The translations under genes and the position numbers were made by a program. From contig PHAM01000005.1 in NCBI GenBank assembly GCA_002841685.1, forward strand, positions 1 through 47,000: a DNA stretch of 47,000 nt. Reading direction: 5' to 3'. Below the pieces are notes generated by a model. It was not told the origin of the DNA and did no database searches. It was given only the letters and a program-made list of their open reading frames with translations. Positions 1 through 47,000 of the stretch are shown in pieces (position 1 is the stretch's first letter; the number at the start of each line of letters is the position of its first letter). Source of the DNA: Elusimicrobia bacterium HGW-Elusimicrobia-2. Its GTDB lineage: Bacteria > CG03.

Positions 1-312
1 ATCTCCGATCGAGCAGTGATCAAAATGGGCGTGCGTTATAAGGATGATATCGGCTTTTTTCGCGGAATCCGTGATCATGTAAGGGTCAATATAAAGAACA
101 TTGATATCGCTTTTCTGCCTGTGGGCGGTACCTACACGATGGATGCGGAGGAAGCCGCGTCCGCGGCCCTGGTGATATCGCCGAAAATCGCCGTACCCAT
201 GCATTACGGCTCGGTTGTGGGCTCTTTCGCGGACGCCGGGAAATTCGCGTCTCTTCTCAAAGGCAAAATCAAAACTGTTATAATGGGGACGGTTCCCATT
301 GACCGTCATTGA
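1..312 (+). CDS. MBL-fold metal-dependent hydrolase, C-terminal part (5' end outside window)
   Basis: The frame is open from the first base, so the start lies outside the window. About 103 residues remain. They contain VNIKNIDIAFLPVGGTYTMD, then EEAASAALVISPKIAVPMHYG, which together read like the end of UPF0173/UlaG-like metallo-beta-lactamase-fold hydrolases; the late His of the MHYG motif is a metal-site residue in that family. The HxHxDH motif would be upstream and cannot be seen. The last codons (VIMGTVPI) are encoded by a copy of the 20-bp dispersed repeat at 281-300, so the original C-terminus may have been altered. A GTG at position 16 is an internal codon, not a likely start. Substrate unknown. 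Confidence 0.75.
   Translation: MSDRAVIKMGVRYKDDIGFFRGIRDHVRVNIKNIDIAFLPVGGTYTMDAEEAASAALVISPKIAVPMHYGSVVGSFADAGKFASLLKGKIKTVIMGTVPIDRH
281..300 (+). repeat. Dispersed 20-bp repeat, copy 1 (left arm)
   Basis: The sequence taatggggacggttcccatt matches the reverse complement of 392-411 at 19 of 20 positions, 16 of them contiguous. It lies in the last codons of the hydrolase. With the copy at 392-411 it forms an inverted pair about 90 bp apart that brackets the start of the next gene. Confidence 0.8.
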
Positions 313-316
313 CAAT

Positions 317-964
317 ATGCCGCCATCCGCTTCTTTGTCGCTGACCCCTCTTATTCTTGCGGCGGGGTTTTCGTCGCGAATGAAAAACAGTAATAGGAAC
401 CGTCCCCATTACCCTAAGGCTCTGCTGGAAATAAGGCCGGGTGTCACATTTTTAGAGGAGATTTACCGCAAAGTTTCGGTTTTTTCAGATAGGGTGATAG
501 TTGTCCTCGGCTCCGATAAAGACGAGATCCTCGCTCGCGTAAATATTCCGCGCTCTGAAATAGTCTATAATGCTGATTTTGAAAAAGGCATGTTCTCCTC
601 AGTGAAGGAGGGGCTTTCAAGGCTATCCCGCGGAAAGGCTTTTATGATCAATCCGGTGGATTGCCCTGGCGTTAGACAAAGCACTTACGAAGGGCTCATC
701 CGGCAATGGGAAAAATCTCCGGAGAAGATACACATTCCTTCTTTTGAGGGAAGAAGAGGCCATCCCGCGATCTATCCCGCGGGCCTGGTGGGAGATATCC
801 TTTCCAGTCCTGATGAGCTCGGCGGCGGGCTCAAGTTTTTTCTTGAAAAAGAAAAAGATCTGATTTTACACTTTGACACGGATGATAAAGGTGTTATAAT
901 AGATGTTGATACGTTCACGGATTATGAAAAACTCGCGGACGCTTTGGAAGAGAGAAAAAAATGA
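317..964 (+). CDS. MobA/MocA-like nucleotidyltransferase with an interrupted signature loop
   Basis: A 215-residue NTP_transf_3-type protein. The nucleotide-binding signature LILAAGFSSRM lies near residues 12-22 and PKALLEI follows, but ten extra residues (KNSNRNRPHY) sit between RM and PK, where relatives normally have one or two. Those codons (383-412) contain a copy of the dispersed 20-bp repeat. Later family features are present: VIVVLGSD, NPVDCPG and GHPAIYPAGL. The start is taken at ATG 317, four bases after the previous stop; a TTG at 299 is the alternative. The 3' end overlaps xdhC (ATGA). With XdhC next door, a role in molybdopterin cytosine dinucleotide synthesis is the likeliest reading, but the insert may impair activity. 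A sugar-phosphate nucleotidyltransferase is less likely. Confidence 0.8.
   Translation: MPPSASLSLTPLILAAGFSSRMKNSNRNRPHYPKALLEIRPGVTFLEEIYRKVSVFSDRVIVVLGSDKDEILARVNIPRSEIVYNADFEKGMFSSVKEGLSRLSRGKAFMINPVDCPGVRQSTYEGLIRQWEKSPEKIHIPSFEGRRGHPAIYPAGLVGDILSSPDELGGGLKFFLEKEKDLILHFDTDDKGVIIDVDTFTDYEKLADALEERKK
392..411 (+). repeat. Dispersed 20-bp repeat, copy 2 (inside nucleotidyltransferase gene)
   Basis: The sequence aataggaaccgtccccatta is the inverted partner of 281-300 and matches 42897-42916 at 19 of 20 positions. It supplies codons within the nucleotidyltransferase signature loop and keeps the frame open. Confidence 0.85.
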
Positions 965-1764
965 TTGATATAGATAAAATGGAAGCCATCTCCGAGGCAG
1001 GCCTGCCTGCTGTTATAGCGACGATAATAAAGAGCGCGGGCTCGGTGCCTCGCGGGCCCGGAGCTTCCATGGTGATTTTTTCCGACGGTACCACAAGAGG
1101 CACGGTTGGCGGCGGGGCGCTTGAGAAAATGGTGGAGAAAGAAGCGGCGCTCGCTATTCAGAAAGGCGCCTCGCGAAGTGTTTTGTTTAATCTTGGCGGA
1201 TCAAAAATGAAACACCGCGTTGACACGGGAATGATATGCGGCGGCGAAACCGAAGTTTTCCTGGATATATATAAACCGCCGGTCAGGCTGTTTATATGCG
1301 GAGCGGGTCATATAGGAAAGGTGCTGGTGAAGATGGCCGCGATAATGAAATGGGACTGCGAGCTTATCGACAGCAGAAAGGAATATATTAAAAACAGCCC
1401 CGCAAAGAAAGCTCTGTTTGTTTCCTCGTATAAAAAAGCATTTGATAAGAAAAAAATAGGCTCTGATACGGCGGTCATCGTCGTTACGCATGGCCATACG
1501 GGTGACGCGGATTGTCTTGCCGGGGCGCTGAAAACAAAAGCGTTTTACATAGGCATGATAGGCAGCCGCGTCAAAGTGCCGGCGACTTTTGCAAAACTGC
1601 GTAAAGCGGGCACAAACATTGACAGCAGGGTTTACGCGCCCGTGGGCATGGACCTGGGGGGAGAGAGTCCGGAAGAAATAGCTTTGTGCATAGCGGCTGA
1701 GATAATGAAAGTGCGAAATAATACTTTAGGCGGCCATCTGAGGATACCGCCGGGGAGGAAATAA
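961..1764 (+). CDS. xdhC: XdhC/CoxI family molybdoenzyme maturation protein
   Basis: 267 residues with both family domains. The N-terminal XdhC_CoxI part has SAGSVPRGPGASMV, GTVGGGALE and the Cys-containing GMICGGE. The C-terminal Rossmann-like part has LFICGAGHIGKVL, VVTHGHTGD, IGMIGSRVK and ESPEEIALCIAAEI. Family members bind molybdenum cofactor and help insert the sulfurated form into xanthine-dehydrogenase-type hydroxylases. The start overlaps the nucleotidyltransferase stop in ATGA, so the two are probably translationally coupled. No molybdenum hydroxylase subunit lies in the window, so the client enzyme is not visible here. Confidence 0.88.
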   Translation: MIDIDKMEAISEAGLPAVIATIIKSAGSVPRGPGASMVIFSDGTTRGTVGGGALEKMVEKEAALAIQKGASRSVLFNLGGSKMKHRVDTGMICGGETEVFLDIYKPPVRLFICGAGHIGKVLVKMAAIMKWDCELIDSRKEYIKNSPAKKALFVSSYKKAFDKKKIGSDTAVIVVTHGHTGDADCLAGALKTKAFYIGMIGSRVKVPATFAKLRKAGTNIDSRVYAPVGMDLGGESPEEIALCIAAEIMKVRNNTLGGHLRIPPGRK

Positions 1765-1766
1765 AA

Positions 1767-2534
1767 ATGAGGGTTTATCTGATAGCGGAAAAATTTAAGG
1801 TGAGCGTGTCCTATATTCTTCATGCGGCTAAAAAACTCGGGATGCGGAAAAAATACGCCATATCAAATCTGAGTGAGGCTCAGGAGGAAAAGATCAGGGC
1901 GTTAATAAAGAAAAGCAGCAAAAAAACCGCTAAAAAAAAGATAATTAGCGGCCTGAACAACAAGGACAGGAAAGCGACTTCCCCCGTCAAAAAACCTCCG
2001 GAACAACCCGTCCAAAAGAAAGTGTTCATAGACATGGGCCCGGCCATCCCGGCCAAATACAATGATGAAACTCTCGTTATAATGCCCCGCGATCCCTCGT
2101 GCATGTTCGCTTACTGGGAGATCAGCCGCAGGATATACGGGCCTCTTGTTTTAAGGGTTTACGAACTGGATAAATCCGGCGACAGATATTATTTCAACAC
2201 CGATGTGAAAGGCCTCATAAACAACTGGTATGTAAAGGTGCCGCACCCCGGAAGGAAGTACAGGGCTGAGATAGGCTATATGAACAACGGCGTTTTTACC
2301 TGTATTCTCTCATCAAATGTCATAGACGTGCCCAGTTCTTCCATTTCCGAGGAAGCGGATGAAAACTGGATGATAGTCAAAGAAGACCTGAAAGAGATCA
2401 TCAAAGACAGCGGCCTGGATAAAGAATCCCGAAGCAGTCTGAGACAGGCGCAGTCAAACACGAGGATACTTTTCGAAATACTTAAACAAGGCAGGGTCGC
2501 CGGAAGCTCTTCATCGCTAATAAAGAAAAATTAA
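1767..2534 (+). CDS. DUF4912 domain protein with IF-2 N-terminal-like helix
   Basis: 255 residues. The first ~50 (VYLIAEKFKVSVSYILHAAK, then KLGMRKKYAISNLSEAQ) resemble the small helical domain at the start of translation factor IF-2. A basic low-complexity linker follows (about 50-85, rich in KKSSKK). The DUF4912 domain then runs from about 90 to 190, with IPAKYNDETLVIMPRDP and MFAYWEISR, the family's DP...YWEI hallmark. The gene abuts the GH57 branching enzyme with no gap (TAA directly followed by ATG), so a link to glucan metabolism is suggested by position. The biochemical role of DUF4912 is not known to me. Confidence 0.82.
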   Translation: MRVYLIAEKFKVSVSYILHAAKKLGMRKKYAISNLSEAQEEKIRALIKKSSKKTAKKKIISGLNNKDRKATSPVKKPPEQPVQKKVFIDMGPAIPAKYNDETLVIMPRDPSCMFAYWEISRRIYGPLVLRVYELDKSGDRYYFNTDVKGLINNWYVKVPHPGRKYRAEIGYMNNGVFTCILSSNVIDVPSSSISEEADENWMIVKEDLKEIIKDSGLDKESRSSLRQAQSNTRILFEILKQGRVAGSSSSLIKKN

Positions 2535-4112
2535 ATGCTCAAGGGCTATCTCTGTATTGTTCTTCACGCGCACCTTCCTTTTGTACGGCATCCGGAATGC
2601 CCCGATTTTCTTGAGGAAGACTGGTTTTATGAAGCCGTAACGGAAACATATATCCCGCTGCTCCTGGTTATGGAGCGGCTCGAAAAGGAAGGCGTTGATT
2701 TCCGTCTGACAATGTCGGTGACGCCTCCTCTGGCAAACATGCTCTCCGACGGTCTTTTGATGGAGAGGTATTCTAACTATCTCAAAAATCTGGAAACCCT
2801 GATCGAAAAAGAGGCGAAGCGCGCCGTTAAGGCGCCGGCCATAAAACCGGCGGTTGAGATGTACAGGCAGCGTTTCCGCGACTGCCGGAGAATGATAAAC
2901 AAGCACAGCGGCAATCTGATAAAAGCTTTCAAATATTTTCAGGACAAAGGTGTTCTTGAGATAATAACATGCACCGGCACCCACGGTTTTCTTCCGCTTA
3001 TGAGCGAGAAGAAAGACCGTCAGGCGCAGGTGAGGGCGGCTGTGGCCGATTACCGCGAGAAATTCGGAAAATCTCCCAGGGGAATATGGCTGGCGGAGTG
3101 CGGCTATACATCCGGCGTGGATGAGATCCTCGCTGAAAACGGCATCAGGTATTTTTTTACGGACACGCACGGCATACTTTACGGCCGTCCGAGGCCGAAA
3201 TACGCCGTTTACGCCCCCGTTTACTGTCCGTCGGGCGTGGGCGTCTTCGCCAGAGATGTGGAGTCCTCAATGCAGGTGTGGAGCTCCGAATGCGGTTATC
3301 CCGGCGACAGCAGATACAGGGAATTTTACAGGGACATAGGCCACGATCTTCCCGAGGCTTATATAGGAGAGCATCTGCATCAGGACAGGGTGAGAAGGAA
3401 TATCGGGATCAAATATTACCGCATAACAGGCAAAGTGGCGCTGAACAAAAAAGATTTTTACGACCCCGCCGCGGCGCGCCAGGCCGCCGATGAGCATGCG
3501 GGCCATTTTCTTTTCTGCAGGACAGCCCAGTGCGAGCACCTCTCTTCGGTTCTCGGGAAAACGCCGCTCATCGTCTCGCCCTATGACGCCGAGCTCTACG
3601 GGCACTGGTGGTTTGAGGGGCCGGAATTCATATACCGCCTTTTTAAAAGACTTTCCGGCCAATCCATCATAGAGCCCGTCACACCGTCAGGATATTTAAA
3701 GAAGCATCCCGGCCTCCAGATCCTCAGCCCCACGCCGTCAAGCTGGGGCGACAAGGGCTACAATGAGGTCTGGCTGAACGCTTCAAACGACTGGATATAC
3801 AGGCATCTGCACCATGCCGCGCGGAAGATGATCTGTCAGGCGGAGAAAAATAAAAACGCTTCCGGCATCAGAAAGCTCGCGCTGAATCAGATGGCGAGGG
3901 AGCTTCTTCTGGCCGAGTCCAGCGACTGGGCCTTTATAATGACGACGGGAACGATGGTGCCCTACGCGCACAAAAGAACCAAGGTGCATCTTAAGAATTT
4001 TATTGAACTGGAAAAAATGCTTGAAAGTAATAATATTAACGGGGATTTCCTGAAAACCTGCGAAGAGAGGAATAATATTTTCCCTAATATCGATTTCAGG
4101 ATCTATACCTGA
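2535..4112 (+). CDS. GH57 1,4-alpha-glucan branching enzyme (DUF1957 C-terminal domain)
   Basis: 525 residues, the usual size for TK1436/TTHA1902-type branching enzymes. The N-terminus GYLCIVLHAHLPFVRHPE is the GH57 strand-1 motif. The nucleophile is Glu188 in GIWLAECGY and the acid is Asp351 in SPYDAELYGHWWFEGP; both fall where the characterised enzymes have them. The helical DUF1957 tail follows, including LQILSPTPSSWGDKGY. The enzyme forms alpha-1,6 branches in glycogen-like polymers in the cytoplasm. It is embedded between the DUF4912 gene and a second GH57 gene and is presumably co-transcribed with them. Confidence 0.92.
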   Translation: MLKGYLCIVLHAHLPFVRHPECPDFLEEDWFYEAVTETYIPLLLVMERLEKEGVDFRLTMSVTPPLANMLSDGLLMERYSNYLKNLETLIEKEAKRAVKAPAIKPAVEMYRQRFRDCRRMINKHSGNLIKAFKYFQDKGVLEIITCTGTHGFLPLMSEKKDRQAQVRAAVADYREKFGKSPRGIWLAECGYTSGVDEILAENGIRYFFTDTHGILYGRPRPKYAVYAPVYCPSGVGVFARDVESSMQVWSSECGYPGDSRYREFYRDIGHDLPEAYIGEHLHQDRVRRNIGIKYYRITGKVALNKKDFYDPAAARQAADEHAGHFLFCRTAQCEHLSSVLGKTPLIVSPYDAELYGHWWFEGPEFIYRLFKRLSGQSIIEPVTPSGYLKKHPGLQILSPTPSSWGDKGYNEVWLNASNDWIYRHLHHAARKMICQAEKNKNASGIRKLALNQMARELLLAESSDWAFIMTTGTMVPYAHKRTKVHLKNFIELEKMLESNNINGDFLKTCEERNNIFPNIDFRIYT

Positions 4113-4123
4113 AGGAGAAATGG

Positions 4124-6400
4124 ATGGCTGAACGGTATGTGATAGTGCACGGGCATTTTTATCAGCCCCCCCGCGCGAACCCGTGGCTCGGTAATGTTCT
4201 GAGGCAGGAGTCGGCCGAGCCTTATCACGACTGGAACGAAAGGATATTCCACGAATGCTATCTCCCAAATTCTGGAGCGCGCATACAGAACGATAACGGT
4301 TTTACCATTGACATGGTGAACAATTTTGAGCTCATGTCTTTCAATTTCGGCCCCACATTGGCGGAGTGGTTCAGGAGCAGGCATCCCGACACATGGAATC
4401 TTGTAAAGAAGGGCGATGAGCGAGCGCTGGAACTGCTCGGCCACGGTAACGCCATCGCCTGCGCTTTCAGCCACGGCATTCTCCCCCTGAGCCCGGATTT
4501 TATAAGAAAAACGGATATCCTCTGGGGGCTGAAATCTTTTGAAAATGATTTCGGCAGGCCCGCCGAAGCGATATGGCTTCCTGAAACCGCGGTAAACGAC
4601 GCTGTGATAGATGAACTGATAAGCATGGGCCTAAAATATGTTCTTCTCGTCGCCACTCAGATAGAATCGACTCACCCCGTCGATATCAAACATAAAAGGG
4701 ATGTATCCGAGAGAAATATAGATCCGAGGTACCCGTACAGGATCACGAACAGGAAAGGGAGCATAAATGTCTTTGTGGCCCATCATGAGATATCGCAGGA
4801 TGTGTCCTTCAATCATCTTCTGTCGGACAGCCGCACGGCGGCGGACAGGATAGAGGGCGCTTTTTCCGCGCGCACCCATCACGACCAGGTTATCACCATT
4901 CTTTGCGACGGCGAGACTTTCGGACATCATCAGGCCTTCGGTGACAGGGGCCTCGCCTATCTTTTGAAATACGAGCTGCCTTCAAGGGGAATCAAAGTCG
5001 TCAATTCCGCGTATGTCTGTGACCAAATAACGCCCTCATGGGAAATAAACATAAAAAACGGCGCTGACGGCCTCGGCACCGCATGGTCCTGCGCTCACGG
5101 CGTCGGCAGATGGAAGGAAGACTGCGGCTGCGGCAAGGAAAACGGCCAGACACAGGAATGGAGGGGGCCGCTTCGGGAGGCTTTCAATTTCGCGGCTTCC
5201 GGGATATGTTCTTATTTCAGAGAAGAGCTGGGCAAATATACACATGAGCCCGACGGTGCGCTGGCGGAGTATCCCGCGATACTGCACAATTTTTCGGCGA
5301 CGGATGCTTTTATATCACGCTTCTTCGGCGCGGAAACCGATTTTGAGGCGAAAAAAAGGGTACTGACACTCTTTGAGATGCTGAAGCAGACGCTTTTTTC
5401 TTTCACCTCATGCGGCTGGTTCTGGTCGGAAATAAGCGGCATTGAGCCCGTTCAGAACATGGCTTACGCCGACAGGGCGCTGGAACTCTATAAACAGCTT
5501 TCGGGAAAAGACATAAAAGAGGATTTCCTCAATATCCTTGAAAGGGCACCGTCCAATGTGAAAAGTCTGGAAAACGGCAAAAGGGTTTTTGAAAAATACA
5601 TTGTTCCGCAGGAGGAAACATGCCACAAATTCGCGGCGGGCCTCATAATACAGATGCTTTCTTCAGGGATGGAAAAAACGGTGTCAAAAGACGGCAGGCA
5701 TTACCATGTTTTTATCAATCCGTCGGGAAAACAGCTTGATTACTACAAAAAGGACACGGAAGAGACGGTGTCTTACAAATACGAGGTAAAGAACAGGGAC
5801 ATTCCCTTCGCCATTCAACTTTTTGTCGACGGCAAAGAAAAATATTATTCTCTTGATAACATCTTTACCGAATCCCGGCGCAGGATAATGGAAAAATTCT
5901 GGATGGATAAGATAATCGAGCTGAAAGACATATACAACACTCTCCTGGATCATTTTCTGGAATTTGAGGGCGTGTTCCATTTTTTCAAGCAGCCCGTCAG
6001 GGAAATAGAGCCGCTGATAGCGAAAGTTCTGATGTTTCAGCTGATGGAAATAGAGCAGCTGCGCAACATGAAGCGCATACAGGTTGTCCGGTCTTTTGTG
6101 GAGCTGATAAAGGAGCACCATCTTAAAATCGCCGGCTTTTATACGGCGCAGTGCCTGGGCAGGGCCATAGACCATGAATTGAACAAATTCACCGCCGGCA
6201 ATTTCGCCAACCTTGAATTTCTGACGATTCTTTTTGATATCTATTTCATGCTGGAGATAAGGGCGAAAGAAAACATATATCACAATGTCCTTTTCAGGTT
6301 CCTGAAAAGCGGAAAATTCCTTAAAGCCGGCCCGGAGCAGAAACAGCATGTGCGCGCCATATGTGTGCGTTTCCACATAGACCCCGATATACTAAAATAG
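4124..6400 (+). CDS. GH57 family glycoside hydrolase with DUF3536 domain
   Basis: 758 residues. It begins YVIVHGHFYQPPRANPW, the DUF3536-type GH57 opening. The expected nucleophile is Glu154 in AIWLPETAV, and an acidic CDGETFGHH stretch (Asp262, Glu264) holds the likely second catalytic carboxylate. The long C-terminal half is the helical DUF3536 domain. A ribosome-binding site (aaggag, 4112-4117) precedes ATG 4124, twelve bases after the branching-enzyme stop. Annotated relatives are called alpha-amylase or alpha-mannosidase, but specificity is poorly established. Context favours an intracellular alpha-glucan substrate. A promoter for the next gene begins 27 bp after the stop. Confidence 0.87.
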   Translation: MAERYVIVHGHFYQPPRANPWLGNVLRQESAEPYHDWNERIFHECYLPNSGARIQNDNGFTIDMVNNFELMSFNFGPTLAEWFRSRHPDTWNLVKKGDERALELLGHGNAIACAFSHGILPLSPDFIRKTDILWGLKSFENDFGRPAEAIWLPETAVNDAVIDELISMGLKYVLLVATQIESTHPVDIKHKRDVSERNIDPRYPYRITNRKGSINVFVAHHEISQDVSFNHLLSDSRTAADRIEGAFSARTHHDQVITILCDGETFGHHQAFGDRGLAYLLKYELPSRGIKVVNSAYVCDQITPSWEINIKNGADGLGTAWSCAHGVGRWKEDCGCGKENGQTQEWRGPLREAFNFAASGICSYFREELGKYTHEPDGALAEYPAILHNFSATDAFISRFFGAETDFEAKKRVLTLFEMLKQTLFSFTSCGWFWSEISGIEPVQNMAYADRALELYKQLSGKDIKEDFLNILERAPSNVKSLENGKRVFEKYIVPQEETCHKFAAGLIIQMLSSGMEKTVSKDGRHYHVFINPSGKQLDYYKKDTEETVSYKYEVKNRDIPFAIQLFVDGKEKYYSLDNIFTESRRRIMEKFWMDKIIELKDIYNTLLDHFLEFEGVFHFFKQPVREIEPLIAKVLMFQLMEIEQLRNMKRIQVVRSFVELIKEHHLKIAGFYTAQCLGRAIDHELNKFTAGNFANLEFLTILFDIYFMLEIRAKENIYHNVLFRFLKSGKFLKAGPEQKQHVRAICVRFHIDPDILK

Positions 6401-6426
6401 TTACATCGGCCAGGAGAAACAAAAAT

Positions 6427-6455
6427 TTGACTAAGACGGGATTATGTTTTAGAAT
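6427..6455 (+). promoter_or_regulatory. Sigma-70-type promoter for the aldolase gene
   Basis: TTGACT (6427-6432), a 17-bp spacer and TAGAAT (6450-6455). Each hexamer is within one base of consensus. It lies in the 90-bp gap between two same-strand genes and gives a short leader before ATG 6491, with a gggagga ribosome-binding site at 6481-6487. Confidence 0.75.
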
Positions 6456-6490
6456 TACAATTCGGAAGAGATAAAGTACAGGGAGGAATA

Positions 6491-7465
6491 ATGACTGACT
6501 ACAAGACACTCGGACTGGTGAACACAAGGGAACTTTTTAAGAAAGCTGTCGGCGGAGGTTACGCCATACCGGCTTACAATTTCAACAACATGGAGCAGCT
6601 CCAGGCGATAATAAACGGCTGCGCAGAGAGCGCCTCGCCGGTGATACTCCAGGTTTCCAGCGGAGCGAGAAAATACGCGAACCAGACGATGCTCAGATAC
6701 ATGGCGCAGGGCGCCGTTGCCATGGCCAGGGAAGACCTGAAGAGCGATATACCGATAGTCCTTCATCTGGACCACGGCGACACTTACGAGCTGTGCGTTT
6801 CCTGCATCGAGAGCGGTTTCTCTTCCGTTATGATAGACGGTTCCTCCCATTCCTACGACGAGAATGTGGCCCTCACAAAGAAAGTGGTGGAATACGCGCA
6901 CAAGTACGATGTGACGGTGGAAGGCGAACTCGGGGTGCTGGCGGGAATAGAGGACGATGTGAAATCCGAAACATCCAACTACACGAAACCCGAAGAGGTG
7001 GAGGATTTCGTGAAAAAGACAGGCGTTGACAGCCTCGCTATCTCCATAGGCACTTCTCACGGGGCCTATAAATTCAAGCTCGCTCCCGGCGAGACGCCGC
7101 CGCCACTCAGATTCGACATTCTGGAGGAGATAGAAAAACGTATACCCGGTTTTCCGATAGTGCTTCACGGCTCCTCATCGGTGCCTGCTGAATTCGTGGA
7201 AATGTGCAACAAATATGGCGGAAAACTTGATAACGCCGTGGGCGTGCCCGAAGAGCAGCTGCGCAAGGCGGCCAAATCGGCGGTCTGCAAAATAAACATA
7301 GACACCGACGGGCGCCTAGTTATGACGGCGAAGATAAGGCAGGTTTTCGCGGAAAAACCCGCTGAATTCGATCCCCGTAAATATCTCGGCCCGGCCAGGG
7401 AAGCCCTGAAAGACCTGATAGCTCACAAGAACAGAGAAGTGCTCGGCAGCGCCGATAAAGCCTGA
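6491..7465 (+). CDS. fba: Class II fructose-1,6-bisphosphate aldolase
   Basis: 324 residues. Zinc enzyme of glycolysis/gluconeogenesis that cleaves or forms fructose 1,6-bisphosphate. Seen in order: YAIPAYNFNNMEQLQAI; HLDHGD with Asp94 (catalytic) and His95 (zinc); VMIDGSSHSYDENV; VEGELGVLAGIED; SLAISIGTSHGAYKF and VLHGSSSVP (further zinc histidines); KINIDTDGRL near the phosphate site. Length and motif order match the cytosolic bacterial class II enzymes. It has its own promoter and ribosome-binding site, and the flippase-like gene follows after three bases. Confidence 0.95.
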   Translation: MTDYKTLGLVNTRELFKKAVGGGYAIPAYNFNNMEQLQAIINGCAESASPVILQVSSGARKYANQTMLRYMAQGAVAMAREDLKSDIPIVLHLDHGDTYELCVSCIESGFSSVMIDGSSHSYDENVALTKKVVEYAHKYDVTVEGELGVLAGIEDDVKSETSNYTKPEEVEDFVKKTGVDSLAISIGTSHGAYKFKLAPGETPPPLRFDILEEIEKRIPGFPIVLHGSSSVPAEFVEMCNKYGGKLDNAVGVPEEQLRKAAKSAVCKINIDTDGRLVMTAKIRQVFAEKPAEFDPRKYLGPAREALKDLIAHKNREVLGSADKA

Positions 7466-7468
7466 TCT

Positions 7469-8470
7469 GTGCGTCGAGCCGGATCATTTGTTCTGCGTTT
7501 AATCATAAGCGCGGGAATATTCATGTATGTGATAACGGCCACCGGGGGCGTGGCGGAGGGGCATTTTCTTTCACGGTTCTGGGCGAGTTTCTCGTCGCTA
7601 ATAAGTAAATTCGCGTCGCTCCCGTATCCTGTCCTGATCTCGTCAGTCGGCCTCTATGTGATCGTGCTGCTGATAATCACGCTCAGGTGGAGAATCCTGC
7701 TGCTGGACAGAGGCTTCAGCGTTTCATACAAAAACACATTAAAATATGTTCTGATAGGACATCTGTTCAACAATGTAATGCCTTCAACTCTCGGAGGTGA
7801 CTTTGTGAAGGCCTTCTATGTTCATCGCGACGCTGCGGGTTCAAAGAAAACGGCGGTGTTCACGATTTTTATGGACAGGGTCATAGGCGCAGGGGCAACG
7901 CTGATCACTATTTTTGCGGGAGCGCTTTATCTCCAGACGAGGGAACCGTCATTGAGGGTTATTGTTTACGCCCTTGCCGCTCTTGCCGTTCTCGGGGCCG
8001 CAGCGATGGTCGTATTTGACGAAAAATACCTTGAAAAACTAAGTTTTTACAGGAAACTCCCAAAAGAGCACGTTCTGCGGAAACTGCATTACGCTTTTTT
8101 TTATTATAAAAAAGCCGGCAGAAAAGCTTTTTGCCAGGCTATGGCGCTTTCGCTTCTTGTGCAGTTGAATATCATAACAATGGGTTATATCGTTATGTCA
8201 AGTTTTGTCTCAAAATCCTTGTCTTACTGGCATTTTGTCTGTATTATACCTGTCGCAAATATAATACAGGGCCTGCCGATATCCTTTGCGGGCTGGGGGG
8301 TGGGCGAGGCGGCTTATACCGTTCTCTTTAAGATGATCTCCGTAACGAGCGATGCGGCCGTGGGCACTTCGGTTTCGCTCAAGCTCATCATCCTTCTGGT
8401 GGCGCTGGCGCTGGGATTGCCCGTATATATGAGCAACAAAAAAACGGAGATCGTCCATTCGGAAGTCTGA
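7469..8470 (+). CDS. LPG-synthase-TM/UPF0104 flippase-like integral membrane protein
   Basis: 333 residues with about eight hydrophobic segments. The diagnostic stretch is HLFNNVMPSTLGGDFVKAFY, then MDRVIGAGATLI, as in the lysylphosphatidylglycerol-synthetase TM-region family. A second family feature is GLPISFAGWGVGEAAY near the C-terminus. No soluble synthetase domain is attached, so this is the stand-alone form, often proposed to move lipids or lipid-linked glycans. It starts at GTG 7469, three bases after the aldolase stop, so it probably shares that transcript. Substrate unknown. Confidence 0.82.
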   Translation: MRRAGSFVLRLIISAGIFMYVITATGGVAEGHFLSRFWASFSSLISKFASLPYPVLISSVGLYVIVLLIITLRWRILLLDRGFSVSYKNTLKYVLIGHLFNNVMPSTLGGDFVKAFYVHRDAAGSKKTAVFTIFMDRVIGAGATLITIFAGALYLQTREPSLRVIVYALAALAVLGAAAMVVFDEKYLEKLSFYRKLPKEHVLRKLHYAFFYYKKAGRKAFCQAMALSLLVQLNIITMGYIVMSSFVSKSLSYWHFVCIIPVANIIQGLPISFAGWGVGEAAYTVLFKMISVTSDAAVGTSVSLKLIILLVALALGLPVYMSNKKTEIVHSEV

Positions 8471-8494
8471 AGCTTTGTATCCGTTAGGGAATTT

Positions 8495-8523
8495 TTGACA
8501 CTTGGCGTCAAAATTTGTACGAT
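8495..8523 (+). promoter_or_regulatory. Sigma-70-type promoter with overlapping dyad, upstream of the EF-G-like gene
   Basis: TTGACA (8495-8500, full consensus), a 17-bp spacer and TACGAT (8518-8523). The -35 box lies inside an inverted repeat, tttgac-N7-gtcaaa, so that the dyad covers the -35 hexamer and the first part of the spacer. This could be an operator. ATG 8569 follows, with gggagg as ribosome-binding site. Confidence 0.75.
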
Positions 8524-8568
8524 TGCTGTCGGTAATTGTGTTAAATAAATTGAAATTCGGGAGGCTAA

Positions 8569-10506
8569 ATGGCGAACAAATTTAAGAATGTTGCTATAAC
8601 AGGAGAACCCGCCTCGGGCAAAACACAGCTCTGCGAGGCCATACTGCACAAAGCGGGCGTATCAAACAGGCTGAACCTCGTGGAGAAAGGGCAAAGCGTT
8701 TTTGATTCGCAGAGTGACGAAAAAGAAAGACAGCTCTCCATAGACATGGCTCTCGGATATTTCGAGAGAAACGCCGTCAAAGTCAATATCATCGACACGC
8801 CCGGCTACGCGGATTTCATAGGCGAGTTGATCGCCGGAATTTTCGCGTCTGATTTTGTCCTTATACTTCTTGACGCCGAAAAGCCCATGTCCGCCTCTTC
8901 CCTAAAAGCTTATTCCTTAGCCAAAAAATACGGCAAACCGGCGGCTTTTTTCATAAACGCGATGCATAAGGATAACGCCGATTTTGATAAACGATTCGCT
9001 GAGGTAAAAGACAGGATCACAATAAGCGCCGCGCCGTTTTATATCGCTGGAAAAGAGAAAAAACTGGATGTCCTTAATGACGAAAGCGATTCTCCTCACA
9101 GGGATGCGCTGATGGAGTCCATCGCTTCTTCCGACGACGCTCTGCTGGAAAAATATCTCACCGAAGGAAGCATCTCAAAAGAAGATATAGCCGCGCCGCT
9201 CATGAAGGGGATAGCGTCCGGAGCGGTAGTTCCGGTTCTAAGCGGAGACGCCATAACGGAAGACGGCGTTGACAGCCTTATGAATTTTCTGCTGAAATAC
9301 GCGCCTGAGGCAGCCTGCGATACATCCAAACCCGCGCTGGCTCAGGTGTTCAAGATCTCATCGCAGGGGCACACGGGAGAAGTCGCTTACGCCAAAATCA
9401 TTGAAGGGCAATTCGCTCAGGGCAGCAGCATCTACAATGTTTCCAGGAACAGTTCCTTCAGGCTGACCCAGATAAACGCGTTGCAGGGCTCGGATAGGCA
9501 GCCGGTTCTCGTGGCCGCGGCCGGGGATATCGTCGGTTTTATCAAGCTCAAAGATGTGTTCGCCGGCGACACCCTCTCGGAGTCAAAGAACGCCTCTGCG
9601 CGTACTTTCGTTGAGTTCCCGCAGCCGATCTATTCGGTTTCCGTCAAATCAAAAACACCCGGCGCCGAGGAAAAGATAGCCACATCCCTGGCGTCCATCA
9701 GGAAAGATAATCCCATTGTCCGTTTCGGTTTTAACGCCGAAACTAAAGAGATGGTGCTGGCCGGCATGGGCAACATACAGATGGATATTTTCGCTAAAAG
9801 GATATTGACGAATTTCAATACCGAGATCGCGCTCGGACCGACCAGGATACCGTATAAAGAAACCATAAGCATCCCATCCGACGCCGAGGGAAAACACAAG
9901 AAGCAGAGCGGCGGCCACGGCCAGTTCGGGCGTTGCGTTCTGAAATACGAACCTCTTGAAAGAGGCGCGGGTTTTGAATTCGTCAATAAGGTAGTCGGCG
10001 GGGCCATTCCCGGCAATTATATTCCCGCGATAGAAAAAGGCCTGATAGCGGCGATGGGAAAAGGCGTGATAGCCGGCTATCCCATGGTGGATGTCAGGGC
10101 CACGCTCTATGACGGCTCCTATCACGAAGTGGATTCTTCCAATCTTTCCTTTGAGATCGCCGCGTCTATATCGCTGAGAAACGCCATGGCTAAAGCCAGG
10201 CCCATAGTGCTGGAGCCCATCATGTTCCTTGAGATCATGTTTCCCGAAGAATTCACGGGCGCCATTTCGGGAGATCTGACTTCCCGCCGCGGGAGGATCA
10301 ACAATTTTGAGAAAAACGGCGATATGCAGATAATAAAAGCGGAAGTGCCTCAGTCGGAGATCAGCACCTATGTCAATGAGCTGCGTTCAATGACGAAAGG
10401 CCAGGGTGAGTTCACGACAAAGTTTTCCCACTACGAGCCGTCGCCGGCCAATGTCATGAGCGCTCTTGTGGACAAACACAATAAGGAGCAGGCCGAGGGA
10501 AGATAA
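8569..10506 (+). CDS. Elongation factor G-like protein (FusA2 type) with degenerate G domain
   Basis: 645 residues, somewhat shorter than canonical EF-G. The P-loop is GEPASGKT (12-19). Switch II reads DTPGY (76-80), with Tyr where canonical EF-G has the catalytic His. The guanine-specificity NKMD is replaced by NAMH (130-133). Domains II-V look intact: an EF-G domain II around 265-345, then GGHGQFGRCVLKYEPLERG (domain IV) and EPIMFLEIMFPEEFTGAISG (domain V). It most likely belongs to the EF-G2-like paralogues whose role is unclear, rather than being the main translocase. It has its own promoter and precedes yebC by 43 bp. Confidence 0.85.
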   Translation: MANKFKNVAITGEPASGKTQLCEAILHKAGVSNRLNLVEKGQSVFDSQSDEKERQLSIDMALGYFERNAVKVNIIDTPGYADFIGELIAGIFASDFVLILLDAEKPMSASSLKAYSLAKKYGKPAAFFINAMHKDNADFDKRFAEVKDRITISAAPFYIAGKEKKLDVLNDESDSPHRDALMESIASSDDALLEKYLTEGSISKEDIAAPLMKGIASGAVVPVLSGDAITEDGVDSLMNFLLKYAPEAACDTSKPALAQVFKISSQGHTGEVAYAKIIEGQFAQGSSIYNVSRNSSFRLTQINALQGSDRQPVLVAAAGDIVGFIKLKDVFAGDTLSESKNASARTFVEFPQPIYSVSVKSKTPGAEEKIATSLASIRKDNPIVRFGFNAETKEMVLAGMGNIQMDIFAKRILTNFNTEIALGPTRIPYKETISIPSDAEGKHKKQSGGHGQFGRCVLKYEPLERGAGFEFVNKVVGGAIPGNYIPAIEKGLIAAMGKGVIAGYPMVDVRATLYDGSYHEVDSSNLSFEIAASISLRNAMAKARPIVLEPIMFLEIMFPEEFTGAISGDLTSRRGRINNFEKNGDMQIIKAEVPQSEISTYVNELRSMTKGQGEFTTKFSHYEPSPANVMSALVDKHNKEQAEGR

Positions 10507-10549
10507 TCTTCCTCAAACGGGCATCATCGGCTTAATAACGGAGAAATAA

Positions 10550-11296
10550 ATGAGCGGACATTCAAAATGGGCGGGGATCAAGCACAAAAAAGCGATCATT
10601 GACTCTAAGAAGGGAAAAGTTTTTTCAAAAATAGTGAGAGAACTGAGTGTCGCCTGCAAAGAAGGCGGCGCTAATCCCGACGACAATCCGCGCCTGCGGC
10701 TCGTTATACAGAAAGCCAAACAGTTCAATATGCCCGCCGATAACATAAAGAGAGCGCTGGCAAAGAGCGCGGATTCATCCGTGACTTACGAAACCGTCCG
10801 TTATGAAGGCTACGGGCCGGGAGGCGTGGCCGTCATGGTGGACGCGCAGACGGATAACAGGAACAGGACGACCCAGGAAATAAAAAATATTTTTTCCTCC
10901 CAAGGGGGTAATTTCGGAGAAGTCGGTTGTGTCGGATGGATGTTCGCCAAAAAAGGCTGCATACTCGCTTCGGCAAAAGCCGGCGAGGAAAAGATCATGG
11001 AAGCCGCCATATTAGCCGGCGCCGACGATATAAAGGAAACTGATGGCGGTTTTGAAATCTTGACCTCTCCTGACGATTTTGAAAAAGTGACAGAAGCCCT
11101 CAGGGCCGCCGGAATAGAGATCCTTTCAGCGGATGTTTCAAACTTAGCTCAGACAAATGTCTCTCTGTCGGGCGAGAAGGCGCGCGCGGTGCTGCGCATG
11201 ATGGATGAGCTGGAAAATCATGACGATGTGGTCGACACGAGCGCTAATTTTGACATTGACGACAGCGAGATCGAGAAGTTCTCAAATGCCAGTTAA
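10550..11296 (+). CDS. yebC: YebC/PmpR (TACO1-like) family protein
   Basis: 248 residues, standard length. It opens with the family hallmark MSGHSKWAGIKHKKAIIDSK, continues with SKIVRELSVACKEGGANPDD and RYEGYGPGGVAVMVD, and ends in an acidic tail. The family was annotated as a DNA-binding regulator, and more recent work ties it to translation of difficult peptide stretches. ggagaa upstream is the ribosome-binding site. The last codons overlap the ruvC start, the common yebC-ruvC-ruvA order. Confidence 0.95.
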   Translation: MSGHSKWAGIKHKKAIIDSKKGKVFSKIVRELSVACKEGGANPDDNPRLRLVIQKAKQFNMPADNIKRALAKSADSSVTYETVRYEGYGPGGVAVMVDAQTDNRNRTTQEIKNIFSSQGGNFGEVGCVGWMFAKKGCILASAKAGEEKIMEAAILAGADDIKETDGGFEILTSPDDFEKVTEALRAAGIEILSADVSNLAQTNVSLSGEKARAVLRMMDELENHDDVVDTSANFDIDDSEIEKFSNAS

Positions 11297-11798
11297 GAAA
11301 ATGAGAGTTCTCGGCATCGATCCCGGCACATATAAAACCGGTTGGGGATTTATAGAAGGCTCCCGCGCGGGTTTTTCATGCCGTGAATGGGGCGTGATAC
11401 AGGCGTCAAAAACGCTGTCTCTGCCGGAACGGCTGGCTCTTATCTACGACGGCATAGACAGCGCGAGAGATAAATACAATCCCGATGTCATTGTCTGCGA
11501 AGACCCTTTTCTGAACAAGGATGTCAGGGCGGCTCTCAACATAGGCCACGCCTGGGCGATGGCGGCGCTGAACGCGGCCAAAAACGCTTTGCCTTTCAGC
11601 ACATATTCCCCCATGGAGATCAAAAAATCCGTCACGGGTTACGGGCGCGCCGCGAAAGAGCAGATGAATTCTCAGATACGCGTTCTCATGGGCATAAAAG
11701 AGGAAGTGCCGGAAGACGCGGGAGACGCTCTTTCATGCGCCTACTGCTATCTCACTGATATGAGAAATTACGCGCAAGACCTCGAGAGCGGCGTATGA
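11286..11798 (+). CDS. ruvC: Crossover junction endodeoxyribonuclease RuvC
   Basis: 170 residues from ATG 11286; ATG 11301 (165 residues, MRVLGIDPG) is equally plausible. RuvC resolves Holliday junctions as a dimer. Visible acidic active-site residues are Asp in LGIDPGTYKTGWG, Glu in VIVCEDPF and Asp in DAGDALSCAY. The DNA-contact region IKKSVTGYGRAAKEQM also fits. The gene overlaps the end of yebC and its own stop overlaps ruvA in ATGA. The open frame extends upstream into yebC but that part is not RuvC-like. Confidence 0.92.
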   Translation: MPVKKMRVLGIDPGTYKTGWGFIEGSRAGFSCREWGVIQASKTLSLPERLALIYDGIDSARDKYNPDVIVCEDPFLNKDVRAALNIGHAWAMAALNAAKNALPFSTYSPMEIKKSVTGYGRAAKEQMNSQIRVLMGIKEEVPEDAGDALSCAYCYLTDMRNYAQDLESGV

Positions 11799-12388
11799 TA
11801 GCATTGCTCAAAGGAATACTTGTTGAAAAGAGCTCAAGCGTTGTGATAGCGGTTTCCGGTCTTGGTTTTGAACTTTTTATGACGGATGAGGCAAAAACGG
11901 CTCTGCCGGATCCCGGCGAGGAATGCCTTGTTTATACCCACATGAAGTACAACAGGGATGAGATCCCTCAGCTTTACGGTTTTATGAAAAAAGAAGAGCG
12001 GGATATTTTCAAGCTCCTGATCTCGGTTTCAGGCGTCGGGCCGAAAGTGTCCATCGCTCTCCTCAATGTTTATACTCCGTCACAGATAGTGTCGTCTATT
12101 ATCTCAGGCGACGCTAAAGCTCTATCCGCCGTGGCGGGTCTCGGCGAGAAAGGGGCGAAAAGAATAATAGTGGACCTCAAGGACAAGGTCAGGAAACTTG
12201 AGATAGAAGATGACGGGGTCATTATCAGGGGGGATTTTTCAGATGCCGCGGCGGCTCTTACGGCCATGGGCTGGCCGTTCCATATTGCCCGCGGCGCCGT
12301 GGAAGATGTGATGAAGAAAAATGACTCTGCGATGCAGGTTCAGGATATAATAAAAGCGGCTCTGGCAAAACTGGATAAAGGAAAATGA
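11795..12388 (+). CDS. ruvA: Holliday junction branch migration protein RuvA
   Basis: 197 residues, the expected size. The N-terminal OB-fold starts MIALLKGILVEKSSSVVIAV and includes HMKYNRDEIPQLYGF. Two helix-hairpin-helix motifs follow: LLISVSGVGPKVSIALL and LSAVAGLGEKGAKRIIVDL. A short C-terminal helical domain (from about 150) is the usual RuvB contact. RuvA binds the four-way junction and loads RuvB. No ruvB follows here; gmk comes next, so RuvB must be elsewhere in the genome. Confidence 0.94.
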   Translation: MIALLKGILVEKSSSVVIAVSGLGFELFMTDEAKTALPDPGEECLVYTHMKYNRDEIPQLYGFMKKEERDIFKLLISVSGVGPKVSIALLNVYTPSQIVSSIISGDAKALSAVAGLGEKGAKRIIVDLKDKVRKLEIEDDGVIIRGDFSDAAAALTAMGWPFHIARGAVEDVMKKNDSAMQVQDIIKAALAKLDKGK

Positions 12389-12984
12389 AAACGACAAAAC
12401 ACACGGGCCCCGGGATTTTTGTGCTGAGTTCGCCTTCTGGCGGAGGTAAAACGACGCTCGTGAAATTTATGAAAAAGAAATTCCCCGATATAATATACTC
12501 CGTTTCAACGACGAGCCGGAAACCCCGGCCGGGAGATAAAAACGGCCGCGATTACAATTTCATAACACCCGCGGCCTTCAGAAAAGGCATCAAGGAGAAC
12601 AAATTCGTGGAATGGGCGACCGTTCACGGCAATTACTACGGCACGCCTGAGTTGAACATAAAAAACGCGCTCAAAAAAGGCAGAAGCGTTCTTCTGGATC
12701 TTGATGTGAAGGGCGCCATGCAGGTGAAAAAATTATTCCCCGAAGCCGTTCTGATATTCATAACGGCTCCGGGAATACAAGAATTGCGCCGGCGCATTAT
12801 AAGCCGGGGCCAGGATGACATGGAAACGATAAGAAGGCGGCTCAAAAACGCCAGGGAAGAACTGCGTAAGATAAAGTGTTTTGATTTCCTGATAATGAAC
12901 GAAGATATCAGAGACGCGCAAAAATACATGGCGGCTATCTATAAAGCTGAACTTTGCAGAATAAAAAACGGAGGAAGAATATGA
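12385..12984 (+). CDS. gmk: Guanylate kinase
   Basis: 199 residues. Phosphorylates GMP to GDP with ATP. The P-loop is SSPSGGGKTTL; the GMP-binding part has YSVSTTSRKPRPGDKNGRDY and NKFVEWATVHGNYYGTP; LLDLDVKGAMQVKK and the lid RRRIISRGQDD follow. The start overlaps the ruvA stop (ATGA). Its last bases overlap the start of the next small gene. Confidence 0.95.
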   Translation: MKTTKHTGPGIFVLSSPSGGGKTTLVKFMKKKFPDIIYSVSTTSRKPRPGDKNGRDYNFITPAAFRKGIKENKFVEWATVHGNYYGTPELNIKNALKKGRSVLLDLDVKGAMQVKKLFPEAVLIFITAPGIQELRRRIISRGQDDMETIRRRLKNAREELRKIKCFDFLIMNEDIRDAQKYMAAIYKAELCRIKNGGRI

Positions 12985-13178
12985 AAGATGTGAAAATTAA
13001 CAAGTTGAAAAAGAAACTCATGGACGATGTCGACGCGCCCTATGTTATGCTGAATGAGGCGTTCGATCTCTTTAATAAGAAATGGTCAGCTGCTCAGAAA
13101 TCCAGCCCTCTCGACAGAAAGGATATGGATGACCTGATTCTGGAGGCTCTGGATGAGGCCATCCCGGACAAAAAGTAA
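12981..13178 (+). CDS. Small protein in the rpoZ position, possible divergent RNA polymerase omega
   Basis: 65 residues from ATG 12981, preceded by a good ribosome-binding site (ggagg, 12970-12974). The sequence is charged and helical (MKDVKINKLKKKLMDD, then DAPYVMLNEAFDLFNKKW). It sits between gmk and coaC, exactly where rpoZ lies in many bacteria. DAPYVMLNEAFDLFNKKW can be laid over the omega stretch that reads roughly NRYELVLVAAKRAR, but the match is weak and the MxARVT-like start is missing. Omega is therefore a positional guess. It overlaps coaC by 26 bp. Confidence 0.6.
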   Translation: MKDVKINKLKKKLMDDVDAPYVMLNEAFDLFNKKWSAAQKSSPLDRKDMDDLILEALDEAIPDKK

Positions 13179-13698
13179 AAACATCCTTCTGGGAGTCTGC
13201 TCTTCCGCGGCCTGCTTCAAGGCGCTCACCCTGGCGAGTTCTCTTGTGAAGAAAGGGCATGCCGTTAAAACGGTTTTGAGCCCCTCGGCGGCAAAACTGA
13301 TATCGCCGCAGCTTTTTGGAGCCGTGACAAAAAACGAGGCTTTTTCGGAGCAGTTCAATCCGTCATTAGTTTCCGGCGAAGGGCATATATCTCTTTCGGA
13401 CTGGGCGGATTTCTATGTCATAGCCCCCGCTACGGCCAACACCATAGGCAAACTCGCGTCGGGAATATGCGACAACCTCCTTCTGACGCTGGCCGTATCG
13501 CGCAGGGGTGCGCTCTTTATAGCCCCGGCCATGGAGAGCAGGATGTGGAAAAACGGCTTTGTCCGCGCGAATGTTTCAATGCTCAAAAAATCCGGCGTCA
13601 AATTCATAGGGCCCGTCACAGGCCGTTTGGCCAGCGGCTCCACGGGGCCGGGAAGGATGAGCGAAGCCGAAGAGATAATCAAGAACCTTCCTCTGTGA
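13153..13698 (+). CDS. coaC: Phosphopantothenoylcysteine decarboxylase-like flavoprotein, stand-alone and atypical
   Basis: 181 residues corresponding to the CoaC half of CoaBC. CoaC makes 4'-phosphopantetheine by FMN-dependent decarboxylation. Conserved here: SSAACFKAL (FMN phosphate), His78 in GHISLSDWADF and APATANTIGKLASGICDNLL. Two expected residues differ. The PAMN motif reads PAMESRMW (Glu128 for Asn), and the LACG motif reads RLASGSTGPGRM (Ser161 for the Cys used to finish the reaction in E. coli). coaB follows as a separate gene with a GTG start overlapping this stop. Another flavoprotein decarboxylase activity is possible, but the neighbour argues for coenzyme A synthesis. Confidence 0.82.
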   Translation: MRPSRTKSKNILLGVCSSAACFKALTLASSLVKKGHAVKTVLSPSAAKLISPQLFGAVTKNEAFSEQFNPSLVSGEGHISLSDWADFYVIAPATANTIGKLASGICDNLLLTLAVSRRGALFIAPAMESRMWKNGFVRANVSMLKKSGVKFIGPVTGRLASGSTGPGRMSEAEEIIKNLPL

Positions 13699-14312
13699 AA
13701 CGGATCCTCATAACAGCCGGTCCCACGAGGGAGTATTTTGACACGGTTAGGTTCATAAGCAATTCTTCAAGCGGTTACCAGGCCTCGGCCATCGCCGAAG
13801 CGTTTTTAAGGCGGCATTGCGAGGTGAGGATAATAAGCGGACCGGTGGGGCTGGCATATCCCCGGGGCTGTGATGTTATAAACGTTGTCGGCGTCCGCGA
13901 TATGCTCGACCGGGCGCGCGAAAATATGAGATGGGCTGATTTTATGGTTTTCGCCGCGGCACCCTGCGATCTGATGCCCTCGAAACGGTGTGAAAAAAAA
14001 CTCAAAAAGAAAAAATCATCCCTGCCCAAACTCGCGTTTTCTCCGGACATAGCCCTGGCGCTTTCCAGTCTCAAAACAGCTCCGCCTTCGGCGGGTTTTG
14101 ACCTTGAAGACGATCTGGATATGGACGAGGCGATAGATAAAATGCTGCGCAAAAAATTTGACATCATCGTTCAGAACACTCTTCCCGCGATCGCCTCCTC
14201 ACGCACGACGGGATATATGCTTTCCAAATCTGACGCTCTTCTTTTCAGTGATATAAGCAAAAAAGATCTGGCCGGGATTCTCTGCGAAAAAATATGGCGA
14301 ATCATAAACTGA
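13695..14312 (+). CDS. coaB: Phosphopantothenate-cysteine ligase (CoaB), stand-alone
   Basis: 205 residues from GTG 13695, overlapping the coaC stop by four bases. Open reading frame upstream of this point is only the shadow of coaC. The start KRILITAGPTREYFDTVRFI, then SNSSSG, is the nucleotide-binding opening of CoaB. Further family stretches are WADFMVFAAAPCDL, a lysine-rich segment (KKLKKKKSS), PDIALALSS and the tail with FDIIVQNT. CoaB joins cysteine to 4'-phosphopantothenate. In most bacteria it is fused behind CoaC; here the two are split but still coupled. Confidence 0.85.
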   Translation: MKRILITAGPTREYFDTVRFISNSSSGYQASAIAEAFLRRHCEVRIISGPVGLAYPRGCDVINVVGVRDMLDRARENMRWADFMVFAAAPCDLMPSKRCEKKLKKKKSSLPKLAFSPDIALALSSLKTAPPSAGFDLEDDLDMDEAIDKMLRKKFDIIVQNTLPAIASSRTTGYMLSKSDALLFSDISKKDLAGILCEKIWRIIN

Positions 14313-15076
14313 AGAAAATACTGACACAGATGAGAGATGTCGGAATAAATGAGCTGCCATCATCCTATCTCTCCCTGATCGCTCCGCCTGAGAGCGCGCA
14401 AAAAAAAACGCCCCAAAAAAGTCCCGCGTTGGCCGGGCGCTCCGATTCAGAAAAATTAAGGACATCCCATTTTTCCTCGCTTGAAAAGATAAAAGCGCAA
14501 TACCTCGATTGTAAGATGTGCCCGCTCGCAAAGAGCAGGCTTCGTCTTGTTTTCGGCGAGGGGTCAGCCCGCGCGAGGCTCATGTTCATCGGGGAAGGTC
14601 CCGGCTTTACGGAAGATCACCTCGGACGGCCCTTCGTCGGCCGAAGCGGCAACCTTCTGACTGACATTATAACGAGAGGCATGAAAATGAAAAGGGAAGA
14701 TGTCTATATAGCCAACATCGTAAAATGTCACCCGATGAAGGATCCCTCAGATCCCGAAAAACACTCAAATGACCGGCCACCGTCGCCGGAGGAAGTGTCC
14801 AAATGCATGCCCATACTCCTTAAGCAGATTGACGCCATAAGGCCGGAGGTTATATGCACGCTGGGCTCGCCGGCGGCTAAAATAATGCTGAACAGAAAAG
14901 ACGGCATTTCCAATCTCAGGGGTAAGATCTTTGATATCCGCCCTTTGCCGGATGACCCGGATTACAGAGTGAAGCTCGTGCCGACATTCCATCCCGCCTA
15001 TCTTCTGCGCAATCCCCCAGCTAAAAAACCCGCGTGGGAAGACATCAAAGTGATTATGGGCCTTCTAAAAAAATAG
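14294..15076 (+). CDS. Family 4 (iron-sulfur) uracil-DNA glycosylase
   Basis: 260 residues. An N-terminal linker of ~60 residues is followed by the glycosylase domain. Four cysteines fit the [4Fe-4S] pattern: Cys73 and Cys76 (DCKMC), Cys145 (VKCHP) and Cys171 (KCMPIL). Motif A is GEGPGFTEDHLGRPFVGRSG, and motif B is HPAYLLRNP with His233. The protein removes uracil from DNA in base-excision repair. It overlaps coaB by 19 bp, and priA begins three bases after its stop, so it belongs to the same operon. Confidence 0.9.
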   Translation: MANHKLKKILTQMRDVGINELPSSYLSLIAPPESAQKKTPQKSPALAGRSDSEKLRTSHFSSLEKIKAQYLDCKMCPLAKSRLRLVFGEGSARARLMFIGEGPGFTEDHLGRPFVGRSGNLLTDIITRGMKMKREDVYIANIVKCHPMKDPSDPEKHSNDRPPSPEEVSKCMPILLKQIDAIRPEVICTLGSPAAKIMLNRKDGISNLRGKIFDIRPLPDDPDYRVKLVPTFHPAYLLRNPPAKKPAWEDIKVIMGLLKK

Positions 15077-15079
15077 ACT

Positions 15080-16918
15080 ATGGCGGAATCCATAGAGACG
15101 GGGAAATCCTATTGTATAAAAGTCTGCCTGCCCATCCCGGTGAAAGGCGCCTTTGATTATCTCTCGGATGAGCCCGTTCCCGCCGGCTGCCGCGTGATGG
15201 TGCCTTTCGGAAACAGGAAGATCATGGCTTACTGCGTGGGGGATGCGCAAGACTGCTCAAATCTTAAATTAAAAAAAGTAATCAAAAAAATAGACGATTC
15301 GCCCCTCATCAGCGGAGAAATGCTTTCTCTGTCGCTGTGGATGGAAAAAAGATATTTCACTTCCCGCGGCATGGCTTTGAAAGCGATATTGCCGACGGAT
15401 CTCAAGGGAAGGGCGCGGGATTTCAAAGTCTCCGGAGTGCTCCCTTTTACTGCGGCGTTACGGAAGGATCTTCCCGATGTTCCGTCCTCGGCGCGAAATG
15501 TCTATGTTTCAGGCGGCGGCGAATTCCAGAAAAGTTTTATGAGAAGAGAAATGGAAAAAACGATATCAGCCGGAGGCAGGGTGATATTCCTGGTGCCTGT
15601 CATGAGCGAAGCCGCCGCTTTTGAGGATATTCTCGGCGGTTTCCGCGCGGAGCGCTTCGGTTCGGATATTCTGCCGTCACACAGGTACCGGATGCTGTGC
15701 GATTTCAGGGACGGGAATCTGGATGTTATAATCGGCACCCGCAGCGCCGTTTTTGCGCCCCTCGGCGAAAATGGCCTGATAATAATGACGGGAGCCCAGA
15801 AGAAAACTTACATAGAGGAACAGCATCCGCGTTACAGCGCGGAAGAGGTGGCGATGAAACGCGCAGGGCTCTCTTCAGGGCGTTTTATCGCATCGGGCGG
15901 AGCTCTCACCGTGGAGCAGTTTTACAGGGTGAAGAAAGGCGAGGCCCGGGCGGTCTATGAAAAGAATGAAAATCCTGCCCGAAGGATTGTCTGCGACCTC
16001 CTTGAAGACAGCGTGAATTTCGGCGTTTCGGGTGAGCTGTTAAAAAACATAAAAAAAACGCTTGATGAAAAAAAACAGGTCTTGCTCTATTCTCCCCGCG
16101 GCGGCTGGGCCACATCCTATGTCTGCTCCGCATGTAAATTTGTTATGAAATGCGAAAAATGCGCCCGCAAACTCTGCGTATCGGGCTTCAACCTTTATTG
16201 CTCCTCCTGCAAAAAGACTTTTCCTGTTCCGGAAAGATGCCCCCGCTGCAAAAGGAAGAAGATGAAAAACAGGGGGATCGGCAGGGGGCTTGTGGCCTCT
16301 TTTCTGCGCAAGCAGTTTCCGGGAAACAGAATAACGGCTGTGGACATAGATTCATCCCCGGCGGATAACAAGAGGGTTTATGAGAATTATGAGAAAGGAC
16401 AGCTGGATGTGCTGATAAGCGGGCCGGGATTTGCCGCCGTGAGAGACTGGTCAAAGACGGGGCTCTTCGCCGTTATGGACGCGGATTTTCTGCTTTATGG
16501 CGATGACTGGGCCGGCGAGGAAAAAACCTATCTGTGGCTCAGCAGCCTTGATGCTTTTTTCGCGTCCGGCAGGACAGACGCCCTTTTTCTGGCGCAGACT
16601 AAAATAGCGCCTGCGCTCGCGCGGGCGGCGCTCTCCGGCGATGAATCTTTTTATGAGAAACAGCTCGATGTGCGCAGAAAATTCGCTTTTCCGCCATTCG
16701 CGAGGATATTGAAAATAAAGATCTCCGGCCGTGCCGCGGCCGAGGCGGCGCTCAAGCTACGCACTGACATAAAAGACAAAGTCTTGGAGATATCGCCCGA
16801 GGGGCAGGGACTGTCAGCAAAGGGCGGCGTGGAAATACGGGTGAAGATCGATCCCGACGCTCCTTTTGAGATAGAGCCGATGAGAGGCGCGGCTGTGACA
16901 ATAGAGGAAGAACGATGA
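15080..16918 (+). CDS. priA: PriA-like primosomal protein lacking helicase motifs
   Basis: 612 residues; canonical PriA is about 730. Family identity is clear: the 3'-end DNA-binding domain (VKGAFDYLSDEPVPAGCRVM, then VPFGNR), GTRSAVFAPLGENGLIIM (219-236), HPRYSAEEVAMKRAG, the zinc domain and FAFPPFARILKI. The zinc cysteines are all present (349, 352, 358, 361, 374, 377, 387, 390). The ATPase motifs are not: Walker A reads VSGGGEFQK (143-151) instead of GxTGSGKT, the DEEH box reads TGAQ (237-240), and the motif V and VI regions read SGPGFAAVRDW and SLDAFFASGR instead of GTQMxAKGHDF and QVAGRAGR. The open frame is full length with no stops, so this is a coding protein, probably a structural or DNA-binding replication-restart factor. 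Helicase-dead PriA forms are known from Actinobacteria. Confidence 0.85.
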   Translation: MAESIETGKSYCIKVCLPIPVKGAFDYLSDEPVPAGCRVMVPFGNRKIMAYCVGDAQDCSNLKLKKVIKKIDDSPLISGEMLSLSLWMEKRYFTSRGMALKAILPTDLKGRARDFKVSGVLPFTAALRKDLPDVPSSARNVYVSGGGEFQKSFMRREMEKTISAGGRVIFLVPVMSEAAAFEDILGGFRAERFGSDILPSHRYRMLCDFRDGNLDVIIGTRSAVFAPLGENGLIIMTGAQKKTYIEEQHPRYSAEEVAMKRAGLSSGRFIASGGALTVEQFYRVKKGEARAVYEKNENPARRIVCDLLEDSVNFGVSGELLKNIKKTLDEKKQVLLYSPRGGWATSYVCSACKFVMKCEKCARKLCVSGFNLYCSSCKKTFPVPERCPRCKRKKMKNRGIGRGLVASFLRKQFPGNRITAVDIDSSPADNKRVYENYEKGQLDVLISGPGFAAVRDWSKTGLFAVMDADFLLYGDDWAGEEKTYLWLSSLDAFFASGRTDALFLAQTKIAPALARAALSGDESFYEKQLDVRRKFAFPPFARILKIKISGRAAAEAALKLRTDIKDKVLEISPEGQGLSAKGGVEIRVKIDPDAPFEIEPMRGAAVTIEEER

Positions 16919-16949
16919 AGTTTGACGATAACTATAATCGCAAGCAATC

Positions 16950-17114
16950 GCATCAGGCACTATCCGTAGACGGCCGCTCGCGTATGCGGCTCATCCTCCT
17001 GAGGCGGACTTCGCAAGGCTCAGCTGCCAAATTCGCACGGAGCTTGGGTAAAGCCCCTCGCTCATATGGCCCGTCCGCCACGGCAGACTTGCAGCTCCGG
17101 ATAGCGCCTGACGC
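16950..17114 (+). repeat. Structured dispersed element E1 (inverted ends)
   Basis: 165 bp between priA and the next gene. The ends gcatcaggcactatccg and cggatagcgcctgacgc are complementary at 15 of 17 positions. The interior shares two blocks with the element at 32546-32662: gtagacggcygctcgcg and gggtaaakcccctcrctc, followed in both by atatggcccg. E1 also carries two modules found elsewhere: gcggacttcgcaaggctcag (17004-17023), present at 41319-41338, and tccgccacggcagactt (17074-17090), present at 35313-35329. An open frame across it (from 16915) is repeat-derived and not called as a gene. Confidence 0.85.
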
Positions 17115-17126
17115 TCTTATAGGACT

Positions 17127-19067
17127 ATGAATAGAAAAAATTTGGCGGCGATAATTATTATCGCTCTTGCGGCGCTGTTTTATTCGCTGAATATCAGAGA
17201 TGGCCAGATAGGCCATGTCAACGACGACGCCTATTATATAAACGCCGCACGCTGGTTCGCGGGCGTGCAGAGCGAGCAGAAACAGCTATCTTCAAGGTCT
17301 CTGGGTTTTTCTCTCCTGCTTGCGCCGGTCGCCCGCATGGCGGGGGAATCCCTTCTGCCTTTCCGTCTGGTGCCGCTGTTGTTCGCGCTGGCTTCTCTAT
17401 GGATGGTATATCTCATTTTCAGAAAGATGGCGTCACCGGCAGTCTGTTTTTCTGTTCTTCTGCTCGTGGCCTTCAATCACCTGAATCTTATTTTCAGCAC
17501 AATGGTCATGAGCGAGGAGGCCTATCTTTTTTTCTCGCTCCTGGCTCTGTGGGTATTCTTCAGGCGCGAAAACAAGGGGTTTTCCTATGGATGGACACTT
17601 CTTCAGGCGCTGACCATTGCGGCTCTTTCCTACATAAGGCCTGAGGGTTTTCTTCTGGCTTTTTCCGTTTTTGCCGTTCTTTTGATTTGGCGCAGATACA
17701 GGGATGCCCTTTACAGCGTTTTTTTCTTCATCATTCTGGTTTTGCCTCTTGTCACAAACAGCTTTGGCATAGGTTCAAGCCTGGATAAGTATGTGAACGA
17801 GCTTCTCTTTCCGGTGTTTTACGCGGGTCTTTGGACTGTCATAAAAACCGGTTTTATATATTTCCTGACAGAAATCTCCGCTGTGGCTTTTTTTACGGAA
17901 GTCATCAGTAGCCGGATGGGCTTTTTTGAGCTCCCCGCCGCGCTGATAATCGCCGTCGTTATAGTTTCCGGCATTCACTCGCGGCTGAAAAAAAACGGTT
18001 CAAAAATGTTCCGTACCGTCACGGCGCTCTTTGCTTTGTATCTCGTCCTTTACACGGCCTTTCACATGATATGGCCGGCGAAGGGCGCGCGTTTTGTAAT
18101 ACCGATTCTGCCCTTTATTTATTACTTCTTTTTCCCGGCGATTGAGCGCTGGACCGCCGTTGGAATTTTTGGCAGATTCAGAAAAAAAGCGTTTGGCGTG
18201 GCGTCTTCGTCCGCCGCAGGGGCGACGGTAACGGCGCTGCTCCTGGCGATTTTCGCTTATCAGAATTATCTGATTTTGATAACGCCGCCGCGAGCGCTCT
18301 TTCCCGAGACATTTGCTTATGTGAAAGACAGCAGCAAGCCGGGAGATGTGTTTGTCAGCGAGACGGCGGAGATGTTCTTTCTCAAAACCGGCATAAAAAC
18401 TGCTTCGCCGCCGGCATATTTGACAGCTGATGATTTTTATCATTCTATCCTCAGTGCTGGCGTCACGCGCGCGGCCTTTCGCAGACTCCCGCGGCTTTCA
18501 ACAAGATACAGCGAGTTCCCCACCATGAGCTCAGCGGGCATTAAACGATACGCTGTTTATTTGCAAAATGCGCAAAGATTTGAAAAGGAATACGAGAACA
18601 AAGAAGAAGGAACGATTATTTACCGCCTGAATCAAACTTATGCCGCGAATTTCAAAAAAGCATACGAGGTGATGATAGGAGCGCTGAATGACATTGAGGA
18701 AGGGAAGAAGGTTGAAGCGGAAAAAAAGCTGATAAAAGCTCTTGATATATGCCCGTCTTTAACAAAGGCCTCTGATAATCTCCTTCGTATCTATATTGAC
18801 TCAGGCCGGGGCGATGAAGCGGCGGCGCTGATAAATAAAATTGAGCAAGCGGGAATGGCTTCCCATCTGACACTTTTTCTCGCGGGAGAACTATCCGAAA
18901 GGACAGGCAAGAAAGATAAGGCGGCGGATTATTACAGGCGTTCCGCGAATGAAGCCTTGAAAATAGGCGATCACAGCATACTAAAAGCCGCGCAGGAACG
19001 GCTGACAATGTGTCTAATGTCAAGACCTGACCCCACAGCTATTGACAAGTTTGGAGAAACGTATTAA
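17127..19067 (+). CDS. GT-C (GT39/PMT-like) membrane glycosyltransferase with TPR tail
   Basis: 646 residues. About ten or more hydrophobic segments lie in residues 1-390. The first periplasmic loop carries the GT-C acidic pair, Asp33-Asp34 in GHVNDDAYYINAARW. This is the expected position for a polyprenyl-phosphate-sugar-using transferase. After a soluble segment, residues ~505-640 form TPR-like helical repeats (KVEAEKKLIKALDICPSLTK, then GRGDEAAALINKIEQAG). A paralogue with the same plan lies at 21919-23757, on the far side of the pilin, ligase and peptidase genes. The last codons (MSRPDPTAIDKFGETY) come from a repeat-like motif at 19015-19034. It probably transfers sugars to a lipid or protein at the outer face of the inner membrane; substrate unknown. 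Confidence 0.8.
   Translation: MNRKNLAAIIIIALAALFYSLNIRDGQIGHVNDDAYYINAARWFAGVQSEQKQLSSRSLGFSLLLAPVARMAGESLLPFRLVPLLFALASLWMVYLIFRKMASPAVCFSVLLLVAFNHLNLIFSTMVMSEEAYLFFSLLALWVFFRRENKGFSYGWTLLQALTIAALSYIRPEGFLLAFSVFAVLLIWRRYRDALYSVFFFIILVLPLVTNSFGIGSSLDKYVNELLFPVFYAGLWTVIKTGFIYFLTEISAVAFFTEVISSRMGFFELPAALIIAVVIVSGIHSRLKKNGSKMFRTVTALFALYLVLYTAFHMIWPAKGARFVIPILPFIYYFFFPAIERWTAVGIFGRFRKKAFGVASSSAAGATVTALLLAIFAYQNYLILITPPRALFPETFAYVKDSSKPGDVFVSETAEMFFLKTGIKTASPPAYLTADDFYHSILSAGVTRAAFRRLPRLSTRYSEFPTMSSAGIKRYAVYLQNAQRFEKEYENKEEGTIIYRLNQTYAANFKKAYEVMIGALNDIEEGKKVEAEKKLIKALDICPSLTKASDNLLRIYIDSGRGDEAAALINKIEQAGMASHLTLFLAGELSERTGKKDKAADYYRRSANEALKIGDHSILKAAQERLTMCLMSRPDPTAIDKFGETY
19015..19034 (+). repeat. 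Short motif resembling a dispersed repeat, at the 3' end of the GT-C gene
   Basis: taatgtcaagacctgacccc occurs once in this window, and I recognise it from memory as a recurrent intergenic/3'-end motif in uncultured bacteria. It supplies the codons MSRPDP near the C-terminus of the GT-C protein. Without a genome search the repeat status is unproven. Confidence 0.4.
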
Positions 19068-19070
19068 ACT
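19042..19070 (+). promoter_or_regulatory. Promoter for the pilin gene
   Basis: TTGACA (19042-19047, full consensus), a 17-bp spacer and TAAACT (19065-19070). It overlaps the last codons of the upstream GT-C gene and gives a leader of about 30 nt before the pilin ATG. Confidence 0.6.
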
Positions 19071-19094
19071 TATATCGGCCTGAACTCGGGCTAA

Positions 19095-19104
19095 AAGGAG
19101 GTGA
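19095..19104 (+). promoter_or_regulatory. Near-perfect Shine-Dalgarno of the pilin gene
   Basis: aaggaggtga, an extended match to the anti-SD sequence and stronger than at any other gene in the window. It is placed five bases before ATG 19110. It selects that ATG over the in-frame GTG at 19101, which lies inside the SD. High expression is implied. Confidence 0.8.
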
Positions 19105-19109
19105 GAAAA

Positions 19110-19559
19110 ATGAAGAAGATGAAAAAAGGTTTTACTCTGATCGAGCTCATGATCGTTGTCGCAATTATCGGTGTTCTGGCCGCTGTGGCCATTCCTAAGT
19201 TCGCTGACTTGATCAGAAAAGCTAACGAAGCCGCCTGTAAGGGACAGCTCGGAGCGATGCGCTCTGCCCTTTCTATTTACTACGGTAACATGGAAGGTAT
19301 CTGGCCGAGTTCGTTGACGGAAATAACACCGACATACATTCAGGCTATTCCTAACGCTAAGCCGGGGTGCCCGAACATGACCAGGGCTGACTCTGCCACA
19401 GTGCAATACCAGGGCGCTGGCGCCACCGGATGTACAGGCACGAATGATGGAGGATGGTGGTTCAACAACGGCAAGTCTTCGGTTGGGCTCCACACTGGCG
19501 TGTTTTGTGTGAATTCCACCAAGACTGACACCAAGACAACTATGGTTCACTTGTGGTAA
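19110..19559 (+). CDS. Type IV pilin / GspG-like prepilin
   Basis: 149 residues. A short basic leader MKKMKKG ends at Gly7 and is followed by [20 protein letters not shown], the class III signal; Glu12 is the +5 glutamate. Cleavage would be by the prepilin peptidase three kilobases downstream. The globular part has four cysteines (43, 87, 108, 133), a [10 protein letters not shown] segment typical of GspG-like pseudopilins, and a Ser/Thr-rich tail ([15 protein letters not shown]) that could accept O-linked glycans. The gene has its own promoter, a very strong SD and its own terminator. It lies between GT-C and O-antigen-ligase-like genes. Major pilin versus pseudopilin cannot be settled from sequence alone. 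Confidence 0.92.
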
Positions 19560-19579
19560 GCTGTTAGTGTTTTGTTTTA

Positions 19580-19611
19580 CGGGGGCGGCTCAGGCCGCCC
19601 CCGTTTCTTTT
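19580..19611 (+). terminator. Rho-independent terminator after the pilin gene
   Basis: A perfect GC-rich stem cgggggcggc / gccgcccccg with a four-base loop (tcag), followed by tttctttt. It lies 20 bases after the pilin stop and immediately before the next gene, so most pilin transcripts should end here. Confidence 0.93.
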
Positions 19612-19613
19612 AT

Positions 19614-21125
19614 ATGCTGAAAATTTTTCTGATAATTTCATCTCTCTCTGTTTTTCCTTTTTTCAGCGACTCTTTCTGGGGAGCCAAATATTTTTTAACG
19701 CTTCTTTTACTGCCCTTTTTATTTTTCAGAAAAGGGGACTGTCTCCGGGCGCAACGAGGCGGCTGTCCCCTTTTCCCGCTCCGCTGTTTGTCCCCGGCCG
19801 AGGCCGGTTTTCTCATTGCGGCGGCTTCAATTTTTATTGAAAGTTATAATTTTTTTCAATTATTCCGTTTTCTCGCTCCTTTCTGCCTTTACCTCTATGT
19901 TTCCCGCGGAAAGGAAGAGGGTTTTGTAAAGATAGCAGTAATGCTCACGGGGCTGGTATCTCTGCTTGCCCTGCTACAGCAGTTTGCAAAATACAATCCC
20001 TTTAACGCGCCTATTCCTTATGTGACATTCGGAAATCCCATGTATATGGGGGCGTGGCTGGCGGCGATGCTTCCTTTCAGCGCGGATGCGCTTCTCGCTA
20101 AAAAATGGGACAGGCACCTTGTTGCTCTCGGAGCCAGTCCCCAAGCTTTGTTCGCTTTTTCCGCGGGCTTTGCGGCCCTTCTTCTGACAAGAAGCCAGTC
20201 CGCCTATATGGGTTTCGCCGCGGCGATGGCCTACCTTCTTTTTAAAAGAACAAAAAAATCAAAAGCGCTGATTATTTTAACGGCCGGCGCGGCTGTTTCG
20301 GCCATTGTTTATTTTTCTTTCTTCAAAACCGGTGACAGCGGTTATTCCATTTCTTCACTGAGGCGTATGAATTATTACAGGACATCAATAGAGATGATAA
20401 AAGACAATCCTCTCAAGGGCGTGGGCGCCGGGAATTACAGAGGGAATTACGCCCGCTACCGTTTGAAAGCAGGTTTACCTTATCACCTGTCGCCGCAGTG
20501 GGCTCATTGCGACGCAGTGCATTTTATGTGTGAACTCGGGATCTTCAGGGCGCTCCTTCTTTTTCTTTTCCTTATCAGCATAATGATCAAAAAAATTCCG
20601 CCTGAATCCGTTCCTTATAAAGCCGGTATTTTGGCTCTTGTTTTCACATCTTTTTCGGCTTTTCCTTTTCAGAGGATATCAACGATTTACCTTTTTTTTA
20701 TATTCGCCGGCTTGATAATGAGAGAAGATAATAGCGGGGAAGCGAAATATGTTTTTGCCCGGAAGGCTGTCAGCGCAGTTATAGCCTCAGCGGCGCTTAT
20801 CTATGCTCTGCTTTTCGCCTCTTCCCAGATAAATTGGAAGAAAGGCGAAAAACTTTTAGAAAGCGGGCATCCACGCGAGGCCGCCGCGGCTTTTGAGAAG
20901 GCCGCTCCTGTCATCCCTTCGGATTACAGGATATGGTTAGATATAGGCCGCGCAAAATACCGGTCTGGGAATATAGGGGGAAGTTTGAGCGCTTACCGCC
21001 GATGCCTTTCTTTATATTATGACTTGGATATTTGCTATAATCTCTCAATCGCCTTTAAGGCGGGCGGAAACGATATTATGGCGGAAAAATTCATGAAAGA
21101 TTTTGAGAGATTGAAGGCGCGATGA
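19614..21125 (+). CDS. O-antigen ligase / Wzy_C-like membrane protein with TPR tail
   Basis: 503 residues from ATG 19614. An earlier in-frame ATG at 19572 would place the pilin terminator inside the gene, so it is rejected. About ten to twelve hydrophobic segments. The Wzy_C region reads MNYYRTSIEMIKDNPLKGVG, then AGNYRGNYARY and AHCDAVHFMCELGIF, the family's H..N-like periplasmic loop. Residues ~415-500 form TPR-like helices. The family includes lipopolysaccharide O-antigen ligases, polymerases and pilin oligosaccharyltransferases (PglL/PilO/TfpO type). Position next to a pilin and before the prepilin peptidase favours a pilin- or surface-protein-glycosylating role, as inference. A palindromic repeat (19730-19774) is embedded in the early coding sequence. 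Confidence 0.83.
   Translation: MLKIFLIISSLSVFPFFSDSFWGAKYFLTLLLLPFLFFRKGDCLRAQRGGCPLFPLRCLSPAEAGFLIAAASIFIESYNFFQLFRFLAPFCLYLYVSRGKEEGFVKIAVMLTGLVSLLALLQQFAKYNPFNAPIPYVTFGNPMYMGAWLAAMLPFSADALLAKKWDRHLVALGASPQALFAFSAGFAALLLTRSQSAYMGFAAAMAYLLFKRTKKSKALIILTAGAAVSAIVYFSFFKTGDSGYSISSLRRMNYYRTSIEMIKDNPLKGVGAGNYRGNYARYRLKAGLPYHLSPQWAHCDAVHFMCELGIFRALLLFLFLISIMIKKIPPESVPYKAGILALVFTSFSAFPFQRISTIYLFFIFAGLIMREDNSGEAKYVFARKAVSAVIASAALIYALLFASSQINWKKGEKLLESGHPREAAAAFEKAAPVIPSDYRIWLDIGRAKYRSGNIGGSLSAYRRCLSLYYDLDICYNLSIAFKAGGNDIMAEKFMKDFERLKAR
19730..19774 (+). repeat. Palindromic repeat inside the O-antigen-ligase-like gene
   Basis: aaaaggggac (19730-19739) and gtcccctttt (19765-19774) are perfect inverted arms around a 25-base centre. 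It encodes part of FRKGDCLRAQRGGCPLF, a polar, cysteine-containing loop between hydrophobic segments. The frame stays open. The ggggac core recalls the 20-bp repeats at 281-411 and 42879-42916. Confidence 0.65.
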
Positions 21126-21922
21126 TGGAAACAATGACCGGAAACGCCGCAACGCTTTTTTATTCCGTTGGTTTTTTAATTTTTGTGCTGGGGCTTGTTT
21201 TCGGTTCCTTTATCAATGTTATCATATACCGCATGCCTCTTGAAAAATCCATAATCCGGCCGCGTTCGTTCTGTCCGGCCTGCAACACGCCGATATTTTT
21301 TTATGATAACATACCCGTCTTGAGTTTCATTCTGCTTAGAGGGAAATGCCGCTCCTGCGGCGCTAAAATCCCTTTTGTTTATCCTCTTGTGGAAATCCTC
21401 ACGGGATTGAGTTTTTTTATCTCTTTTTATTTTTTCGGCATTTCGTGGAAAGCCCTTGAACTGGCAGTTCTTCTCGCGTCCACCGTCGCCGTCACATTCA
21501 TAGACCTGAAGCACCGTATAATACCCGATGAGATAAACATCTTTCTTTTTGTTTTCGCTGTGTTCCTCCCCAGGGATTTATGGAATGTTTCTTACTGGGC
21601 GGGGGCGGGACTGTCCGCCTTATCGGGACTCGCGGCGGGAATGGTTCTTTTTTTAATAGCCATAGCCGCTGAAAAGATCTTCAAACAGGAAGCCATGGGT
21701 ATGGGGGATGTTAAGCTCATAACGGCCCTCGGCGCTTTTTTCGGATTTCAATCCATATTCTGGCTGATCTTTATTTCATCACTCATAGGTTCCGTCGTTG
21801 GTATAGCCGTCAAGCTCCGCAGAAAAGAGAAGGGCTACACAATGATTGCTTTCGGGCCGTATCTTTGCGCGGCGGCCATTATTTATTTTCTTTTTAAACC
21901 GCAGATGGGATTATTGTTTTGA
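21122..21922 (+). CDS. pilD: Prepilin peptidase (A24 family)
   Basis: 266 residues. The N-terminal domain has FGSFINVIIYRMP and two zinc-type CxxC pairs (CPAC and CRSC) as in bifunctional peptidase/methylase enzymes. The aspartate-protease sites are Asp in FIDLKHRIIPDEIN and Asp in GMGDVKLITALGAFFG. About eight hydrophobic segments. It would cleave the leader of the pilin at 19110 and methylate the new N-terminal Phe. Its start overlaps the ligase stop (ATGA) and its stop overlaps the next TTG start, so the three genes are coupled. Confidence 0.95.
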   Translation: MMETMTGNAATLFYSVGFLIFVLGLVFGSFINVIIYRMPLEKSIIRPRSFCPACNTPIFFYDNIPVLSFILLRGKCRSCGAKIPFVYPLVEILTGLSFFISFYFFGISWKALELAVLLASTVAVTFIDLKHRIIPDEINIFLFVFAVFLPRDLWNVSYWAGAGLSALSGLAAGMVLFLIAIAAEKIFKQEAMGMGDVKLITALGAFFGFQSIFWLIFISSLIGSVVGIAVKLRRKEKGYTMIAFGPYLCAAAIIYFLFKPQMGLLF

Positions 21923-23757
21923 AACAGGTCCGCTTATCTTATCGCGCCATACTCATCATTTCTCTGAGTGCGGCGGCTTTTATATACGCGCTGAATTTCA
22001 GACGTATGCCGATAGGATTTATTCAGGATGACGCACATTACATAAACGCGGCGAGATGGCTTGCGGGAGCGCAGACTATTCAGGAATCGCTTAACGCATA
22101 TCCTTTGGCCTATTCTTTGATGCTGGTACCTGCCGCGAAATTATTCCCGGAAAGCTTAAATGTCTTTAAAATATTCAATATATTTTTGTTTCTGCTGATC
22201 ATACCCGTCTTATACGGTATTTTCAAAGATTATCTGACAAAAAATGAATTGCTGGTTTTTTTACTTCTCAGTTCGCTGAATCCTTTGATGGTGGAACACA
22301 GTTCCCTTGTCATCCCCGCCGGCGCCTTTCTGCTTGTTTCGCTGGCGGCTTTTTATTTGATACAGAAGTCCGTTAGGAAAGACAGCCCGCCGTACCCGGT
22401 TTTGGCTCTGGCGGCTTTTTTTACCGCGTTGCTGTGCGCTCTCAGGTTTGAGGGTTTTTTGTTCGCGGGGGCAGTTATTATGGGCCTTATTCTTGCAAAG
22501 AAACTCAGGCATGCTCTGTATTTCACTTTTTTTTATGGTATCATTATTTCCGCGTATATGCACTTTGCCGGAGCATTCATGGAAAGCGGCGGGAGATTCG
22601 CCGAACATTTTTTCGAAGGTAAGCGCGGCGGCGGCATTTATGAGGTTATAAAAACAACTTCCGAATTTTATTTCATAGAATTTGCCTATTCAATTTTTTT
22701 AACGGCTTCTATAGGAATGAAGCTGGGCAGATTAGCGGTAATTCCCGCTATTTTTGTTGCCGGCGTTTTTATCGCGGGTTTCGCGGGAAAGAAAAAATTT
22801 GAGGCCGAGCAGATCCTCAAAATTTATTTCGTCATATATGCCCTCACGCATCTGGCCTGGCCGGCGAGATACACGAAATTCATACTGGCCCTCGCGCCTT
22901 TTATAATTTTTTATTTCATGGCCGGAACTAAAAAATTCGGCAGAAGAACAGCCCGTGTTTTTTTTACCGGCCTTTTTGTTTTCTTTCTGTATAACGGAAT
23001 TAAAACGGGCGGACGCAGAATAGCCCCGCAATCGCCGGAGACCATGGCTTTTATAAGGGCAAGCGTACCTCCCGCCGCTGTTTTTACAAGCTTGTACGCG
23101 AGCCAAGTTTTTCTATACACAAACAGGAAATCGGTGTACCTAAACAAGGTTAGAAAAGCCGACGACATGTTTTATTTTCTGGTAAAAACAGGGGCGGATT
23201 ATGTTTATGTTAATATGCTTAATGAAAAATCGTATATATCCATCCGTTACGGGAGATCTTCGCAGGAGAAGATAATTCAATGTATGGATAACAGCGCCAT
23301 ATATTCCCCCGTGTATAAAAACGAAAAGGAACAAACGGCGATATGGCGAGTGAAACCCGGACTGAAAGAGGATTTTATGACGGCCAACGCTGACGCTATG
23401 AAAGCGTCAGAATTCTTTAAAGCTGGAGATTCCAGGCGGGCGAAAAAAGCTTACAGGCGGGCTCTGAACATATTCACGTATCCCCTGGCGGTGAATAACT
23501 GCGCTGTTATCTATATGGACGACGGCGAATTGGACGAAGCCGAGAAAATTCTGATTGACGGAATTGCGTTATTCCCGCGCTCCGCCATGCTTCACGCTCT
23601 TTACGGCCGCTTGTGCAAGATGAAAGGCGAATATAAAAAATCCGCAGAATTCTATAAGAAGGCTCTTGAATTCGCGGCTGATTTTGATGACGCTGGAACA
23701 CAAAATCTGGCCGCAAGCGAATTAAGCGTTCTTGAGGGAAGGCAGAATGAAAAATAA
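21919..23757 (+). CDS. GT-C (GT39/PMT-like) membrane glycosyltransferase with TPR tail, paralogue
   Basis: 612 residues, starting at a TTG (21919) that overlaps the peptidase stop. The GT-C acidic pair is Asp37-Asp38 in GFIQDDAHYINAARWLAG, nearly the same loop as in the protein at 17127-19067. About ten hydrophobic segments are followed by TPR-like repeats from about residue 490 (FKAGDSRRAKKAYRRALNIF, and DEAEKILIDGIALFPRSAML). The shared architecture indicates duplication followed by divergence. It most likely adds sugars to lipid-linked or protein acceptors of this cluster. The non-ATG start and coupling suggest lower, co-regulated translation. Confidence 0.8.
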   Translation: MKQVRLSYRAILIISLSAAAFIYALNFRRMPIGFIQDDAHYINAARWLAGAQTIQESLNAYPLAYSLMLVPAAKLFPESLNVFKIFNIFLFLLIIPVLYGIFKDYLTKNELLVFLLLSSLNPLMVEHSSLVIPAGAFLLVSLAAFYLIQKSVRKDSPPYPVLALAAFFTALLCALRFEGFLFAGAVIMGLILAKKLRHALYFTFFYGIIISAYMHFAGAFMESGGRFAEHFFEGKRGGGIYEVIKTTSEFYFIEFAYSIFLTASIGMKLGRLAVIPAIFVAGVFIAGFAGKKKFEAEQILKIYFVIYALTHLAWPARYTKFILALAPFIIFYFMAGTKKFGRRTARVFFTGLFVFFLYNGIKTGGRRIAPQSPETMAFIRASVPPAAVFTSLYASQVFLYTNRKSVYLNKVRKADDMFYFLVKTGADYVYVNMLNEKSYISIRYGRSSQEKIIQCMDNSAIYSPVYKNEKEQTAIWRVKPGLKEDFMTANADAMKASEFFKAGDSRRAKKAYRRALNIFTYPLAVNNCAVIYMDDGELDEAEKILIDGIALFPRSAMLHALYGRLCKMKGEYKKSAEFYKKALEFAADFDDAGTQNLAASELSVLEGRQNEK

Positions 23758-25774
23758 AAAATCATTGGGAATTGCCGCGCTGATAGGCTTTGCGGCGGTT
23801 GTCTTTTTTTTCAGGGACATTGTTTTCACTTCCCAGACATTTTTCCTGAGGGATACCCTCATACAGTTCTTTCCCTGGAATTTTTTCAAAAGAGCATGTG
23901 TCAGTCAGGGGATAATACCCTTCTGGAATCCTTTTTCTCACTGCGGTTTGCCTTTTGCGGCCGCCATGCAGCCGGGCTTGTTTTATCCCCCGAACATAAT
24001 TTTTTATGTTTTGAATTTTGTTTCCGCCTACAAGATCTATATCGTCTTTCACATTTTCATAGCGTTCATTTCAATGTTCATGTTCATGAGGGAATCCGGC
24101 CTCGATAAAGAGGCCTCTTTTCTTTCGGGCATCATTTTCGCCTTTAACGGTTATATTCTGACGAAAATAGAATTTTTAAGCGTCCTGGGAACATCCGTGT
24201 GGCTGCCGGCGGCCTTTCTCATCATCATGAAGTCGCGCGGCAAAACGGATTTCAAAAGGATTTCGGCGCTGGCTCTCGTTTTCTCGTTTCAATTTTTAGC
24301 GGGACACCCTCAGATTCTTTTTTACGAGATATTCGCGCTTTTTCTTTATTGCGCCGCTTTGTTTTTTTTCGCGGGCCCAAAACGGACAAGGCCTTTTGTG
24401 ACATTGGCCCTCGGCGGGATACTCGCCATGATGATATCCGCCGTCCAGTTCATTCCTTCCGTGGAGTTCGTCCTGAATTCCATCAGGGGCAGGGGCCTCC
24501 CGGCCGCGATCGTAATGACGAATTCTTTTTCGCCGGGGATGTTTGCGTATTTCTTTAATCCTTTTCTGAAATACAGTACCAACGATTGGCCTTACGGCTG
24601 TTATGTGGGGATAATAGCTTTTGCGCTCTTTCTTTTTTCCTTTAAATCACGGGAGAAAAGCGTTAAATTCTATTGGGCGCTTTTTGCCGTTTCAATTTTC
24701 GCGGCGCTCGGCGATAACAATCCGCTTCTGGGGGTGATACTGAAAGCTTTTCCGTTTCTCAGAGCTTTCCGTTATCCCTCCACAATACTATATTTGAGCG
24801 TTTTTTCCCTCGCCGCCGCCGCGGCCTATGCTTTGGCGGCGCTGCGCGTTTCAAAGCAAATAAAAATTCTCATTATTTTGACGGTTATGTCCGAGCTTTT
24901 CATAACCGGACAGAAATTCAACTTAACATTAGATAAAAAAATATTCACCGTTTACGGCGATAAAATAAATTTTCTGAGAAAACAGAAAGGTTTTTTCAGA
25001 TATTTCGTTTCGCCCGCAACCGATAAAGCCGGGATTTATGACTGGAGTGAGTGGAAAGACAATCTTTACGGCGACACGGGCCTTGTTTTCGGCCTTCACA
25101 ACGCCTCGGGACAGAACATAGACCTGGCTGATTACAATGATTTCGCAAGAAGCCTTTACAGCTTTGGCAATCCCGACAAGGCGCGCAAATTGCTTTCAAT
25201 GATGAGTGTCAGGTTCCTTCTGACAGATTATAAAATTGACTCTGATAAATGGAAACTCCGCCTGGAAAATCCGCCCGCCCCGCACGATGTGTATATACAT
25301 GAGAACAGCGATTTCCTGCCGAGAGTTTATTTCGCCGAAAGGGCAAAGACTCTTCCGAAGGAAGAAATCCTTGATTATATGAAATCCGATTCCTTTGATC
25401 CGCGGGAAGAAGTCGTTATCCAGAAAGAGATTCCAGCGCCCGCGGCGAATGCCATCAATGGCAAGAAAGGCAAAGCTGTTATAATGGAAGATATAATAAA
25501 CAAGGTCTCAGTCACGGTCTACGCGCCGAATGACGCGTGGCTCGTTATGACGGACGCTTTTTATCCCGGCTGGAAGGCCACCGTAGACGGCAAAAGAACA
25601 GAGATCCTCAAGGCGAATTATTTTCAGAGGGCCGTTTTTGTCCCGAAGGGGAGCCACATCGTTAATTTCTCATACAGGCCCCGCACTTTCATGGCCGGTT
25701 TCGCCATAACTTTTTTCTCGCTAATGTTTCTTCTCTATAAAATCAGAGCGGCTCGCTCTCATCCGTTTGGATGA
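23747..25774 (+). CDS. YfhO-family membrane protein (GT-C-like)
   Basis: 675 residues from ATG 23747, preceded by gagggaagg; a TTG at 23732 is an alternative. The N-terminus has FFLRDTLIQFFPWNFF and IPFWNPFSHCGLPFAAAMQP, the first-loop hallmark of YfhO proteins. About twelve hydrophobic segments follow, then a soluble region ending in AWLVMTDAFYPGWKATVDGK, the typical YfhO C-terminal motif, and a last helix. YfhO proteins are implicated in glycosylating lipoteichoic acid or other surface polymers in Firmicutes; the substrate here is unknown. The gene overlaps the preceding one by 11 bp, and its 3' end overlaps the convergent gene by 54 bp. Confidence 0.85.
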   Translation: MKNKKSLGIAALIGFAAVVFFFRDIVFTSQTFFLRDTLIQFFPWNFFKRACVSQGIIPFWNPFSHCGLPFAAAMQPGLFYPPNIIFYVLNFVSAYKIYIVFHIFIAFISMFMFMRESGLDKEASFLSGIIFAFNGYILTKIEFLSVLGTSVWLPAAFLIIMKSRGKTDFKRISALALVFSFQFLAGHPQILFYEIFALFLYCAALFFFAGPKRTRPFVTLALGGILAMMISAVQFIPSVEFVLNSIRGRGLPAAIVMTNSFSPGMFAYFFNPFLKYSTNDWPYGCYVGIIAFALFLFSFKSREKSVKFYWALFAVSIFAALGDNNPLLGVILKAFPFLRAFRYPSTILYLSVFSLAAAAAYALAALRVSKQIKILIILTVMSELFITGQKFNLTLDKKIFTVYGDKINFLRKQKGFFRYFVSPATDKAGIYDWSEWKDNLYGDTGLVFGLHNASGQNIDLADYNDFARSLYSFGNPDKARKLLSMMSVRFLLTDYKIDSDKWKLRLENPPAPHDVYIHENSDFLPRVYFAERAKTLPKEEILDYMKSDSFDPREEVVIQKEIPAPAANAINGKKGKAVIMEDIINKVSVTVYAPNDAWLVMTDAFYPGWKATVDGKRTEILKANYFQRAVFVPKGSHIVNFSYRPRTFMAGFAITFFSLMFLLYKIRAARSHPFG

Positions 25775-27319
25775 TATATCCCCGATGACCTTTACAGATA
25801 ATTCATTGTTGCGGTTTAATAGGCAGTAAAGCGCGCGGGAACCGGCCAGTTCCTCGCCGGCGACGATAAAAAGGCTGTCTTTTTTCAGAGCGTTATATGT
25901 GCCGTCTATATTTTCCGCGGAAATCACATATTTTATCCTGTTTTCTCTTGACGGCTCTGCCGGATTTATTTTTTCAAAAAAAAGCGGCAGGATGTAAGGG
26001 TGCACTAATCTATCTGACAGCACTATGTATTTGTGATGCCCCCGGGCCGTTCGTGCGTAATTGAACGCCTCTATCGCGGGGTTCTGGAACCAGTCGCGGG
26101 ATTCGGCGGGATAACTGTAGAAATAAGTTTTAATGAACAGCGCGGAATTTAGAATGAAAAATAAAATCAATAACACCGCTATGATCTTGCCGCCGCTCTT
26201 TTTCTTTCTGAGAGTTTCGTAAAGTTTGAATGCGCCGTATGATGAGAGGATTCCCAAAAAAGGCATGCTTATAATCGATCGTAACGCATGGGGCGTTCCT
26301 TCATTTGTGAAGGCGGCGGGTAAAATGCCTATCAGAAAAAACGAAACAAGAAGGAGCAATTTCTTTTTTTCATTTCTGAAAGCAAACAATATCCCGGCGG
26401 GAATAAACAGCGCCATAATATGCAGGTACTGGCCGAAACCGGATATTCCGTGCCGCAGGTTCGCGTCGCCGGATATAAACAAAAAATCAGGCGAAAGGTG
26501 CTTGAAGAAATTTTTCAGGAAAACAAAAAGCGGTCGGCCGGCGGTTAAAAAAACAGAGAGTTCTGCGTGACGCGGGCTCTTATAAAGGAATAAAGGGGTA
26601 TATGCCGCCGAGGCAAGAAAAAAAAGAATAAATAAGGAAAATCCAGCGCAGCGTGAAAAACTTCTATTGTTTTTCATCGCGGAAATTAGCTCTTTGCGGT
26701 AAATAATAAAAAGAGCTAAAAGCATCAGCGGAACGGAAATTTTCGCCGCGGTGTAGGAATTCAGCGCAAGTCCGAAAGCCAACGCGGAAACTGTAATTGA
26801 CGCCGGTTTGTGGAAACTCCTGAAAAAAAAGAAAAGGCCGGTTGTTATAAAAAACGGTGAAAGGATGGCTCTGAAAGCCACTCTGCTGAAATGCAGATGC
26901 CATGGTGACAGCGCGATAAAGAGAGCAGCGGCAAGCGCGGTTTTCGCGCCGAAAAGCTCTCTGGACAAAAGAAAAACGCTTAAGACGGTTAAAATCCCCG
27001 TCAGGGCGGCGAGTAATCTTGTTGAGAATACGCTCAGATCAAATAAAGCTATAAACGGAATGGAAAGATAAACATAAAGAGGTTCCAAAAAATCAATATT
27101 ATGATGATTAATGACCCACGGCAGGATCCTTCCGCGCATGTCGGCGCCCGATTTCAGGATGCAGAATGAGTCATAGCCGTTGGCCGCTTCGTCGCAATAA
27201 ATACCGCAGGGTATTTGCCCCAGTTTATAAATCCTTAAAAAAGCGGATAACGCGAGTATCAGAATGAGCGCCGCGTATATTTTTCCGCGCGGAGATAATA
27301 ATGTTTCGTTCAATTTCAT
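25721..27319 (-). CDS. GT39-like membrane glycosyltransferase (GT-C)
   Basis: 532 residues on the minus strand. The first loop reads IPCGIYCDEAANGYDS with Asp43-Glu44, the GT-C acidic pair of ArnT/PMT-type enzymes. About eleven hydrophobic segments and a short soluble C-terminal part follow. Motifs such as LSPWHLHFSRVAFRAILSPF and TPHALRSIISMPFL fit the GT39/PMT_2 group. It is the second gene of a two-gene minus-strand operon, seven bases after the gene at 27327-29126. Its tail overlaps the plus-strand YfhO gene by 54 bp. Sugar and acceptor are unknown. Confidence 0.83.
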   Translation of the reverse strand: MKLNETLLSPRGKIYAALILILALSAFLRIYKLGQIPCGIYCDEAANGYDSFCILKSGADMRGRILPWVINHHNIDFLEPLYVYLSIPFIALFDLSVFSTRLLAALTGILTVLSVFLLSRELFGAKTALAAALFIALSPWHLHFSRVAFRAILSPFFITTGLFFFFRSFHKPASITVSALAFGLALNSYTAAKISVPLMLLALFIIYRKELISAMKNNRSFSRCAGFSLFILFFLASAAYTPLFLYKSPRHAELSVFLTAGRPLFVFLKNFFKHLSPDFLFISGDANLRHGISGFGQYLHIMALFIPAGILFAFRNEKKKLLLLVSFFLIGILPAAFTNEGTPHALRSIISMPFLGILSSYGAFKLYETLRKKKSGGKIIAVLLILFFILNSALFIKTYFYSYPAESRDWFQNPAIEAFNYARTARGHHKYIVLSDRLVHPYILPLFFEKINPAEPSRENRIKYVISAENIDGTYNALKKDSLFIVAGEELAGSRALYCLLNRNNELSVKVIGDISSKRMRASRSDFIEKKH

Positions 27320-27326
27320 CTTGTGT

Positions 27327-29126
27327 TCAATCCGGGTCTGCCGGAAGACTTTCTATGATACGGGGATTCATCTGTACGGCTATGTTTAATTCACGCCCGG
27401 ACAATTCCCTGTCACCCAGTATCCCATAAACAGAACTGAAAACAATATGCGCGTAAGCGTCGTTAGTGATATCGTAAATATAAATAGACCTGCCGCAGAC
27501 TTTGACAGGTTTTTTTGCGCGAAAGTAGGCAAAAAAATGTTTGTTCGCGAAATTAACTCCAAGCAGATGCATAACGCTTATGGCAAAAAATTCCCTGTCA
27601 GGGTTTTGAGGCATCAAAGAAAGTTTTTCGTTAGTCAGCAGAGGGGGGCACATGCACCACTGGGAATTTATGCCGTAATACGACGGTGATGCTGTCCCGA
27701 AATATGAGAGTATGAGCGCCGGTTTGTTTTCTTTTTTCCACCATTTCTCAAGATATTTAAGATCCTGCCCCCAATCCAGATTAGAGTCGGCAAGATATTT
27801 CCAGCCGTTTTTGGCTCCGCCGAAAAGAATATTGAATTGCGAAATGTAGTGCGGAAAAATTATCAGATTTTCGGCAAGAGCGACCAGCAGTATTGCCGGC
27901 AGTAAGCCGCGCTTCAGCACAATCATCGCGCGGCCGGCGAAAAGAAAAACAAAAGGCCAAAGAATTATTATGTGGCGTATTCCTATATTGAGATTGCTGC
28001 GCGTTGCAAACAATAGAAATGAAATGGAAGGAATGATATAAAAAAGCTCAGAGCGCGATATCTTTTTTCTTTGTAGCGAAAAAAGCGCTATGGCCGATAT
28101 TATAAGTGAAACGAGGGTTGTTTTCAGAACAAATGCGGCGGGAAAATAAAACCACCATCCTTTGGTAGAGTACATACCGAAAAAATAGCTATTATGGCCT
28201 CGCCCCGCGTGATAGATGCTTTCCAGGATACCTTTGAGATAAATCCGCGGGAGAAATGATATCTTTGAAAAAAAAACAAAAACCGGCCGGAAAAATTCCG
28301 GCAAAACGCTAAGTTCTGTCTGTGAAAAGAAATTTCCGAAAACCGGTTCTGTGAAAAAACAGCAGCAGTTTATTATAAATGCCGTTACGGGTAATTGGAT
28401 TAAAAAAAACAGGATAAATTTTCTTTTATCGCTTGCAAAAATAAAAGCTGTCAAATGAAAAGCTATGAAATAGAAAATGCATGTGAATTTGCTGGAAAGA
28501 GCCAGCGCCCAAAAGATTGCTGACGGGATAAAATTTTTCAAATCCGTGTTCTGTGAAAATTTCCAGAGAAAGAACGATGCTATTACGGCCAGTGCCGCGC
28601 TCCCGAAATCAGTAGTGACAAGCCGCGCGTGAGCGAGGATGTTAGGCGACATGCAAAAAAGGCCGAGCGTTATGATTGCCGCGCTTTTTCCGTAAAGCGC
28701 TTTTGACCATTCAAACAGAACGATGGCAAGGGGCACGCCTAAAAGAAGAATCAGGCAACGTCCAATAAAAAGAAGCAGGCCGGTTTTATTTTTTAGCGCG
28801 TAAAGAGTTTTTCTGGCGAACATAATATCTTTTTGTATGTCCCAGTTACGAATGCGCACTTCTTCTTCATTTCGTAACAAACTGTTCGCCGGAGGCGTTT
28901 GCAGGGTTATCAATCGTGAACCTATTGCCGCCCAAAGCCTTAGAAGCGGCGGATGCTCTATCCCGAAATTAAAGTTTTTAAATTTGTGATAGGCTATACC
29001 GTCGGATAGATGAAGAGATTCATCCATCGTGGGGGACTTATTGATAATGCTTAAAACTCCAAGCACAAGATAGAGCGCAATGAAAGAGATCTTCGCGTAA
29101 TTATATAATTTTACTTTCGTTGTCAT
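27327..29126 (-). CDS. GT39/PMT-like membrane glycosyltransferase (GT-C)
   Basis: 599 residues on the minus strand. Asp35-Glu36 in SPTMDESLHLSDGIAYH form the first-loop acidic pair, and GIEHPPLLRLWAAIG is the PMT_2 loop. About ten hydrophobic segments follow. The C-terminal third contains WKYLADSNLDWGQDLKYLEK, a stretch common in this subfamily. The final residues (GILGDRELSGRELNIAVQMN) look like a single TPR-like helix pair. It is divergent from the DUF47-PiT operon, across a 332-bp gap, and is probably co-transcribed with the next minus-strand gene. Confidence 0.83.
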   Translation of the reverse strand: MTTKVKLYNYAKISFIALYLVLGVLSIINKSPTMDESLHLSDGIAYHKFKNFNFGIEHPPLLRLWAAIGSRLITLQTPPANSLLRNEEEVRIRNWDIQKDIMFARKTLYALKNKTGLLLFIGRCLILLLGVPLAIVLFEWSKALYGKSAAIITLGLFCMSPNILAHARLVTTDFGSAALAVIASFFLWKFSQNTDLKNFIPSAIFWALALSSKFTCIFYFIAFHLTAFIFASDKRKFILFFLIQLPVTAFIINCCCFFTEPVFGNFFSQTELSVLPEFFRPVFVFFSKISFLPRIYLKGILESIYHAGRGHNSYFFGMYSTKGWWFYFPAAFVLKTTLVSLIISAIALFSLQRKKISRSELFYIIPSISFLLFATRSNLNIGIRHIIILWPFVFLFAGRAMIVLKRGLLPAILLVALAENLIIFPHYISQFNILFGGAKNGWKYLADSNLDWGQDLKYLEKWWKKENKPALILSYFGTASPSYYGINSQWCMCPPLLTNEKLSLMPQNPDREFFAISVMHLLGVNFANKHFFAYFRAKKPVKVCGRSIYIYDITNDAYAHIVFSSVYGILGDRELSGRELNIAVQMNPRIIESLPADPD

Positions 29127-29458
29127 AATTCGAAGTATATCAAATCCATGAATAATAAAAAATTCCCTTCTGCGTTTGTCACAATAAAAGTTTAATTATA
29201 CGAGATCAAACGACTTTCTCCCCTGAGAGACTATTTGGATCTCTTTGAAGCGCTAGACTCTCTAATGAAAAATTTTGAGGCGGAAAAGAGATTTGTAAAA
29301 GCCAGCAGCAAGACTGCCGGCAGCCAGAAACGCGCTCTTATTCCCATTGCGCGCAAATTCAGAAACCAGAAGTCCAAACCGTCAAAACGGTCTGCCGCAC
29401 TTCCTTCCGATGCTTTTTTTTTGTACACTTGCGAAACGATAAATTTAGGAGGTTGTCA
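29127..29458. other. Divergent intergenic region, 332 bp, mostly unexplained
   Basis: Lies between the minus-strand GT-C operon and the DUF47 gene. Bases 29127-29230 are AT-rich; a weak minus-strand promoter can be drawn (TTGATC at 29209-29204, TATTGT at 29186-29181). Bases 29231-29430 are open on both strands: a plus-strand frame reads through KNFEAEKRFVKASSKTAGSQ, and a minus-strand frame has a hydrophobic run (FWLPAVLLLAFTNLF). Neither has a convincing ribosome-binding site or a family I recognise. A clear agg-agg SD for the DUF47 gene is at 29447-29452. Confidence 0.5.
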
Positions 29459-30106
29459 ATGTTAGGATTCGGAAGAAAAAAGGAAAAGGAAGTCAGGGTT
29501 CTGATATGCCAGCATCTTGAGAACGTCCGCGCCACCGTGGAAAAAATGAAGCTCTCAATGAACGACTATCTCGCCGGCGATATTAAAAACGCCAAAGAGA
29601 ACGGTTTTCAGGCGCATCTCCTGGAAAAAGTGGCGGACGCCGGACGCAGGGAGATAATAGAAAAACTGCACAAAGGGGCGTTCCTTCCGGTTTTCAGGGA
29701 AGACCTCATCCGGCTCGTCGCCCAGCAGGACAAAATAGCCGACAGGGCGGAGAGCTGCTGTGACTTCTTCCTGACTCAGAGGCCTGCCATTCCCAAAGAG
29801 TTCGTAGAGCAATTCAAAGAACTCATGAATGCTTCGGCCATGACGATCACTCCCTACGTTAAAGCCATTGAAAACATGTTCTCGGATTATGCTGTGGTCA
29901 AGACGAATATAAGGGAAGTCAATACGCAGGAAGAAAAAGCCGACACGGTTGAATGGCACCTCACGAGGGATATCTTCTCTTCGTCGCTCCCGCTTGCTGA
30001 AAAATTGCATCTGCGCAGGTTCATATCGCATGTCGTGTGCATATCGGATGTCATAGAGGACGCCGCCGACGATCTTGACATCCTGATGGTGAAATACCAG
30101 ATTTAA
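29459..30106 (+). CDS. DUF47 (PhoU-like) phosphate transport accessory protein
   Basis: 215 residues from ATG 29459, with aggagg six bases upstream. The frame is open further upstream but without SD support. The sequence is all-helical and rich in charged residues, as in the PhoU-related DUF47 family: MLGFGRKKEKEVRVLICQHL, QDKIADRAESCCDFFL, NTQEEKADTVEWHLTRDIF and SDVIEDAADDLDILMVKYQI. Such proteins pair with PiT transporters and probably regulate them. The pit gene follows 18 bases downstream. Confidence 0.9.
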   Translation: MLGFGRKKEKEVRVLICQHLENVRATVEKMKLSMNDYLAGDIKNAKENGFQAHLLEKVADAGRREIIEKLHKGAFLPVFREDLIRLVAQQDKIADRAESCCDFFLTQRPAIPKEFVEQFKELMNASAMTITPYVKAIENMFSDYAVVKTNIREVNTQEEKADTVEWHLTRDIFSSSLPLAEKLHLRRFISHVVCISDVIEDAADDLDILMVKYQI

Positions 30107-30124
30107 TCATTTCTGACACCGGAC

Positions 30125-31066
30125 ATGTTTAAACTTCTTCCAGGTATTTATCTCGGTTGGGGCCTCGGCGCGAATGACGCCGCTAATGTTTTCGGCCCCC
30201 AGGCGCATTCGGGCATAATAAGTTACCGAGGCGCCATTCTTTTTACTTCCATCTTCATAATGCTCGGAGCTATGATAGGCGGAGCCAGGGGTTTTGAGCA
30301 CATAGGCGCGATGGTGCAGGGGCTCACCCCGGCGGAGATATTTATCGTGACGTTCTCAGCGGGCGTTATGATGAACCTGATGAGTTTTGCTAAAATCCCG
30401 GCTTCAACTTCGCATGCTATCGTGGGTTCCATGATAGGCGCGGGCCTGGCCGCGGGCAGCGCGGTGGATTATTCAAAGGTGATGAAATCCGTTTACTGCT
30501 GGATCGTCACTCCTATAGGCGCGGCGATCTTTACCGTTATTTTCTATCATCTTTTGAGTTTCATCTGGGCCAAGCGCATCAAGAACATCATGATGCTCAA
30601 CAGGACAATAAGGATAGCGTCTATAGTCATCGGCTGTTACGGCGCGTATTCTCTCGGCGCTAACAATCTGGCCAATGTCGTTGGTATCTATGTTGAAAGC
30701 GGCATGATAGGCGCTTTCAACGCCCAGATCCTGGGGGGGCTGGCTATTGTTTTCGGCGTTGTCACATATTCAAAAAATGTGATGTCAACGGTCGGCAGCG
30801 GCATAACGGTGCTGGACCCTTTCAGCGCTCTCGTGACGATTTTAAGCGGCTCGCTGGTTCTGCATATTTTCGCTCAGATGGGCGTGCCGGTGTCGTCATC
30901 CCAGGCCGTCGTCGGCGCCGTTCTCGGCGTGGGCCTTGTAAAAGGCGCTAAAACCGTCAGTTATGGAAAACTGGCCCTGATATTCGCCGGATGGGTCGTG
31001 ACTCTCGCGGGCACCGTCCTGTTCAGTTTCCTGGCCTGCAAGGCCTACACTAAATTCTTTATCTGA
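30125..31066 (+). CDS. PiT-family inorganic phosphate (cation-coupled) transporter
   Basis: 313 residues with about nine to ten membrane segments. The inverted-repeat PiT signatures are GANDAANVFGPQ in the first half and GANNLANVVGIYV in the second. PASTSHAIVGSMIGAG and PVSSSQAVVGAVLGVG are the paired re-entrant loops. It is a short PiT form without the large cytoplasmic loop, as in archaeal-type PiT. Together with DUF47 it forms a two-gene phosphate-uptake operon. malQ starts seven bases after its stop, so the transcript may continue. Confidence 0.92.
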   Translation: MFKLLPGIYLGWGLGANDAANVFGPQAHSGIISYRGAILFTSIFIMLGAMIGGARGFEHIGAMVQGLTPAEIFIVTFSAGVMMNLMSFAKIPASTSHAIVGSMIGAGLAAGSAVDYSKVMKSVYCWIVTPIGAAIFTVIFYHLLSFIWAKRIKNIMMLNRTIRIASIVIGCYGAYSLGANNLANVVGIYVESGMIGAFNAQILGGLAIVFGVVTYSKNVMSTVGSGITVLDPFSALVTILSGSLVLHIFAQMGVPVSSSQAVVGAVLGVGLVKGAKTVSYGKLALIFAGWVVTLAGTVLFSFLACKAYTKFFI

Positions 31067-31073
31067 AAAAGCA

Positions 31074-32525
31074 ATGAATTTGAAACGGCGCAGCGGATTA
31101 ATCCTTCATCCCACAGCGTTTTCTTCTCCTTACGGCTCGGGCGACTTCGGCTCATCCGCCCGGGGCTTTATTGATTTTCTCGCCGTCTCGGGGATGTCTC
31201 TCTGGCAGGTTTTGCCTCTTCAGCACAGCGCCTTTGATTCGCCCTACGACTGCGTCTCATCCTGCGCGGGGAATCCACTGTTGATAAGTGTGGAGGGCCT
31301 TCTTGAGAAAAAACTTCTCCGTAAAAAACCGGAGATTCCCGGTTTCCGCGATGATAAGGTTCTGTTCCGTCGTGTTATAGCTTTTAAAAACAGGATACTC
31401 AAAGAGGCTTTTGAGAATTTCAAACCTGATAAATGCTTTGAGGGATTCTGCGAAAAAAATTCGGCGTGGCTCAACGATTACTGCGATTTTATGACGCTCA
31501 GGGAAAGGCACGGATCGCCCTGGACAAAATGGCCATTTTGGGCGAGGATGAGACGGGAACCGGACATGACGCGCATGCGCGAAAAAAACAGCCGGATTAT
31601 TCTGAGGCACAAATTCATACAGTATTTATTTTTCAGCCAATGGAATGAACTGCGCCTTTACGCGAGGAAAAAGGGAGTAAAGATAATAGGCGATATGCCG
31701 ATGTTCGTTTCGCGCGATTCCGCGGACGTGTGGGCGCACAAGGAACTTTTCCTGCTGACAAAAAATGGAAAACCGAAATCCATTTCCGGGGTGCCGCCGG
31801 ATTATTTCAGCAAAAACGGACAGGTCTGGGGCAATCCCGTCTATGACTGGAAGGCCATGAAAAAAAACTCTTTCACATGGTGGAAGAGAAGGCTCGGATT
31901 ATCGTTTGAGATGTTTGATTTCGTCAGGATAGATCATTTCAGAGGATTCTATTCATACTGGAAGATACCCGCGGAAAATAAAACGGCGAAAAAAGGCAGA
32001 TGGACCAGGGTGCCCGGCCTTGAGCTTTTTGCCGAGATCAAAAAAACTTATCCGTCTGCGCCCGTAATAGCGGAAGACCTCGGTTACATACCGAAGCCCG
32101 TGAAGAAATTCAGGATGAAGCTGGGTTTTCCCGGCATGAAAGTGCTGCAGTTCGCCTTTTCGCTCGGCGATAAAAATCAGTTTCTTCCGGCTAATTACGA
32201 GAGAAACTGCGTGGTTTACACCGGCACTCATGACAATGACACGCTCATCGGCTGGTATGCGTCATGCAGCGTGTACCGCAGGAGGAACATACGCAAATAC
32301 CTCGGGGAGGTGCGGGACCTGAATTCACAGATGATGGAACTTGCCATGCGCTCAAAGGCGGCTTTCGCTTTATTCCCCATGCAGGATATTCTCGGCCTGG
32401 GGCGCAAGGCGCGCTTCAACACGCCGGGCACATGGAGAGGCAACTGGTCATGGCGCATGGAAGAGATCCCCTTTGATAAAGCCCGGAGCATAAAAAAACT
32501 CTGTCTTCTCGCCCGCCGCAAATGA
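31074..32525 (+). CDS. malQ: 4-alpha-glucanotransferase (GH77)
   Basis: 483 residues, typical length. It starts KRRSGLILHPTAFSSPYGSG, then DFG. The three GH77 catalytic regions are present: the nucleophile Asp in DFVRIDHFRGF, the acid/base Glu in VIAEDLGYIP and the stabiliser Asp in TGTHDNDTLIGW. It disproportionates alpha-1,4-glucans and would act with the two GH57 enzymes at 2535-6400 in glycogen turnover, although it sits in a separate operon. Element E2 begins 20 bp after its stop. Confidence 0.95.
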   Translation: MNLKRRSGLILHPTAFSSPYGSGDFGSSARGFIDFLAVSGMSLWQVLPLQHSAFDSPYDCVSSCAGNPLLISVEGLLEKKLLRKKPEIPGFRDDKVLFRRVIAFKNRILKEAFENFKPDKCFEGFCEKNSAWLNDYCDFMTLRERHGSPWTKWPFWARMRREPDMTRMREKNSRIILRHKFIQYLFFSQWNELRLYARKKGVKIIGDMPMFVSRDSADVWAHKELFLLTKNGKPKSISGVPPDYFSKNGQVWGNPVYDWKAMKKNSFTWWKRRLGLSFEMFDFVRIDHFRGFYSYWKIPAENKTAKKGRWTRVPGLELFAEIKKTYPSAPVIAEDLGYIPKPVKKFRMKLGFPGMKVLQFAFSLGDKNQFLPANYERNCVVYTGTHDNDTLIGWYASCSVYRRRNIRKYLGEVRDLNSQMMELAMRSKAAFALFPMQDILGLGRKARFNTPGTWRGNWSWRMEEIPFDKARSIKKLCLLARRK

Positions 32526-32545
32526 TTTCTTCCCAAAGTGATAGG

Positions 32546-32662
32546 GCAGAGCAGGCGGTACCCGTAGACGGCTGCTCGCGAGTGCGGCTCGCTGCCAATT
32601 CGTTCGGGGCGCGGGTAAATCCCCTCACTCATATGGCCCGCTACGGCTACCGCCTGCTCTGC
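32546..32662 (+). repeat. Structured dispersed element E2 (inverted ends)
   Basis: 117 bp between malQ and the aldo/keto reductase. The arms at 32546-32567 and 32641-32662 are complementary at 21 of 22 positions (gcagagcaggcggtacccgt versus its inverted partner). The interior is about 80% alike with E1 (16950-17114) but lacks E1's internal segment of ~30 bp. Where the arms of E1 and E2 differ, one pair changes from C-G to G-C, keeping the stem. A GTG directly after the element (32665) is in frame with the next gene but is not the preferred start. Confidence 0.88.
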
Positions 32663-32679
32663 AGGTGCATAAACTGCCA

Positions 32680-33633
32680 ATGATATACAATAGTGTCGCG
32701 CCTCTGAAGGAAAAGATTTCGGCGCTGGGCCTCGGCACATGGGTTTTCGGCGGCGGCAGATGGTGGGGTGAACAGGAAGACGAAGTCTCAAACGCCGTCA
32801 TGGCCGCGGCCTTCAGCGCGGGTGTGAACCTTTTTGACACGGCGCCTTTCTACGGTTTCGGCCGCGCGGAAAAACTCGTGGGCGGATTTATTGCCGGTAA
32901 CAGGATCAGAAAAAACATTGTTATCTCCACCAAACTCGGATTGGACCCGGACGCGCCGGGATTTCACAATCTGAAAAGGGACAGGATGAAAAAAGAAATA
33001 GAGGAAAGTCTTTCGCGTCTCGGGACAGATTATATAGACATATACCACATCCACTGGCCGGATCCCGCTGTGCCCGTCGGAGAAAGCGCGAAAACAATGA
33101 GAGGGTTTTATGAGGAAGGGCTGATAAGGTCTGTGGGTGTGAGCAACCACTCTGTTTCCGAGATGAGGCAATTTATGGAGGTCTGCCCGCTGCATTTCCT
33201 TCAGCCGCCATACAGCATGTTCAACCGCGGCATCGAAGAAAAAATACTTCCCTTCTGTGTCAAAAACGGCATCTCCGTTCTGGCATACAGCCCGCTTCAC
33301 GGCGGCATGCTGACGGGCAAGTTTTTCAGGGAAGGATGTATTCCGCCCCGCGATCTGCGCCGTAAAAGCATGAAAGATTTCAGCGAACCTTTTTATTCCG
33401 CCGAAAAAAAGGCCTTCAGGGAAATAGAAAAACTTGCCGCGGACTGCGGCATTACGCCTTCCGCTTTCGCTCTTGCATGGGCAATGAGAGGAAAGGGCGT
33501 GAATTGCGTTCTGGCGGGGGCGAGAACGCCGGAGCAACTTAAGGAAAATTTGACGGCGGCGGAAGCAATCCCGAATAAAGCTGTTCTGTCACAGGCGGAT
33601 AAAATCCTAAATGAGATGGCGGCAAAAACTTGA
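32680..33633 (+). CDS. Aldo/keto reductase
   Basis: 317 residues from ATG 32680; GTG 32665 at the edge of element E2 is the alternative. No strong SD is present. Catalytic tetrad residues of the TIM-barrel AKR family are visible: Asp in NLFDTAPFYGFGRAEKLVGG, Tyr in the same motif, Lys in VISTKLGLDP and His in DIYHIHWPDP. NADPH-contact stretches are SVGVSNHS, AYSPLHGGMLTGKF and VLAGARTPEQLKENL. Substrate unknown. Its stop (TGA 33631-33633) is followed in the same frame by the fabD remnant. Confidence 0.92.
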   Translation: MIYNSVAPLKEKISALGLGTWVFGGGRWWGEQEDEVSNAVMAAAFSAGVNLFDTAPFYGFGRAEKLVGGFIAGNRIRKNIVISTKLGLDPDAPGFHNLKRDRMKKEIEESLSRLGTDYIDIYHIHWPDPAVPVGESAKTMRGFYEEGLIRSVGVSNHSVSEMRQFMEVCPLHFLQPPYSMFNRGIEEKILPFCVKNGISVLAYSPLHGGMLTGKFFREGCIPPRDLRRKSMKDFSEPFYSAEKKAFREIEKLAADCGITPSAFALAWAMRGKGVNCVLAGARTPEQLKENLTAAEAIPNKAVLSQADKILNEMAAKT

Positions 33634-33951
33634 CATGTTGAATTCCAAACTATTAAAATCAAAGCTATTGAATTTAAAACGGCGCAAATACCGGTGGTGA
33701 CGAACTACCGCGCTGAAGCTGTTACGGAGCCGGATAAAATCAAACAGGCTCTTATTGACCAGATTGCGTCGCCCGTACTCTGGGTTGATTCTGTAAATCT
33801 GATGGTAAAAGCCGGGGCTGACACTTTTGTGGAGTGCGGCTCAGGAAACGTCGTGAGCGGTCTTATTAAAAGAACGGCGCCGGATGTCAAGACATTATCC
33901 GTCGGAGATACGGTTTCGCTTGAAACTGCTGTTGTTGAATTGAACGGTTAG
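33634..33951 (+). pseudogene. fabD: fabD remnant: C-terminal fragment of malonyl-CoA:ACP transacylase
   Basis: About 105 residues of open frame after the AKR stop; the first usable start codon is GTG 33694 (85 residues). The sequence matches the FabD C-terminus in order: IPVVTNYRAEAVTEPDKIKQ, ALIDQIASPVLWVDSV, then FVECGSGNVVSGLIKRTAPD, where intact enzymes have vGPGkVLtGLikr. The N-terminal ~200 residues, with the GxSxG serine and the catalytic His, are absent, so it cannot be an active transacylase. The AT-rich junction just upstream (33640-33680) may be a deletion scar. fabF follows with its own SD. A functional small protein is possible but unlikely. Confidence 0.82.
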
Positions 33952-33984
33952 AAAACCGGATAAAAATTAGGAGGTTTAATTACC

Positions 33985-35223
33985 ATGGAAAAAAGAAGAG
34001 TGTTTATTACGGGATTAGGAATTGTTTCGCCGATAGGAATAGGCAAGGAAGCGTACTGGCAGGGGCTTATGAAAAGCGAATCCGGCGCCGCCCCTATCAC
34101 CAATTTTGACGCGTCAAATCATTCCACGACTTTCGCCTGCGAGGTGAAAGGCTTTGATCCCGAAAAATATATAGATCCGATGAAGCTCAAAAAAATGGAT
34201 AAATTCACGCAGTTCGGCCTGGCCGCCGCCGCGGAAGCCATGGAAGACTCAGGGCTGGACATCGGGAAAGAAGATCCTTTCCGCTGCGGAGTCATAGTCG
34301 CCTCAGGCATAGGAGGGATAGGCACCGTCGAGGAGGGGGCGAATATACTCACTTCGCGGGGCCCAAGGAGAATATCACCTTTTCTGGCGCCGAAGATGAT
34401 AATAAATATAGCCGCCGGCGAAATAGCCATACGATTCGGCCTTAAAGGCCATAATTTCAGCATTGTTTCCGCCTGCGCTTCATCCAATCACGCTCTCGGT
34501 ACGGCTCTGCGCACGATACAATACGGCGACGCGGATGTCATACTTTCCGGCGGCACTGAGGCCGCGATAACGCCTTTGGGCCACGGAAGTTTCTGCGCGC
34601 TGAAGGCTCTCTCAACAAGGAATGACGATCCAAAGACGGCATCCAGGCCCTTTGACAAGGACAGGGACGGCTTCGTGATGGCCGAGGGGGCAGGGATCAT
34701 TGTGCTTGAAGAACTCGAACACGCCCGGAACAGGGGCGCTCACATATACGCGGAACTGGCGGGTTTCGGCGCCACGGATGACGCCTATCACATAACAGCG
34801 CCGGCGCCGGGCGGCGAGCCGTCGTCCAAAGCCATGGAATTCTGTATCAGAGACGCGGGGCTTTCCCCTGATGATATAAACTACATCAACGCTCACGGCA
34901 CATCAACAGCTTTCAATGACAAAGGGGAAACAGCCGCCATCAAAGCGGTGTTCGGCGAGCGCGCGTATAAGATACCGGTTAATTCAACAAAATCCATGAC
35001 GGGGCATATGCTCGGCGCCGCTTCGGCCAACGAGCTCGCGGCAACGCTTCTGCAGATGAAAAACGGAAAGCTGCATGCCACGATAAATCAGTTCACCAGT
35101 GATCCCGAATGCGACCTGGACTATGTTCCGAATCAGCCCCGTGATTACAAGATCACCGCGGCGATAGCCAATTCTCTCGGTTTCGGCGGACACAACGCCA
35201 CGATCTGCGTTAAAACGCTGTAA
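33985..35223 (+). CDS. fabF: 3-oxoacyl-ACP synthase II (FabF)
   Basis: 412 residues. Condenses malonyl-ACP with acyl-ACP in fatty acid elongation. The thiolase-fold triad is Cys164 (SACASSNHA), His304 (NAHGTST) and His341 (KSMTGHMLGAA), matching the numbering of E. coli FabF almost exactly. An aggagg SD at 33969-33974 precedes ATG 33985. The usual companions fabG and acpP are not here, and fabD is only a fragment upstream, so this looks like the survivor of a larger fab operon. Confidence 0.96.
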   Translation: MEKRRVFITGLGIVSPIGIGKEAYWQGLMKSESGAAPITNFDASNHSTTFACEVKGFDPEKYIDPMKLKKMDKFTQFGLAAAAEAMEDSGLDIGKEDPFRCGVIVASGIGGIGTVEEGANILTSRGPRRISPFLAPKMIINIAAGEIAIRFGLKGHNFSIVSACASSNHALGTALRTIQYGDADVILSGGTEAAITPLGHGSFCALKALSTRNDDPKTASRPFDKDRDGFVMAEGAGIIVLEELEHARNRGAHIYAELAGFGATDDAYHITAPAPGGEPSSKAMEFCIRDAGLSPDDINYINAHGTSTAFNDKGETAAIKAVFGERAYKIPVNSTKSMTGHMLGAASANELAATLLQMKNGKLHATINQFTSDPECDLDYVPNQPRDYKITAAIANSLGFGGHNATICVKTL

Positions 35224-35234
35224 GATCTGCGTAC

Positions 35235-35360
35235 TGTCATTTCGAGGCACGTAGCGGCGAGAAATCTTTGTGTTGTAAATAGTTAAGATTTCTCCTAATT
35301 ACATTCCCGCCATCCGCCACGGCAGACTTTCAGTGGCGGCCGAAGCGCGTCGAAATGACA
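35235..35360 (+). repeat. MITE-like element with tgtcatttcga termini
   Basis: Perfect 11-bp inverted termini (tgtcatttcga at 35235-35245, tcgaaatgaca at 35350-35360) and inner inverted arms gagaaatctt / aagatttctc. This pattern is known to me as a widespread small dispersed repeat in many bacterial genomes. Inside is a second palindrome, ccgccac-N10ish-gtggcgg, containing tccgccacggcagactt (35313-35329), identical to a module of element E1. It fills most of the 225-bp gap between fabF and tyrA and codes for nothing visible. Confidence 0.85.
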
Positions 35361-35411
35361 TTAGAAGATATTGGCTAAAACAAAATTTTCCACAAAATTT
35401 AAAATATTTTT

Positions 35412-35440
35412 TTGTAATTTGCGAATATATCTACTATAAT
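35412..35440 (+). promoter_or_regulatory. Promoter of the tyrA operon, probably giving a leaderless mRNA
   Basis: TTGTAA (35412-35417), a 17-bp spacer and TATAAT (35435-35440, full consensus) in an AT-rich stretch. Transcription would begin about 35446-35448, at or within a few bases of ATG 35449. No SD sequence precedes that ATG. Confidence 0.8.
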
Positions 35441-35448
35441 TTGCCATT

Positions 35449-36327
35449 ATGAAAAACGACAAGATAGGCGTTGTGGGGGCGGGGTTGATAGGCGGCTCAA
35501 TAGCCGCTTACGCTTTAGAAAAAAAGAAAGAGGTCATCTGTTTCGGCAGAAATGCCTCGCGGCTTAAAAAGGCGCTGAGATCCGGCATATGCTCGCAGGT
35601 TACAACGGATTTTTCCCGCGCGGGCGAATGTGACATAATATTCCTCTCAACGCCCGTGGACACGATCATAGAGCTCGGTAAAAAAATAATACCTTTTATG
35701 AAAAAAGGCGCTATCCTGACCGACGTCGGGAGCGTGAAAAGGCAGATATGCGCGTCTCTCTTTCCCGCGGCAAAAAAAAGAGGCGTCTCTTTTTGCGGTG
35801 CCCATCCCATGGCGGGCAGTGAGAAGACGGGCTTTGAAAATGCCCGTCCCGATCTTTTCAAAGGAACGGTTGTCTTCATAGCAAAAGATAAAAATTCTTC
35901 GGCTCAGGGCGGAAAGATCCTGAAAAGATTCTGGGCGGGCGCCGGCGCCGAATGCGTAAGCATAGATCCGGAAAAGCACGACGCGTTCACATCTGTCACG
36001 AGCCATCTTCCGCATCTTATAGCTTTTTGTTTCGCTGAATCCTTCTGCCGTTTTGAAAAAAAACATCCCTCTGTCAGACGCGCCACCGCGGGGAGTTTTG
36101 AGAGCATCACAAGGATAGCTAAAAGCAGCCCTGTTTTGTGGAGCGCTGTTTTCGCGCAGAACAGAAAAGCTCTGATCCTGCGCGCTCGCGATTTCAGGAA
36201 GAGTCTTGACGCGATGATCCTATCCCTTGAGAAAAAAACATCCCCTCTGCGGACGCTGAAAAAGATAAGCGGAAATTATGAAAAATCTGATAATCAAGCC
36301 GGCAAAAAAAATAACCGGAAGCGTTAG
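35449..36327 (+). CDS. tyrA: Prephenate dehydrogenase
   Basis: 292 residues. NAD(P)-dependent oxidative decarboxylation of prephenate in tyrosine synthesis. The Rossmann motif is VVGAGLIGGSIA, followed by FLSTPVDTI, DVGSVK, GAHPMAGSEKTGF and the catalytic-His region TSHLPHLIAF, with the helical dimerisation domain after that. The 3' end overlaps aroA by 50 bp in another frame, giving a basic tail (QAGKKNNRKR) not typical of the family. It heads the tyrA-aroA-cmk-plsC-ispH-rpsA run under the promoter at 35412. Confidence 0.93.
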   Translation: MKNDKIGVVGAGLIGGSIAAYALEKKKEVICFGRNASRLKKALRSGICSQVTTDFSRAGECDIIFLSTPVDTIIELGKKIIPFMKKGAILTDVGSVKRQICASLFPAAKKRGVSFCGAHPMAGSEKTGFENARPDLFKGTVVFIAKDKNSSAQGGKILKRFWAGAGAECVSIDPEKHDAFTSVTSHLPHLIAFCFAESFCRFEKKHPSVRRATAGSFESITRIAKSSPVLWSAVFAQNRKALILRARDFRKSLDAMILSLEKKTSPLRTLKKISGNYEKSDNQAGKKNNRKR

Positions 36328-37549
36328 AATACCTCCGGATAAATCAATATCCCACCGCGCGGCGATGCTCGCCTCCGGCGCCTCCGGCACCAGCGTCATA
36401 GAGAATTTTCTTTTGAGCGCTGATTGTAAATCCACACTTTCGGCTGTCGCGGCGTTCGGCGCGAAAGTGAAAAAAAAGGGGTCGACTATAACTGTAACGG
36501 GCGCGCCTTTCTCAACGCCTGCCAAGCCCGTGGACTGCGGAAATTCAGGCACAACGGTGAGGCTCCTCGCCGGATTCGCCGCGGGGCAGGGGACGGGAGC
36601 TGTTTTTACCGGAGACAGCTCGCTGTCTAAAAGGCCGATGAAAAGAGTGACGGAACCGCTTAAGCTCATGGGGGCCTCGATCAGCTGTAAAAACGGCCGT
36701 TTACCCATGCGTTTAAAAAAGGCCGAACTCCATGGAATAAATTATACGATGCCGGTTCCGTCGGCGCAGGTCAAATCAGCGCTGCTTCTGGCGGCTCTGG
36801 GTGCGTCGGGGAAAATAAAAATAAACGAAAAAATAATTTCGCGCGATCACACGGAACGGATTCTGAAGCTTTTCGGTGTGAGGATTTCCGCCGCCGCGGG
36901 AAAGATCAGGATGAAATGCCCGCAGGCGCTCAAAGCCTGTAAGATAAAAGTGCCGGGAGACATCTCTTCAGCGGCCTTTTTTATATGCGCCGCGGCGATC
37001 CTCAAAAGCCGGCTTAAGATCATGGACGTCGGGGTGAATCCCACGCGTACGGGTTTTTTAAGGGCCCTGAAAAAAATGGGGCTGAAATACAGTTTGAGCA
37101 ATAAGAGATTTTTAGGGAAGGAACCCGTTGCCGACATTTTAGTGATGAAAAGCTCTCTTAGAGGCGCCGTCTTTTCGGCAAAAGACATGCCGTCGATGAT
37201 AGACGAGGTGCCGCTCCTGGCGCTTTGCGCGACGCAGGCTGAGGGAAAAACCATTATCAGCGGCGCGGGCGAGCTGGCCGTAAAAGAATGCGACAGGATA
37301 GAGGCCACTTATTCCGAGCTCCGGAAAATGGGAGCGGATATAACAAAGCGTTCTGACGGTTTTATAATCCGCGGCCCGGTCAAACTGAAAGGCGCCGGCG
37401 TATCGGGCTTCGCCGATCACCGTATCATAATGATGCTTGCGCTGGCGGCTCTTGCCGCCGACGGTAAAAGTGTCATAGATGACACAAAAGGCGTGGAAAT
37501 ATCTTTTCCCGGATTTTTTAAGGAACTTGGCAGACACATAAAGACATAA
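36278..37549 (+). CDS. aroA: 3-phosphoshikimate 1-carboxyvinyltransferase (EPSP synthase)
   Basis: 423 residues. Transfers enolpyruvyl from PEP to shikimate 3-phosphate. Visible motifs: IPPDKSISHRAAMLASGASG, the PEP-site GNSGTTVRLLAGFA, KRPMKRVTEPLKLMG, MPVPSAQVKSALLLAALGA, SRDHTERIL and IDEVPLLAL with Asp and Glu of the active site. Near the end comes FADHRIIMMLALAAL. The start lies 50 bp inside tyrA, so coupling is likely. Confidence 0.96.
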   Translation: MKNLIIKPAKKITGSVRIPPDKSISHRAAMLASGASGTSVIENFLLSADCKSTLSAVAAFGAKVKKKGSTITVTGAPFSTPAKPVDCGNSGTTVRLLAGFAAGQGTGAVFTGDSSLSKRPMKRVTEPLKLMGASISCKNGRLPMRLKKAELHGINYTMPVPSAQVKSALLLAALGASGKIKINEKIISRDHTERILKLFGVRISAAAGKIRMKCPQALKACKIKVPGDISSAAFFICAAAILKSRLKIMDVGVNPTRTGFLRALKKMGLKYSLSNKRFLGKEPVADILVMKSSLRGAVFSAKDMPSMIDEVPLLALCATQAEGKTIISGAGELAVKECDRIEATYSELRKMGADITKRSDGFIIRGPVKLKGAGVSGFADHRIIMMLALAALAADGKSVIDDTKGVEISFPGFFKELGRHIKT

Positions 37550-37559
37550 GGAGCGAATA

Positions 37560-38204
37560 ATGAAAGTGATAACAATTGACGGTCCGGCGGGCGCGGGAAA
37601 GAGCACCATAGCGAAAATAGCGGCGGCAAAACTCGGCTTCACATACATAGACACGGGAGCGATGTACCGTGCGATAACATACAAGGTGCTGAAAAACGGC
37701 GGCGATTTTTCGGACACCGAAAAGATAATCGGTCTCGCCGGGCAGTCCGATATACGGCTTGATAACGGGAAGATCTTTCTGGACGGCGAGGATGTGACGG
37801 ATAAGATACGCACGAGACAGGTGACCAACAAAACTTCAATTATAGCGGCTCTCGGAGAGGTGCGGAAAATTCTCCGCGAAAAACAGAGGAGTTTTTCAAA
37901 AGAACAAAACCTGGTGATGGAAGGCAGGGATATAGGCTCGGTGGTGTTTCCCGACGCTGAATACAAATTTTATCTTGACGCCAGTATAAGCGAACGAGCA
38001 CGCCGCCGTTGGGCGGAACTTCGCGAGAAAGGCGCGGAAGTCAACATGGAAGAGATCGTGGAGGACATCAACAAACGGGATAATCTTGATCTGAACAGGG
38101 GACTGTGCCCGCTTATCATACCGAAAGGAGCCTTCGTAATAGATTCAACGAATAAGTCTATTGAGGAAGTGGCGAATATTATCGTAACGCATGCGGGAAA
38201 ATAA
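37560..38204 (+). CDS. cmk: Cytidylate kinase
   Basis: 214 residues. Phosphorylates CMP/dCMP. The P-loop GPAGAGKSTIAKIAA begins the protein; YIDTGAMYRAITYKVL, VMEGRDIGSVVFPDA and the lid region DNLDLNRGLCPL complete the family pattern. aaggagcg precedes the ATG. The cmk-plsC-ispH-rpsA order is shared with many bacteria. Its last 14 bases overlap plsC. Confidence 0.95.
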   Translation: MKVITIDGPAGAGKSTIAKIAAAKLGFTYIDTGAMYRAITYKVLKNGGDFSDTEKIIGLAGQSDIRLDNGKIFLDGEDVTDKIRTRQVTNKTSIIAALGEVRKILREKQRSFSKEQNLVMEGRDIGSVVFPDAEYKFYLDASISERARRRWAELREKGAEVNMEEIVEDINKRDNLDLNRGLCPLIIPKGAFVIDSTNKSIEEVANIIVTHAGK

Positions 38205-38811
38205 TATTGTTTATCATTCTCTCAGGATAATCTTCAAAATCCTCGTGCTTGTTCTTTTCAGGGGAAGCATAAAAGGCTCTGTGCCGAGAGGCGGAGCCGT
38301 GATCTGCGCCAATCATCTTTCCAATCTGGATCCCCCTGTCATAGGCGCGATATCCACAAAACCGATACATTTCATGGCGAAAAAGGAGCTTTTTTCCAAT
38401 CCTCTGTTCCGGGCTCTGATCCGGGCGCTGAACGGTTTTCCGGTGAACCGGGCCTTTTTCGACCGTAAAGCGTTCCGCCGGGCGATAGCGCTGGCGGACA
38501 GCGGGAAAAATATAGCCGTGTTTCCCGAAGGCACGCGCAACAAAAGCGGAACGGATAAGATAGGAGACATAAAAAGAGGCGTGTCCTACCTGATTTATCA
38601 CACGAGTGTTCCGGTTATACCGGTGTTCATATCTGGCACCAACCGCTGGGGAAGGCTGGGAAGGATAAGGATTAGGATCGGCGATGCCATCGATCTGCCG
38701 GAAAGGAAAATGCCATATACGAGAGAAACGGCGGAAAGTATTTGCGGAAAAATAAAAAGTGCCCTCGAGAGAACAGGGAACGCCTGCCTGCCGGACAGGC
38801 AGGGCGCTTGA
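38191..38811 (+). CDS. plsC: 1-acyl-sn-glycerol-3-phosphate acyltransferase
   Basis: 206 residues. Converts lysophosphatidate to phosphatidate at the inner membrane; a hydrophobic N-terminal segment is present. Motif I is ANHLSNLDPP (His and Asp catalytic), motif III is VFPEGTRNKSG, and PVIPVFISG is motif IV. The final residues NACLPDRQGA are encoded by a 21-bp palindrome (38783-38803), so the natural C-terminus probably ended a few residues earlier and a repeat insertion moved the stop. Confidence 0.9.
   Translation: MRENNIVYHSLRIIFKILVLVLFRGSIKGSVPRGGAVICANHLSNLDPPVIGAISTKPIHFMAKKELFSNPLFRALIRALNGFPVNRAFFDRKAFRRAIALADSGKNIAVFPEGTRNKSGTDKIGDIKRGVSYLIYHTSVPVIPVFISGTNRWGRLGRIRIRIGDAIDLPERKMPYTRETAESICGKIKSALERTGNACLPDRQGA
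38783..38803 (+). repeat. cctgcctgccgg-type palindrome at the plsC 3' end
   Basis: A 21-bp near-perfect palindrome (cctgcctgccgg followed by acaggcagg) that covers the last codons of plsC and ends eight bases before the stop codon is complete. This type of palindrome is frequent in genomes of uncultured bacteria, from general knowledge. It could also serve as an RNA hairpin between plsC and ispH. Confidence 0.7.
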
Positions 38812-38815
38812 CAAT

Positions 38816-39655
38816 ATGACAACAGCGGCAAAGAAACGAAAACGGATGACGATTGCCCGCTTCGCCGGTTTCTGCGGCGGCGTGGCCATGGCTGTTAAGG
38901 GCGCGGAAAAGCTCCTTTCCGAAAATGAAGTTTACTGTATAGGAGATATCATACACAATTCTTTCGTCATCGAATCGCTGAAAAAAAAGGGCTTGAAAAC
39001 CGTTTCTTCCGTGGAAGAGATCCCGCCGCACTCGCACATGATAATAAGGGCCCACGGGCTGCCTCTTGAAGAAATATCGTCGCTCACAAAAAAGGGCTGT
39101 GTCGTACATGATTTTACATGCCCCATACTTAAAAAAATTCACAAAGACATAATACAGCTAAAGCGTAAAGGCCATGAAATAGCCATTATAGGCAACCCCC
39201 GCCACGCGGAAGTGAAGGCCTTTGTCTCCCGCGCCGGAGAGAAGGTGTCTGTCATATCAAAAGCTCTTGATGCCGACGCTCTTCCTTATGCCCGGTGTCG
39301 GGCGATCATATGCCAGAGCACGATAAGTGGCGATCTTTTTGTGAGTTTAGCCGCTAAAGCACTGGGCAAAAGCGCCCAGACGCTGGTGATTGACACGATA
39401 TGCAGTGATGCCAAAAAAAGGAGAAAAGAAGCAGTGGCGCTTGCAAAAAAGTCAAAAATGGTTATAATAGTCGGTGACAGTAAGAGCAGTAACACAATGA
39501 CCTTATCGGTTATTGTCGGAAAACACTGTGCTGTCGCGCTAATTTCATCAGCGGATGAAGTTAAAAAAAATAAAATCAGATATCCGCTCGCCATCGTGTC
39601 GGGAGCTTCCTCCCCGCGAGAGCTTGTTTTGGATATCGCCAGGAAGGTGTGTTGA
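38816..39655 (+). CDS. ispH: 4-hydroxy-3-methylbut-2-enyl diphosphate reductase
   Basis: 279 residues from ATG 38816; ATG 38846 (MTIARFAGFCGG) is the other good start. Last step of the MEP isoprenoid pathway. The three [4Fe-4S] cysteines are in GFCGGV, DFTCPILKKIH and DTICSDAKKRR. Substrate residues are visible as His in IIHN and IRAHG, Glu in NPRHAEV, Thr in ICQSTIS, Ser and Asn in DSKSSNTMTL and Ser in SGASSP. The open frame continues upstream into plsC but that part is not IspH-like. rpsA begins at the base after the stop. Confidence 0.94.
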   Translation: MTTAAKKRKRMTIARFAGFCGGVAMAVKGAEKLLSENEVYCIGDIIHNSFVIESLKKKGLKTVSSVEEIPPHSHMIIRAHGLPLEEISSLTKKGCVVHDFTCPILKKIHKDIIQLKRKGHEIAIIGNPRHAEVKAFVSRAGEKVSVISKALDADALPYARCRAIICQSTISGDLFVSLAAKALGKSAQTLVIDTICSDAKKRRKEAVALAKKSKMVIIVGDSKSSNTMTLSVIVGKHCAVALISSADEVKKNKIRYPLAIVSGASSPRELVLDIARKVC

Positions 39656-41287
39656 ATGAGTGAAATGAAAAATTTGATGGATGAAGTTGTGAATGCGATA
39701 CCGGCGCTGGAAAGAGGCAGCATCGTTAAAGGTACAGTGCTTGATGTTTCTCTGGACATAGGTGTTCTTATGGACATAGGAGCGAAAGTGGAGGGTGTCC
39801 TCCCCCATTCGGAGATCCCGGCCATCGGCGGCGTTTCCGTGGGACAGGATATAGAAGTGTATATCTGCGATATGTCCGGAACGGATGGCCACCCGACGCT
39901 ATCGTGGGCTAAAGCACAGAAATACAAAGAAGTGCACGAGCTGGAAAAGGCGTTTGAGGCGGGAGACGTGCTTGAGGCTCTGATAACGGAAAAAATAAAA
40001 GGCGGGGTCAAGGCCACCGTGAAAGGCATCACGGCGTTCATGCCGAATTCCCAGATAGGATATCCGCCTGTCAAAAACATAGCGGACACAATAGGTAAAA
40101 CGGTGCCGGTCAAAATAAAAAAATTCAACCAGAAGAAAAACGATATAGTCATCTCGTGGCGCGATGTCGTCGAGGAAGATTATAAAAAGAACCAGGATAA
40201 ATTCTGGGATGATGTGCGCGAAGGCGATGTGCGCGAAGGCACTGTAAAAGGAATAACGAAATTCGGGGCTTTCGTGGATATCGGCGGATTTGAGGGACTG
40301 CTCCACATAAAAGACATTTCATGGGGGAGAACCGAGAATGTCGCGGACGAGCTCCAGATAGGACAGAAAATCAATGTCAAGGTGACCAAACTCAATAAGA
40401 CGAAAAACAGGGTTTCGCTCAGCCTTAAGGATACCACACCGCATCCGTGGGACAACATCAGTGAGAAATACACGGTCGGCAGCATACACAAGGGCATCGT
40501 CAAAGGAATCCTTGAATACGGCGCTTTTGTGGAACTCGCGCCGGGCCTGGAAGGGCTTCTGCATGTGAGCGAGATCTCATGGGCGAGGAACAGCAAACCC
40601 GCGGACCTGCTCACACCCGGGCAGGAAGTGGAAGTGATGGTGCTCAGCATTGACCGCGAGGCTAAAAGGATATCGCTTAGCCTTAAAAACACTCAGGAAA
40701 ATCCCTGGGTAGCGTACACTCAGAAACATTCCGCCGGCGAGGTGATAGACTGCGCGGTCACGCATATAGTGAAAAACGGCATGACCGTTTCTGTGGGCGA
40801 TGGGCTTGAGGGATTTATCCTTCTGAAAGATTTCTCGTGGAAAGAGAGGGTCGCTTCCGCCGCGGATATGTTCAGCGAAGGTTCTGAGCTTAAGGCTAAA
40901 ATCCTTGAGATAATACCCGACGAGCAAAAGATATATCTCGGCATAAAGCAGCTTGAAGATAATCCTTTTAAGGGCTACTCCAGCGGCAGTGCCGTCACAG
41001 GCACCGTGACCGGTACGACAAAAGACCGGATTCTCGTGGACCTGAAAGACGGCGTTCAAGGTTTTGTGCACATTTCACAGGTCGCTCATGAGAAAACAGA
41101 AAATCTTGACGGATTCACCCCGGGCATGGAAGTGACCGGCGTGATCGTGAAGGTGAATGAGAACAGCTCTCAGGTGGAAATAAGTATCAAAGAACTGGAA
41201 AAAAAGAAAGAGCATGAAACGATGCGGCAGTATTATTCCACCGAATCCACGGGCTTCAGCATAGGCGACATACTGAAAAAAGAATGA
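39656..41287 (+). CDS. rpsA: 30S ribosomal protein S1
   Basis: 543 residues with six S1 (OB-fold) repeats, roughly at 20-88, 105-170, 190-260, 275-345, 360-430 and 445-515. Central repeats show the classic GTVKGITKFGAFVDIGGFEG, LLHIKDISW and GIVKGILEYGAFVEL patterns, while the outer ones are more diverged. It binds mRNA and aids initiation; six repeats is the form of Gram-negative bacteria. The stop overlaps the next start (ATGA). Confidence 0.95.
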   Translation: MSEMKNLMDEVVNAIPALERGSIVKGTVLDVSLDIGVLMDIGAKVEGVLPHSEIPAIGGVSVGQDIEVYICDMSGTDGHPTLSWAKAQKYKEVHELEKAFEAGDVLEALITEKIKGGVKATVKGITAFMPNSQIGYPPVKNIADTIGKTVPVKIKKFNQKKNDIVISWRDVVEEDYKKNQDKFWDDVREGDVREGTVKGITKFGAFVDIGGFEGLLHIKDISWGRTENVADELQIGQKINVKVTKLNKTKNRVSLSLKDTTPHPWDNISEKYTVGSIHKGIVKGILEYGAFVELAPGLEGLLHVSEISWARNSKPADLLTPGQEVEVMVLSIDREAKRISLSLKNTQENPWVAYTQKHSAGEVIDCAVTHIVKNGMTVSVGDGLEGFILLKDFSWKERVASAADMFSEGSELKAKILEIIPDEQKIYLGIKQLEDNPFKGYSSGSAVTGTVTGTTKDRILVDLKDGVQGFVHISQVAHEKTENLDGFTPGMEVTGVIVKVNENSSQVEISIKELEKKKEHETMRQYYSTESTGFSIGDILKKE

Positions 41288-44200
41288 CCGTGCCGACGGC
41301 GGAGGACGTCCGCTCCATGCGGACTTCGCAAGGCTCAGCCGCGGGCAGCGGGGTATTTATCAGCCGGACAAAAATCCCCAGTTTTACTTTAATATTTTTT
41401 TTCACGGCGTTTTCCGCCTTTTTCGCCCGGAGCGCTCTCGGCGCGGACTTCGGCAAGAATCAGCTCTACACAAAAACTTTTGACTGGCAAAGTTGTGAAA
41501 CAGAGCATTGTAAGATTTATTTTTATCCATCTCTGCGCGGCAAAGTGGAGAATATTGCCGGAGAAATAGAAAGCGCGGAAAAAGAGATATCTGATTTTAT
41601 CGGAGTGCGCCTTAAAAAGAAAGCGAATTTTCTCTTTTTTGAAACTCATCCTGATTTTCAGTCCAACAGGCTCTATCCCGTCGGGTGGGGCACGGGCGGG
41701 TTTTCCGAGCCTATGAAAAACAGGTTTGTTATGCCTTTTTACACATCCCCCCGCGAAATGCGGCACATCATAGCGCACGAATACACGCACATAAACAGTT
41801 TTGACATATTTTACGGAGGTTTCTGGAGGAGTTTGTCCCTGGTGCGGACGATGGTTTATCCCATACCCTTGTGGATGCAGGAGGGGCTGGCGGAATTCTG
41901 CTCCGATATATGGGACCCGGAGGACGCGGCGGCTCTCAGGGATATTTATATTAATGACCTGTCACTCGCTGCGGATGACATGATATCTTTCTCGCATCTT
42001 GAGGGATACAGGGTCTATCTCGCCTATAAGCAATCACAGAAGATGATGATTTTCATCGCCGAAAAATACGGCGAAAAAAAGGTGCCGGAACTCATCCGCC
42101 AGTTTCCTAATGTGTGGGAACAGAACATCGCTCTTAAAAAAGTGCTGGACATAAACGCTAAAGATCTTGACCTTAAATTCGCCTCTTATCTGGACGATCT
42201 TTACGCAGATGTCTGCGCCAGCCGCAATTCGCCGGATGTGATAGCGGAGCCCATTTCTCCGGAATTCAGTTTTTACCGCTCCAGGGCGCCGCTGCTCACG
42301 GAGCATGGAGAATTCTTTATAAGCGACGGATACGGCTATGACGAGCCGATGATGAGGAAAAACGGCAAGATACGGAGATTCCTCAAAAAAAATTATTTTG
42401 ACAGGATAGCGCCGGCTCTTGAATACAGCGACGGCGAGCTCATATTTTACGCCTGGAAGAACGCGAAAGCCTATATCGTCTATTATGGTGTTGAGGGCCG
42501 CAAAAAGGGCAAAATGCGCCGTATAAACGCGCCTTTCGCGGATGTGAGACAGATAAAGGCCTCTCCAGTCGGCGGGCTCCTCTTAGCCGCTGACTTGAAC
42601 TGCCATAGCGACATATTCCTCTGGGATGACGGCAATATAACAAACCTCACAGATGATGCGGATTATGAGGATTCTTTCGCCTTTGACGCCCCGCGGCAGA
42701 GGATCATATATTCCTGCGAAAGGGACAAGCAGCTGGACCTGCGCGAACTGAAAATAGCCTCTGGCGAAAAAAACTGGCTGACATCAACGGAATATGACGA
42801 GAGGCGCCCGGTTCTATCAAAAGAAGGGCTTTTTTTTATAAGCGCCAAGGGCGGTTTCAGCGACATCTATCTCTCGGAGACGGTTCCTATTGCAACAATA
42901 GTAACCGTCCCCATTAAAACCATTGAAAATCTCACGGCCATAAAAACCGGCATTGATGATTTTGCCGTTTCAGACAGCGGCGAGATCGCCTTTGTCTGCC
43001 AGTGGAAAGGTTCGCGGCAGGTGTATCTTCTCAACCGCAGCACGGGGCCTTTCAAGGATTATCTTTCTTCCCGGGAAGAAAACTTTCTGAAAAGAGGGAT
43101 AGACATAAAAACGGCCGGGCGACTTTCAAAAGATCGTGGAGATGACGCCGATTACAGCGTCGCCGGAATAACAGAAGACGCTCCCGTATTCGCTGTTCCG
43201 GAGTCGGAACGCGCGGCAAAGCCTTTTAATTTTCAGCCCTATAAAACCCAGTGGTCGCTTGACCTCATATATCCTCTGGCCATGTTCGTTTTCTCCGAAG
43301 GCGATGCCGACTTCTATCTCCTTAATTATTTTCAGGCTTCGGATATGATGAGCCGCCATGAGACATCCCTCTTTCTGCAATGGCTGTCTTCCACAAAAGA
43401 CATGAATTATGATTTCAGTTATCTTTATAAAAAATGGAAAACAAATGTCGGGTTTTTCGCCTCGGGTTACAGGGACACGAGATGGACGACGCTTGAGGAT
43501 GATTCGGAACTGCTGATCAAAGACAATAAGAAGAATTCCGCGGGCCTGCTGTTCCGCCGTCCGCTTGACCGCGAGAACAGGCTGGAACTTCAAATAGGCC
43601 GGACTGACCGTGAACGCCTGGGTTTCGGCGATTACACATCTTCCGCAAATGTTTCTTTTTACGAGGATTATGAGAATTATTACATGCTCTCACTGGTGAG
43701 AGACAAAAGCGTTTACCGTTTTATGGATGTGGTGAACGGCTCAAGATCCAATATAAGTTTTTTGCAGAGCCGCGGCAGCTTTGAGGGAGGGGAAGTCCTG
43801 TTCAGCACCTCCTCGGCAAAGGGGGACATCAATTACGATTCTCTGTATTTTGAGCACCAGCTTTTTCTGCCCCTGCGTTTCCCGGGCGACATTCTGGCAT
43901 TGAGGCTGATGGGCCGTTTCTCATGGGGCCCGACACCGGAAGTCTTTGACCTGAGCCGCTGGGACAGGGTCAGGGGACTGAGGACATTCCCTGAGAGAAA
44001 CCGCCTGGCCGTGTTTTCGGCGGAATACAGATTTTATATTTTCCCGAACATCGACTACAACCTTTGGTGGCTGCTGCCTCCGATGTTCTTCCAGAATTTG
44101 AAAGGCGTTTTATTTTATGATGGCGGCGAATGTTTTTCGCGCACCGATGATCTCACAAGAGACAACCTTGAACATTCCGTCGGTTTCGGTTTCCGGATGA

Positions 44201-44307
44201 ACACACTGCTTTTCCAGACCTATCCTCTTATGATATCATGGGACAGAGCGAGGATGCTGAACAGGGATGGCTATGAGACTTATTTTAAGCTGGGTATCAA
44301 CTGGTGA
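41284..44307 (+). CDS. Secreted gluzincin peptidase / beta-propeller / outer-membrane barrel fusion
   Basis: 1007 residues. Repeat-derived residues 1-23 precede a hydrophobic signal-like segment (SFTLIFFFTAFSAFFA, ~33-48). A peptidase-MA-like metalloprotease domain (~60-300) carries HEYTH (His165, Glu166, His169) and a downstream Glu204 in QEGLAEF, the gluzincin zinc site. Residues ~330-620 contain TolB/WD40-like propeller repeats (for example DIFLWDDGNITNLTDDADYE, RIIYSCERDKQLDLREL). The last ~350 residues read as alternating strands ending DGYETYFKLGINW, like Omp85/surface-antigen barrels, with FYDGGE before the end. An outer-membrane-anchored protease is inferred. The propeller contains an in-frame repeat hairpin (42879-42916). 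Confidence 0.8.
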   Translation: MTVPTAEDVRSMRTSQGSAAGSGVFISRTKIPSFTLIFFFTAFSAFFARSALGADFGKNQLYTKTFDWQSCETEHCKIYFYPSLRGKVENIAGEIESAEKEISDFIGVRLKKKANFLFFETHPDFQSNRLYPVGWGTGGFSEPMKNRFVMPFYTSPREMRHIIAHEYTHINSFDIFYGGFWRSLSLVRTMVYPIPLWMQEGLAEFCSDIWDPEDAAALRDIYINDLSLAADDMISFSHLEGYRVYLAYKQSQKMMIFIAEKYGEKKVPELIRQFPNVWEQNIALKKVLDINAKDLDLKFASYLDDLYADVCASRNSPDVIAEPISPEFSFYRSRAPLLTEHGEFFISDGYGYDEPMMRKNGKIRRFLKKNYFDRIAPALEYSDGELIFYAWKNAKAYIVYYGVEGRKKGKMRRINAPFADVRQIKASPVGGLLLAADLNCHSDIFLWDDGNITNLTDDADYEDSFAFDAPRQRIIYSCERDKQLDLRELKIASGEKNWLTSTEYDERRPVLSKEGLFFISAKGGFSDIYLSETVPIATIVTVPIKTIENLTAIKTGIDDFAVSDSGEIAFVCQWKGSRQVYLLNRSTGPFKDYLSSREENFLKRGIDIKTAGRLSKDRGDDADYSVAGITEDAPVFAVPESERAAKPFNFQPYKTQWSLDLIYPLAMFVFSEGDADFYLLNYFQASDMMSRHETSLFLQWLSSTKDMNYDFSYLYKKWKTNVGFFASGYRDTRWTTLEDDSELLIKDNKKNSAGLLFRRPLDRENRLELQIGRTDRERLGFGDYTSSANVSFYEDYENYYMLSLVRDKSVYRFMDVVNGSRSNISFLQSRGSFEGGEVLFSTSSAKGDINYDSLYFEHQLFLPLRFPGDILALRLMGRFSWGPTPEVFDLSRWDRVRGLRTFPERNRLAVFSAEYRFYIFPNIDYNLWWLLPPMFFQNLKGVLFYDGGECFSRTDDLTRDNLEHSVGFGFRMNTLLFQTYPLMISWDRARMLNRDGYETYFKLGINW
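41319..41338 (+). repeat. Module shared with element E1, at the 5' end of the barrel-protease gene
   Basis: gcggacttcgcaaggctcag is identical to 17004-17023. It lies within a GC-rich stretch (41288-41352) containing a small dyad, gcgga/tccgc, and encodes the residues RTSQGSA before the signal-like segment of the protein. Confidence 0.75.
42879..42916 (+). repeat. Dispersed 20-bp repeat as a hairpin inside the propeller coding region
   Basis: The right half, aatagtaaccgtccccatta (42897-42916), matches 392-411 at 19 of 20 positions. The left half, gacggttcctattg (42879-42892), is its inverted partner. Together they form a hairpin with a three-base loop and 10 of 11 pairs near the apex. It encodes ETVPIATIVTVPIK without breaking the frame. 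Confidence 0.85.
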
Positions 44308-44320
44308 TAAGCGGTAAAGC

Positions 44321-45631
44321 ATGAAAAGTGAGAATAAACAAAAAGTCGTGATCTTGGGCGCGGGGCTCACGGGCCTGACGGCGGCGCATTTTCTTGAAAA
44401 CCCGTCGGCGGGCGGAAAAAAAACAAAACCTTTCATACTTGAAAAAAAAGACTGCGCGGGGGGACTGTGCCGCACCGAGGAAAAAGAAGGATTTTCTTTT
44501 GACCACACGGGGCATCTTCTTCATTTTAAAAAAAAGGATTCGTTATGGAAAACTTTTATAGAGGACAGCCTGAAAATAGATCTGAAAAAGCACTCCCGCA
44601 GGGCGTCAATACACATCATGAACACTCTCGTGCCCTATCCTTTTCAGTATCACCTCGCTTATCTTCCCAAAGATGAAAAGGAGAAATGCGCCAGGGATTA
44701 TCTGAAAGTTTATAAAAGCGGGCCGCATGCCGGTGACTCATTCAGAAAATGGGCTGAGGATTCCTTCGGGAAAAGGATGTCGTCGCTCTTTTTTCTCCCC
44801 TATAATCAGAAGCTATGGAATTTTAACCTGAACAAAATGAGCACGGACTGGATGGGCCGTTTTGTGCCGGGCCCCGATGTCGGGATGATCCTGCGCGGCG
44901 CCGAAAAAAAAGACCCGTCGCAGGCGGCCGGCTACAACGCTTCCTTTTATTATCCGCGCAGCGGGGGCATAGGCCGTCTGCCTCAGGCACTCGAGAAGGG
45001 CAAGAACATAGTGTTTAACGCCGCCGTCAGGCAAATAGATTTCCTGAAAAAAAAGATCTTTTTTGAGGGCGGCAATATGTCCTATGACACGCTGATCTCA
45101 ACGATCCCCCTCCCTGAACTTCTTCATTATCTCAAAGGCGCTCCGCTGAACAGCACGGCTAAAAAACTCAAATGGACAAGTGTTTACAATATGAACATAG
45201 CTGTTAAGAAAAATTTCTCAAAACTGGGGCACTGGATATATTTTCCGCACGGGAAAATACCTTTTTACCGATTGGGTTTTTTATCAAATTTCAGTGCCGT
45301 GCCGGATAAATTTTCAACGATATATATTGAAAGTTCCTACCGCTCGGAAAGAAAAAAAATATCCGAATCGTCTGTCATGAAATTCCTTAACATCACATCC
45401 GATGAAATACTTGTCAGGAAAAACATTGATATTCCCTACGCTTATGTCATCTACGATATGACGCGTGAGAAAGCTCTAGCCGAAATTCAGGATTTTCTCA
45501 CATCCCGCGGCATAATCTCTACCGGGCGTTTCGGCGGATGGAAATACTCGACAATGGAAGAAGCCATGCAGGACGGGTTTGACGCCGCTGACAGCGTGCT
45601 GTCAGCTAACTTATTTCCCCGGCTTTCCTGA
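44321..45631 (+). CDS. FAD-dependent amine-oxidase/protoporphyrinogen-oxidase-like protein
   Basis: 436 residues. The N-terminal dinucleotide fold is VVILGAGLTGLTAAHFLE, then FILEKKDCAGGLCRT, as in the NAD(P)-binding Rossmann-like amine oxidoreductases. PYNQKLWNFNLNKMSTDWMG recalls the substrate-loop PYtxKxW of UDP-galactopyranose-mutase-type flavoproteins. A typical C-terminal FAD motif with GRFGGWKYSTMEEAMQDGFD (FAD-ribityl end) closes the protein. Relatives lie in surface-polysaccharide or carotenoid/haem contexts. The exact reaction is unknown. Its 3' end overlaps the convergent antiporter gene by 26 bp. Confidence 0.82.
   Translation: MKSENKQKVVILGAGLTGLTAAHFLENPSAGGKKTKPFILEKKDCAGGLCRTEEKEGFSFDHTGHLLHFKKKDSLWKTFIEDSLKIDLKKHSRRASIHIMNTLVPYPFQYHLAYLPKDEKEKCARDYLKVYKSGPHAGDSFRKWAEDSFGKRMSSLFFLPYNQKLWNFNLNKMSTDWMGRFVPGPDVGMILRGAEKKDPSQAAGYNASFYYPRSGGIGRLPQALEKGKNIVFNAAVRQIDFLKKKIFFEGGNMSYDTLISTIPLPELLHYLKGAPLNSTAKKLKWTSVYNMNIAVKKNFSKLGHWIYFPHGKIPFYRLGFLSNFSAVPDKFSTIYIESSYRSERKKISESSVMKFLNITSDEILVRKNIDIPYAYVIYDMTREKALAEIQDFLTSRGIISTGRFGGWKYSTMEEAMQDGFDAADSVLSANLFPRLS
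45587..45606. other. Perfect 8-bp stem-loop in the convergent 3' overlap
   Basis: gctgacag / ctgtcagc with loop cgtg. It covers the last coding bases of the FAD gene and ends at the final base of the minus-strand antiporter stop codon. No clear T-run follows on either strand, so a bidirectional terminator is possible but unproven. Confidence 0.4.
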
Positions 45632-46775
45632 GAGCCAGTTTCGCGCACAGCGGACCCACCAGTTCATAAGCGACTGTTGTGGTGACGATGGTGGTAAAAA
45701 TCATTTCCCCGAACTGCGGGAGCTGGTCTCTGACCATGAGAGCCGCCCCCAGCGCCACACCCGCCTGTGTCACCAGACCGAGCCACATATATTTTTTTAT
45801 CCTCACAGGCGCGGAGGATAAAACGCCGCCTATATAAGACCCCGCGAATTTTCCGAGTATTCTTACAATAAAATAAACCACTCCCACCGCTCCGATCGAT
45901 GCAATAGTGTTGATTTTTAAATTGGCGCCGGCGAAGACAAAAAACAGCAGGTAAATAGGAGCGTCTATTTCATGCAGGACATCAAAATATTTCGTTTCAT
46001 GCGATATGTTGGCCAAAACAGCACCCATGATCATGCATGTCAAAAGAAGCGGTATTCCCAGCATTTCGGAAATACCTATGCCTATAAAAAGAAAGGCGAG
46101 CATGAAAATCAGAAGATTTTCGCGCGTGATAACAAAATACGAAATTTTTTTGATAAGAAAAGTCAGGGCGGCTCCCAACAGTAATGCGATGCCTATGCTG
46201 CCTATGGAAAAAAACAGAACGTGCAGAACGGCTATATCGCTGTTGCCGGCGCCGGAGATGGTTTTTGCCATAGCAAGGGATATGGATATTATTATAAGGC
46301 ACAAAGCGTCGTCAAAAGCCACAATGCCAAGCAGAGTGCTGGTGAAAAGGCCGCTCGCGCGGTATTCTTTTACAATCATCATTATAGCTGCCGGAGCCGA
46401 GGCGGAGGCCAGCGCGCCAAGGCACATAGCAGGCGCCCATCCCATAGAGAACATATATCTTGCCGCAAGCGTCACCATAACATATGCGCCCATCGCCTCG
46501 AACAGTGATATCACCGCAACCATTTTCCCTACCTGTTTTATATCGTTCCATATAAAATTTTGTCCTATATTGAAGGCAATGAACCCGAGACCTATATTTG
46601 AAATGAGGGGGGAAACATTTATAAGATCAATGTGCACTATGTTTATCACATCCGGTCCGGCGATTATCCCGAAAATTATGTAGGCCGTCACCAGGGGAAG
46701 ACCTATCAGTTTAATCATTTTTCCGGAAAACCACGCACCGATAAGCACAAGGCCAAGACTGAATAAAATGTGCAT
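45606..46775 (-). CDS. CPA2-type cation:proton antiporter
   Basis: 389 residues on the minus strand, about twelve hydrophobic segments, no cytosolic TrkA-N domain. Na_H_Exchanger family stretches are LVTAYIIFGIIAGPDVINI, NIGLGFIAFNIGQNF, LGALASASAPAAIMMIVKEY and GIVAFDDALCLIII, with the ion-binding acidic pair in FDD. QAGVALGAALMVRD near the end is also typical. It exchanges Na+ or K+ for protons across the inner membrane. The upstream gene encodes a CBS protein eight bases away, probably its regulator. Confidence 0.9.
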   Translation of the reverse strand: MHILFSLGLVLIGAWFSGKMIKLIGLPLVTAYIIFGIIAGPDVINIVHIDLINVSPLISNIGLGFIAFNIGQNFIWNDIKQVGKMVAVISLFEAMGAYVMVTLAARYMFSMGWAPAMCLGALASASAPAAIMMIVKEYRASGLFTSTLLGIVAFDDALCLIIISISLAMAKTISGAGNSDIAVLHVLFFSIGSIGIALLLGAALTFLIKKISYFVITRENLLIFMLAFLFIGIGISEMLGIPLLLTCMIMGAVLANISHETKYFDVLHEIDAPIYLLFFVFAGANLKINTIASIGAVGVVYFIVRILGKFAGSYIGGVLSSAPVRIKKYMWLGLVTQAGVALGAALMVRDQLPQFGEMIFTTIVTTTVAYELVGPLCAKLALRKAGEIS

Positions 46776-46783
46776 TTAAGGAT

Positions 46784-47000
46784 TCAGATGATACCTTTTT
46801 CTTTCAGGATGCCGATTACAATATCGAATTTCGTGAGCATCCCGGCAAATACCGGGCCTTTCAAAACCGGAATTGTCCCTATCCGGTTAAGATCCATCAT
46901 CTGCTCCGCGGAAGATATTGTCTCGTCCTCCTGAACGGTCATTATTTTTTTTGAGTAAAGATCGTCAACGAGAAAGAGTGTCGCCGAATCGGGAGGAATG
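46784..47000 (-). CDS. CBS-domain protein, C-terminal part (5' end outside window)
   Basis: About 71 residues on the minus strand, open to the window edge. It reads LFLVDDLYSKKIMTVQEDET, then ISSAEQMMDLNRIGTIPVLK and FAGMLTKFDIVIGILKEK, one complete CBS motif and the end of a preceding one. CBS pairs bind adenine nucleotides and gate transporters. It ends eight bases before the antiporter start, so the two form an operon and the protein may regulate the antiporter. Confidence 0.8.
   Translation of the reverse strand, partial: IPPDSATLFLVDDLYSKKIMTVQEDETISSAEQMMDLNRIGTIPVLKGPVFAGMLTKFDIVIGILKEKGII

Follow-up and report, generated by a model that had tools for sequence, protein, structure and literature searches.

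A PriA orthologue with erased helicase motifs conserved in one family of Elusimicrobiota

Introduction

The priA gene found in the window (the whole stretch of DNA that was analysed, 47,000 nucleotides long) raises the question of what a PriA protein that has lost its helicase motifs could still do for the cell, and whether its state is the outcome of selection or of decay. The preliminary description had read the product as a full-length PriA that lost every helicase motif and kept the zinc domain, with the scaffold selected and ATP hydrolysis discarded, and had proposed an independent loss in another phylum, naming actinobacterial PriA as the precedent. It had suggested as checks a search for a second intact priA, dN/dS estimates, a look for assembly errors, a structure prediction and a tree. 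By annotation, actinobacterial PriA proteins are without detectable helicase motifs. This precedent stands, but as the second one, the stronger case of the Deinococcus radiodurans pseudohelicase having been overlooked.

The concept of a PriA pseudohelicase is already published and established for Deinococcus-Thermus: D. radiodurans PriA has neither ATPase nor unwinding activity and still binds ssDNA, forks and DnaB, and ATPase mutants of E. coli PriA are viable and retain primosome assembly (PMC4504706). For the actinobacterial protein a smaller size and very strong divergence have been noted (PMC1193525). In E. coli PriA the zinc region moves, forming an ssDNA pore and exposing partner sites (PMC13377028), and the canonical SSB pocket includes residues of the C-terminal domain (CTD) (PMC5531588). 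A joint action of DciA and PriA has been suggested (PMC9825169). A search of a literature library found no paper linking Elusimicrobia with PriA loss.

Results

The gene product (Table 1) was best matched by the PRK05580 models in a profile search and was recognized by sequence among the solved PriA structures (E 1e-40), but fell short of the TIGR00595 equivalog cut-off (191.7 versus 230.35 bits). The Pfam models DEAD, ResIII and PriA_C, all matched in the two intact relatives scanned, gave no match in the window PriA and Helicase_C gave a sub-threshold one only; PHROGs returned no match. The eight zinc cysteines (C349, C352, C358, C361, C374, C377, C387 and C390), which form two C4 sites inserted in helicase lobe 2, are invariant over 35 PriAs. 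At the other extreme stands the CTD, where the GP..YR..Q and terminal DxDP segments are gone and where PriA_C (PF18074) was matched in none of three family members scanned. The protein is shorter than the intact Elusimicrobiota PriAs with complete ends (661–678 residues), from which the winged helix is also missing. The frame is uninterrupted over its 612 codons, so that the label full-length holds for the reading frame but not for the domains, as the CTD is trimmed and the Q-motif helix gone.

Table 1. Features of the priA locus and of the dnaN-gyrB region of the same genome.
Feature	Position	Strand	Detail and basis
coaBC, two overlapping ORFs	13153..14312	+	assigned by sequence inspection
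udg (uracil-DNA glycosylase superfamily, PF03167)	14294..15076	+	3 nt upstream of priA
priA coding sequence, predicted ATPase-dead PriA (pseudohelicase)	15080..16918	+	612 aa; start 3 nt past udg stop codon; ORF and profile matches
3' DNA-binding domain (3'BD, PF17764), kept	15119..15394	+	aa 14-105; E 2.3e-21, above curated cut-off
Short linker without Q-motif helix and without winged helix	15398..15493	+	aa 107-138; alignment
Former motif I (Walker A)	15509..15535	+	HGVTGSGKTE to SGGGEFQKS; aa 144-152
Former motif Ia	15590..15613	+	LVPEIALT to LVPVMSEA; alignment
GTRSAVFAP loop, kept in 6/6 family members	15734..15760	+	aa 219-227
Former motif II (Walker B/DEEH)	15788..15814	+	DEEH to TGAQ (aa 237-240), region TGAQKKTYI
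End of aromatic-rich loop	15827..15844	+	canonical PRYHAR to PRYSAE; alignment
Former motif III	15893..15916	+	GSATPxxE to SGGALTVE; SGGAL = aa 272-276
Former motif IV	16088..16108	+	NRRGF to YSPRGGW, GGW invariant in family; alignment
Zinc-binding Cys-rich region	16124..16249	+	8/8 cysteines kept (C349-C390); alignment
Former motif V	16415..16447	+	VGTQMxAKGxD to ISGPGFAAVRD; aa 446-456
Former PDFRAxER segment	16499..16525	+	GDDWAGEEK, E481 kept; alignment
Former motif VI	16544..16573	+	QVxGRAGR to SLDAFFASGR, both conserved Arg gone; aa 489-498
C-terminal domain, trimmed	16691..16915	+	PPFAR start kept; no PF18074 match
Diverged DciA, 90 aa	L094:4128-4400		synteny and 39% identity to the recognised DciA in G005
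dnaN-dciA-gyrB cluster without recF (own genome, C87)	L094:3010-4400		compared with L088:730-3151

The state of each motif was read by alignment against 29 intact PriAs. The window PriA lacks the helix that carries the Q motif (LTxxQ) ahead of the former Walker A, and the Walker A, DEEH, SATP, motif V and motif VI sequences are lost in all six family members. In the aromatic-rich loop the starting EEQHP.Y is invariant in the family and the conserved arginine of PRYxAR is replaced by glutamate. Among 80 positions conserved in at least 93% of the intact PriAs, those in the motifs (columns assigned by the analyst) are kept in all six members in 0 cases out of 29, versus 31 out of 51 elsewhere (Fisher p = 6e-9), which points to a targeted loss rather than to general decay. 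Among the retained positions are the eight zinc cysteines, the two prolines before the CTD and, within the GxRSAxFxP loop, G, R, S, A, F and P. The reported loss of the helicase motifs (Q motif and I–VI) beside an intact zinc domain, 3'BD and GTRSAVFAP loop is thus borne out.

An AlphaFold2 model of the window PriA, calculated from a 35-sequence alignment, reached a pLDDT of 87 and a pTM of 0.85. The PriA fold was recovered, the nine best PDB matches all being PriA, with the fork-bound entry 8fak in first place (TM 0.81) and other PriA entries at TM 0.58–0.67. An intact relative modeled likewise matched 8fak at 0.80 and the other PriA entries at 0.77 or less. A fork-bound-like arrangement of the window PriA is only suggested by these two predictions, each made with a 35-sequence alignment. 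A permanently fork-bound shape was not accepted; the preference for 8fak is smaller in the intact control (0.80 versus 0.77).

The window's named relatives are MAGs assigned to Elusimicrobiota. The motor-less PriA is seen in all six genomes of one family that have a priA (three genera, 38–95% identity); in a seventh, 63% complete, no priA match was found. Eight genomes from four other Elusimicrobiota families carry intact motifs at the same locus, and in a genome of the same class but another family (f2; G007, L062:1483-1851) the contig stops directly behind the 3'BD of PriA. In the window the genes lie on the + strand in the order ruvC-ruvA-gmk-coaBC-udg-priA, and udg-priA, mostly with coaBC upstream, shows the same order in degenerate and intact Elusimicrobiota genomes. 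The existence of intact relatives sharing this locus therefore places the loss at the level of the clade, the orthologous locus having been altered in place. As a side observation, coaBC is split in the window over two ORFs (13153-13698 and 13467-14312), and overlapping translated matches occur at the same places in relatives of the genus.

In the tree the family forms a single clade (100/100) on a long stem, and a grouping with the other Elusimicrobiota is favoured, with weak support (69/25). Compared through models, the protein is much closer to PRK05580 (best E 1e-66) than to the actinobacterial NCBIfam models PRK14873 (best 5e-29). These scores, together with a locus of the type found around intact Elusimicrobiota priA, make the loss look independent of that of the actinobacteria, as had been suspected. 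Horizontal gain of an actinobacterial-type PriA is ruled out by the model scores and the synteny, the tree alone (69/25) not being decisive.

The priA of the family is under purifying selection, about twice as relaxed as in intact priA of sister genera. Values of dN/dS within the genus are 0.17–0.22, against 0.07–0.18 for neighbouring genes and 0.08–0.10 for the intact sister-genus priA; they lie far under 1 for the gene as a whole and for almost every region, the segment of former motif II and the aromatic-rich loop among them, and do not fit neutral evolution. More than 80 columns, among them all eight cysteines, are invariant across the family PriAs, and no stop or frameshift appears in six genomes of three genera. 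Between genera, PriA identity is 37–38%, versus 71–73% for DnaA and 68% for GyrB.

A profile search of the own genome (94 contigs, 96% complete) found no second PriA, the candidates among its matches turning out to be intact Mfd, RecG and UvrB. Each of the other five family genomes with priA gave one PriA match, using a query that detects the intact PriAs of the phylum at E 1e-42 to 1e-63. The same PriA state was found across assemblies from different projects (PEUP, VMTI, JAGHAK and JAGHAG records), which speaks against assembly errors in the motifs. Selection on a single PriA in six genomes of one family thus supports the earlier proposal that the scaffold was kept while ATP hydrolysis was discarded.

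The own genome encodes DnaA, DnaB, DciA, RecG and UvrD (both intact) and RecR. A co-loss of the DciA loader was considered, as the profile missed it, and rejected: a diverged DciA is present between dnaN and gyrB, hence the loader is not lost. This gene scores below the Pfam cut-off (E 0.002) and would be missed by automated annotation. A loader of the DnaC/DnaI type was likewise discarded, the sole IstB-type matches being DnaA and a DnaA-like paralogue.

Discussion

Taken together, the locus encodes the single-copy PriA orthologue of one Elusimicrobiota family, probably turned in the ancestor of that family into a fork-binding pseudohelicase that helps to reload DnaB without unwinding. Such a protein would recognise abandoned forks and D-loops through its 3'BD and what is left of the helicase lobes, and the zinc region would close around the lagging-strand ssDNA; the pore-forming, partner-exposing movement described for E. 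coli (PMC13377028) would explain why this region was kept. PriA would then act as an ATP-independent platform recruiting DnaB, probably via the DciA encoded between dnaN and gyrB, with any clearing of the lagging strand left to other helicases such as RecG or UvrD. We infer the link between DciA and PriA from their co-occurrence and from the suggestion in PMC9825169. Since trimming of the CTD has taken away some of the canonical surface contacting SSB and DnaT, the restart function is less certain here than for Deinococcus PriA; loss of the SSB-pocket part means that the contact with SSB is probably altered. The canonical SSB pocket is likewise missing from S. aureus PriA. From the sequence evidence it can soundly be inferred that restart in this family would proceed without unwinding by PriA.

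Other readings of the locus were weighed against this pseudohelicase. An artefact of assembly or binning, or an intact second PriA hidden in genome gaps, could be entertained for an assembly of 94 contigs that is 96% complete, but the state recurs in assemblies from different projects and in every one of the six family genomes with priA, all of which would need to have an overlooked intact copy; this can practically be dismissed. A decaying pseudogene, or a relaxed vestige heading for loss, would fit the long stem branch and a dN/dS about twice that of intact sister-genus priA. It is nonetheless very improbable, for the frame is free of stops and frameshifts in six genomes of three genera, dN/dS is well below 1 and over 80 columns are invariant. 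Equally improbable is a cryptic ATPase in which residues have moved and an unconventional nucleotide binding and hydrolysis persist: within the genus K151 does align with the lysine of Walker A, but it is absent from the other two genera, the Q-motif helix is deleted, and nothing is left of the GxxGxGKT context, the DEEH box or the two arginines of motif VI.

A more serious, though still unlikely, alternative is that PriA was repurposed as a scaffold binding branched DNA or ssDNA for repair outside replisome reloading, for example alongside RuvABC and the uracil-DNA glycosylase of the adjacent gene. The trimmed CTD, with its SSB-pocket (residues from PMC5531588) and PriA_C features gone, and the conserved place beside udg would agree with it, as would the faster evolution of PriA, since divergence to 37–38% identity between genera could mean a changed role. 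But intact PriAs adjoin udg as well, so that the adjacency is no sign of a new role; the 3'BD, the zinc region and the GTRSA loop occupy their canonical PriA places, and no other restart initiator was found in a search made for PriA itself only.

Like the Deinococcus pseudohelicase (PMC4504706), the protein is orthologous to PriA and has lost motifs I and II, and a platform recruiting DnaB has been proposed there too. It differs in belonging to another phylum, in the erasure of motifs I–VI and of the Q motif, and in its trimmed CTD, while a recognisable Walker A (GKT to GRT) is described for Deinococcus-Thermus (PMC4504706); the motif loss in this Elusimicrobiota family thus appears, as judged from alignments, more complete than the Deinococcus case as published. 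With actinobacterial PriA it shares the motif loss in a PriA-type protein. Compared with the canonical PriA of E. coli and K. pneumoniae (PDB 8fak, 6dcr, 4nl4), it retains the predicted fold, the 3'BD, the zinc region, the GxRSAxFxP loop and the PPF with which the CTD begins, but has no ATPase motifs, no winged helix, a short CTD and PRYSAE in place of PRYxAR.

The motor loss is apparently independent of that in other phyla, and as a natural, clade-wide case it would add to the few bacteria that restart without PriA unwinding. Its repetition supports the view that PriA is essential for recognising forks and loading the helicase rather than for unwinding, and the positions still invariant (3'BD, zinc sites, GTRSA loop, PPF) may serve as a natural map of the loading parts. 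A further proposal, rather doubtful at present, is an ATP-free restart in which PriA would be a permanently loading-competent, fork-shaped platform passing forks to a diverged DciA-DnaB, with RecF loss and CTD trimming as part of the same change.

The recF gene is missing from the dnaN-recF-dciA-gyrB cluster in the family of the window and kept in other Elusimicrobiota families. Five family genomes have dciA almost immediately behind dnaN, and recF lies in between in five relatives; the RecF model scored above its cut-off in none of the 7 family genomes versus 6 of 8 from other families outside the class. RecR is kept in 7/7. Loss of the motor and of recF in one clade is a single evolutionary coincidence, not proof of a link. 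The DnaA-like paralogue was rejected as a compensating loader because it is phylum-wide and also occurs in genomes with intact PriA, hence is not specific. This protein (745 aa, L082:892-3129, own genome C60) has a DnaA-type AAA+ domain (PF00308, E 6e-45) and a zinc-ribbon-like stretch, lacks the DnaA DNA-binding domain, and has homologues throughout the phylum beside the true DnaA.
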